In this document: positions 1-42,847 of the stretch, in pieces
Layout of the letters: every line of letters begins with the position of its first letter
Position numbering within the stretch: the first letter of the stretch is position 1
From: Thermococcaceae archaeon
GTDB lineage: Archaea; Methanobacteriota_B; Thermococci; Thermococcales; Thermococcaceae
Direction: 5' to 3'
Assembly (NCBI GenBank): GCA_030156945.1
Contig: JASGLT010000016.1
Location: 1 to 42,847, forward strand
Length of the DNA stretch: 42,847 nt
The notes under the pieces: model-generated
What the model saw: the letters and a program-made list of their open reading frames with translations, nothing else
Told to the model about the DNA's origin: nothing
Database searches by the model: none
Program-made: the position numbers and the translations under genes

Positions 1-2
1 TT

Positions 3-92
3 AGTTTGAGGGGGTTAGCTGTCAGGATTTTAGGGGCGATTCTGGCCGTGAATCTGGACAGATTATACAACTTCACAGGTGGTGGGAACTAG
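3..92 (+). CDS. C-terminal end of an unidentified protein (partial)
   Basis: The frame is open from the left edge to a TAG at 90-92. It reads about 29 residues: a hydrophobic stretch (GAILAV) and a polar tail ending GGGN. A TATA-like element follows at 94-100, as expected if one gene ends here and the pilin promoter begins. I do not recognise the family. A membrane component of a pilus assembly system would fit the neighbours, but that is inference from position only, and the short open frame could be chance. Confidence 0.35.
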   Translation, partial: SLRGLAVRILGAILAVNLDRLYNFTGGGN

Positions 93-93
93 G

Positions 94-145
94 GTATAAG
101 CCTTTTTGGTGCAATAGTGTATGAAGTAACCCTTCGGAGGTGATG
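94..145 (+). promoter_or_regulatory. Promoter and ribosome binding site of first pilin gene
   Basis: A TATA-like GTATAAG lies at 94-100, which puts transcription start near 123. A strong Shine-Dalgarno GGAGGTGAT follows at about 137-145, five bases before the ATG at 150. The strong site decides the start of the pilin gene. Confidence 0.6.
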
Positions 146-149
146 TGGA

Positions 150-329
150 ATGAAGAGGAAGGCCCAGGGTGCCATTGAGTACCTGTTCATGATTGCGGCC
201 GCCCTGGTGATAATCCTGATAGTGGTCAGGCAGCTTAGGGATAGGGGTGAGAGTGCTCAGAGCACTGCCGACACTGCTGAGCAGCAGGCTAGTGAGGAAC
301 TCAAGGGAATGATGGATGAAAGCGGGTGA
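150..329 (+). CDS. Class III signal peptide pilin-like protein 1
   Basis: A 59-residue protein starting MKRKAQGAIEYLFM. A short basic leader followed by QGAIEYL and a hydrophobic helix (about residues 8-27) is the archaeal class III (type IV pilin-like, DUF361) signature. A FlaK/EppA-type prepilin peptidase is expected to cut between G7 and A8, leaving a helix for filament assembly and an acidic, Gln-rich tail. The gene is absent from the set of longer ORFs but has an excellent ribosome binding site. The next gene is a paralogue. It is probably a minor pilin or adhesion filament subunit. The family is clear, the exact filament is not. Confidence 0.88.
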   Translation: MKRKAQGAIEYLFMIAAALVIILIVVRQLRDRGESAQSTADTAEQQASEELKGMMDESG

Positions 330-330
330 T

Positions 331-368
331 CTTTGAGATTTTTAAATTTCCTTTAGACTCTCTTTTTA
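331..368 (+). terminator. T-rich intergenic stretch, possible terminator
   Basis: The stretch after the first pilin stop holds several T runs (TTTTT near 340 and near 363). Thermococcales RNA polymerase typically stops at T-rich tracts. Termination is inferred from composition only. Confidence 0.35.
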
Positions 369-406
369 CCGACTTTTAATCAAAACAACGTTTGGGGGGC
401 AGAATA

Positions 407-592
407 ATGAAACAGCGAGCCCAGGGAGCGGTAGAGTACCTTTTCATGGTGGCAACGGCGTTGATTATAATTGCAATCCTCATTGCAAAATTTTTCAATC
501 CCCGTTCAGGGACAGTAAAAAAGGTTGGTGAAATGCAGGCAGAGACTGAGGAGAAAATAAACGACACTTTGAATGATCAACTTTCTCAGTGA
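407..592 (+). CDS. Class III signal peptide pilin-like protein 2
   Basis: A 61-residue protein starting MKQRAQGAVEYLFMV. It has the same plan as the gene at 150: a basic leader, QGAVEYL cleavage motif after G7, a hydrophobic helix to about residue 29 (ending IAKFFNP) and a charged tail rich in Glu and Gln. A TTG 15 bases upstream is in frame, but the ATG at 407 gives the conserved short leader. A TATA-like CTTTTAATC at about 372-380 suggests its own, almost leaderless promoter. The two pilins are clear paralogues in tandem and probably sit in the same or sister filaments. Confidence 0.88.
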   Translation: MKQRAQGAVEYLFMVATALIIIAILIAKFFNPRSGTVKKVGEMQAETEEKINDTLNDQLSQ

Positions 593-711
593 CATGAGGT
601 TAGGAATATCCATTAATTTTTCCATTTAACCATGCCCTTTCCCCATTGTTTCGCGGATGGCATCCAAAACCTTTTAATCAGCAAACCTGAATGTTTGTTT
701 AGGTGATTACG

Positions 712-1269
712 ATGGGCTTCCTATCCTTCGGATCGAAAAAGGACAAGGTGAAGAAACTCATAGAGGAGGAGAGGTTCGAGGAAATAGTCGAGATGGCATC
801 GAAGGACAAGAAGGCCTTTAATGCAGTATTTGAGCTGCTGGACGAGAGCGCTCCTGGAATTCTCGGCGATGCGCTTCTCCTGATAACGATGGTGGCCGAT
901 AGAAGTCCCGACGCCATAGAGCCCCACGTCGAGACCCTGTTCCCCAAGGCCGTCCAGCTGGCAAAGCACAGAAACCCCTACGTAAAGGAGAACGCCATGA
1001 TACTCGCGTATGAACTCGTGGGGAAATTCAAGGGCAAGATAATCCCGCTCAGAAACAGGTTTGCGGGCGAGCTAATAGAGCAGCTTAAAACCGGGGACAA
1101 CAACACGAAGGGCTTCATGATGATGCTTATCGGGGAGCTGAAGATTGACGAGGCAAGGGAATCCATTGAGGAGCTATTAAACGTTGAGGACAAGGTTATA
1201 CTGCCCTTCGAGGGCAAAAAGTGGATTTCTCTTGGCGAAATTGCCAGGGAAACCCTCGAAAAGCTATGA
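712..1269 (+). CDS. HEAT-like helical repeat protein, function unknown
   Basis: A 185-residue, soluble, almost wholly helical protein. From about residue 35 onward it shows paired-helix units with hydrophobic spacing like HEAT/ARM repeats (for example around VKENAMILAYELVGKF). The AGGTGAT site at 701-707 selects the ATG at 712 over an in-frame GTG at 703. There is no catalytic motif, signal peptide or membrane segment. Nine bases separate it from the BofA-like gene, so they are probably co-transcribed. HEAT proteins commonly act as scaffolds. The specific role here is unknown. Confidence 0.75.
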   Translation: MGFLSFGSKKDKVKKLIEEERFEEIVEMASKDKKAFNAVFELLDESAPGILGDALLLITMVADRSPDAIEPHVETLFPKAVQLAKHRNPYVKENAMILAYELVGKFKGKIIPLRNRFAGELIEQLKTGDNNTKGFMMMLIGELKIDEARESIEELLNVEDKVILPFEGKKWISLGEIARETLEKL

Positions 1270-1278
1270 GGTGGGAAA

Positions 1279-1515
1279 ATGCTGGAGCTTTTAGTTCTTC
1301 TTTTCCTTCTTATAGCAGTTGGATGGATCCTCATCAAGCTGACCCTGACCGTTCTCAAGTGGCTGGCCCTGAACACGATAGCCGGCCTGCTCATAATCGG
1401 CCTCCTCAACTTCCTTGGCATTACTCACGTTCAGCTCAACCTCCTGAACCTTCTCATAGTGGCAATCGGTGGAATCCCGGGCGCTTTCATAGTAATCCTG
1501 CTCTCCCTTCTGTAG
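1279..1515 (+). CDS. BofA-family small integral membrane protein
   Basis: A 78-residue protein, almost entirely hydrophobic, with two or three predicted membrane helices (about 1-19, 25-45, 52-78). Composition, length and the C-terminal GGIPGAFIVILL segment resemble the pro-sigma-K processing inhibitor BofA family, which archaea also carry although they have no sigma-K. A GAGGTG site precedes the ATG. The bacterial role, anchoring or inhibiting a membrane protease, should not be transferred without evidence. Confidence 0.7.
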   Translation: MLELLVLLFLLIAVGWILIKLTLTVLKWLALNTIAGLLIIGLLNFLGITHVQLNLLNLLIVAIGGIPGAFIVILLSLL

Positions 1516-1579
1516 CTCCAAACCTTTATAAAGACCCTTTTCGTGCCTATTTCAGCGAGAGAAGTTAGGGGTGATGCTC

Positions 1580-2827
1580 ATGTCTCACAAGTCTGCCGAG
1601 ATGTACGAACTCAAGAAGAAGGTCGAGGAGCTGAAGAGCTATCGAGGTCGTGCAACCGAGCTCGTCAGCCTTTACATCCCGGCCGGCTACGACATAAACA
1701 AGGTCATGCAGCAGCTTAGGGAGGAGTATGGAACCGCTCAGAACATCAAGAGCAAGTCAACTCGAAAGAACGTCCTTGGTGCACTCGAAAGAGCGATGCA
1801 GCACCTTAAGCTCTACAGGCAGACGCCAGAGAACGGTTTGGCTCTCTTCGTCGGAAACGTGAGCGAGCAGGAAGGTGTGAGTGACATAAAGCTCTGGGCC
1901 ATCGTCCCGCCGGAGCCGCTCAACGTCAGGCTTTATCGATGTGATCAAACCTTTGTCACCGAGCCCCTTGAAGAGATGCTCCGCGTTAAGGACGCCTATG
2001 GCCTTATAACCGTCGAGAAGAACGAGGCGACTATAGGTCTCCTCCGCGGGAAGAGGATCGAGGTCATAGACGAGCTTACCTCCAACGTCCCCGGAAAGAC
2101 CCGCGCTGGTGGTCAGTCGGCGAGGCGTTACGAACGCATCAGGGAGCAGGAGACCCACGAGTTCATGAAGCGCATAGGTGAGCACGCAAACAAGGCTTTC
2201 CTGCCCCTCCTTGAGAAGGGTGAGCTCAGGGGCATAATCATAGGTGGCCCGGGTCCGACGAAGGAGGAGTTCGTTGAGGGAGACTACCTCCACCACGAGC
2301 TGAGGAAGAAGGTAATCGGTGTTGTGGACATCAGCTACCACGGTGAATACGGCCTCAGGGAGCTCGTTGAGAAGGCCAGCGACATCCTCAAAGACCACGA
2401 GGCAGTTAAAGAGCGCCAGCTCATCCAGGAGTTCTTCAGGCACCTCGTCAAGGACACGGGAATGATAACCTACGGTGAGAGGGAAGTTAGGAAGGCCCTT
2501 GAGCTCGGCGCCGTTGACAAGCTCCTCATCAGCGAAGGCTACGACAAGGTTCGCGTCAGGGCGAAGTGCAACAACTGCGGCTGGGAGGAGCTCAAGACAA
2601 TGAGCGAGGGGGAGTTCCACGTCTACAGGAAACAGCTAACTCACTGTCCCAAGTGCGGAAGCCAGAACATAACTTTCGAGAAGTGGGACGTAGCGGAGGA
2701 GCTTATAAAGATGGCAGAGGAGGGCGGAGCGGACGTCGAGATAATCTCCCTCGATACCGAGGAAGGCCAGCAGTTCTACAAGGCCTTCGGCGGCCTCGGC
2801 GCGATTCTAAGGTACAAGATTCAGTGA
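1580..2827 (+). CDS. prf1: Peptide chain release factor aRF1
   Basis: Archaeal class 1 release factor, 415 residues, the usual length. It recognises all three stop codons in the ribosomal A site and triggers peptidyl-tRNA hydrolysis. NIKS at residues 55-58 is the stop-codon recognition loop and GGQ at 177-179 (in RAGGQSARR) is the catalytic motif. Near the C-terminus CNNC and CPKC form a zinc ribbon. The ATG at 1580 follows a GGGGTGATG ribosome site. An in-frame upstream GTG at 1571 and ATG at 1574 overlap that site and are less likely. It is followed by a convergent toxin-antitoxin pair. Confidence 0.97.
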
Positions 2828-2828
2828 G

Positions 2829-3101
2829 CTACTTATACGCTTCCCCTCTTCTTTTAAGCCGATGGATTAGTATAACTCTTTCCTCCCAGTTTACCGAGTA
2901 AATAATGCGGTATTCACCGAGGCTAACTCTGTATATATCCAGGTCATCGGAGCCCTTCAGCTTTGCGATATCAAACCTGTCCCTCGGAACGGCTTCATAT
3001 TGGAGAACCTCTTTTAGCTCCAGAAATCGGTTGAGATTGGCTTTCGGCATTTTCTTCAGCTCTTTTATGCCTTCCTTTCTGATTTTAACTCTGAACGTCA
3101 T
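2829..3101 (-). CDS. RelE/ParE-family toxin
   Basis: A 90-residue basic protein with the RelE/ParE fold pattern: an N-terminal strand, a helix (KEGIKELKKMP), a long helix ending in ELKEVLQYEAV, then strands carrying KLKGSDDLDIYRVSLGEYR and a C-terminal HRLKRRGEAY. RelE members cut mRNA in the ribosomal A site. The Arg and Tyr residues near the end are the usual catalytic type. Its start overlaps the stop of the upstream antitoxin gene by four bases, and the pair is convergent with prf1, with the two stops one base apart. Confidence 0.88.
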   Translation of the reverse strand: MTFRVKIRKEGIKELKKMPKANLNRFLELKEVLQYEAVPRDRFDIAKLKGSDDLDIYRVSLGEYRIIYSVNWEERVILIHRLKRRGEAYK

Positions 3102-3322
3102 TCTTGATCCTCCAGGATTTCCTCGAGGTCTTCGGCATCAATCCATTCTTCACTTTCCTCCTTGAACTTTCTCGCCTCTATTTCTATCTTTCTGAGCTCG
3201 TCCTCGGGAACTTCGTCCTTCAAAAGGGGAATGAGCATAGACTCAAGTCTTTGGATGTGAACCTTGAGCCTCTCCAGTTCGGAGAGAATATATTCAATGC
3301 GTGCATCAGTAGCCCTTTCCAT
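3098..3322 (-). CDS. RelB-like antitoxin
   Basis: A 74-residue acidic, helical protein directly upstream of and overlapping the RelE-like toxin (ATGA junction at 3098-3101). The N-terminal half (ERATDARIEYILSELERLKVHIQRLE) looks like a coiled coil. The C-terminal half is strongly acidic (EESEEWIDAEDLEEILEDQE) and probably wraps the toxin. No clear ribbon-helix-helix is visible, so DNA autoregulation is uncertain. A GGTGAG ribosome site precedes the ATG. Confidence 0.8.
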   Translation of the reverse strand: MERATDARIEYILSELERLKVHIQRLESMLIPLLKDEVPEDELRKIEIEARKFKEESEEWIDAEDLEEILEDQE

Positions 3323-3385
3323 ACTCTCACCGTCTAGTGATATCTACCCAGAGGTATTTTTATGTTTCGACTACTTTTTCTTGGC

Positions 3386-4264
3386 TTACAGAACCTCTAC
3401 CAGTAGGGCCCTCACCTTTTCTTCAACTTCCTTTCCGTCCATAACATAAGGAGGTCTGAGAACGGGCTTTATCGAGAAGCCCCTGACTCTCATGGCGAGT
3501 TTTATGGCCGATCCAAACGACGAGGCGATGTCATAGACCTTTGAGAGTTTAGCCAGCTTTCTTGAGTACTCAAAGGCCTCCTCAAAGCGCTTCTCGTTGA
3601 AGGCCTTGTAGAGACGTAGGTGAAGCTCCGGGGCGAAGTTGGCACACGCCATCACTCCTCCGTCGCCGCCGAGGATCAGCGTGTTGAGGAAGTGCTGGTC
3701 AAGGCCGGTGAAGACCCTGAAGTCTTTCCTTTCTCCCTTCACATCGAGAATAATGTCCCTTATGTAGTTCACACTGTCTATGGTGGCCTTGATGCCGGCA
3801 ATGCTTGGGTACTCTAGGGCGAGGCGCTTGACGAGTGGAACACTCAGCGAGTTCGCACAGGCGGGGATGTTGTATAGTATGATTGGGATGTCGGTCTTCT
3901 CCGCTATCATTGAGTAGTGCCTGAATAGGGCCTCCTCGTTGAGGGGACAGTAGTACGGGGGCGCTATCACGGCGTAGTCTGCGCCAATGTCTTGTGCGTG
4001 CTTTGTAAGTTCAATAACCTCAAAGGTGTTCGATGATGCCGTTCCCACGAGGTAGAACGCTGAAGTTACGAGCTCGCGCCCCTTCTCGGCCAAAAACTTC
4101 CTCTCCTCCTTGCTGAGGCTCGTAAACTCCCCGGTAGTTGCGTTTATGAATATTCCGTGAACCCCGACCTTCTGGAGGTAGTCGAGGTGCTCTTCGAGGG
4201 CTGACACGTCTATCGAGTAGTCCTCGTTGAAAGGGGTGACAAGGGGGACTATAACGCCGCGCAT
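3386..4264 (-). CDS. DapA/NanA-superfamily aldolase (class I)
   Basis: A 292-residue TIM-barrel aldolase or lyase of the dihydrodipicolinate synthase/N-acetylneuraminate lyase family. Visible landmarks are TTGE (residues 43-46, pyruvate carboxylate binding), Y131 in YNIPA and the Schiff-base lysine K159 in GIKATID. The Arg that follows the YNxP motif in true DHDPS (YNVPSRTG) is absent (YNIPACANS), so lysine biosynthesis is doubtful. A 2-keto-3-deoxy-sugar-acid aldolase or hydroxyproline-type lyase is as likely. The ATG follows GGTGATTCC. A perfect 18-bp palindrome lies about 95 bases upstream. Confidence 0.88.
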   Translation of the reverse strand: MRGVIVPLVTPFNEDYSIDVSALEEHLDYLQKVGVHGIFINATTGEFTSLSKEERKFLAEKGRELVTSAFYLVGTASSNTFEVIELTKHAQDIGADYAVIAPPYYCPLNEEALFRHYSMIAEKTDIPIILYNIPACANSLSVPLVKRLALEYPSIAGIKATIDSVNYIRDIILDVKGERKDFRVFTGLDQHFLNTLILGGDGGVMACANFAPELHLRLYKAFNEKRFEEAFEYSRKLAKLSKVYDIASSFGSAIKLAMRVRGFSIKPVLRPPYVMDGKEVEEKVRALLVEVL

Positions 4265-4359
4265 GGAATCACCGAAGAAATTATACTCAAGAAGTATTTT
4301 AGGGTTTTGAAGGATCTGGATAGAAGTAGGCTCTCAGTTAAGTACTGCCCCCGATACTT

Positions 4360-4377
4360 GGTATCGGTACCGATACC
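4360..4377. repeat. Perfect 18-bp palindrome between argS and the aldolase gene
   Basis: GGTATCGGTACCGATACC is a perfect palindrome. A third CGATAC element sits just to the left at 4352-4357, giving three half-sites. It lies in the 146-base gap between argS and the aldolase gene, both leftward, upstream of the aldolase TATA-like CTAAAATAC. It is a candidate operator for a dimeric regulator. A terminator is less likely, as no T run follows it on the minus strand. Confidence 0.55.
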
Positions 4378-4410
4378 TGATGCCCAGAGGGTGGAAAGGA
4401 AAAATAAAAA

Positions 4411-6689
<2,279 letters not shown>

Positions 6690-6690
<1 letters not shown>

Positions 6691-7268
6691 TGGGTGAGGG
6701 CATTTCAAAAAACCCTTCTATCGGAAAGCTGCTCGTGCAGTTTCTGGTTACTTTTTTGGGGTTTTCTCTTGTCGGCTATCTGTTTTCGGTTTTAAGTCCT
6801 GAAGGAGCATCCAAACTCGTATCCGCCTTTGCAAGCAGACTCGGTGAACTCCCGGATTCAAAGAGCAGAATGTTCTTGCTTATATTTCTGAACAACTCCA
6901 CTGTTGCGGCTCTCTCTGTAATCTCGGGGCTGATGTTCGGCCTCGGCCCCTGGGTTATCATGGCCTTCAACGGCTTCTTTGTGGGCGTCGTTGTGGGCTT
7001 CGTCACGGACGCTGGTAAGTACTCCATTCAAAAGGCTCTCCTTGCCCTGATCCCCCACGGGATTGTCGAGATACCTGCTATTGCACTGGCGTGTGTTGGG
7101 GGCATCTTGTGGTACAGGGAGATTATTGCTGGAGAAGGTTCCGGCCAGGAGAAATTCAAGAAAGGTGCAAAAAAAGCGCTAAGGCTTTTGGCCCTCTCAA
7201 TACTACTTCTCCTCGTTGCTGCCTTCATTGAGGCCTACATAACTCCGAGTGTGGCCGGTCTCGAGTAG
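6690..7268 (+). CDS. SpoIIM/DUF95-family membrane protein
   Basis: A 192-residue integral membrane protein with about five hydrophobic helices, including FLVTFLGFSLVGYLFSVL, a central segment with LFGLGPWVIMAFNGFFVGVVVGF, and ALIPHGIVEIPAIALACVGGI. LIPHGIVEIPA is the hallmark of the SpoIIM/DUF95 family, widespread in archaea and unrelated to sporulation there. Its start overlaps the stop of the LplB-like gene, and its last 66 bases overlap the convergent DUF354 gene. The role is unknown. Confidence 0.83.
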
Positions 7269-8330
7269 CTCTTCCCTGCTGAGGACCTGGAATCTCCCGG
7301 CTTCTTCGTAGCTTTCTATTTCCTCTAAAATCACGTCGAGCGGGTTCTCAAGCCCCGACACAAAACTCCTGACGAATGCCCGGTGGCTGCCGTTCATCTT
7401 CATCATCCTCTCAGCCATCAGAGCTACTTCCTTGGGGTTCGTGGAGTGGTACTCGACTCCGTTTTCTACGAGCCACTTTGTTACAGCAAGGAGCTTCCCG
7501 GGGTAGGTGGAGATGGTGGGGGTTCCGAGGGCTATCGCCTCTCTGTTCATAGTCCCTCCAGCCCCTATCATGAGGGCAGCGTAGTATAGGAGGTTTAGGC
7601 TGTCAACGGGCCTATCGGGTATTATGAGGTTGTCAAAGCGTGAAAGTCTTTCCTTCTGCTCTTCGGTCCGTGGGAACAGGACTATGGGGACGTCTGGGAG
7701 AAGGGGAATAATGTCTTCAAGCACGCTCTTCTCCGGGCCGTTGAAGTAGTTGGCCTTAACGGGCTCAGTTCGCATGACGACGTAGCGGCGCTTTTTCAGT
7801 CCCAGTTCTCTAAGGACTTTTCTGCTCGGTTTAAATCCGTAGAGGTGTGCGAGCTCGGCGAACCCCTTAAGGGCCCTCATTCCGTTTGGGTCCGCCCCGC
7901 ATTTTATCAGTTCATAGGCGTCTATGGCCTTGGGGTATATGAGCAGGTTGGTGTAGGGGAGTATAAGCTTGTTTTGAGCGACTGCGGTCTCGTTATCGAC
8001 GAATCCTATGGAGGGTATCTGAAGCCCAAAGGCAACCCTTGGAGCTTCGGCCGAGTGTTTATAGACCGCCAAATCCGGTTTTTCTTCGATTATCAGCTTG
8101 CTGAGTTTATACATTCTCTCGGTGCTTGCTATAAGCTTCCCTTCGAGGGTCGCTCCCCCGTGCTTCCCAACTACGTAGTAGTCAATACCCTCCATGTCGA
8201 GTATGCCCGTTATACCGTCAAACTCCCTGGTTGTGACGAGAATTTCATGGCCTCTTTTTTCAAGCTCCCTTATTAACCCCTTGAAAAAGTGAACGTGAGG
8301 AGCGTTCGTGATGTCAATCCAGACCTTCAT
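7203..8330 (-). CDS. DUF354 glycosyltransferase-fold protein
   Basis: A 375-residue protein of the DUF354 family, which has a GT-B/UDP-GlcNAc epimerase-like fold. The N-terminal MKVWIDITNAPHVHFF and the later IGAGGTMNREAIALGTP (resembling the nucleotide-sugar binding loop) support this. The ATG at 8330 is chosen because MKVWIDITNAP is the normal family start. It is divergent from the UDP-ManNAc dehydrogenase/UDP-GlcNAc epimerase pair, so a role in surface polysaccharide or glycan assembly is likely. The final 22 codons overlap the convergent SpoIIM-like gene. Confidence 0.85.
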   Translation of the reverse strand: MKVWIDITNAPHVHFFKGLIRELEKRGHEILVTTREFDGITGILDMEGIDYYVVGKHGGATLEGKLIASTERMYKLSKLIIEEKPDLAVYKHSAEAPRVAFGLQIPSIGFVDNETAVAQNKLILPYTNLLIYPKAIDAYELIKCGADPNGMRALKGFAELAHLYGFKPSRKVLRELGLKKRRYVVMRTEPVKANYFNGPEKSVLEDIIPLLPDVPIVLFPRTEEQKERLSRFDNLIIPDRPVDSLNLLYYAALMIGAGGTMNREAIALGTPTISTYPGKLLAVTKWLVENGVEYHSTNPKEVALMAERMMKMNGSHRAFVRSFVSGLENPLDVILEEIESYEEAGRFQVLSREELLETGHTRSYVGLNEGSNEEK

Positions 8331-8546
8331 TATACCAATCCCCCACTTATTATGAACAGGGGTGTTCAATATAAGGGTTTCCCAAAAACCGTTTTAAGGG
8401 CTTCTTTTCTGGGAGTAATCCGGGCGTTTTTTGCGTGTCAATCCTTTAAAACGCTTTCTTTCGATGAAATCGACTTAACTTCCAACCAATACAACTATTC
8501 CACACTTTTGTGCATTAATCCAAGCCCAAAAATCGGGCCCCCCTCA

Positions 8547-8610
8547 GAAACGCTTCAGAAATCGTTTCGTGGAAAAAGCTTTTATCCGGCCTAATCCACT
8601 CATACCAGGT
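8547..8610 (+). promoter_or_regulatory. Promoter region of the nucleotide-sugar dehydrogenase operon
   Basis: A TATA-like GCTTTTATC lies at 8578-8586 and an AGGTGAG ribosome site at about 8608. Just upstream, GAAACG (8547-8552) and CGTTTC (8563-8568) form an inverted repeat with a 10-base spacer, a possible regulator site. The rest of the 286-base divergent region shows no gene. Confidence 0.45.
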
Positions 8611-8616
8611 GAGATC

Positions 8617-9891
8617 ATGGTGGAGGACTCCAGGAAAATCGCAGTAATCGGTTTGGGGTACATAGGGTTGCCTACTGCAATAATGTTCGCTAAAGCGGGT
8701 TTTAACGTCGTTGGTTATGAGATCCGGCAGGAGATTGTTGAAAGGGTTAATTCTGGGAAATCTCACATAGTTGAACCTGAAATAAACGAACTCCTTAGGG
8801 AAGTGGTTGAAAGGGGGAAGTTGAGGGCTACTTCGAACCCGGAGGAGCTAAGGGGTGCGGAGGCTTACATAGTCTGTGTACAGACCCCCCTGAAGGATGA
8901 CCGAACGCCGGATTTAAGCTACCTTGAAAGCGCCATTAGGACAGTTGCAAAGAACATGGAAAAGGGAGCTCTTATCGTCATTGAAAGCACTGTGCCGCCC
9001 TTAACTACGGTAAGGATGGCTAAGCTCATCGAAGAGATTACGGGATTAAAAGCCGGCAGGGACTTCTATATGGTTCACGCGCCCGAGAGGGTCATGCCGG
9101 GAAGGATTTTCAAGGAACTGGTTTACAACTCCAGAATCTTCGGCGGGATAAATGAAGAGAGTGCAGAAATGGCGGAAAAGCTTTATCGGTCCTTCGTTAA
9201 GGGACAGACGTTCAAAACCAGCTCAACTGTGAGCGAAGTAGTAAAGCTCATGGAGAACACCTTCCGCGATGTGAACATTGCTTTGGCGAACGAGTTCGCA
9301 TTCCTGGCCCACCAGTACGGTATAGACGTCTTCGAGGCCATAGAGCTGGCAAACACTCATCCGAGGGTTAGAATTCACACTCCGGGTATAGGAGTTGGCG
9401 GTCACTGCCTCCCCAAGGATTCCCACCTCCTCCTCTGGCCTGCGAAGGAGGATTTTGGACTTATACGGCTGGCCAGGGAGATAAACGATTCAATGCCCCT
9501 CTTCACCAAAGACCTGCTGTTTTCAGCATTTAAACAGCTCAACATCCCTCCGGAGGATGGGGTTGTGGCAGTTCTCGGTCTCGCCTACAAGGGGGACAGC
9601 GACGACACCAGGAACTCTCCGGCGCTGGCCTTCGTTGAGGCAATTGAGGAGGACGTGAAAGAGGTGAGAACTTACGACCCCTTTGTGGGGGGCTCGGCTA
9701 ATACCGTGGAGGAGGCGGTTGAGGGAGCGGATGCAGTGGTTATAGCCACAGACCATGCAGAATTCAGGAATCTGGATTGGGAAAAGCTTGGGAAACTGAT
9801 GAGAACGAAAATCCTAATAGATGGAAGGCACGTCATAAAAGAGCCTCCGAGGGGCTTTCTCTTCAAGGGAGTTGGGAGGGGCGAGTATTGA
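8617..9891 (+). CDS. wecC: UDP-N-acetyl-D-mannosaminuronate dehydrogenase (nucleotide-sugar dehydrogenase)
   Basis: A 424-residue NAD-dependent dehydrogenase that oxidises C6 of a UDP-sugar in two steps. The N-terminal Rossmann motif is IAVIGLGYIGLPTA, followed by ESTVPPLTT. The catalytic cysteine lies in GVGGHCLPKD, and the C-terminal domain has LGLAYKGDSDDTRNSPA. The start at 8617 follows AGGTGAGATC. The next gene, a UDP-GlcNAc 2-epimerase, makes UDP-ManNAc, so UDP-ManNAc is the likely substrate. UDP-glucose or UDP-GlcNAc dehydrogenase cannot be excluded from sequence alone. Confidence 0.9.
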   Translation: MVEDSRKIAVIGLGYIGLPTAIMFAKAGFNVVGYEIRQEIVERVNSGKSHIVEPEINELLREVVERGKLRATSNPEELRGAEAYIVCVQTPLKDDRTPDLSYLESAIRTVAKNMEKGALIVIESTVPPLTTVRMAKLIEEITGLKAGRDFYMVHAPERVMPGRIFKELVYNSRIFGGINEESAEMAEKLYRSFVKGQTFKTSSTVSEVVKLMENTFRDVNIALANEFAFLAHQYGIDVFEAIELANTHPRVRIHTPGIGVGGHCLPKDSHLLLWPAKEDFGLIRLAREINDSMPLFTKDLLFSAFKQLNIPPEDGVVAVLGLAYKGDSDDTRNSPALAFVEAIEEDVKEVRTYDPFVGGSANTVEEAVEGADAVVIATDHAEFRNLDWEKLGKLMRTKILIDGRHVIKEPPRGFLFKGVGRGEY

Positions 9892-11021
9892 AGCCGGCCT
9901 TCGTCTTCGGCACAAGGCCTGAAATCATCAAGCTGGCCCCTGTCATTAGGGCTTTCCTTGAAATGAGGATTAAGCCGCTTTTAATTCACACTGGCCAGCA
10001 CTACGACTACGAAATGAGCAGGATTTTTCTTGAGGAACTTGAGCTCCCGCCGATAGATTATCACCTTGAAGTGGGCTCTGGAACGCAGGCAGAGCAGACG
10101 GGGAAGGCCATGATTAAAATTGAAAAAGTCCTTATGGACGAGAGGCCCGACGTTACGCTCGTTCAGGGCGACACGAACACGGTTCTGGCGGGTGCTCTGG
10201 CGAGCGTGAAGCTGAAGATACCCGTTGCCCACGTTGAGGCTGGGTTGAGGAGCTTTGATCGAACGATGCCCGAGGAGATAAATAGAATCCTCGCTGACCA
10301 TGCGAGCGAAGTCCTTTTTCCGCCGACCGACGAGGCCAGGAAAAACCTCGAGCGGGAAGGCATAACTGAAAACGTCTACGTTGTGGGGAACACGATAGTC
10401 GATGCCGTTCTCCAGAACTCCAAGGTGGCGGAGAAGAAGAGCGACGTCCTTGAAAGGCTTGACCTTAATCCCAAAGAGTACATCCTCATAACGGCCCACC
10501 GCGCCGAGAACACCGACAGTAGGGAGAACCTCCTCAGACTCGTTGAAATCCTCGAAAGCCTCCCTATGATGGCCGTCTACCCCATCCATCCAAGGACAGA
10601 GAACAGGCTCAAGGAGTTCGGCCTCTGGGAACGGGTTGCTTCGATAGAGAACCTTGTAATTACCAAACCTCTTGGCTACCTCGATTTCCTGAGACTGGAG
10701 AAGAACGCCTTCGCCGTTATGACTGACTCTGGAGGCGTCCAGGAGGAGGCGATAATCCTCGACGTACCCTGTCTGACCCTCCGCTACAACACTGAAAGGC
10801 CGGAAACAGTCAAAGCAGGCGGCAACGTTCTTGTCGGCCTCGAAAAGGAGCGAGTTCTCCACTACCTCCAGAAGCTTATTGAAGACCAGGAATTTTATGA
10901 AAAAATGGCAAAAGCCCCGAACCCGTTCGGGGACGGAAAAGCGGGAGAGAGGATTGCAAAAATCCTGGTTGAGCTATATGAGAGGGGAGAACTGAAGGTC
11001 AGGAGCTCTCGCTTTATTTAG
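9888..11021 (+). CDS. wecB: UDP-N-acetylglucosamine 2-epimerase (non-hydrolysing)
   Basis: A 377-residue enzyme that interconverts UDP-GlcNAc and UDP-ManNAc. Motifs are GTRPEIIKLAPV near the N-terminus, HTGQHYD, QGDTNTVLAG, HVEAGLRSFD, MPEEINR, HRAENTD and TDSGGVQEEA. The start is a TTG that overlaps the dehydrogenase stop (TTGA at 9888-9891) behind GGGAGGGGCG, so the two genes are translationally coupled. Longer in-frame reading to 9777 only overlaps the upstream gene. The last eight bases overlap the convergent gene. The pair supplies UDP-ManNAcA for cell-surface glycans. Confidence 0.95.
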   Translation: MKPAFVFGTRPEIIKLAPVIRAFLEMRIKPLLIHTGQHYDYEMSRIFLEELELPPIDYHLEVGSGTQAEQTGKAMIKIEKVLMDERPDVTLVQGDTNTVLAGALASVKLKIPVAHVEAGLRSFDRTMPEEINRILADHASEVLFPPTDEARKNLEREGITENVYVVGNTIVDAVLQNSKVAEKKSDVLERLDLNPKEYILITAHRAENTDSRENLLRLVEILESLPMMAVYPIHPRTENRLKEFGLWERVASIENLVITKPLGYLDFLRLEKNAFAVMTDSGGVQEEAIILDVPCLTLRYNTERPETVKAGGNVLVGLEKERVLHYLQKLIEDQEFYEKMAKAPNPFGDGKAGERIAKILVELYERGELKVRSSRFI

Positions 11022-11709
11022 AGCCAAGAGTTGACGCCCACTCCTCCACTTCTTTACTGATTTCATCTGCTAGGACATCCCAGCACTTTCTCCCGCTGAA
11101 TTTCCCGGTTCTAACTTTCAGAACGTTCCAGTAGGCGATCTTGAGAGAATAGTTACCATTTTCTTCCGCGGATAGAGCTTCGTTGTATAGATCCAGAGCA
11201 AAGTTAGAGAGGTCGTCGGTCTTGCGGGAATCGTCGGAATACTTTCTCTCAACGTTTAGATAGCTCCCAATGTCGCCGTTTGAGTTCATGTAGAGCAGCA
11301 CGCTGGCGTAGCAAATCTCGTAGTAGAATTTGTCCTCGTGTCCTTGAAAGTTGGTGAAAACGATGATGATCGGATTACCTATCCTCCCGGGAGTTTCTTC
11401 GTTGGGAAACACAACAACCGGGCGGACGTGGCTAAACTCCGCCTGGAGATTTTTTGATGTCATGACATCCTCAATGGCCCGCTTAAGTGAGTCCTCGAAC
11501 ATGTCACTTCCCAGTTCGGGATAGAGATCTGATATAAGTTCAAGCTCTAGAGGCACGTCAACAGTCACGCGTGAGGAGGAGCTCACGTTCTCAAGGTGGT
11601 TGAACCCGCCCCTGCCTGCCCATGAGACGTGAGTTGAGAGAGAAAAATATCCGACTAAAAGGTAAACGGCCGCGATGATTACTGTCAGAGCCAGGGTTGA
11701 TGTCCTCAT
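11014..11709 (-). CDS. Membrane-anchored extracytoplasmic protein, unknown
   Basis: A 231-residue protein with one N-terminal membrane helix or uncleaved signal (about residues 6-25: LALTVIIAAVYLLVGYFSLS) and a long outer domain of mixed strands and helices with several N-glycosylation sequons (NVS, NYS). It contains VVVFPNEETPGRIGNPIIIV and a C-terminal helical part. I do not recognise the family. Its ATG overlaps the stop of the upstream gene (ATGA), and both have the same single-helix, outer-domain plan. Confidence 0.7.
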   Translation of the reverse strand: MRTSTLALTVIIAAVYLLVGYFSLSTHVSWAGRGGFNHLENVSSSSRVTVDVPLELELISDLYPELGSDMFEDSLKRAIEDVMTSKNLQAEFSHVRPVVVFPNEETPGRIGNPIIIVFTNFQGHEDKFYYEICYASVLLYMNSNGDIGSYLNVERKYSDDSRKTDDLSNFALDLYNEALSAEENGNYSLKIAYWNVLKVRTGKFSGRKCWDVLADEISKEVEEWASTLGSK

Positions 11710-12290
11710 TCATCTTCCTCTTGTTGGAGTTTTTCAAGTGAATCCGCGAGGGCCTTTGCGGCTTCATTCATCATGTGTTCGGAGTATCCCCTAAAGCTCA
11801 TAATTCCTTTTGAGGTATCGGAAACCGTCAGGATGACGTAGCCTCTTATCTGGGGTCTCCTGGATTTTTCAAAGGATATCAGCGCCTCCCTTTTGTCAGT
11901 GGCGTTCCTGTAGATGAGGTAATGACTGGGATCGCCGGCACTGGAGTAAATCGCGCCAATCCTTATCTCTCCCTTTGAGAAAAGTGGAGTGTAGGTTGTG
12001 TTAAGCCACTCCACCCAGACCGCCAGGAACTGACCATCGCACTGGATTGGTGAGCTGAAGAGCAAAACCTTCTCTCCCCGGCTCTTCAGTTCTTCCGCAA
12101 CGAGTTTACCTAGTTTTGAGTTTGGGTAGATGCAGAAGCCCGAGTTGACCTTTGCGTCGTGCTCCACGGCGGTGCCCAACTGGACATCATGAGTGGTCTC
12201 CGAGAGGACAAGGGCGAAGTTTCCCCAGTAAAATGCAACGGAAAGCACCAGAACCACGATGGGGGCCAGGTAAGCGTTTATCCACCTCAT
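11706..12290 (-). CDS. Membrane-anchored extracytoplasmic protein, unknown
   Basis: A 194-residue protein with an N-terminal membrane helix (about residues 7-30: YLAPIVVLVLSVAFYWGNFALVL) and an outer domain with two cysteines (in SGFCIYP and IQCDG) that could form a disulfide, plus NTT and NAT glycosylation sequons. The tail is helical and acidic. GGAGGCCTCCCG precedes the ATG, and a TATA-like ATTAAAAAG lies about 20 bases upstream of it. No family is recognised. It is translationally coupled to the gene ending at 11014. Confidence 0.7.
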   Translation of the reverse strand: MRWINAYLAPIVVLVLSVAFYWGNFALVLSETTHDVQLGTAVEHDAKVNSGFCIYPNSKLGKLVAEELKSRGEKVLLFSSPIQCDGQFLAVWVEWLNTTYTPLFSKGEIRIGAIYSSAGDPSHYLIYRNATDKREALISFEKSRRPQIRGYVILTVSDTSKGIMSFRGYSEHMMNEAAKALADSLEKLQQEEDE

Positions 12291-12510
12291 CGGGAGGCCT
12301 CCAATCTTTTTAATCCTTCTCTCATCTCCTCCGTAGGTTGGTGGACAGGCAGCGCCTCATACGGGTTCTGAAGTGCGAATAGGAAACGTTATTTTTGTAC
12401 TTAGGAGCCACTTCAGCAATCAATATAAGTTTTCCTCTCATGACGACTACCCAGAGTATACTGAGAATGGGATACTTAAATAATTTTTGGTTAGTGGTTC
12501 ATTGGAACGT

Positions 12511-13770
12511 CTAAACAGGCGTTCCGATGTAAATTCCATGCCTGGTTCTCACTATTCTAACCCTTATCCTGTCCCCGACTTCTGCGCTGGTGTTTATAAC
12601 CTCGATGAGTCTGTTTCTTGCCTTCGCTATCATCTCACCCTCTATCCTGCCTGGAAGAACTACCTCTGCCTTAACGACCTCTCCCGGTCTGAAGGCGAGG
12701 GGGATAAAATCTCTCTTCTCCATGCCGAAGTGTTCGGGCTTTAGGACGAGGGGCCTCATCCCAGTCTTTTCTTCAAGGGCCCTAAGCCAGGAGTAGAATT
12801 CTTTGAAGGGCTTGACCTTGGCTATGACAGGGTTTCGACCGAACTTGTAGGGGACATAGTTCTGGAAGCCCAGAGCAGGCCAGCGCTTTCCGGCGCCGAT
12901 CTTTCTCGTAAACTCTATGAAAGCTTCCGCCTCGTTGTCGTTCACGCCGAAAATGATGACTGGGGCAAGGAGAACGTCTATCCCAGCGTTCACAAGGGCT
13001 TCCGCCATGTCGAGAACGTGCTGGAGGTCGTAGCTCTTCATCCCCATAAGCATCTTCGCCTTCTCCGGGTCGAGGGAGTGAATAGATAAGTTCACCCTGT
13101 CGAGGCCGGCCTCTGCCAGCTCTTCAACGAGTTTGTCGTTCAGGAGTGTCCCGTTGCTCTGCATCGAGATTACCGAAACGTTGGGGTGCTCCCTAAGGGC
13201 CTGCACGAGCTCGACACGGAAGGGGTAGAGAAGAGGCTCACCCTGGCCGTCGAGGTGGGCCTCAAGTTCCTTCCCCTTTATCCTGGCAACTTCGTCGAAC
13301 CACTTCATTAGATAGTCCACATCAACCACATAATCGAACTTCCTCGTCCTCGAATACGGCCCCTCATCAACGGAGCAGAACACACAGCTCAGGTTGCAGC
13401 CGCTGACTCCCCTGACCTGGATCAAGTTAGTACCCCGGTCAATAAGCCCGAATGCGTTGTAGCCGAGGAGCGGGACATCGAGGCCCTCGTGGATGTAGAG
13501 AACCTTCCGCTTGGTGTATCTGTTCCTGAGAAGGGCGCCGAGGTTGTTCTGGATGTACAGGAACAGGTACTTCTCAATTCCGGGGTAGTCAGTATCTATG
13601 AAAAGCCTTCCATCTTTTACAATCAGCTCGGGCTTTACGCGGTACTTACGCTTGATTACCTTGATGAGCTCTTTTTTATCGAAGTCAGCGTAGAGGGTCT
13701 CTCGCCAGACTATTCTTATGCTCTCGCCGAGATCTTCGAATCTCACTCTTGGAAGGCTGACTTCTACCAT
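12511..13770 (-). CDS. Radical SAM enzyme with C-terminal TRAM-like domain
   Basis: A 419-residue protein. Residues about 115-330 form a radical SAM core with C125-X3-C129-X2-C132 (GCNLSCVFC) for the 4Fe-4S cluster, followed by EAHLDGQGEPLLYP and NLSIHSLD strands. About residues 365-419 resemble an RNA-binding TRAM domain (GDRIRVRIVRTRHGIYIG). The combination suggests modification of RNA, or of a protein bound to RNA. The substrate is unknown. A TATA element (TTTTTAAAA) lies about 25-30 bases upstream of the ATG, with a perfect 19-base inverted repeat just behind it. Confidence 0.88.
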   Translation of the reverse strand: MVEVSLPRVRFEDLGESIRIVWRETLYADFDKKELIKVIKRKYRVKPELIVKDGRLFIDTDYPGIEKYLFLYIQNNLGALLRNRYTKRKVLYIHEGLDVPLLGYNAFGLIDRGTNLIQVRGVSGCNLSCVFCSVDEGPYSRTRKFDYVVDVDYLMKWFDEVARIKGKELEAHLDGQGEPLLYPFRVELVQALREHPNVSVISMQSNGTLLNDKLVEELAEAGLDRVNLSIHSLDPEKAKMLMGMKSYDLQHVLDMAEALVNAGIDVLLAPVIIFGVNDNEAEAFIEFTRKIGAGKRWPALGFQNYVPYKFGRNPVIAKVKPFKEFYSWLRALEEKTGMRPLVLKPEHFGMEKRDFIPLAFRPGEVVKAEVVLPGRIEGEMIAKARNRLIEVINTSAEVGDRIRVRIVRTRHGIYIGTPV

Positions 13771-13805
13771 GTTCGGAACTCCCGTGAGGCTTTTAAAAAT
13801 CCCCC

Positions 13806-13824
13806 GATGGACAAATTGTCCATC
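13806..13824. repeat. Perfect inverted repeat behind the radical SAM promoter
   Basis: GATGGACAAATTGTCCATC: two 9-base arms around a single A. It lies immediately upstream of the minus-strand TATA element (about 13791-13799) of the radical SAM gene and so in the position of an activator site. It could also serve the divergent ACT-domain gene, whose TATA is about 90 bases away. Confidence 0.5.
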
Positions 13825-13892
13825 TCCCGATTCTCAACTGGTCAGAAAGATGCATCGATGAGCAAAAAACTTTTAAAGAATAACCTTTGAAA

Positions 13893-13920
13893 CCATGCGG
13901 GCATGGAAACATTTTAATAT
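13893..13920 (+). promoter_or_regulatory. Promoter of ACT-domain regulator gene with small inverted repeat
   Basis: CCATGC-GG-GCATGG at 13893-13906 is a 6-base inverted repeat directly upstream of a TATA-like ATTTTAATA at about 13910-13918. Start of transcription would fall near 13940, leaving a short leader with GGGTGATGAGG before the ATG at 13967. Confidence 0.45.
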
Positions 13921-13966
13921 CATTGCATCGAGTAGTATAGTGATGAACTTGTCTGGGTGATGAGGA

Positions 13967-14467
13967 ATGTGGGGAAAGATTGAGCATTACTTTGATGAAT
14001 ACCCAGTAAGGAAGCAGATAGCAAAGGCACTATTGAAGTACGGGCTCAAGGTCTCCGAGGACATGAAGGTGAAGGCCGGTTACATAGAGGTTCCCTACAC
14101 CAAGATTGCCAAGGCCCTGGACGTCGACAGGAGGGTTGTTAAGGAGACGGTGATAATGATCCTCAAGACCCCGGAGCTCAGGGAGATATACATGAATCTT
14201 GAGCCCACGGTTCACATGAAATACGTGGGGAGGCACGTGGGATACGGTGTCATAGAGATTGAGCCCGAGCCAAGGGCCGTGGGAATCCTGGCCAAGATAG
14301 CTCAGAAAATAGCCGACAGGGGAATTAACATCGTACAGGTCGTTGCAGAGGATCCCGAGCTCTATCCAGAGGCTACCCTCACGATAATCACCGAGAGACC
14401 CGTACCAGGTGAGCTCATAAACGAGCTCTCGAAGCTCGAGGGCGTCAAAAGGATTTCGATTTATTGA
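13967..14467 (+). CDS. ACT-domain regulator of amino acid metabolism (COG2150 type)
   Basis: A 166-residue protein. The N-terminal half has a winged-helix-like segment (EVPYTKIAKALDVDRRVVKETVIMIL). The C-terminal half (about 90-166) is an ACT domain with GILAKIAQKIADRGINIVQVV, where the Gly and Asp at the strand-helix turn are the typical ligand-site positions. This is the plan of archaeal predicted amino-acid-responsive regulators. The ATG is set by GGGTGATGAGG. DNA binding and the effector are inferred. Confidence 0.82.
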   Translation: MWGKIEHYFDEYPVRKQIAKALLKYGLKVSEDMKVKAGYIEVPYTKIAKALDVDRRVVKETVIMILKTPELREIYMNLEPTVHMKYVGRHVGYGVIEIEPEPRAVGILAKIAQKIADRGINIVQVVAEDPELYPEATLTIITERPVPGELINELSKLEGVKRISIY

Positions 14468-14860
14468 GGTTCCCCTCAATCCTTTTAAATTATCTTGGGT
14501 CGTTGCTTTTTTGGAATAGCCAGGTAATGCCGATATTTTGTTGAGAACTTCTGAAGATGGCGTGTACACCATAAGGTTCACAATCCCCCACTGGATGAGG
14601 GATAACCCATAGATACTCATTATCGGGTACGGGTGGGGCTGGTACGGGGAAAGGGTAGTTAATCTTCGCGAACTTTACCCTCTACCCTCAGTTAGGCCTC
14701 TGGTCGCACCTCCCTCTGGAATCTCGCAGGGTTATGTTTATCTCTCTGGATTTCCGGACTATCCCAGGTAGCTGTGGGAGTAAGGGGGTCAATACTAATT
14801 ATGGGCTCCAAGGAATCTTTTTTGGCACTGCAGGACATATATGACGCCTTTATTTTTAAC
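14468..14860. other. Non-coding region ahead of the mbx operon
   Basis: About 390 bases (509 up to the first mbx start) without a convincing gene on either strand. It is fairly GC-rich in the middle. A hairpin can form at 14652-14681 (AGGGTAGTT pairing with AAC-TT-TACCCT). I found no tRNA fold and no C/D-box layout. An untranslated RNA or a degraded gene is possible but unproven. Confidence 0.4.
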
Positions 14861-14902
14861 CAAAGGTTTTAAACCTTTGTTTCTTCGGATAAGGTTTATA
14901 AG
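14861..14902 (+). promoter_or_regulatory. mbx operon promoter with palindromic operator candidate
   Basis: CAAAGGTTTTAAACCTTTG (14861-14879) is a perfect 9-1-9 inverted repeat about 15 bases before the TATA box GTTTATAA (14894-14901, preceded by the purine-rich AAG). The GTTT/AAAC halves recall the sulfur-response regulator SurR (GTTT-N3-AAAC), but the spacing here is one base, so a SurR call is only a hypothesis. Confidence 0.55.
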
Positions 14903-14952
14903 AGGAAGTTTTGAACCAAATATTAGAGTTGTCTAAACGCGAAATTCGCTCG

Positions 14953-14975
14953 ATCAATCCTCCGGAGGTTGATGG
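14953..14975 (+). promoter_or_regulatory. Leader hairpin covering the mbxA ribosome binding site
   Basis: ATCAA (14953-14957) can pair with TTGAT (14969-14973), and CC (14959-14960) with GG (14967-14968). This encloses the Shine-Dalgarno GGAGGTTGAT that serves the ATG at 14977. The inner CCTCCGGAGG is itself palindromic. It could limit translation of the first operon gene. Confidence 0.35.
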
Positions 14976-14976
14976 T

Positions 14977-15483
14977 ATGGAAGAAGCTAGTAAGGTAAGC
15001 CGGTACCTCTACACCGCTATAGTCCTGTTCTTGATCTGGCTGTTCCTGACGGCCAGTCTGGACCCACAGGAGCTTGCAATAGGTGCGGTAATGTCCATCG
15101 TGGTTGCGGCATTTTCCTATGAACTCTTCACAACGAGGGGCCTTGGCAATCTTCACCCAAGGAGAGTAGCCTATGCAATAGCCTACATCCCATACTTTCT
15201 GTGGGCAATGATAATGGCCAATCTTGACGTGGCCTACAGGGTTCTCCACCCAAAGAGACCAATAAACCCTGGAATCGTGGAGTGCAAAACGGTACTTGAG
15301 ACGGGCGCTGGAAAACTTGCCCTTGCCAACTCGATAACCCTTACGCCGGGAACCATTACCCTGGACATTGACGGGGACAAGTATTTCATCCACTGGATAG
15401 ACGTAAAGGACTCGAGCGTTGAGGGTGCTTCTCAGAACATCACAAGACCCTTTGAAAAATTCCTGAAGGTGATCTTCGGATGA
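14977..15483 (+). CDS. mbxA: MBS complex subunit A (MnhE/MrpE-like)
   Basis: A 168-residue MrpE-family subunit. Two N-terminal membrane helices (about 14-60) and IAYIPYFLWAMIMANLDVAYRVL precede a cytoplasmic domain with ANSITLTPGTITLDIDGD, the family signature. It is part of the ion-translocating Mrp-like membrane arm. The ATG at 14977 follows GGAGGTTGATGG. Upstream in-frame codons to 14911 lack a ribosome site. The next gene overlaps by four bases (ATGA). Confidence 0.92.
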   Translation: MEEASKVSRYLYTAIVLFLIWLFLTASLDPQELAIGAVMSIVVAAFSYELFTTRGLGNLHPRRVAYAIAYIPYFLWAMIMANLDVAYRVLHPKRPINPGIVECKTVLETGAGKLALANSITLTPGTITLDIDGDKYFIHWIDVKDSSVEGASQNITRPFEKFLKVIFG

Positions 15484-15734
15484 TAGGTGTAAACGTTTAT
15501 CTGGCCCTCATAGCTATAGCTACTCTCCTCAGCATGTACAGGATGTTCAGAGGACCAACGACACCCGACAGGCTGGTTGCTGTGGACATCATGACTACTA
15601 TAACAACGGGACTCATGGTGCTCTTCGCGCTCTACTACAAACGCATAATCTTCCTTGACGTTGCCCTGGTTTATGCAATTCTGGCCTTCGGCGGCGTCAT
15701 AGCCTTTGCGCGCTATCTGGAGGGAGGTCTATGA
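15480..15734 (+). CDS. mbxB: MBS complex subunit B (MnhF/MrpF-like)
   Basis: An 84-residue protein with three membrane helices. MFRGPTTPDRLVAVDIMTT in the first loop is the MrpF hallmark (GPTxxDRxxAxD). MrpF-type subunits belong to the sodium/proton translocating module. Four-base ATGA overlaps with both neighbours indicate translational coupling. Confidence 0.93.
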   Translation: MIGVNVYLALIAIATLLSMYRMFRGPTTPDRLVAVDIMTTITTGLMVLFALYYKRIIFLDVALVYAILAFGGVIAFARYLEGGL

Positions 15735-16111
15735 ACGTGCTTTCGGCCATTGGTGAAACCCTTGTCCTGATTGGAGCCTTCTTCTACGTCCTATCAGCCC
15801 TGGGTCTTATCAGGATGCCGGATGTTTACAACAGGATGCAGACAGCCACGAAGAGTGCCACCCTCGGCTCCCTTGGTGTCCTCACCGGAGTCGGCCTCTG
15901 GGCGGTTGGCGACGGCCTCTCGTGGGCCTGGCTCACGAAGAGCATCGTTATAGCGCTCTTCCTTCTGCTGACCAACCCAATAGCAGCCCATGCACTCATC
16001 AGAGCAGCTTACAAGAGCGGAATCCCTCTCTGGGAGGGCAGCGTCGTGGACAAGTACCGCGAGCACATTGAGGCCAAGGAGAAGGCTTCCGAAGGAGGTG
16101 GTGAAGAATGA
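15731..16111 (+). CDS. mbxC: MBS complex subunit C (MnhG/MrpG-like)
   Basis: A 126-residue protein with three membrane helices. Family features are LIRMPDVYNRMQTATKSATLGS after helix 1 and LFLLLTNPIAAHALIRAAY in helix 3. The tail is charged and cytoplasmic (EKASEGGGEE). It is part of the Mrp-like ion-pumping arm, with ATGA overlaps at both ends. Confidence 0.93.
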   Translation: MNVLSAIGETLVLIGAFFYVLSALGLIRMPDVYNRMQTATKSATLGSLGVLTGVGLWAVGDGLSWAWLTKSIVIALFLLLTNPIAAHALIRAAYKSGIPLWEGSVVDKYREHIEAKEKASEGGGEE

Positions 16112-16392
16112 ACGTCATAGGCCTCATTGAGTACATAATAGTAGCCCTCATGGTCATATCGGCAATACTGGCAGTGGAGTGGAGAGACCTGCTCGCTGCA
16201 GCAGTCGGCATGGCCGCTGTGAGTCTCTTCGCGTCAATACTGTTCTTCATGCTCCAGGCTCCGGACGTTGCAATGACTGAGGCAGCCATAGGTGCCGCAC
16301 TGAGCGGTGCGATAGTTATTTTCGCCGTTAAGAGGACTCAGCGCTTTGAGACTGAGGAAGAGGAGAAGCCAGGGTGGTGGGTGAGATGGTGA
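16108..16392 (+). CDS. mbxD: MBS complex subunit D (MbhD-like, DUF4040)
   Basis: A 94-residue protein with three membrane helices and the typical FFMLQAPDVAMTEAAIGAALSGAIVIFAVKR. In Mrp antiporters this sequence is the C-terminal part of MrpA. In membrane-bound hydrogenases and MBS it is a separate gene. Its end overlaps the next start by seven bases. Confidence 0.92.
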   Translation: MNVIGLIEYIIVALMVISAILAVEWRDLLAAAVGMAAVSLFASILFFMLQAPDVAMTEAAIGAALSGAIVIFAVKRTQRFETEEEEKPGWWVRW

Positions 16393-17102
16393 GCCTACTA
16401 AAGAGGTCGCTCGCGATAATCTCAATCCTGGTAATAGGCTACTGGCTGGCACAGGGCCTCGCGGGAGTTCCATTTGGAGAGGACAAGATGCTCGTTGGCC
16501 ATTACTACCTCCAGCATGTTAAGGAACAGACTGGGGCCGTTAACGCGGTAACTGCAGTCGTTGTCAACTACCGTGGTTTAGATACCCTCGGTGAGGTCAC
16601 CGTTCTCTTCATAGCATCGACTGGTGTCGCTGCCCTTCTCTGGAGGAAGAAGAGGGAGAGGACCGCTAAAGTAGGAGGTTCTCCGGTTCTGACAGTGGGC
16701 ACAAAGTTCCTCGTGCCATTTGTCATGCTCTTTGGCGCATACATTTTCATACACGGACACCTCACCCCGGGTGGAGGTTTCCCCGGTGGAGCGACGATAG
16801 CAACAGCATTCCTGCTGCTCTACATGGCGTTCACGATCTACGAGATACCCCACAAGGCCTTTGAAAAGGTCGAAGGTCTAGCTGGAATGGGCTACGTCCT
16901 CGTAGGCCTCATCGGTCTTGCAATCGGCGGCTACTTCCTCTTCGACTGGATATGGCAGGACTGGCAGTGGGGCGTTGACAACATCGGCAGGCTCTTCAGC
17001 GGCGGCTTCATACCGATAATCTACACGATAATTGGCATCAAGGTCGGAACGGAGCTCAGCGGTATCGTTGACAACATGCTCAAGGAGGAGGTGAGAGAAT
17101 GA
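16386..17102 (+). CDS. mbxF: MBS complex subunit F (MbhE-MbhF-like fusion, MnhB family)
   Basis: A 238-residue protein with two parts. About residues 1-95 resemble MbhE (the MrpA C-terminal end), with VNYRGLDTLGEVTVLFIASTG. About residues 100-238 are MrpB-like, with IFIHGHLTPGGGFPGGA, the MnhB signature. Mbh has these as separate genes E and F, while mbx-type operons carry one longer gene, as here. The ATG at 16386 is chosen behind GGTGGTGGGTGAG. A GTG at 16374 is in frame but buried in mbxD. Confidence 0.9.
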   Translation: MVSLLKRSLAIISILVIGYWLAQGLAGVPFGEDKMLVGHYYLQHVKEQTGAVNAVTAVVVNYRGLDTLGEVTVLFIASTGVAALLWRKKRERTAKVGGSPVLTVGTKFLVPFVMLFGAYIFIHGHLTPGGGFPGGATIATAFLLLYMAFTIYEIPHKAFEKVEGLAGMGYVLVGLIGLAIGGYFLFDWIWQDWQWGVDNIGRLFSGGFIPIIYTIIGIKVGTELSGIVDNMLKEEVRE

Positions 17103-17455
17103 ACGTTCCCGACATAAGCATCTACTACTTCGGCGCGATAGCACTGGTCCTCATAGGCCTCTACGCTGCCCTCGTCAAAAAGAACCTTCTGAAGATACTC
17201 ATCGGTCTGAGCATCATGGAGACTGGAGTAAACCTTCTCCTGATAAGCATCGGCTACGTCTCAGGAAAGAGTGCACCCATTCTCAGTGAGGGGGTAGGTC
17301 CTACTCAAGCCGTCGATCCAATTCCCCAGGCCCTCGTTCTCACTGCAATAGTTATCGGTGTCGCTACAACAGCCATGGCTCTTAGCGCAGTTGTTTTGAT
17401 CTATGAGAAGTACCGCACGCTTAACGTTGAGGAGATAAGGAGGTTGAGAGGATGA
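17099..17455 (+). CDS. mbxG: MBS complex subunit G (MnhC/NuoK-like)
   Basis: A 118-residue protein with three membrane helices. KKNLLKILIGLSIMETGVNLLLI includes the conserved Glu of helix 2 that lines the ion path in NuoK/MrpC subunits. PIPQALVLTAIVIGVATTAMAL is the typical helix 3. ATGA-type overlaps at both ends link it to mbxF and mbxH. Confidence 0.94.
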   Translation: MNVPDISIYYFGAIALVLIGLYAALVKKNLLKILIGLSIMETGVNLLLISIGYVSGKSAPILSEGVGPTQAVDPIPQALVLTAIVIGVATTAMALSAVVLIYEKYRTLNVEEIRRLRG

Positions 17456-18939
17456 ACGGGCAGTACGCTTCACTCCTCATCGCTTTACCACTCATTAGCG
17501 CCTTCTTCGTCCCGCTGATAAAGGAACTCGGAAGGAAGGCCGTGATGGGCTACCTCGTGATGATCACTGCACTCCAGACTGCAATAGCCGGCTGGGTGGC
17601 AAACGAGGTCTATTCCACAGGGAAGCCGATAATAGTCATTGCCGGCGGCTGGAAGCCGCCAGTTGGCATCAACCTCTACATAGGACACTTCGCGGCCCTC
17701 TTCGTGCTCATCATAGCAGTAATCAGCTTCTTCATGGCCATCTTCAGCTTCAGAGCAGTCAACGTCGAGCCAGTTGACAAGTACGCAATGCTCTTCCTCC
17801 TGCTGATGCTCGGTGCGACGGGAATGATAGCCACCGGAGACATCTTCAACCTCTTCGTCTTCATGGAGATAACCGCCATAAGCGCCTACGCCCTCACCGC
17901 CTACAACAAGACCGGTGAAGCGGCCGAGGCATCAATGAAGTACATCGTCCTCGGTGGGATAGGTTCGAGCTTCTTCCTCATCGGCGTTGCCCTCATCTAC
18001 GGAGCGACCGGAACCCTTAACATGGCACACCTCGCTCAGCTTGCTGGGGCAATTGACCCGACGGTAGCACAGGTCGGCCTCGCGTTAATAATCTTCGGCC
18101 TGGCGGTCGAGGCTGAACTGTTCCCGCTCAATGCCTGGGCTCCGGATGCTTACCAGGCCGCACCCCACCCGATAACCGTTATGTTCTCAGCCTTCGTCGT
18201 CAAAGCTGGCCTCTACGCGATTGGAAGGCTCCTCTACCTCTTCCAGGGTGCTGAGGGATGGAGCGGTCTACTGAGGCTCCTTGTTATCCTGGCAACACTC
18301 ACGGTAATAGTCGCCGAGCTTTCAGCCCTCAGGCAGAAGGACGCCAAGAGGATGATAGCGTACTCATCGATTGGCCAGGTCGGAATGATAGCCTTCGCCC
18401 TTGCCCTCGGTACTCAGGCCGGTGTCAGCGCTGGAGTCTTCCACATGGTCAACCATGCCATAGTCAAGGCGCTCCTCTTCCTCACGGTCGGCTACGTTGG
18501 AGTTGCCCTTGGAGGGACTGCCATCGAGAACTTCCAGGGACTCGGCAAGAGGATGCCGCTTACAGCTCTGACGATCACGATAGGCTCACTGGCAACGGTT
18601 GGAATACCGCTCTTCAACATCTTCTGGAGCAAAATCAGGATACTCCTCGCCGGTGTCGAGGCAGGCTACTCCTGGAGCGTCGCCCTTATCCTCGGTGCCA
18701 GCGTCGTCGAGGCGGTTTATTACTTCAGGCTGGTGCATACGATGTGGTTCGTTGAAGGCGGCGGGAGGATCAGGGAGAACTTCGCCATAGGCGTCATAGC
18801 AATCTTCCTCGCGGCCCTGATAATAGTCATAGGCGTTTACCCGAACGACGTCTGGACTATCGTCCAGAAGGCGGGACAGGACCTCTTTAACGTGGCCAAC
18901 TACATCAAGAACGTTCCTCTGATGGGGGTGGGAGCATGA
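17452..18939 (+). CDS. mbxH: MBS complex subunit H (MrpD/NuoN-like antiporter)
   Basis: A 495-residue, about 14-helix antiporter-like protein. It contains NLFVFMEITAISAYALTAY with the conserved Glu, the LFPLNAWAPDAYQAAPHPITVMFSAFVVKAGLYAI loop and helix with the key Lys, and LRQKDAKRMIAYSSIGQVG. These residues form the proton or sodium channel in MrpD/NuoL/M/N. It overlaps the following antiporter-like gene by four bases. Confidence 0.93.
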   Translation: MNGQYASLLIALPLISAFFVPLIKELGRKAVMGYLVMITALQTAIAGWVANEVYSTGKPIIVIAGGWKPPVGINLYIGHFAALFVLIIAVISFFMAIFSFRAVNVEPVDKYAMLFLLLMLGATGMIATGDIFNLFVFMEITAISAYALTAYNKTGEAAEASMKYIVLGGIGSSFFLIGVALIYGATGTLNMAHLAQLAGAIDPTVAQVGLALIIFGLAVEAELFPLNAWAPDAYQAAPHPITVMFSAFVVKAGLYAIGRLLYLFQGAEGWSGLLRLLVILATLTVIVAELSALRQKDAKRMIAYSSIGQVGMIAFALALGTQAGVSAGVFHMVNHAIVKALLFLTVGYVGVALGGTAIENFQGLGKRMPLTALTITIGSLATVGIPLFNIFWSKIRILLAGVEAGYSWSVALILGASVVEAVYYFRLVHTMWFVEGGGRIRENFAIGVIAIFLAALIIVIGVYPNDVWTIVQKAGQDLFNVANYIKNVPLMGVGA

Positions 18940-20765
18940 ACGAACTTCTCATAATAATCTTCGCACCCTTGCTCGGCGGCGTGCTCGCGTGGGCGCTCAA
19001 CGTTAGGGGAATCAGGGAGCTTTTGGGAGTCGCTGGAGCTGCCGTTCCGCTCGCTTATCTCGTTAAGCTCTATTCGGAGCTCGATGCTTCGGGGCAGCTA
19101 AGCCACAGCATTGACTTCGCGGGGTTCACCTTCAGCTTCAGCCTGACCCACCTGACCTGGGTCTTTGCAATGATAGCTGGAGTTGTCGGCCTTGCATCGA
19201 CCATAGCCATGGTCTCAACGTCCAGGGACGGCTACGAGTGGCTCTTTGCCCTCATGAGCCTCACTGGAGCCTACGGTGTGTTCCTGTCCTTTGACCTCCT
19301 CGGGTTCTTCATATTCTGGGAGCTGATGACTGTCGGAAGCTTCATGATGGTTCTCAAGTACAGCAGGAGCGCCGGTCTGAAGTACTTCGTTCTCAGCGTG
19401 GTCGGAGCCTTCGCGATGTTCCTCGCTATTGCGAAGATATACGCACTTTCGGGCTCCTTCGCCTTCCCAGATGTCGCCAACGCAGTCTACTACGCGATGG
19501 GCCGCGGAGACCTGGCTCTAGTCTTTGGTCTGTTCCTCGTGGCCTTTGGCGTTAAGGCGGGCATGTTCCCGCTCCACGTGTGGGCGCCCGATGCCTACTC
19601 CGAGACCAACCAGAGCTATACGGCGATGTTCAGCGGCGTCCTCAGCAAGACCGGCGTCTACGGCTTCATCCTCATCTACATGCTGATAGGCTACAGGCTT
19701 ATGGTCGAGTTCGGAGCCTTCAGGAGCGCTCCCAAGTTCGGCTACATCATAGCCTTCCTCGGAGGTCTGACAATAATAGTCGGCGGTCTGCTCGCCGCTC
19801 TGCAGGAAGACATCAGGAAGCTCTTCGCCTACTCGAGTATAAGCCAGATAGGCTACATACTTGTCGCCTTTGGCGTCGGAACGTCCCTCAGCATTGAGGC
19901 CGGCATCTACCACGCGATAAGCCACGCGCTGTTCAAGGGACTCTTTTTCCTCATAGTTGCGACGATAATCTACAGGACGGGCAAAACCACTTTCGCCGAC
20001 ATGGGCGGACTCGCTGAGAAGATGCCCTTCACCTTTGCGATGGCCTTCGTGGCTATCCTCAGCCTCGCAGGAATCCCGCCGATGGCGGGCTTTGTCAGCA
20101 AGTGGCTGATATTTGAAGCAGTCATCAGCCAGAACCTCCCGATCCTCGGCGGCATGGTGTTCTTCGGAAGCGCCATAGGTTTCGTCTACCTCATCAGGTT
20201 CACCTACGCCGTGTGGTTCGGGCAGAGGCCAACTGACCTCGACGACACCAAGGACGCCCCGCTCCCGCTTGCAGTGGCGATGGCAATACTCGCGATACCG
20301 AACATCGTCTTCGGCATTGCTCCGGGCCTCGTCGTCAAGGAGCTTAACAAGATATTCGGCGGAGAGATAGTCACTTCACCGACGCTCTGGGAGCTCAACC
20401 TCGGCTTTGGAAGGTACAACGGCCTGCTGATCCTCGTGTGGCTCATCGTCGGCCTCCTGATAGCGGCGGTCATCTACTTCCTCGGCGCACCCGTCAGGAA
20501 GGTTCCCGTCACGGATACATACCAGTCAGGTAACCCAGTAACCATGGAGTACAACCTCACAATAAGGAGGAACTTCTTCCTCCCGCTCAAGGAGGCTCTC
20601 GCGTTCTGGCTCAGGATAAGCTTCGACAAGCTTTACCGCGACATTGGGGCGTGGGTTGAGGACTTTGCGGAAGTCATGAGGAACTACGTCTACAACGGAA
20701 ACGTCCAGAGCTACGCCTGGTATCTGGCCCTGATACTCCTAATCCTCGCAATGTGGGGGGTGTGA
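18936..20765 (+). CDS. mbxH': MBS complex subunit H' (second antiporter-like subunit, extended C-terminus)
   Basis: A 609-residue second MrpD/NuoL-like subunit. It shows GFFIFWELMTVGSFMMVLKY with the conserved Glu, FPLHVWAPDAYSETNQSYTAMFSG followed by the channel Lys, and LQEDIRKLFAYSSISQIGY. About 105 residues beyond the antiporter core (from around APVRKVPVTDTYQ) form a long, partly amphipathic segment and a last membrane helix. The operon has no mbhI, so this tail may do MbhI's linking job (inference). Two antiporter-like subunits are diagnostic of Mbx rather than Mbh. Confidence 0.92.
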   Translation: MNELLIIIFAPLLGGVLAWALNVRGIRELLGVAGAAVPLAYLVKLYSELDASGQLSHSIDFAGFTFSFSLTHLTWVFAMIAGVVGLASTIAMVSTSRDGYEWLFALMSLTGAYGVFLSFDLLGFFIFWELMTVGSFMMVLKYSRSAGLKYFVLSVVGAFAMFLAIAKIYALSGSFAFPDVANAVYYAMGRGDLALVFGLFLVAFGVKAGMFPLHVWAPDAYSETNQSYTAMFSGVLSKTGVYGFILIYMLIGYRLMVEFGAFRSAPKFGYIIAFLGGLTIIVGGLLAALQEDIRKLFAYSSISQIGYILVAFGVGTSLSIEAGIYHAISHALFKGLFFLIVATIIYRTGKTTFADMGGLAEKMPFTFAMAFVAILSLAGIPPMAGFVSKWLIFEAVISQNLPILGGMVFFGSAIGFVYLIRFTYAVWFGQRPTDLDDTKDAPLPLAVAMAILAIPNIVFGIAPGLVVKELNKIFGGEIVTSPTLWELNLGFGRYNGLLILVWLIVGLLIAAVIYFLGAPVRKVPVTDTYQSGNPVTMEYNLTIRRNFFLPLKEALAFWLRISFDKLYRDIGAWVEDFAEVMRNYVYNGNVQSYAWYLALILLILAMWGV

Positions 20766-20768
20766 AAG

Positions 20769-21698
20769 ATGATTGAAACGGCACTCAAAGCTCTCTTTAT
20801 CCTCCTTTACGCGACATTTGTGGGCTTCATGTTCATGGGAATAATCAGGATAGTGACGGCAAGGATACACAGGAGGGTTGGCCCTCCGATATACCAGCCC
20901 ATCCTCGATACCATAAAGCTCCTCTCCAAGAAGAGCAACATAACCCACGGCCTCATCTACGACTTCGGAATCCTCTACGCGGTGGGCGCCACAATACTGG
21001 CGGTGATGTTCATACCGCTCGGGAGCATCGGCGTGCTCAGGGCCTACGGTGACCTAATCCTCATCACCTTCCTCCTTGAGATACCGATGCTCGGAATAAT
21101 GTTCGCCGCGATGAGCTCGGGCAACCCCTACGCGGGCATCGGTGCCCAGAGAGCCCTCCTAACGCTACTCGCCATTCAGGTGCCGCTTGGATTTGCCATA
21201 GTAGCGTTAGCAGAGTTCTACGGAACCTTCAGCACCTACGAGATAGTCATGGCCCAGCAGACGATGGGATGGAGCATATTCCACTTCCCGCTCCTGCTCG
21301 CCGCTATCGCGTATGACCTCGTCCTCCAGGCGATGTTCGGAAAGGAGCCCTTCGACATAATGATAGCTCCCGGTGAGATATCACTCGGTCCGATGGTCGA
21401 GTTCGGAGGAAAGCACATGGGCCTCCTTCAGATACAGCACGCCATAGCGCTCTTCGCAGAGACCCTGTTCTTTGCCAACATCTTCCTCGGCGGCGGAGTG
21501 GTCACGGCGTTCTCAAGTTCAATACTCAACACCATAGCGGGCCTCGCTGTGCTCCTCGTCAAGCAGGTAGCAGTGCTCCTGATAGCGACTTTCATGGGCG
21601 CAATATTCCCGAGGTTCACCATAGACCAGGCGGCCAAGTTCTACTGGAAGTGGCCCACAATAATAGCGGCCCTTGGAGCTGTCCTGGCAAGTCTGTGA
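20769..21698 (+). CDS. mbxM: MBS complex subunit M (NuoH-like)
   Basis: A 309-residue protein with about eight membrane helices that joins the membrane arm to the peripheral iron-sulfur arm. NuoH-family landmarks are RIHRRVGPPIYQPILDTIKLLSK after helix 1, MLGIMFAAMSSGNPYAGIGAQRA and EPFDIMIAPGEISLGPMVEFGGKHMG, with clustered acidic residues on the quinone-cavity loops. It sits between the antiporter genes and the J-K-L-N peripheral genes, the mbx order. Confidence 0.94.
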   Translation: MIETALKALFILLYATFVGFMFMGIIRIVTARIHRRVGPPIYQPILDTIKLLSKKSNITHGLIYDFGILYAVGATILAVMFIPLGSIGVLRAYGDLILITFLLEIPMLGIMFAAMSSGNPYAGIGAQRALLTLLAIQVPLGFAIVALAEFYGTFSTYEIVMAQQTMGWSIFHFPLLLAAIAYDLVLQAMFGKEPFDIMIAPGEISLGPMVEFGGKHMGLLQIQHAIALFAETLFFANIFLGGGVVTAFSSSILNTIAGLAVLLVKQVAVLLIATFMGAIFPRFTIDQAAKFYWKWPTIIAALGAVLASL

Positions 21699-21709
21699 GG
21701 TGATGAAAG

Positions 21710-22291
21710 ATGGTTGACTGGAGACTTTACGAGCCCCTCATCAACTTTGCGAGAAAGAGGAGCATGTGGATTGTGGCGTTCTGTACGGGGTGCGGCGGTA
21801 TAGAGATGCCTCCATTGATGACCTCAAGGTACGACTTGGAGCGCTTTGGTATGATGCCCAACCCAGCGCCGAGAATGGCCGATCTCTTCCTCATCACGGG
21901 CTACGTTACGCCAAAGACGCTCAAGAGGATAATCATAACCTACGAGATGCAGCCCGATCCGAAGTATGTCCTCGCCCACGGCTCCTGCCCGCTCAACGGA
22001 GGAATATACTGGGACGCCTACAACGCCATCAAGCACCTCGACAAGTACATCCCAGTAGATGTGGCAATAGCCGGTTGTATGCCGAGGCCGGAGGCTGTTA
22101 TGGACGGAATAAAGAAAATCATGGATCTCATAGAGACGGGGAAGGCCGACGGCTGGAAGCGCTATAAGGAAAACTACGAGTACTACAAGAAGAACCAGGA
22201 CGAGCTCTTCGGCGAGGGATGGAGGGAGAAGACCGCGAGAAGGTGGATACCCTGGCTCATGGGCAGGGAAAAGAAGAGGGAGGAGGAGTGA
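21710..22291 (+). CDS. mbxJ: MBS complex subunit J (small subunit, NuoB-like)
   Basis: A 193-residue small-subunit homologue with ligands for one proximal 4Fe-4S cluster: C25 and C28 (FCTGCGG), C93 (HGSCPLNGG) and C123 (AGCMPRP). It passes electrons to the active site in the L subunit. The charged C-terminus (GREKKREEE) is cytoplasmic. GAGGTGATGAAAG precedes the ATG. Confidence 0.94.
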   Translation: MVDWRLYEPLINFARKRSMWIVAFCTGCGGIEMPPLMTSRYDLERFGMMPNPAPRMADLFLITGYVTPKTLKRIIITYEMQPDPKYVLAHGSCPLNGGIYWDAYNAIKHLDKYIPVDVAIAGCMPRPEAVMDGIKKIMDLIETGKADGWKRYKENYEYYKKNQDELFGEGWREKTARRWIPWLMGREKKREEE

Positions 22292-22294
22292 GCA

Positions 22295-22834
22295 ATGGCG
22301 GAAGAGGTTAAGGCAAGCTGGTCAAAGGGAGAAGAGATCGTCAGGATGCTCCTTGAGAAGGCTCCTTACGCTGAGGGCACCGTCAGGAGGGAGAGAAGGC
22401 TTGAGTTTAAGGTTCCGGCCGACAGGATAGTTGACTTCCTCCGCACAGCCAAGGCGAACGGGTTTGAGCTGTTGCTCCAGATCACGGCCGTTGACTGGCT
22501 CAAGGAGGGTGAGATAGAGCTTGTCTATCAGCTCTTCAGCATAAGCCACGGAACCCATGCGATGGTCAAGACGAGGCTTCCAAGGGACGAAGCAAGGATT
22601 TCAACGGTTATGGACATCTACCCTGTGGCGGAGACCTACGAGAGAGACGCCCACGAGTTCTTCAAGGTTACCTTTGAGGGCAACCCCAAGCTCGAGATGC
22701 CCTGGATACTCGAGGACGAGGACAGGGAAGTCGGAGTCTCCCACAGGAAGGACTTTGACATGCTCGGCTACGTCAAGAGGAAGTACAAGCTCCTCGACAG
22801 GTTCGATGAGGATAAGGAGAACTACGTGATATGA
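22295..22834 (+). CDS. mbxK: MBS complex subunit K (30-kDa/NuoC-like)
   Basis: A 179-residue NuoC-like subunit. EGEIELVYQLFSISHGTHAMVKTRLPRDEARISTV and PVAETYERDAHEFFKVTFEGNP are the classic complex I 30-kDa signature. It ends with MPWILEDED and the HRKDFDM stretch that packs on the L subunit. It carries no cofactor. It lies three bases after mbxJ and ten before mbxL. Confidence 0.94.
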   Translation: MAEEVKASWSKGEEIVRMLLEKAPYAEGTVRRERRLEFKVPADRIVDFLRTAKANGFELLLQITAVDWLKEGEIELVYQLFSISHGTHAMVKTRLPRDEARISTVMDIYPVAETYERDAHEFFKVTFEGNPKLEMPWILEDEDREVGVSHRKDFDMLGYVKRKYKLLDRFDEDKENYVI

Positions 22835-22844
22835 GGTGGTTGTG

Positions 22845-24020
22845 ATGGTCACTCAGGAAGAACTCATTAGGGAAGCGAGAGAGAACGGGATGGAGCTCCT
22901 CCCCCTTGAGAAGGACACCTACGAGCTGTTCTTCGGGCCGCAGCACATGGCCACCGAGAACTACAGCCTAATCCTTAAAATGGACGGGCACAGAGTTGTA
23001 AAGGCCATAGCCAACCCCGGCTTCCTTCACCGCGGCTTTGAAAAGCTCGCCGAGTACAGGCCATGGCACACCAACATAGCCCTGCTCCTCCGTATATGTG
23101 TGCCCGAGCCGGACGTTCCAGAGGCAATCTACTCAATGGCCGTGGACGAGCTCATGGGATGGGAAGTCCCGGAGAGGGCCCAGTGGATAAGGACGACCGT
23201 CCTCGAGATGGCGAGGGTGAGCGCCTACCTCTTCTGGATGATGGGCCTAAGCTTCAAGCTTGGTGTTTACACCGCGGGACAGTGGGCGGCAGCTTATAGG
23301 GAGAGGTTTATGGCCCTCTTCGAGGAGCTTACTGGAGCAAGGGTCTACCACATCTACACGATTCCAGGAGGAGTTAGGAGGGACATACCGGGCGACAAGT
23401 GGCTCAGGCAGCTCAGGGACACCGTGGAGTACATAAAGGACAAGCTCAAGGACTTCGATAACCTTGTCTTTGAGAACTACATCACCTACAGGAGGCTTGA
23501 GGGAATCGGAGTGATGGACAAGAAGTTCGCCCTTAACGAGGGCGTAACCGGGCCGAACCTCAGGGCAACTGGAGTTCCCTACGACGTGAGGAGAGCTGAC
23601 CCGTATCTCCTCTACCCGGAGCTCGACTTCGAGGTTCCCGTCCTTAAGGAGGGCGATGCCCTCGCGAGGGCGCTCGTAAGGAGGTTCGAGTTTGAGCAGG
23701 ACCTCTACATCCTCGAACAGCTCCTCGACATGGGGCCGCCGAGCGGGCCCTACAAGGTTGACCACCCGTCCCTCAAGGCCCTTCCGAGGTTCAGAGTTCC
23801 GGCCGGTGATGCCTTCGCCCACGTTGAGGCAACCAAGGGCGACTTTGGAGCCTACGTCGTCAGCGACGGTGGAAACAAGCCCTACAGGGTGCAGATTAGA
23901 GGACCGAGCATAGCCCACGGAATTAGAGTAATCGAGCAGCTCCTCGTTGGAGCGAGGCTCGCTGACGTGCCCGTGATATTGATGAGCCTTGACAACTGCC
24001 CGCCCGACATAGACAGGTGA
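22845..24020 (+). CDS. mbxL: MBS complex subunit L (large subunit, degenerate NiFe site)
   Basis: A 391-residue homologue of group 4 NiFe hydrogenase large subunits and NuoD. The two CxxC motifs that hold NiFe in hydrogenases are broken: near the N-terminus C85-V-P-E88 (RICVPEPD), and at the C-terminus C385-P-P-D388 (DNCPPDIDR). The proximal Cys remains in each, the distal one is Glu or Asp. This pattern fits the MBS sulfane reductase, where no NiFe is present and polysulfide is reduced. The ATG at 22845 follows GAGGTGGT. Confidence 0.94.
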   Translation: MVTQEELIREARENGMELLPLEKDTYELFFGPQHMATENYSLILKMDGHRVVKAIANPGFLHRGFEKLAEYRPWHTNIALLLRICVPEPDVPEAIYSMAVDELMGWEVPERAQWIRTTVLEMARVSAYLFWMMGLSFKLGVYTAGQWAAAYRERFMALFEELTGARVYHIYTIPGGVRRDIPGDKWLRQLRDTVEYIKDKLKDFDNLVFENYITYRRLEGIGVMDKKFALNEGVTGPNLRATGVPYDVRRADPYLLYPELDFEVPVLKEGDALARALVRRFEFEQDLYILEQLLDMGPPSGPYKVDHPSLKALPRFRVPAGDAFAHVEATKGDFGAYVVSDGGNKPYRVQIRGPSIAHGIRVIEQLLVGARLADVPVILMSLDNCPPDIDR

Positions 24021-24025
24021 TGAAA

Positions 24026-24649
24026 ATGGAGAGCGTTAAAATTGCACCCGAGGAGAAGGTGAGAAAGAAGCCCTCCTTCCTCAAGCCGTGGATGAGCCTC
24101 AAGTACCTCTTCAAGAAGCCTGTAACCATAAAGATACCCTACGAGGAAACCCAGATAGCTGAAAAGTACAGGGGCTTCCACACCCTCAACTGGAAGACGT
24201 GCATAGGCTGTAACATGTGCGGCCAGATATGCCCGGCAAGGGCAATAGAGATGACGTGGATAGAGGGCGAGAAGAGGCCCCACCCGAAGATAGACTATGG
24301 AAGGTGCACCTTCTGCCAGTTCTGCGTTGACGTCTGCCCCACCAATGCGCTCGGCCACGTGGAGCACTACATACTCACAACGGAGTGGAAGGATGAGGAG
24401 CTCGAGCTCTTCGACTGGGTTCCGCTTCCGGAGGAGATGGTCAGGAAGTTCTCCGACTACAGGCACCCCCTGGCCAAGATCGAGAAGTACGAGGACGGAA
24501 GGGTCAAGTACGTCCTCAGGGACGGCAGTGAGTTCGAGTTCAAGATACTCGGCTACGGCCTCAAGCCGCCGGCGGCCGCCAAGCCAAAGCCAGCTGCCAA
24601 ATCTGCGGAGAAGAAGGAAGAGCCTAATCCTGGGGAGAAGAAAGAGTGA
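24026..24649 (+). CDS. mbxN: MBS complex subunit N (two-cluster ferredoxin subunit, NuoI-like)
   Basis: A 207-residue iron-sulfur subunit that should accept electrons from ferredoxin. Two 4Fe-4S motifs are visible: C59, C62, C65, C69 (CIGCNMCGQICP) and C94, C97, C100, C104 (CTFCQFCVDVCP). The C-terminus is a Lys/Ala/Pro-rich tail, probably disordered. AGGTGA at 24015-24020 favours the ATG at 24026 over the ATG at 24020, which overlaps the mbxL stop. It is the last gene of the operon and is followed by a T-rich tract. Confidence 0.93.
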   Translation: MESVKIAPEEKVRKKPSFLKPWMSLKYLFKKPVTIKIPYEETQIAEKYRGFHTLNWKTCIGCNMCGQICPARAIEMTWIEGEKRPHPKIDYGRCTFCQFCVDVCPTNALGHVEHYILTTEWKDEELELFDWVPLPEEMVRKFSDYRHPLAKIEKYEDGRVKYVLRDGSEFEFKILGYGLKPPAAAKPKPAAKSAEKKEEPNPGEKKE

Positions 24650-24650
24650 C

Positions 24651-24667
24651 ATCCTCTTTTTCTTTTC
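24651..24667 (+). terminator. T-rich terminator after the mbx operon
   Basis: ATCCTCTTTTTCTTTTC directly follows the mbxN stop. Oligo-T tracts without a stem are the usual Thermococcales terminator type. Termination here is inferred. Confidence 0.5.
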
Positions 24668-24738
24668 CACGACTTCCATTCTTACAACTTTCGACGATAG
24701 TTTTTTAAGCTCAAGCCAGTATTAATACCGGTGGAATC

Positions 24739-25358
24739 ATGCCTGTGGATTTGAGAACCGAAAAGACACTCGGCCTCCTCGGCTCGATTCTAACTCTTCT
24801 GGGAGTTTTAGGTGACGGATCAATGAAACATGGCCGGTTGTTGCTTTCTCAAACCTGGTTTCCTTCCTTGGTTCGTCCTCGTTCTCTTAGCACTCCATGG
24901 CATCGGCACCAAGCTGAACGACGAGAGACCTTTCAAGTACTACCTCTACTCGGTAATCGTGCTTATTGTTGCCGTAATCGTTGCGGTGATTCCCATACTG
25001 GTGGGCGTTTTCTATGCATCGGGCTCAGTTATGGCATTCGGGGGACATCCATACTAAGATGGGAACCGTTGGGCTTATGATGGTGGTGTTGGGACTGGTC
25101 TTGATTGTTCTGGCAGTAATCCTAACTGTGTACTTCCATATCAAGGCCTGGCGTGCCACTTACGAGATAACCGGCGTTGAAGAGTTCAACCAGGTCGCCA
25201 CCTTCCTTAAGTGGGGCGCAATAACCCTGGTAATTTTGGTGGGTGCAATTTTGCTTCTCGTGGCCCAGATATTCCGGATAATAGCCTTCTCAAAGCTTCC
25301 GGAGGAGATGGAAGTGGGAGGAGGCGAGGAACTACAGGAGGGTGCGCTTGTCTACTGA
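24739..25358 (+). pseudogene. Frameshifted DUF996-family membrane protein
   Basis: The family sequence is split over three frames. The start (MPVDLRTEKTLGLLGSILTLLG) is in frame 1. FVLVLLALHGIGTKLNDERP and two membrane helices are in frame 2, ending at TAA near 25056. KMGTVGLMMVVLGLVLIVLA through AWRATYEITGVEEF to the stop at 25358 is in frame 3. A short family-like stretch around 24835 also reads in the third frame (WPVVAFSNLVSFLG). Alignment by eye with the intact paralogue at 25418 shows all parts in order, so at least two, probably three, indels have broken it. Promoter and GGTGGAATC site are kept. Confidence 0.82.
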
Positions 25359-25417
25359 CGGGAGGCTTTTGCTTATTTTTCATTGTCTCTTGGATTTAAG
25401 AGTGAGAGGTGACTTGT

Positions 25418-26062
25418 ATGGTGGACGTTTCAAGTGAAAAGAACCTTGGTCTGTGGGGATCAGTCCTTGGGCTCGTGGGCGGTTTTATCCCATATCTCGG
25501 GACTGTTTTGAGTTTAGTGGGCCTGGTACTCGTCCTCGTGGCACTCCACGGTATTGGGAAGAAACTCAACGATTACAGGCCTTTCAACAACTACCTTCTT
25601 GCCGTCGTCGTGGGTATCGGAGTTCTTATCCTCGGTATTCTCGTCGTTTTCGGCGTTATTGCGATCAGCACGCAGGGAACCAGCTACGAAGAGTACTCGA
25701 GCGTTGACTTAACGATAACCCCCGGTGGGAGCTATGAAACGGTGGAATACCCGGGATGGGGTGAGTTCGAATGGGGAATCATAATCGGCTTCCTGGTGCT
25801 CGTGATAGTGATGGCTGTTATCAACGCCTTTTTCCAGAGCAGGGCCTGGGGTGCCATGCACGAGATAACGGGAGTTAAGGAGTTCGGGGATGCAGCTAAC
25901 TGGTTCAGATGGGGAGCGTTTACCGCGGTAGTCTTTGTGGGGTTGCTGCTTATTCTAATTGGGCACATCTTCGTTATCCTGGGCTTCAACAACATGCCCA
26001 CTGAGATAAACAGGGATGAAACAGCCATCTCTCCGGTGAACTCTCAAAGTACAGCCTGGTAA
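25418..26062 (+). CDS. DUF996-family membrane protein (intact paralogue)
   Basis: A 214-residue protein with four membrane helices. The N-terminal signature is EKNLGLWGSVLGLVGGFIP, then LVLVALHGIGKKLNDYRPF, an outer loop of about 35 residues with TITPGGSYETVEYPG, and helices 3-4 around AWGAMHEITGVKEFGDAANWFRWGAF. GAGAGGTGACTT sets the ATG at 25418. Function unknown. It is a tandem duplicate of the decayed copy immediately upstream. Confidence 0.82.
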   Translation: MVDVSSEKNLGLWGSVLGLVGGFIPYLGTVLSLVGLVLVLVALHGIGKKLNDYRPFNNYLLAVVVGIGVLILGILVVFGVIAISTQGTSYEEYSSVDLTITPGGSYETVEYPGWGEFEWGIIIGFLVLVIVMAVINAFFQSRAWGAMHEITGVKEFGDAANWFRWGAFTAVVFVGLLLILIGHIFVILGFNNMPTEINRDETAISPVNSQSTAW

Positions 26063-26074
26063 TTCGCTTTGGAA

Positions 26075-26803
26075 TCAAATGCTCCCTCCCATCAGCACCC
26101 AAACACCGATTCCCACCAAGAGTATCCCTGCCACAACCGAAAGCTCCCTGCTGTGCCTTACGAGGGCCTGGGAAAAGCGTTTGCTCTCGGCTATGCTCCC
26201 CATGGTGAGCAGTATGAGTACGAGGGGAAGGACGAATATTATGTTGTATAGGGCCAGAAGTAGCAGAGCAATCATCCTGCTTCCCCGTGCAATTATCGTC
26301 GCGTAGACAAGATAGCTTCCGGCAGAGCAGGGGAGGAGTGTAGCCGAGACCACAACCCCGAGGAAGAAGGAGCTCAGGAAAGTAGCCTCAGCGCTGAACA
26401 TCTTCTTTCTGATCCCCTGCTTGTCGGCTATTCTCGACTTTTCAATCAGGCCCGTAACTATCGTGTAAATTCCAAAGCCTATCGCCAGAAAGCCTGCAAA
26501 CCACAGGGGAATGTACTGGCCGAGATAGAGGAGTCCGACGCCGAGGAGGTAGTAGGAGATGTACACGGCCAGTATGAAGGCAGAGCCGACTACGTAAAGC
26601 CGTTTTTTCTCGATTTTTCTGACGGAGAGCGCTATGAGGAGCATCGTGTAGATGACGAACGTGCAGGGGTTTATGGAGTCGCTCATGGATAGGGCATAGA
26701 ACTGGGGAATGAAGCCCGGAATTCCGAGAAGGTACAGCGCAAGCGCGCTTATGCCAAATGAGATTCCCAGTATCGTGGCCAGTAGTTTTATCTCTCCCCT
26801 CAT
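26075..26803 (-). CDS. CcdA/DsbD-like thiol-disulfide membrane transporter
   Basis: A 242-residue protein with six membrane helices. The two helix-start cysteines typical of CcdA are C47 in DSINPCTF and C159 in LLPCSAGSY. They shuttle reducing equivalents from cytoplasmic thioredoxin to the outside of the membrane. The upstream gene on the same strand encodes a secreted thioredoxin-fold protein with CPHC, the likely partner. The usual substrate in bacteria is cytochrome c maturation, which Thermococcales lack, so general disulfide reduction or sulfur chemistry is more plausible. Confidence 0.88.
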   Translation of the reverse strand: MRGEIKLLATILGISFGISALALYLLGIPGFIPQFYALSMSDSINPCTFVIYTMLLIALSVRKIEKKRLYVVGSAFILAVYISYYLLGVGLLYLGQYIPLWFAGFLAIGFGIYTIVTGLIEKSRIADKQGIRKKMFSAEATFLSSFFLGVVVSATLLPCSAGSYLVYATIIARGSRMIALLLLALYNIIFVLPLVLILLTMGSIAESKRFSQALVRHSRELSVVAGILLVGIGVWVLMGGSI

Positions 26804-26864
26804 GGAGTAAGCTTGGAGTCCTGGTTTTTCTTTGTTTCTAAAACAAAAGGTTGAGAATAGAAAG

Positions 26865-27536
26865 TTAACGACGTCTCCTTAATCCCAGGACTGCGATGGG
26901 TACAAGCAACATAATCCCAGGTCCGCAGATGCTCCCCTCGTTTCCTTGGGGGGATCCTGTGGAGGACTCCGGTGGGTTCGAGCTACTTGTCGTGGAGGGG
27001 GATGTTGTCTTTGTTGTAGTCGTTGAGGTGTCCTGTTGTGGACTTGAGGAGCTCGTTTCCGGGGCTTTGTGCTCAACAAAGAGTGAGTACAGAATGTTGG
27101 CGAGTTCCATGGCCTTCGTGTCGTTGCTCGGGAGCAGCCATACTTTTCCTCCAACAACCAACAGTACACCTTTGGCTTTCATGGCCTCCTCTATGATCTG
27201 GGGAGTGGCATTTACTTTGAATTCTCCCTCGATCACGGCATAAAGGGTCCCGTTGTAGACGATTGCTATGGCGGGAACTCCGCTAATTCCAGTGTTCTGG
27301 TAGAGGATCTGGAATAGCTTGCCGTTTTCGTCATTTCCCACAAGCTCGTAGTAGGTTAAGCTATCCTCTCCGTAAATCTTTGGTATCTCTTCCTTCATCT
27401 TCTGGCAGTGCGGGCACGTCTTCATGCCGTATATGTAGAAGTGTATCTTCTCTGGGTCTATCTCCAGCCCTGCCGTCCGGGGAATAGTAAGTGAGAGCAC
27501 CAGCAGGATGCCGATTATTCCAAAGACTTTCTTCAT
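26865..27536 (-). CDS. Secreted thioredoxin-fold protein with CGP-CTERM tail
   Basis: A 223-residue protein. It has a signal peptide (residues 1-23), then a thioredoxin domain with C41-P-H-C44 (GMKTCPHCQKM) and cis-proline P88 (SGVPAI), a Ser/Thr/Pro-rich linker (about 155-200) likely to be glycosylated, and a C-terminal CGPGIMLLVPIAVLGLRRRR. That tail is the Thermococcales CGP-CTERM sorting signal: Cys-Gly-Pro, a hydrophobic helix and an Arg cluster. The domain should be held at the outer membrane face, probably reduced by the CcdA-like protein encoded next to it. Confidence 0.88.
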   Translation of the reverse strand: MKKVFGIIGILLVLSLTIPRTAGLEIDPEKIHFYIYGMKTCPHCQKMKEEIPKIYGEDSLTYYELVGNDENGKLFQILYQNTGISGVPAIAIVYNGTLYAVIEGEFKVNATPQIIEEAMKAKGVLLVVGGKVWLLPSNDTKAMELANILYSLFVEHKAPETSSSSPQQDTSTTTTKTTSPSTTSSSNPPESSTGSPQGNEGSICGPGIMLLVPIAVLGLRRRR

Positions 27537-27630
27537 GAATCCCACCACTGGAGGTGGGAGAGTGTGGTTATAAAGTTTAGCCACGGAAAGCTTAAATCCT
27601 TAAGATTGATAAAATAATGGGGTGCCATTG

Positions 27631-28095
27631 ATGCAGGAATGGTATCGATCACGTGCTCTTTATGAGGCCATTCAAAAACTCCTGGACTCCGGTAAGTTCG
27701 AGGATGCCCTTAAAATGGCTGAAACAATCCCCGACAAAGTTATACGGAGTAAATCTTTCTCCGCTATTGCGATAGAGGCTGCTAAGAAAGGTGTACCCTA
27801 CGAAAAGTTCCTGGAACGAGCTATTGAGGCAGCAATTGATATAGACAACACCAGCGAATCCACGAAAGCCTTAATGAGTCTCGCCTTTGAATTGATGAAC
27901 CTCGGGAAGATAGACGATGCCAAGAGAATAGCTTCCTTCATTAGGGATCCCTCCAACCGTTCCAAGATGGAGGCGGAAATAGCCTTGAAGCTTGCAAAGG
28001 AGGGTAAGATATCTGAGGCGATGGAGATAATAAACAACATCATAGATGAGGACGTCAGGACATGGGCCACCTCGCGCCTTGCGAGCCAGCTTTAA
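27631..28095 (+). CDS. TPR-like helical repeat protein, unknown
   Basis: A 154-residue soluble protein of paired helices with about 33-residue periodicity (for example KFEDALKMAETIPD, KIDDAKRIASFIRD, KISEAMEIINNIID), which resembles tetratricopeptide-type repeats. The (K)xxDA/EA..IA..I pattern repeats at least three times. GGGGTG at 27619-27624 selects the ATG at 27631. No catalytic motif is seen. A protein-binding scaffold is likely. Confidence 0.72.
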   Translation: MQEWYRSRALYEAIQKLLDSGKFEDALKMAETIPDKVIRSKSFSAIAIEAAKKGVPYEKFLERAIEAAIDIDNTSESTKALMSLAFELMNLGKIDDAKRIASFIRDPSNRSKMEAEIALKLAKEGKISEAMEIINNIIDEDVRTWATSRLASQL

Positions 28096-28193
28096 CCCTT
28101 TTTGCCTATTTTTATTGATAATTCTCCGATTTTTAACGGATTTAAGTCCAAAATCCTTTTTAAGGCTCCCCTTTCCCTAAACGGGGGAGGAAA

Positions 28194-28457
28194 ATGAACG
28201 GGGGAGAGCTCGTAGGACTCATTGGAATGCTTCTGCTCGTGGGTTCGTGGGTTCCTCAAACGGTGGAGACCCTAAGAAAGCGTCATTGTCCTCTGAATCT
28301 CGAGTTTATCCTGATTTACGTAATGGCTGCCAGTCTGCTGACTGTCTACTCATACATAATAGGAGACTGGATATTCTTTACTCTGAACTTCCTATCGGCG
28401 CTTCAGAGCAGCATAAACCTCTCGGTAAAGCTCCTGAAAATAAGGGGGAAAAGATAG
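28194..28457 (+). CDS. PQ-loop/SemiSWEET-like small membrane protein
   Basis: An 87-residue protein with three membrane helices (about 6-20, 37-56, 59-77) and a PQ motif after helix 1 (GSWVPQTVETLRK). Three-helix PQ-loop proteins of this size resemble SemiSWEET sugar transporters, which work as dimers. Many archaeal relatives are uncharacterised, so the substrate is unknown. GGGGGAGGAAA precedes the ATG. Confidence 0.75.
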   Translation: MNGGELVGLIGMLLLVGSWVPQTVETLRKRHCPLNLEFILIYVMAASLLTVYSYIIGDWIFFTLNFLSALQSSINLSVKLLKIRGKR

Positions 28458-28466
28458 CCTACCCGT

Positions 28467-29015
28467 CTATTTTCTCTCGTAGAGACCAACCAGCTCTCCC
28501 CAGGCTATAACGTGGCCCTCCATGGCCTTTTCTAATTCTTTTCTTGATGAGCCGGGCCTGAGGCTCAACTCTGTGTCGAGTGCATAGACCTTGAAGTGGT
28601 AGTGGTGAACTCCGTGCCCGGGTGGAGGGCATGGGCCTCCGTAACCGATTCTCCCAAAGTCGTTGATGCCCTGGACTATATGCAGGGGAGACTCTACGAC
28701 TTCTTTCGGCGGCACTCCCCGCGGAATCTCCCCCCTTGGAGGGATGTTCCAGGCTATCCAGTGTGTGAAAGTGCCCCTGGGAGCGTCGGGATCGTCAACT
28801 ATAATGACGAGGCTCTTGGCCTCGGGCGGAATTTTGCCGATGTAAATCGGCGGGTTTATGTCGTTCCCCTCGCAGGTGTATTCCCTTGGAATAAACTCTC
28901 CGTCGTGAAATACGGAGCCAATCTCAAGGGTTTTTTCCATTTTTTCACCCCCTCCAGATATGCAGCCGGAAACAAAAACAATAATTCCCAGTAGCAGGGG
29001 CAACCAGTGTCTCAT
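28467..29015 (-). CDS. YbhB/YbcL-family (PEBP/RKIP-like) lipoprotein
   Basis: A 182-residue protein with a lipoprotein signal peptide whose lipobox-like VSGC places the lipidated Cys at residue 18. The mature part is the phosphatidylethanolamine-binding protein fold: PPEAKSLVIIVDDPDAPRGTFTHWIAWNIPP, GINDFGRIGYGGPCPPPGHG and HHYHFKVYALD are family motifs around the anion pocket. The in-frame extension to 29594 runs antisense through the SDR gene and is rejected. It would act at the outer membrane face. The ligand is unknown. Confidence 0.88.
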   Translation of the reverse strand: MRHWLPLLLGIIVFVSGCISGGGEKMEKTLEIGSVFHDGEFIPREYTCEGNDINPPIYIGKIPPEAKSLVIIVDDPDAPRGTFTHWIAWNIPPRGEIPRGVPPKEVVESPLHIVQGINDFGRIGYGGPCPPPGHGVHHYHFKVYALDTELSLRPGSSRKELEKAMEGHVIAWGELVGLYERK

Positions 29016-29084
29016 GATACTTTTTATGTGTTCGAAGGTAAAAAGGTTTTTGGGAAGAAATGTCGAAATTCTTGCGGCGATACC

Positions 29085-29807
29085 ATGGAGCTGGCAGGAA
29101 AAGTTGCCCTCGTCACGGGTGCTTCCCGCGGGATTGGTAGGGCCATAGCGGTGGCCCTCGCGAAGAAGGGAGCGAAGGTTGCCATAAACTACGCCCACGA
29201 CGAGGAGGGGGCAAGGGAGACCGAGAGGCTCTGCAGGGAGGCTGGAGCGGAGGCGATGATCGTGAAGGCCGACGTCAGGAGCAGGGAAGAAGTCAGGGCG
29301 ATGGTGGAAAAGGTCGTCGAGCGTTTCGGCGGGATAGACATCCTCGTTAACAACGCAGGAATCCTTGGAAAGGCCCTGAAGCCGATGGATGTGACCGATG
29401 AAGACTGGGATGCAGTCCTTGGAGTCAACCTCAAGGGGGCCTTCATAGTCACCCAGGAAGTCCTCAGGTACATGAAGAAGGGTAAAATAGTGAACATAGC
29501 CTCGATAGCGGGCAAGGACGGCGGGACGGTTGGGCCGCACTACGCGGCCTCGAAGGGTGGGCTTATAGCGATGACCTTCAACCTCGCGAGGCACCTCGCT
29601 CCAAACATACTCGTTAACGCGGTTGCACCGGGCCCGGTGGATACTGGACTGATAAGCCCCGAGATAAAGGAGAAGCTCAGGAAGCTTTCCCTAACAGGTG
29701 AAATAGCGAAGCCCGAGGAGATCGCTCACGCCGTTATATTCCTCCTCGAAAACGACCACATAACCGGTGAGGTCATAGACGTCAACGGCGGCAGGCTGAT
29801 GGACTGA
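29085..29807 (+). CDS. Short-chain dehydrogenase/reductase (FabG-like)
   Basis: A 240-residue classical SDR. It has the TGASRGIG dinucleotide motif (11-18), NNAG at 89-92, a catalytic Ser140, Tyr153 and Lys157 (YAASK), and a C-terminal GEVIDVNGGRLMD. It is annotated as 3-oxoacyl-ACP reductase in relatives, but Thermococcales do not make fatty acids by the bacterial route, so another carbonyl substrate is likely. The ATG at 29085 has only a weak ribosome site, but extension upstream has no homology-like sequence. It is divergent from the YbhB lipoprotein. Confidence 0.9.
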   Translation: MELAGKVALVTGASRGIGRAIAVALAKKGAKVAINYAHDEEGARETERLCREAGAEAMIVKADVRSREEVRAMVEKVVERFGGIDILVNNAGILGKALKPMDVTDEDWDAVLGVNLKGAFIVTQEVLRYMKKGKIVNIASIAGKDGGTVGPHYAASKGGLIAMTFNLARHLAPNILVNAVAPGPVDTGLISPEIKEKLRKLSLTGEIAKPEEIAHAVIFLLENDHITGEVIDVNGGRLMD

Positions 29808-29852
29808 GGAAACGTTTTAACCTTTCCCTCCCTACCCTTTTCTGTGGGCAAG

Positions 29853-30314
29853 ATGCGCGTGGTGTGGGAAAAGGAAATTCCAGCGGAGGAGATAACCGTC
29901 TCGCCGAGGCCTGTTTGGAAGTGCAGGGCCTGCCCGATGTACGGGAAGAGACCGGGCTGTCCGCCATACGCTCCCGACTGGAAGGAAGCAAAAGAGTGGG
30001 TCGGATCCTTCAAAAAAGCGCTTCTCGTAAAGTTTGAGGTCGATATGAACGATTTCGAAAACGAGAAGAGAAAAGTCCTTCTCTGGCTCCTAAAGAAGGA
30101 AGCAGAGCTCTTTAAACAGGGAAAGCTCTACGCAATGACTCTTTTCCCAGGCAACTGCAACCTCTGCGACGACTGTCCATTTGAACGTGGAGAACCCTGC
30201 AGGATGCCTGAGAAGGTGAGGCCGAGCATAGACGCGATTGGGGTTGAGATAAGCTCGCTTGTTGAGATAGACTTCTCGGAAAGCGTCCTCTACGGGATGG
30301 TGATGGTCGAATGA
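29853..30314 (+). CDS. DUF2284 cysteine-rich metal-binding protein
   Basis: A 153-residue protein with two Cys clusters: C24, C27, C36 (KCRACPMYGKRPGCPP) and C102, C105, C108, C116 (CNLCDDCPF...CRMP). This is the DUF2284 pattern, predicted to bind a metal or iron-sulfur cluster. A TATA-like TTTTAACC at 29815 puts transcription start close to the ATG. A GTG at 29844 is an alternative start. It is the first of three coupled genes, with ATGA overlapping the CARF-like gene at 30311-30314. Its part in that module is unknown. Confidence 0.85.
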   Translation: MRVVWEKEIPAEEITVSPRPVWKCRACPMYGKRPGCPPYAPDWKEAKEWVGSFKKALLVKFEVDMNDFENEKRKVLLWLLKKEAELFKQGKLYAMTLFPGNCNLCDDCPFERGEPCRMPEKVRPSIDAIGVEISSLVEIDFSESVLYGMVMVE

Positions 30315-30784
30315 GCGTCCACATAGCTCTGCTCGGAAGGACTCCCTGGGCGCTGGTGAACACCTACTATGCCTCGGTAATGAAGGGAGAGCGCCCGAAG
30401 GAAGTATACGTCGTGACAGAAAAGAGGTACTCCCCCAACCTGCCGAAAATAACGGAGGCAGTAAAGACTATCTCTGAGGCATACGGATTTTCTCTAGAAG
30501 TGAAAACTATAATAATACCTGACGACGACTTTAAAGAGGCGGATAGCGTCTTAAAAAACTTGTTCTTGGAGCTTAAGGAGCGAGACGGCGACATCGTCCT
30601 TAACATGACCTCGGGAAGGAAGGCACTGGTTGCGGCAGCAATAATTCAGGGAAGGAAGTCAAACGTGAGGGAAATCCTGTATATGGCACTCCTCGACGTC
30701 CAGTTTCCAGATAGGCCCTACATGATGATTCCAAAGCACATGCAGGTTCTCAAGAACTTTCTGGGTGGGGAGAACAATGAATGA
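30311..30784 (+). CDS. Single-domain CARF-like protein
   Basis: A 157-residue Rossmann-like protein with both hallmark CARF motifs: the first-strand loop HIALLGRTPWALV (G9-R-T11-P12), followed by KEVYVVTEKRY, and the fourth-strand motif LNMTSGRKALVAAA (N98, T100, G102, K104). CARF domains bind cyclic oligoadenylates made by type III CRISPR systems. No effector domain is fused, so it may be a sensor, or a ring nuclease that breaks down the signal (compare the Ser/Thr and Lys used by Crn1). The downstream PIN gene overlaps it by eight bases. No cas genes are in the window. Confidence 0.72.
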   Translation: MSVHIALLGRTPWALVNTYYASVMKGERPKEVYVVTEKRYSPNLPKITEAVKTISEAYGFSLEVKTIIIPDDDFKEADSVLKNLFLELKERDGDIVLNMTSGRKALVAAAIIQGRKSNVREILYMALLDVQFPDRPYMMIPKHMQVLKNFLGGENNE

Positions 30785-31754
30785 GGTCGTTATTCAGAAG
30801 CCTGAGCTTCAGATACTCGTAAACCTCCTTCAGGATGATGGAGTGGTTAGGGTAAACTTTCCAATTTACGACACACTACTTTTCACCGCGAGGCCATCTG
30901 AACGGGGGTATCGGATTGAGGTTAAAGCGGAGAAGAGAGACTTCTATGTGAGACATCCCGAGCTCCCCTCGTATTCGGACTTCTATGAGGCGTTTATTTC
31001 ATCGGGAGTAATAACCTACGACAACATAGCTGAGTTTGAGAGGTCTCTTGAGCTTTACAGGACCCTCAAAAAGGGGGTCGTCTTTGCTCCGGACACCAAC
31101 ATCTTCTACCACCGCTTCATATCCAACTATAGGTCCCTCGACGGCTACCAGATTGTGGTCGCCGAAGACGTCAAAAACGAGATAGAGGGGGCGATGAACT
31201 ACAAGTACCGTTCAAACTACCTCCACGAGATCATGAGCACAGTCAGAAACGGCCACCTCCTGCGCGAGCTGAGCAACAGGAGGACGAAAAAGTCCAGAAA
31301 AGCGGCCTACATAGCCCTAAAGGAGTTTGAGGCGTTAAAGGATAGAGTGATAATCGTGGAACGCTACGGGGAAGGGCACAACAACGACGAACTGATAGTT
31401 AAGACCCTCAAGCATTACGACGAGATGAGTCCCGCCCTTCTAATATTTCTGACGGCTGACCTGGCGATAACGGACGTGGCAAGGATGGAGGGGCTTGAGT
31501 ACTTCTACTTTGAGTACCCCACTGCCAAACTGGGCAACCATGAGGTCTCTGCTTACCAGCTCAGGACGCTCATATTCAATCTTGCAGCGGTTTTCGGCCT
31601 GGTCGAGGTGAACGGGACTCTGGTCTACGGCGAGTTCGGAGGGAAGAAGAGGCTGAACGAGCTCAAGCTCATCTTCAGAGACGAAAGGCTCCAGAGGGAG
31701 TTCCTCTTCCACCTGAACCTCTGCAGGAAGCTGGAGAAAATTATGGAAGGATAA
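30777..31754 (+). CDS. PIN-domain nuclease with unknown N-terminal domain
   Basis: A 325-residue protein. Residues 1-100 are an unrecognised alpha/beta domain. About 101-245 form a PIN domain with likely metal ligands D106 (APDTNIF), E135 (EDVKNEIEG), D204 (HNNDELI) and D228 or D233 (TADLAITD). A basic helical insert (about 145-190, with NRRTKKSRK) lies between ligands two and three. About 250-325 are a C-terminal helical domain. PIN domains are usually RNases. The ATG at 30777 follows GGGTGGGGAG and overlaps the CARF-like gene, so the two are made together. Confidence 0.83.
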   Translation: MNEVVIQKPELQILVNLLQDDGVVRVNFPIYDTLLFTARPSERGYRIEVKAEKRDFYVRHPELPSYSDFYEAFISSGVITYDNIAEFERSLELYRTLKKGVVFAPDTNIFYHRFISNYRSLDGYQIVVAEDVKNEIEGAMNYKYRSNYLHEIMSTVRNGHLLRELSNRRTKKSRKAAYIALKEFEALKDRVIIVERYGEGHNNDELIVKTLKHYDEMSPALLIFLTADLAITDVARMEGLEYFYFEYPTAKLGNHEVSAYQLRTLIFNLAAVFGLVEVNGTLVYGEFGGKKRLNELKLIFRDERLQREFLFHLNLCRKLEKIMEG

Positions 31755-31788
31755 GGGAAAGGAGAAAGAAAAAGGGAGGTGCTAAGAC

Positions 31789-32142
31789 TCACGGGCTCTG
31801 AAGTGCTTTCTCGATGTGCTTCATCTCTCCTCTCAAGGCTTCAAGCAGGGTTCTCAGTAGTTTGTCCTCGTCTATGGGTTCCGGGGTCGGGTCTCTGAGT
31901 TTTCTGGAATAGTGTTGGAGGGTTTTTATTATTTCTGACTCCTCTTTGAGCTCTTTGAAGGCAATTATGTGATCTTCGGGCCATGGACGGCCAGGAATCG
32001 GAACTTCGAGGTCTCTAAGCGTTTCCAAAAGCCTTGCAAGTTTTATTTCGAGAAGAACTTCAAGAAGCTCTGCAAGCCTCGAGTAGCACATCCTTCTCTC
32101 TTGCTCACCCTCTAAAGAACCACAGTTGTAGGGGAAGGGCAT
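31789..32142 (-). CDS. Small helical protein, unknown
   Basis: A 117-residue protein, strongly helical and charged, with a leucine-rich segment (RLAELLEVLLEIKLARLLETLRDL) that looks like a coiled coil or helical hairpin. It carries two Cys near the N-terminus (NCGS, RMCY). AGGAGGTAGG directly upstream fixes the ATG at 32142. An in-frame ATG at 32166 lies before that site. It converges with the PIN gene, 34 bases apart. No family is recognised. Confidence 0.7.
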   Translation of the reverse strand: MPFPYNCGSLEGEQERRMCYSRLAELLEVLLEIKLARLLETLRDLEVPIPGRPWPEDHIIAFKELKEESEIIKTLQHYSRKLRDPTPEPIDEDKLLRTLLEALRGEMKHIEKALQSP

Positions 32143-32187
32143 TTTTCCTACCTCCTTGTGGGGCAATTCCCTTTAGTGCACAACATG

Positions 32188-32211
32188 TATAAAAACTTTT
32201 TGTAAAGTTTT
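32188..32211 (-). promoter_or_regulatory. Promoter with overlapping inverted repeat
   Basis: AAAACTTT (32192-32199) and AAAGTTTT (32204-32211) form an 8-base inverted repeat around TTGT. On the minus strand a TATA-like TTTTTATAC overlaps its downstream end. A protein bound there would block or assist transcription of the small helical protein gene. Confidence 0.42.
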
Positions 32212-32314
32212 ATCATTCAGTTTACTAATCCAAAGTATACATTTGCTAAATTTCATGTTTTAGGTTTTATTTTGCGAAAATAAAACTGCAGAAAATTGGA
32301 TAAAATTGGGGGGC

Positions 32315-32998
32315 TCAGCTCTCTAATACCAGCCTGCCGGCTACGAGCTCCTCGCCATTTCTTCCTTCAACTGTGAAGGTGTAGTTACCGGCTTCGTCCA
32401 CGCGGGCGAGCACTGAGAACTCGTCGACCGTTCCGAGTTTAACGGTTTCGCCGAGGTGTTCATCAAGTTTGGACTTTTCGGCGGTGAACTTCGCATGGGA
32501 CTTTTCCTGGACTTCTGCGGTCAACTGCCCGGAGTACCGTGCTCCATGATACTCAATGACTACTGGAACGTCTGAGTAAACAGGCACGTAGGCCTCTCCA
32601 GAAACGGGCTCGCCGTTAATGAGAACTTCAAAGTCTTTCGGCTCAAACGGCGGCACGATTTTCAAAAGGTACAGGGTGATGCTCGCCTGGGGCGTGCCGT
32701 TGTCGTCCACAACTTCAATCTCGAAGGAGTACAGTTTGGCGTTGCTCTTCTCGAAGTACTCCCTGACGTCCTCAGCTATTGAGGCTGGAACGCTGAGCTG
32801 GCCTGAGAACGTGCCGTTGATGTTCACCATGAGGGTGCGGTCCTGGACTTTAGCGGGGTTTGTGATTGTGTCGCCAGAGTTTGTGGACGTTTTCGTTGTG
32901 TTGGGGCCGTTTAAACATCCTGCTGAGATTACCGCCAACGCCACCGCAATAACTATTAGGGCCGTTCCTATCATCCACTTCCAATCTTTTGTTGGCAT
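32315..32998 (-). CDS. Secreted lipoprotein, unknown
   Basis: A 227-residue protein with an N-terminal helix (about 10-26) and a lipobox-like ISAGC placing the lipidated Cys at residue 28. A Thr/Ser/Asn-rich linker (NTTKTSTNSGDTIT) follows, then a beta-rich domain with alternating hydrophobic strands resembling Ig-like modules (for example NYTFTVEGRNGEELVAGRLVL at the end). AGGAGG precedes the ATG at 32998. No family is recognised. It probably sits on the outer membrane surface. Confidence 0.75.
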   Translation of the reverse strand: MPTKDWKWMIGTALIVIAVALAVISAGCLNGPNTTKTSTNSGDTITNPAKVQDRTLMVNINGTFSGQLSVPASIAEDVREYFEKSNAKLYSFEIEVVDDNGTPQASITLYLLKIVPPFEPKDFEVLINGEPVSGEAYVPVYSDVPVVIEYHGARYSGQLTAEVQEKSHAKFTAEKSKLDEHLGETVKLGTVDEFSVLARVDEAGNYTFTVEGRNGEELVAGRLVLES

Positions 32999-33051
32999 TG
33001 TCGGTCCTCCTATGTTGAGAAAGAATTTAAACAATAAAAAGTTTTTGTCGT

Positions 33052-33358
33052 TCAGTCGGTCTTTGATGAAATTCTGGCCATAAGCAGGATGGATGTAAGT
33101 TCGAATATGAACAGGAAAAGCGCCAGAAACTCTGATAGGGAGATACGGCTACCCCCACCCAACCACAGTAAGGAACTTGTGATTATACCGAATGCCATGG
33201 GCCCTTCCCACTTCTCTGACTTTTCTCCATACATGTACTCCAGGAAAAAAAGTCAGCCAGTTAAGGAGCACTATTATGGCAGGGGTCTCTCTGAAGTCCC
33301 AGAGCACATAACCCGTCGCGATGAGCAAGAAGGGGAGCGCGTAATAGAGTCTCCTCAT
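33052..33358 (-). pseudogene. Small membrane protein gene interrupted at an A7 run
   Basis: Reading left from the ATG at 33358 (behind CTGGTGATAAT), the first frame gives MRRLYYALPFLLIATGYVLW and continues to LLNWLTFF. At the homopolymer at 33245-33251 (A7 on the plus strand) the sensible frame changes. With one base fewer the protein continues LEYMYGEKSEKWEGPMAFG and through two more membrane helices to the stop at 33052, about 101 residues with four helices. Without the change it continues into a non-hydrophobic 35-residue tail. This may be a true frameshift, a sequencing error or slippage-dependent expression. Confidence 0.68.
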
Positions 33359-33441
33359 ATTATCACCAGGCAGAGTTAAAACGTAACTCCTTATAAAAAT
33401 TTTTCTGCCTGGGTTAAAACTATGGGAGAAGAGGAGAAAAC

Positions 33442-34764
33442 TCACTGCAGCATGCCCTCAAGCTTCTCAACAAACTGGATGCTCCTCTTTATGTCGGCGA
33501 AGTACTCCTTGGCCCTCTCAACGTGCTCCTTCTCGACCCTGCCGCCCCTCGCTAGGACGCTCGCCGGTGCGAGGAGCTGGACAGCGTAGCGCAGGCTGGT
33601 CTTCTCACCCAGCTCCGCGAGGTACTCTATAGCCTCTTCGCTGACTTCTATCTTCTCCTCCTTCGCCCTTATCTTGACTATCTCCCTGATCTCCTCCTTC
33701 TTGTACGGCTCGGTGTTGATGATGAGGAGCCTGTCCAGCATGTCAATCGGGATTCCGTGCGGCGCCTCGATGTCGGTGCCCCTTATCTTCGTTCTGCCCC
33801 TGTTGGTAGCTAAGATGAGTATCGGCGCGAGTTCGCTCTCCATGGCCCTGGCGAGGAAGGAGAACGCCTCGATGTCGAGCATGTGAACCTCGTCTATGAA
33901 GAGGACACCCGGGACGAGGGTCGCCCTGCCCTCCTCGATCCACTTCTTTACCGTCTCGTCAACCCTCTGCCTCACTTCATCGCTTATCTCCGCACCGGTG
34001 CTGAAGAGCAGGCCGAAGATGTTGCCGCGAGCATTGGCAACGTCGAGGTCGTGCAGGGTGACCGTGTAGGTGAACTCCTTGATCTTCAGAACTGGCCCGC
34101 TCGGGAGGTTGACCTTTCTCTTGAAGAAGAGGCCCTCTTCCTCCTTCGTGGTTCCTACCTTCGATATTCTACCGGTCTCAGCGTCTATCTGGATGACATC
34201 GCCCTCCTCGACGCCCATCTCCATGAGCTGGTAGGCTATCTCCCTTCCAGCCCTTATCGTCTTCTCGTCGTCCTTCGTGCGGAGGGTTATGATGACGCTC
34301 TCCGGAATCTCCACGTACGGGTTGAACGGGTGCCTCGTCTTCCTTACCTCGACGGACTTCACCTCGCCCTCGTAGACCTTCCTCTCCTCGCTTATCCTGA
34401 CGCCTATGGCCCGTCTCATGGCCTGCTTGAGGAACTCAGTCTTATTGACCTCTGCGGAGTAGATTTCACTGCCCGCTATCTGGACGAAGGGGACGTCCTC
34501 ACCGAGCTCCCTCGCGATGCCCATGGCTATTGCCGTCTTACCGCTTCCGGTTGGGCCGACGAGGAGAATTCCCTTTCCCGCGAGCTTGCCGCGCTTTATG
34601 AGCTCAACGGCTATTCCGGCCGCTTCCCTCGCCTTTATTTGTCCGACCATTCCGTCGGCCATGAACTTCGCCTTTCCGTTCTCGTCGAGGCCGAGGCCCC
34701 TTATGTGGGAGTGCATCCCGATCCTCTCGAAGCTTTTGGTGGCCACCTCTTCTATCACTGGCAT
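33442..34764 (-). CDS. TIP49 (RuvB-like) AAA+ ATPase
   Basis: A 440-residue archaeal TIP49, homologue of eukaryotic RuvBL1/2 (pontin/reptin). The N-terminal RIGMHSHIRGLGLDENG is the family hallmark. Walker A is GPTGSGKT (70-77), Walker B FIDEVH (289-294), sensor 1 LATNRGR, and there is an inserted OB-like domain II at about 125-235. Such rings act in chromatin remodelling, snoRNP assembly and transcription. The archaeal target is unclear, although binding to TATA-binding protein has been proposed. GGCGGAGGTGAGAAA precedes the ATG, and a TATA-like TTTTTAAG lies further upstream. Confidence 0.94.
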   Translation of the reverse strand: MPVIEEVATKSFERIGMHSHIRGLGLDENGKAKFMADGMVGQIKAREAAGIAVELIKRGKLAGKGILLVGPTGSGKTAIAMGIARELGEDVPFVQIAGSEIYSAEVNKTEFLKQAMRRAIGVRISEERKVYEGEVKSVEVRKTRHPFNPYVEIPESVIITLRTKDDEKTIRAGREIAYQLMEMGVEEGDVIQIDAETGRISKVGTTKEEEGLFFKRKVNLPSGPVLKIKEFTYTVTLHDLDVANARGNIFGLLFSTGAEISDEVRQRVDETVKKWIEEGRATLVPGVLFIDEVHMLDIEAFSFLARAMESELAPILILATNRGRTKIRGTDIEAPHGIPIDMLDRLLIINTEPYKKEEIREIVKIRAKEEKIEVSEEAIEYLAELGEKTSLRYAVQLLAPASVLARGGRVEKEHVERAKEYFADIKRSIQFVEKLEGMLQ

Positions 34765-34910
34765 TTTCTCACCTCCGCCCCCCTTTTAGAATACCAGAGG
34801 TTACTAAAAGAGATGGCTTAAAAATTTGACGGAGGCTCAGGCCGTCGATCCCGGGCATCGTTCACCCCAAAGGCCAATCTCATCATTGCCCTATCAACTC
34901 CTCTCATAAA

Positions 34911-34942
34911 CTTTTAAAACCTGGTGTCACTATCGGTGACAC
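34911..34942 (+). promoter_or_regulatory. MFS promoter with TGM-like operator
   Basis: TATA-like TTTTAAAAC at about 34912-34920 is followed by GTGTCAC-TATCG-GTGACAC at 34924-34942, a perfect 7-5-7 inverted repeat that ends one base before the ATG. It covers the predicted start of transcription, the place for a repressor. The layout TGTCAC-N5-GTGACA differs by one base per half from the Thermococcales glycolytic motif TATCAC-N5-GTGATA. Confidence 0.62.
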
Positions 34943-36109
34943 ATGAAGTTCACAAAGAACGGGGCCCTGCTCGTGGGGTATTACTTCTTTGCATGGATAG
35001 GGGGGACCATGGCATGGTTCGTTCAGCCGTTCTACTTCTCATCTCTCGGCTATACCTATGCTCAGCTTGGTGTCATTTTCTCGCTGATGTCAATATCGCA
35101 AGCGGTTGGCTTTCTTTTCTCCGGCCCGCTCGTGTTGAGGTTGGGCTATAAACGGAGCATATACATTGCAGTCGCTTTTTTTGCGATTACGAGGGTGATT
35201 CATGTTGCTATCCCGATATATTCTCTTCTCCTGCTTGCCTCAATTAGCTTTGGGATAGGGCTTGCTATTGAAAATCCCGCGTTCATGAGTCTGTTGAGCT
35301 CTGCGAGTGAAGACAGACACGGAATTTTCTCTATAAACTGGGGGGCGGCAACGATAGGAGGTGCAATTGGAACTCTCCTTGGAGGTTACATCTCCAGCAC
35401 ATTAGGATACAGATGGGCCTTGGCAATAGCTGCCATTTTTCTCCCGCTACAGGCAGCTTTCATGATGTTCGTTGAAGAAGACTCAAACGGCTTTGGGAGG
35501 AGGTTAAGCATTTCAAAATGTTCCTTAATAAGGATTATCGCTCTCTCATTCCCCATCGCAATCCTCGGGCTTGGGGCGGGCGTCATTCTCTCTTACATGG
35601 GACTGTGGTTCAAATCAAGCTACGGGATGAGCATTGCTGAAGTTGGCATTGCGTTTACACTACTTCAGTTTGTTATGGGGCTTGGATCGTTCATAGCACC
35701 CCATATAGCAAGCAGAACCGGAACCGGAAGACTCATAGCGTCATTTACGGCTCTGTCCGGGATATTTATAACCCTAATGCCCATTTCCTCATCTTTTGCA
35801 CTCGCACTCGCTCTGTACTCCCTCAGGATGTTGCTCGTGAACACTGAAGTTCCGATATGGGATTCATACTACGTCTCTCACTTCCATGAAGGGGAGAGAG
35901 CAACAGCAATAGCCCTTAAAGGCTTTGGATGGACTGTGGCCTTTGCAGCAGGGCAGTTTTTCGGCGGAATCATGTTTGAAGGATCACTCTCCCTGCCGCT
36001 CATCGTAGGCGGCATCCTCCACATGCTCAGTGCAACTTCGTTTATGACAATGGAAAGGGTTGTGAGTCGCTTCAAAGCACGTTCATGTACTTGTGAACCT
36101 GGAAGCTGA
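34943..36109 (+). CDS. Major facilitator superfamily transporter
   Basis: A 388-residue protein with about 12 hydrophobic helices and two six-helix halves. After helix 2 the typical short basic loop is GPLVLRLGYKRS. A second MFS-like loop, IASRTGTGR, follows the equivalent helix of the C-half. The C-terminus ends with a Cys/Arg-containing tail (FKARSCTCEPGS). The substrate cannot be told from sequence; the sugar-regulator-like operator hints at a sugar or related metabolite. The transcript is probably leaderless. Its last 38 bases overlap the convergent queE. Confidence 0.88.
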   Translation: MKFTKNGALLVGYYFFAWIGGTMAWFVQPFYFSSLGYTYAQLGVIFSLMSISQAVGFLFSGPLVLRLGYKRSIYIAVAFFAITRVIHVAIPIYSLLLLASISFGIGLAIENPAFMSLLSSASEDRHGIFSINWGAATIGGAIGTLLGGYISSTLGYRWALAIAAIFLPLQAAFMMFVEEDSNGFGRRLSISKCSLIRIIALSFPIAILGLGAGVILSYMGLWFKSSYGMSIAEVGIAFTLLQFVMGLGSFIAPHIASRTGTGRLIASFTALSGIFITLMPISSSFALALALYSLRMLLVNTEVPIWDSYYVSHFHEGERATAIALKGFGWTVAFAAGQFFGGIMFEGSLSLPLIVGGILHMLSATSFMTMERVVSRFKARSCTCEPGS

Positions 36110-36821
36110 GGCTGACGTTCTTCCTGCCCACTATTCTTGCCGCCTCGCGGTAGAACTCCATAAGCCTAGCCTGGAAAACCTCAATAGGCTCCCTCGGCTG
36201 GATGACGAGAGGAGCGAGGCCCTTTAGGAGCGAGGCGTACCATCGAACGTTCTCAACCCTCGTCTCGTTCGTGACGACGAGCTTTGCGTAGGTCTTCGCT
36301 CCAGCTTCCTTCAGGATTCTGATGCTCTCAACTTCTCTGAGGACGAGGCCTTTCCAGTCTTCTGTTGCATTCGCGCTCTCGTCCTTTATGTCAACGCTCG
36401 CATAGTCCGTCAGCGGCGCTATCTCTTTAATCAGCTCTGGAAGGCCGCCGTGGGTCTCGAGGAAGTTATCGAAGCCGAGCTCCTTCATCCTCTCCATCAG
36501 GGCCTTCAGTGGCTTTACTTGGAGCGTTGGCTCCCCGCCTGTGTAGCTTATCGAGTGGATATCGCCGGTATCAAGCTTCAGGAGGGCATCGACCACCTCG
36601 TCAACACTCGCTGGGTTAGGTTTATACTCAAACCTCCCCGTGAAGGGCTCGACCTCGTACCTCCAGCGGGAAACTCGGGAGGCGTCTATGTATTCTCTCG
36701 AGTCGCACCAGAGGCAGTGAAGGTCGCATCCGGCAAATCTGACGAATATCTGCCTCCTTCCGAAGGCGCTCCCCGGGACGCTTCCTCCCTCCCCCTGCCA
36801 GCTGTTGAAGACCTCTGCCAT
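36072..36821 (-). CDS. queE: 7-carboxy-7-deazaguanine synthase QueE
   Basis: A 249-residue radical SAM enzyme that converts 6-carboxy-tetrahydropterin to CDG, a step towards preQ0 and archaeosine in tRNA. It has the compact QueE plan: FNSWQGEGGSVPG near the N-terminus, the variant cluster motif C32-X3-C36-X2-C39 (CDLHCLWCD), and YTGGEPTLQ and LETHGGL further on. GAGGGTGATA favours the ATG at 36821 (MAEVF) over 36833. It lies just after a small unknown gene on the same strand. Confidence 0.94.
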   Translation of the reverse strand: MAEVFNSWQGEGGSVPGSAFGRRQIFVRFAGCDLHCLWCDSREYIDASRVSRWRYEVEPFTGRFEYKPNPASVDEVVDALLKLDTGDIHSISYTGGEPTLQVKPLKALMERMKELGFDNFLETHGGLPELIKEIAPLTDYASVDIKDESANATEDWKGLVLREVESIRILKEAGAKTYAKLVVTNETRVENVRWYASLLKGLAPLVIQPREPIEVFQARLMEFYREAARIVGRKNVSLSFQVHKYMNVL

Positions 36822-36842
36822 TATCACCCTCATCTGGACACC

Positions 36843-37103
36843 TCACAAGTCTTCCACATCTATGCCCTTGACCTTTCCGCTCACGAAACCCTCCAGTATC
36901 TCCACTCTGACTTCCCTCTCTTCCCCCATCATGTCGGCCATCAGTTTAACGGCCCTTGCATAATCCCAGAGCCGTCTCTTGGCGGATTCTTCAACGGCAT
37001 CAGCCATCACTATGAGCTCCTTCTCCTCCGGATGTGTGCTCATCCACTCGATAACTTTCTCAGCGTCCTTCACCGTGAAGAAACCCCTCTTCTTGAACAG
37101 CAT
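36843..37103 (-). CDS. Small protein upstream of queE, unknown
   Basis: About 86 residues from the ATG at 37103 (MLFKKRGFFTV). ATGs at 37109 and 37112 are possible too. It has a helix-rich alpha/beta pattern: DAEKVIEWMSTHPEEKELIVMADAVEESAKRRLWDYARAVKLMADMMGE then a strand EVRVEIL, with a C-terminal GKVKGIDVEDL. The strand LIVMADAV resembles a nucleotide-binding-fold strand, but no family is recognised. It probably shares a transcript with queE. A strong inverted repeat lies just upstream. Confidence 0.68.
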   Translation of the reverse strand: MLFKKRGFFTVKDAEKVIEWMSTHPEEKELIVMADAVEESAKRRLWDYARAVKLMADMMGEEREVRVEILEGFVSGKVKGIDVEDL

Positions 37104-37126
37104 ACCCATCATCCCTTGTCGACCTT

Positions 37127-37150
37127 TTACATAATTCGACAATTATGTAA
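37127..37150. repeat. Perfect 10-base inverted repeat upstream of the queE operon
   Basis: TTACATAATT (37127-37136) and AATTATGTAA (37141-37150) flank the spacer CGAC. On the minus strand TTTAATTAC provides a TATA-like element overlapping its upstream edge. The repeat thus covers the space between TATA and transcription start, a repressor position. Confidence 0.55.
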
Positions 37151-37166
37151 TTAAACAATCATCGAA

Positions 37167-37667
37167 TTAAACATACTGGAGGAGTATTTCAACGGCCCTC
37201 TCGAACACCTCCCTGTCGCTACCGTCCAGAACGCCTTCGAGATAGTGGATATTAGCTATGTTCAGTATTATGTAGGCTGTATTCCTGTCCAGCCCGAGGG
37301 AGTAGGCCTCGTAGTAGACGAGCTCTCTTCCAAGGGCCTCGTTCATCATCTCGACAAAGTAGTTGATTTCCTCAACGCTAAGCTCATCCCATCTGCTCTC
37401 CATTTCGTCGAAGTATCTCTCGAGGGTTCTTATGGTTTCGAGGTCGAGCTTTAGGACCCCTTCAACGTAGGGAAATTCTCCAATCCTGAAGATTTTAATG
37501 CCATCCTCGTCCTGAATTCCGACGTAGTCCCAGAGGAGAATGCCTTCTACGGGATTGTGACCATACTTGCTCGCTAGATATGAGAATGCCTCCAGAGCTT
37601 CGTCCATATCTGCCAGAAACTCCTCCTCATCCCTGAACTGGATTATCTTGCTCACCGTTCCAGCCAT
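37167..37667 (-). CDS. Unknown acidic protein
   Basis: A 166-residue acidic, soluble protein starting MAGTVSKIIQFRDEEEFLADM. It looks alpha/beta at first (GILLWDYVGIQDEDGIKIFRIGEF) and helical at the end (LDGSDREVFERAVEILLQYV). AGGTGCGGGAC sets the ATG at 37667, and a TATA-like CCTTATAAC lies about 30 bases upstream. Longer in-frame reading to 37814 crosses the promoter. No family is recognised. Confidence 0.7.
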   Translation of the reverse strand: MAGTVSKIIQFRDEEEFLADMDEALEAFSYLASKYGHNPVEGILLWDYVGIQDEDGIKIFRIGEFPYVEGVLKLDLETIRTLERYFDEMESRWDELSVEEINYFVEMMNEALGRELVYYEAYSLGLDRNTAYIILNIANIHYLEGVLDGSDREVFERAVEILLQYV

Positions 37668-37778
37668 GTCCCGCACCTGTGTGAGAAGGACTGGAAAGGT
37701 TATAAGGGTTTGGCTTGGTTCCGATAGGTTTTTTACCCTTTTCATCAAACCCCCTTTGCCCGACGAGTATTGGGTTGC

Positions 37779-37810
37779 GATGACGTCGGGACCCCCAGGG
37801 GGGCGACATC
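37779..37810. repeat. GC-rich interrupted inverted repeat in the topA intergenic region
   Basis: GTCG...CCCCC-A-GGGGG...CGAC: CCCCC (37792-37796) and GGGGG (37798-37802) are separated by one base, and GTCG (37785-37788) and CGAC (37804-37807) extend the arms, with GAT and ATC at the outer ends. It stands out in an otherwise AT-rich 200-base divergent region, upstream of the topA TATA (TTTTTATAC, about 37833-37841). Confidence 0.5.
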
Positions 37811-37868
37811 CCAAAGCCCCCCTTTCGTAGAGTTTTTATACTGACCCTCCAAACCTGCAGGGATAACC

Positions 37869-40025
37869 ATGGTCACGCTCATCATAGCCGAGAAGCCCAA
37901 CGTCGCTAGGAAGATAGCCTATGCACTGGCTGAGGGTAAGCCCGTGAGGAAGACAATCGGCAAGGTTAGCTATTATGAGTTCACGCGGGACGGAAAGAAG
38001 GTTATAGTCGCCCCGGCCGTCGGGCATCTTTTCTCCCTTGCTCCAAAAACCAAAACCTACGGCTACCCGGTTTTCGATATCGAATGGGTCCCCGTCTATG
38101 TTGCCGAAAAGGGGAAGAGCTACGCGAAGGACTACATCAAAGCCCTTGCGACCCTCGCTAAGCAGGCAGATGAGTTCGTGGTCGCTTGCGACTATGATAC
38201 CGAGGGAGAGGTGATAGGATACACAGCCCTGAAGTACGCCTGCGGCGTTGATCCGTCAAAGGCTAAGCGCATGAAGTTCTCGGCTCTAACTAAGAAGGAC
38301 CTCCTCAAGGCATGGTATAACATGGAACCCACGATAAACTTCGGGATGGCCGATGCTGGAATAGCCCGCCACGTCCTCGACTGGTACTGGGGCGTGAACC
38401 TCTCTAGGGCTTTGACATCTGCCATAAAGCGTGCGAGCGGGAAGTGGATGGTTCTCTCAACAGGAAGGGTTCAGGGGCCTACCCTTAAGTTCCTGGTTGA
38501 GAGGGAGAAGGAGATACAGAACTTCGAGCCTAAGCCCTACTGGGTCATAAAGATGCTCCTCGAAAAGAACGGGGAGCAATACACGGCAGTCTATGAGAAG
38601 GAGAAGGTCTGGGACGAGGAAGAGGCCAAGAAGATAGTGGAAGAAGCCAAGAAAGGTCCTGCCTTCGTTGAGAAGGTAGAGGTAAAACAGCAGAACCGGA
38701 ACCCGCCGGTGCCTTTCGATCTCGGAACCCTCCAAAGGGAGGCCTATTCTGCGTTCGGCTATTCTCCAAAGAAGACTTTAGACATAGCGCAGAAGCTCTA
38801 TGAGCGCGGATTGACCAGCTATCCAAGGACCTCGTCTCAAAAGCTTCCCAAGAACCTCAACTTCCGCTCGATAATCCAGAACCTCGCTAAGCTTCAAGAG
38901 TACAAGCCCTTCGCCCACGAGCTTTTGGGCAAGGAAAGCCTCAAGCCGGTCGAGGGGAAGAAGGACGACCCGGCACACCCGGCAATATACCCAACGGGCG
39001 AGCTCCCGAAGCCCGGAGAGCTGACGAAGGACGAGCAGAACCTCTACGACCTCATAGTGAGGCGCTTTTTGGCGCTATTCATGGATCCGGCGGTGAGGGA
39101 GAGCATGAAGGTGGTAATAAACTCCAACGGCCACTGCTTCATCCTCAGTGGCGCGAGGACGCTCAAGGAAGGCTGGCTGAAGGTTTACGGGAAGTACATC
39201 AAGTTCGATGAGGTCATTCTCCCGGCCTTTAAGGAGGGTGAACCCATAGAGGTCCTCCAGATAAAGCGCGAAAAGAAGAAGACTAAGCCTCCAGCAAGAT
39301 ATTCTCCAGCGGCCGTCATAAAGAAGATGGAAGACCTCGGCATAGGCACAAAAGCCACCCGCGCCCAGATTTTAGAGACCCTTTACAGCAGAGGCTACAT
39401 CGAGGGCAAGAAGAAGATCAAGGTGACGCCGCTCGGCATGAGGGTTGTCGAGGCTCTCGAAAAGAACGTACCTGATATAGTCAGCGTCGAGCTGACAAGA
39501 GCCTTCGAGGAGAAGATGGAGGAGATAATGGCAGGAAAAGCTAACAAAGACCAGGTCATCGAGGAGAGCAAGGAGCAGCTGGTAAAGATACTCAAGTTGT
39601 TCAAAGAAAAGGAGCTGGACATCGGCAAAATGCTTCTCGAAAGCACTGGAACCGGCGTAACGACGAGCAAAGATGCCGCTAAGAAAGCGGGGGCAGTTAA
39701 AGATGCCAACAACGGGGAAAAATCTGGCGACAAGGCTGGTGAGAGAACTATTCCAAAAGCCGAGAGGAAGCTCCTCGTCGTGGGTAAATGTCCGAAGTGT
39801 GGCGGCGATTTGCTCATCAGGTACAACAGGAAGACCGGAAAGAGGTTCGTCGGCTGCTCCAACTGGCCAAAGTGCGATGTTACTTATCCCCTCCTCCAGC
39901 GCGGTCAGGTTATCCCGACCGGGAAAACCTGCTGCGATGGTGCTCCAGTCGTTAAAATACGGGAGAGGGGCAGGGAATATGAGATCTGCCTCGATATGAA
40001 GTGCAAGGACTGGAAAAAGAAATGA
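37869..40025 (+). CDS. topA: DNA topoisomerase I (type IA)
   Basis: A 718-residue type IA topoisomerase that relaxes negatively supercoiled DNA. The Toprim domain is at the N-terminus with E8 (IIAEKP) and the acidic triad D108, D110, E112 (CDYDTEGE). The catalytic tyrosine Y318 lies in LTSYPRTSS. The C-terminus (about 630-718) carries Cys-pair zinc ribbons: CPKCGGDLL with CSNWPKC, then CC near DGAP and CLDMKC. Length and plan are those of Thermococcales TopA, shorter than reverse gyrase, with no helicase part. It stops two bases before the convergent gene. Confidence 0.96.
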
Positions 40026-40026
40026 A

Positions 40027-40395
40027 CTAAAGAGCCGCCAGCAGGGAGGCGCCGAGAATTGCACCCAGTACCAATCCAACTATTAATGCTACTACGAACG
40101 TCATTATCCATGCCAAGAACGCCTTGAGCCAGTCCGTATCGAAGACGACCTTTATGACCCAGATATATGCGATTATTCCTAGTATCCATCCGATGATTGG
40201 GATTATCCCGAGTATTGCTGCAAGAATTCCTCCTCCTACGACGGCTATGATGGATTTACCGATAGTTGCGTTTTCTATGCCCACCAGCTTCGCTCCAAGG
40301 TACAGGACGAACCCTGCTATGAAAAGAGACACTAACAGGACAACTATTCCAATTGCACCAAGAGCCAGGAAACCAAGGGCAGCACCCGCCGGCAT
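40027..40395 (-). CDS. Small polytopic membrane protein, unknown
   Basis: A 122-residue protein with four hydrophobic helices (about 4-34, 46-63, 62-82 and 91-122) and few charges, rich in Gly and Ile. GGAGGTGATCGCC fixes the ATG at 40395. GENATIGKSIIAVVGGGILAAILGIIPIIGWIL-like Gly-rich helices suggest a compact channel-like or scaffold protein; no named family is recognised. Ahead of it a short hairpin (40437-40458, AAAG-CCTC arms around TTTT) overlaps a TATA-like element. Confidence 0.72.
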   Translation of the reverse strand: MPAGAALGFLALGAIGIVVLLVSLFIAGFVLYLGAKLVGIENATIGKSIIAVVGGGILAAILGIIPIIGWILGIIAYIWVIKVVFDTDWLKAFLAWIMTFVVALIVGLVLGAILGASLLAAL

Positions 40396-40548
40396 GGCGA
40401 TCACCTCCTAATTTTCAAGGTAGACTTGGGGGCATTAAAGTCCTCTTTTGAGGTCTTTCATCAAGTTATATTATGTTTTCGATGAAGGCGTGTTCCCTCG
40501 AGTGAAAAGCTTATTAGCAGTTTTCGTGATTAGATGGTGAGTGGTTGT

Positions 40549-41364
40549 ATGGGGGAGAATTTGGAGAACATTGAACGAACCCTTCAGGTTCTGCTGGACA
40601 ACGCCAGGGACGTGCTTCGTGAGCTTAAAGAGAGAACGGAGAAGGGCAAAGTTGACATTTTGTTCCTTCTCGATGTACAGTCCTCCTTTATCCTCGGGCT
40701 GTCGGATGTCAGCCTCTATGCTTTTGTTCTGGAGAGAGAAGAGCTGGTGGAAGAAGTCTACGAGACGTTCCTTGAGGGTTACGAGCTTATGGAGCGGAAC
40801 GGTTTGTTGGTCAGCGACTCAGAACTCGGCCTCCAGATGGGTGTGCTGAAAAACCTAAATGCTGAGCAGGGCTTTTCCCTCGACAGAAGACTTTCAATCC
40901 TTGGAAGCCCAAAGGAGGTACAGGTGTGGGTGAACAGAATAATCAAGCTGCGCAACGTCCTCCACGGTCTTTTTCCGCGCGATCCCCTTCGGGAGATTGG
41001 ATACGGCATGGATGAGAGCGACAGAAGGTTCCCCTTTCTCCTCAGGGCCGTGAGGAAGATTTACAGCATGAACCCTCCGACAATCGAGGAACTATCGAGG
41101 TTAGTCTACTTTGAAATGAGGCTCGGGGTAGAAAGCACCCCACTTTCCTGCAGGGATGGCCGCTGTGAGGAGATAAAATCTTTGGGAAACCTTGAAGGTT
41201 TTGAGGTAATTAGCTCTGGAGACGTCGAGCTTTACTATCTCTTCAAAGAGGGAAAACACTTGGATTCGCCGTGGGGAAGGCTCACGATGGGAGAGCCGGT
41301 TGAAATAATAGTGTTCTCCAAGGAAAAGAAGAAGGGGTTCAGACTGGTTAAAGGAGTTCCTTGA
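40549..41364 (+). CDS. Unknown cytosolic protein
   Basis: A 271-residue protein. The first 45 residues are a charged helix ([28 protein letters not shown]). The middle is helical with [21 protein letters not shown]. The C-terminal quarter is strand-rich with a Cys pair ([10 protein letters not shown]). GGTGAGTGGTTGT favours the ATG at 40549. An ATG at 40534 is in frame but sits about at the predicted transcription start (TATA-like GCTTATTAG, 40509-40517). The last 17 bases overlap the convergent reductase. No family is recognised. Confidence 0.72.
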
Positions 41365-42535
41365 GGAGGCTTAGCCTTCTCTTGCTCATTAAAACCTTCG
41401 GGTGCTTCAGTAGGGCCTTGATAACCTCGGCGTAGTCTCCGCCGGCTATCTTCTCGGCATCTGCACCGCTGAGAACCTGTATGAAGAGGTCGAGGTCCTC
41501 ATCCGTGAGCTTTTCCGTAACGCGCCTTACCTTGAGAACCCTCTCGAGCCTCTTTCCATCCTTCTCCCACCACTCCTTGGTGTAGTTCTGGAGGAGAGAG
41601 AGGTTCTCCTCTTCGAGAGCTTTGACGATCCACTTGCTCGCTATCGTTCCGGCCTCCATCGCCTCGGCCATTCCGCCGCCGTGCATCGGGTTTACCTGCC
41701 TCGCTGCATCGCCCACAACGAGGACGTTGTCCTTTGCCAGCTCCTTGACGAAGCCGCCAACGGGAATGACTCCGACGTTTATCTCAAGGAGCTTCTTGGC
41801 AGGGATGTTGTTCTCCTTGAGCCATTTGTCGAGGTAGTACTTGGCTGTATTTGGATTGTCCGAGTTGATGCCTATTCCCACGTTGGCCCTGTCCTCGTCC
41901 TTCGGGAAGACCCAGACGTAGCCCCTTGGAGCCACCTCGTTGCCGAACCAGAGGTGGATCAAGTCCGGGTCGTAGCCCTCTATGAGCATCTCGTACTCGT
42001 AACTTGAGTCGAACTCGTGTGGCGGAGCATAGGTGTTTATGCCCGCTTTCCTGGCTATGGTGCTCTCAACGCCGTCGGCCGCAACTATGATATCGGCGTA
42101 AATCTCAACCGGCTCGTCCTCGTGCTTGGCTTTGATTCCAACAACCTTGCCGTCCTTCTTGATTACATCAAGGGCCTCGGTCCTCGCGAGAACATCTGCA
42201 CCCGCTTTAGCAGCGTAATATGCCAGCATCTTGTCGAAGACCTTCCTCTCAAGGATCACTCCGCTGACTTCCTTGTAGCGCATTTCCAGCTCGTAGCCAC
42301 TCGGGGAGTAGAGCTTAGCACCGTAGATTTCGCGGTTTATGAAGCGCTTGTCGTAGGGGATGTCGTACTTGTCGAAGACCTTGATGCTTATCCCCTCGGC
42401 GCACTGCTTTGGAGTTCCTATAGCCCACTTCTTGTCGATGAGAAGGACTGAGAAGCCCGCCTTAGCAACGTTCCTGGCAACTATTGGTCCAGCAATACCA
42501 GAACCGACAACAACGACGTCGTACTTCCAGGTCAT
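41348..42535 (-). CDS. Geranylgeranyl reductase family protein (archaeal lipid saturation)
   Basis: A 395-residue FAD-dependent reductase of the digeranylgeranylglycerophospholipid reductase family, which saturates the isoprenoid chains of archaeal membrane lipids. It has the N-terminal dinucleotide motif [21 protein letters not shown] in the substrate region, the family motif [11 protein letters not shown] with the following ANVGIGI, and the second FAD motif [19 protein letters not shown]. It overlaps the upstream ferredoxin gene by four bases, and that ferredoxin is the likely electron donor. Confidence 0.92.
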
Positions 42536-42735
42536 TCGCTCACCTCCAGGGGTTCAGCGCTCAGGGCTCCAACGGGGCAGGCATTGATGCATATCCTGCA
42601 GCTTATGCACTTCTCCTGGATGAACTCCCAGCCGGTTGAGTGCACCTCTATCGCGAGTGCCGGGCAGACACCTGCACAACCGCCGCAGAGATAGCATCTA
42701 TCTTCGTTCACGACTATTTTAATCTTCTCCGGCAT
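42532..42735 (-). CDS. Two-cluster (2x4Fe-4S) ferredoxin coupled to the reductase
   Basis: A 67-residue ferredoxin with C14, C17, C20, C24 ([12 protein letters not shown]) and C43, C46, C49, C53 ([12 protein letters not shown]), each fit for a 4Fe-4S cluster. The ATG at 42735 follows GGTGAAACC; a GTG nine bases upstream is an alternative. Its stop overlaps the reductase start, so the two proteins are probably made in balanced amounts. In other archaea an adjacent ferredoxin supports full reduction by geranylgeranyl reductase. A TATA-like GCTTATAAC lies at about 42790-42798. Confidence 0.92.
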
Positions 42736-42829
42736 CGGTTTCACCGCCCAGCTTCGCCTTCAGACCCTAGTTCCCATTAGATCGTTAGAGTTATAAGCAC
42801 TTAAGTCTTTTGGTTGATTGGTGGTTGTA

Positions 42830-42847
42830 TTGAGCTTTCAAAGGAAA
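42830..42847 (+). CDS. Possible start of a divergent gene (partial)
   Basis: GGTGGTTGTA precedes a TTG at 42830 that opens a frame reading to the window edge (six codons). TATA-like sequence lies about 35 bases upstream. The ribosome-site-like spacing is the only support. Confidence 0.22.

Follow-up and report, generated by a model that had tools for sequence, protein, structure and literature searches.

A 19-bp palindrome stands between the TATA box and the start codon of an MFS transporter gene in the window (the whole stretch of 42,847 nucleotides of DNA that was analyzed) and resembles the TGM, TATCAC-N5-GTGATA, the motif of the TrmBL1/Tgr regulators. Is this palindrome an operator, and which protein would read it?

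The palindrome and the orthologous promoter

The palindrome is perfect, occupies positions 34924–34942 and consists of GTGTCAC (34924–34930), the spacer TATCG (34931–34935) and GTGACAC (34936–34942). The transporter ATG is at 34943 and is directly abutted by the palindrome; the earlier note had the element end one base before the ATG, which holds for the 17-bp TGM register, TGTCAC-N5-GTGACA (34925–34941, forward strand), and not for the 19-bp palindrome itself. As that note had also described, each half differs from TATCAC or GTGATA by a single base (A to G and T to C, at symmetric positions), and the site matches the motif at 10/12 bases. The TATA element TTTTAAAA (34912–34919), which is identical on both strands, lies within the TATA box CTTTTAAAA of the transporter gene (34911–34919, forward strand), and 5 nt separate it from the site, the palindrome beginning at 34924. 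The site is thus 3′ of TTTTAAAA and over the expected start site, as at TGM-repressed genes.

The transporter (388 aa, 34943–36109, forward strand) matched Pfam MFS_1 with 92 bits. Pfam Sugar_tr also passed (30.9 vs. a cut-off of 22.3), far behind MFS_1, the NCBIfam sugar porter model gave 26 bits, below its cut-off of 237.8, and the nearest solved structures were remote ones of VMAT, NorA and EfpA-type amine or drug transporters. Judged by these matches, the protein is not clearly a sugar porter. The left neighbor encodes a TIP49/RuvB-like AAA ATPase (33442–34764, reverse strand; Pfam TIP49, 476 bits) and the right neighbor a QueE-like radical SAM protein (36072–36833, reverse strand). The ends of the transporter and QueE-like ORFs overlap tail to tail at 36072–36109.

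The closest ortholog of the transporter, 63%–65% identical, was found in another Thermococcus (genome G054, record JALSNG010000068.1, locus L035), flanked as in the window by TIP49 and QueE-like genes. Its promoter (L035/L006) contains an exact TGM (12/12), TATCAC-CGTTG-GTGATA, in the same register and again 5 nt 3′ of the TATA box. Between the two promoters, 10/12 informative bases of the site and 8/9 bases of the TATA box were kept, along with 2/5 bases of the spacer, 0/5 of the linker from TATA box to operator and 5/15 of the next 15 nt upstream; because site and TATA box are kept and linker and flank are not, the pattern is that of a conserved operator. The distance from site to TATA box is equal in the two promoters, whereas the distance from site to ATG differs by 2 nt (in L035, the ATG overlaps the TGM), which points to a promoter element more than to a translation signal. 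This measure of conservation comes from one close syntenic ortholog.

No TGM was seen upstream of the distant MFS homologs (49%–50% identical in two genomes from a different genus of this family, ~40%–44% in many others), for which 27 loci (L007–L034 less L030, which has a shorter flank) were inspected by eye, together with 20 further stretches. The idea that TGMs control the MFS family as a whole was therefore rejected. The promoters of distant homologs (L010–L034 and L090–L109), from several genera, often contain a TTTCGATAAnCTTATAAACGC-like element at the TATA box; we know of no regulator of this element. The exact motif and identical TATA spacing in the syntenic ortholog bear out the relation to the TrmBL1/Tgr motif and the repressor-type placement proposed in the earlier note, and the conservation in orthologous promoters by which that note would have its proposal judged was found in the one close ortholog and not in homologs of ≤50% identity.

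Chance level and TGM sites in the same and related genomes

At 0–2 mismatches, the palindrome is unique in its own genome. Perfect palindromes with 7-bp arms and a 5-bp spacer numbered 4 in the window vs. ~3.1 (0–7) in 30 Markov-1 random windows, and TGM matches with ≤2 mismatches numbered 55 in the whole genome vs. 53 for the reversed control. Because such palindromes are about as frequent in random windows, and because the two-mismatch count is close to that of the control, neither the bare palindrome nor TGM likeness by itself is strong evidence, and significance based on either count alone was dropped. Using a small weight matrix built from 13 other sites of the own genome, the transporter site scored 14.7 bits, compared with 16.99–20.8 bits for 11/13 of the other sites. 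Its P value was ~5e-6 per position, with ~11 equally good positions expected in 2.08 Mb, and no other position in the window came within 2 bits of it. What raises the site well beyond chance is the orthologous promoter with its exact TGM in matching register. Counts of start-proximal matches are inflated, since GGTGA in the right half doubles as a Shine-Dalgarno sequence; GGTGA is present within 18 nt upstream of 7/24 window genes.

The genome-wide motif search that the earlier note had called for gave, besides the two-mismatch count at control level, sites at glycolytic and gluconeogenic promoters. The own genome contains three exact TGMs and few one-mismatch sites. Sites with an exact core or with more mismatches lie directly 5′ of the genes for two ADP-PFK/GK-family kinases, iPGM, a DeoC-family aldolase, enolase and TPI, and further sites lie before GPI and upstream of FBPase (gene families confirmed by family search). 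The core TCAC-N5-GTGA was found at 29 sites, vs. 14 for the reversed control, and a start codon lies within 15 nt at 12/29 core sites and at 0/14 control sites. Left out of the count of 12 are L173 and L176, which lie in called ORFs and have a start codon no more than 15 nt away; the aldolase site (L182), flagged as falling in an upstream-extended version of its ORF, is kept. Part of the excess may arise because GGTGA also reads as a ribosome site. That this species has generally lost TGM specificity was rejected, as it retains the three exact TGMs and its iPGM site resembles those of relatives.

Tolerance of the changed bases was assessed at 30 orthologous iPGM promoters. There, the outer bases on the left are free to vary (position 2 is A in 20, C in 8, T in 1 and G in 1), and the right half hardly varies, with T at position 16 in 30/30 and never C. 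The right half GTGACA was absent from all 30, so that weaker binding or another reader is possible at the transporter promoter. The sole support for a changed right half is one own-genome site whose right half is read as GTGACG. TGTCAC-N5-GTGATA, which carries the left-half change, was found in 5/94 genomes, at 4/5 just 5′ of a start codon or 3′ of a TATA-like stretch: two apparently occupy a promoter at which the own genome has an exact TGM, two are at another promoter just before an ATG and one is between divergent genes. G at position 2 of one half is thus tolerated. At a promoter near a MobB-like gene, the own genome shows an exact TGM, and two other genomes show TGTCAC-N5-GTGATA (L085, L087, L041). 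The doubly changed TGTCAC-N5-GTGACA was found in 3/94 genomes, and the other two were rejected as support, since their sites are inside a 605-aa coding sequence.

The regulator and the competing explanations

The sole full-length TrmB-type regulator of the own genome is P0002, a Tgr ortholog of 341 aa (C47:4425–5447). It has the two domains taken to define this type, an N-terminal TrmB HTH (PF01978, 84.9 bits) and a C-terminal sugar-binding Regulator_TrmB domain (PF11495, 189.8 bits), and it matched TrmB (PDB 3qph) with E = 2.4e-33. Although the earlier note had suggested a related TrmB-family protein as the controller, no additional sugar-domain paralog was needed or found. Stretches matching the TrmB HTH model numbered 28 in the own genome; a second sugar-domain paralog was rejected, as full-length Tgr had one match at E ≤1e-15.

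The recognition helix of P0002 (residues 43–56) is the same as in 68 orthologs, with V/I variation at residue 48 only. In the wing, P0002 has I64 and N65, whereas 68/68 orthologs combine M64 with H, Q or P at 65; the tally takes in 68 of the 69 other sequences fetched, the one left out (L135) separately showing M64 and Q65, and about a dozen further orthologs found in the search are omitted from it. P0002 is 73% identical to the Tgr of genome G024, yet TIP49 and iPGM of the same two genomes are 99% and 96% identical; the nearest Tgr sequences are those of G054 (81%) and G067 (80%). In a tree of 29 Tgr sequences (29/30 used, L135 missing), P0002 forms the longest branch. Its locus has a PMM, UPF0146-like and POP5-like neighborhood, which is common to G054 and G067, and is without the amylopullulanase-type and glycogen-synthase-type neighbors present beside most other copies (30 examined). 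The Tgr neighbors were named by eye, with no family search, and so were the msrA-like, FAH-like, TatD-like and AsnA-like genes and the 470-aa and 108-aa ORFs.

The explanation that we regard as likely is that the palindrome is a variant TGM read by the single TrmBL1/Tgr-type regulator of the organism, which would repress the transporter until sugar is present. In sugar-free cells, Tgr bound to the site would cover the start of transcription, expected ~25 nt 3′ of the TATA box, and block RNA polymerase; a maltooligosaccharide ligand would release it, and the transporter would be made. According to published accounts, maltose or maltotriose releases TrmBL1 and Tgr (PMC4158304), and TrmBL1 of P. 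furiosus binds 37 regions, is on TGMs in pyruvate-grown and not in starch-grown cells, and has its TGM mostly after the TATA box, a position that suggests repression at most promoters (PMC4706686). As both halves carry one outer substitution, Tgr probably binds the site more weakly than a consensus TGM, and with weaker binding the transporter gene may be derepressed earlier than consensus-TGM genes.

A different DNA-binding protein could instead read the symmetrically changed operator, an ancestral TGM having been re-targeted so that Tgr no longer reads it. The same symmetric change is present in both halves, which now form 7-bp arms, and random decay rarely gives such an outcome; the 28 HTH matches offer other potential readers, and for a TGM-like operator upstream of the T. 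kodakarensis RuBisCO gene tk2290 the authors favor a repressor other than Tgr (PMC12628685). We nevertheless consider re-targeting improbable, since the core TCAC-N5-GTGA is intact and so is the TATA spacing, other TGM promoters also have half-sites with G at position 2, and one protein of the own genome, bearing the sugar-binding domain, matches full-length Tgr at the above threshold (5/28 HTH matches were read). Slightly less credible is a decaying or chance site, in which the transporter has lost Tgr control here or a Shine-Dalgarno GGTGA has a fortuitous upstream match. Chance does not plausibly account for an exact 12-base TGM at the matching position of the syntenic ortholog, and decay would more often leave an asymmetric site, although the score of the site is under that of most own-genome sites, equally good positions are expected elsewhere in the genome, and 7-bp palindromes with 5-bp spacing are common.

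Very unlikely, finally, is an RNA element, the palindrome acting as an mRNA hairpin by which both the start codon and the ribosome site GGTGA are masked. A 21-nt stretch does fold at −10.8 kcal/mol at 37°C (z −4.6), as do 41 nt surrounding the orthologous site (z −1.8). However, the genus Thermococcus grows near 80–90°C, which would weaken a hairpin of 7–8 bp, and because the TATA element would place the start near 34939, inside the palindrome, the left arm would be untranscribed. In L035, moreover, the ATG overlaps the TGM, which leaves GGTGA too near the start codon to work as a ribosome site.

A probably shared TATA box and known systems

A candidate C/D-box sRNA (sR44-like) lies divergent to the transporter gene at 34835–34890 on the reverse strand, and its DNA is conserved in 88/94 family genomes, most matches stopping at query base 69, which is 34890. 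The candidate scored 20.5 bits with Rfam sR44, under the gathering score of 45, and its C box was placed by eye at 34886–34880. A TATA-like element is present at about the same offset from the sRNA in 29/30 loci examined; in G024, G069 and others, the transporter gene is absent and the QueE-like gene comes directly after the sRNA promoter. TTTTAAAA probably serves the transporter gene and, in the other direction, the RNA gene. Because the TATA-like element is found at nearly all of these loci, several of them without the transporter gene, the TATA box is probably older than that gene at the locus and serves the RNA gene. The transporter gene, whose third-position G+C is lower (0.52 vs. 0.62–0.80 for five neighbors), probably joined the locus later. 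Among the 30 sRNA loci, the operator was found only in the two genomes that bear the transporter gene; under a shared TATA box, it would stand upstream of the RNA promoter.

It is also conceivable, and as doubtful as a decaying site, that regulator and operator diverged together, given the long branch of this Tgr, its I64 and N65 and the matching outer-base change, and that the C/D-box RNA is sugar-controlled as well. If this were true, an operator against the shared TATA box would bring a conserved RNA-modification guide under sugar control. Two side findings, the diverged Tgr and the apparent sharing of one promoter with a conserved RNA gene, are more unusual but unproved. Under the preferred reading, a variant TGM read by Tgr, a probable transporter target is added to the archaeal sugar regulon, a small step, since P. 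furiosus already offers an MFS gene as a TrmBL1 target. The TATCAC and TGTCAC versions in syntenic promoters are a natural pair for the study of outer-base tolerance in Tgr.

In the literature searched, as far as the texts available extend, no description of this transporter gene or its operator was found. The locus resembles the system of the TGM and TrmBL1 (P. furiosus PF0124) or Tgr (T. kodakarensis TK1769) in the core TCAC-N5-GTGA, the 5-bp spacer, the position 3′ of the TATA box over the start site, the exact TGM in the orthologous promoter and the Tgr ortholog in the genome. It differs in that the outer base is changed in both halves (TGTCAC and GTGACA), the P. furiosus ChIP motif being described with A alone at position 2 (PMC4706686), and in that its putative target is a transporter without sugar-gene neighbors. 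The TrmBL1 ChIP targets reported in that study include PF1350, which, as described there, is likewise an MFS gene with a TGM after its promoter elements. The tk2290 operator, as presented in its report, is also a variant TGM 5′ of a start codon, but its TGM likeness (ATTTAC-N5-GTGAAA) is far weaker than that of the window site.
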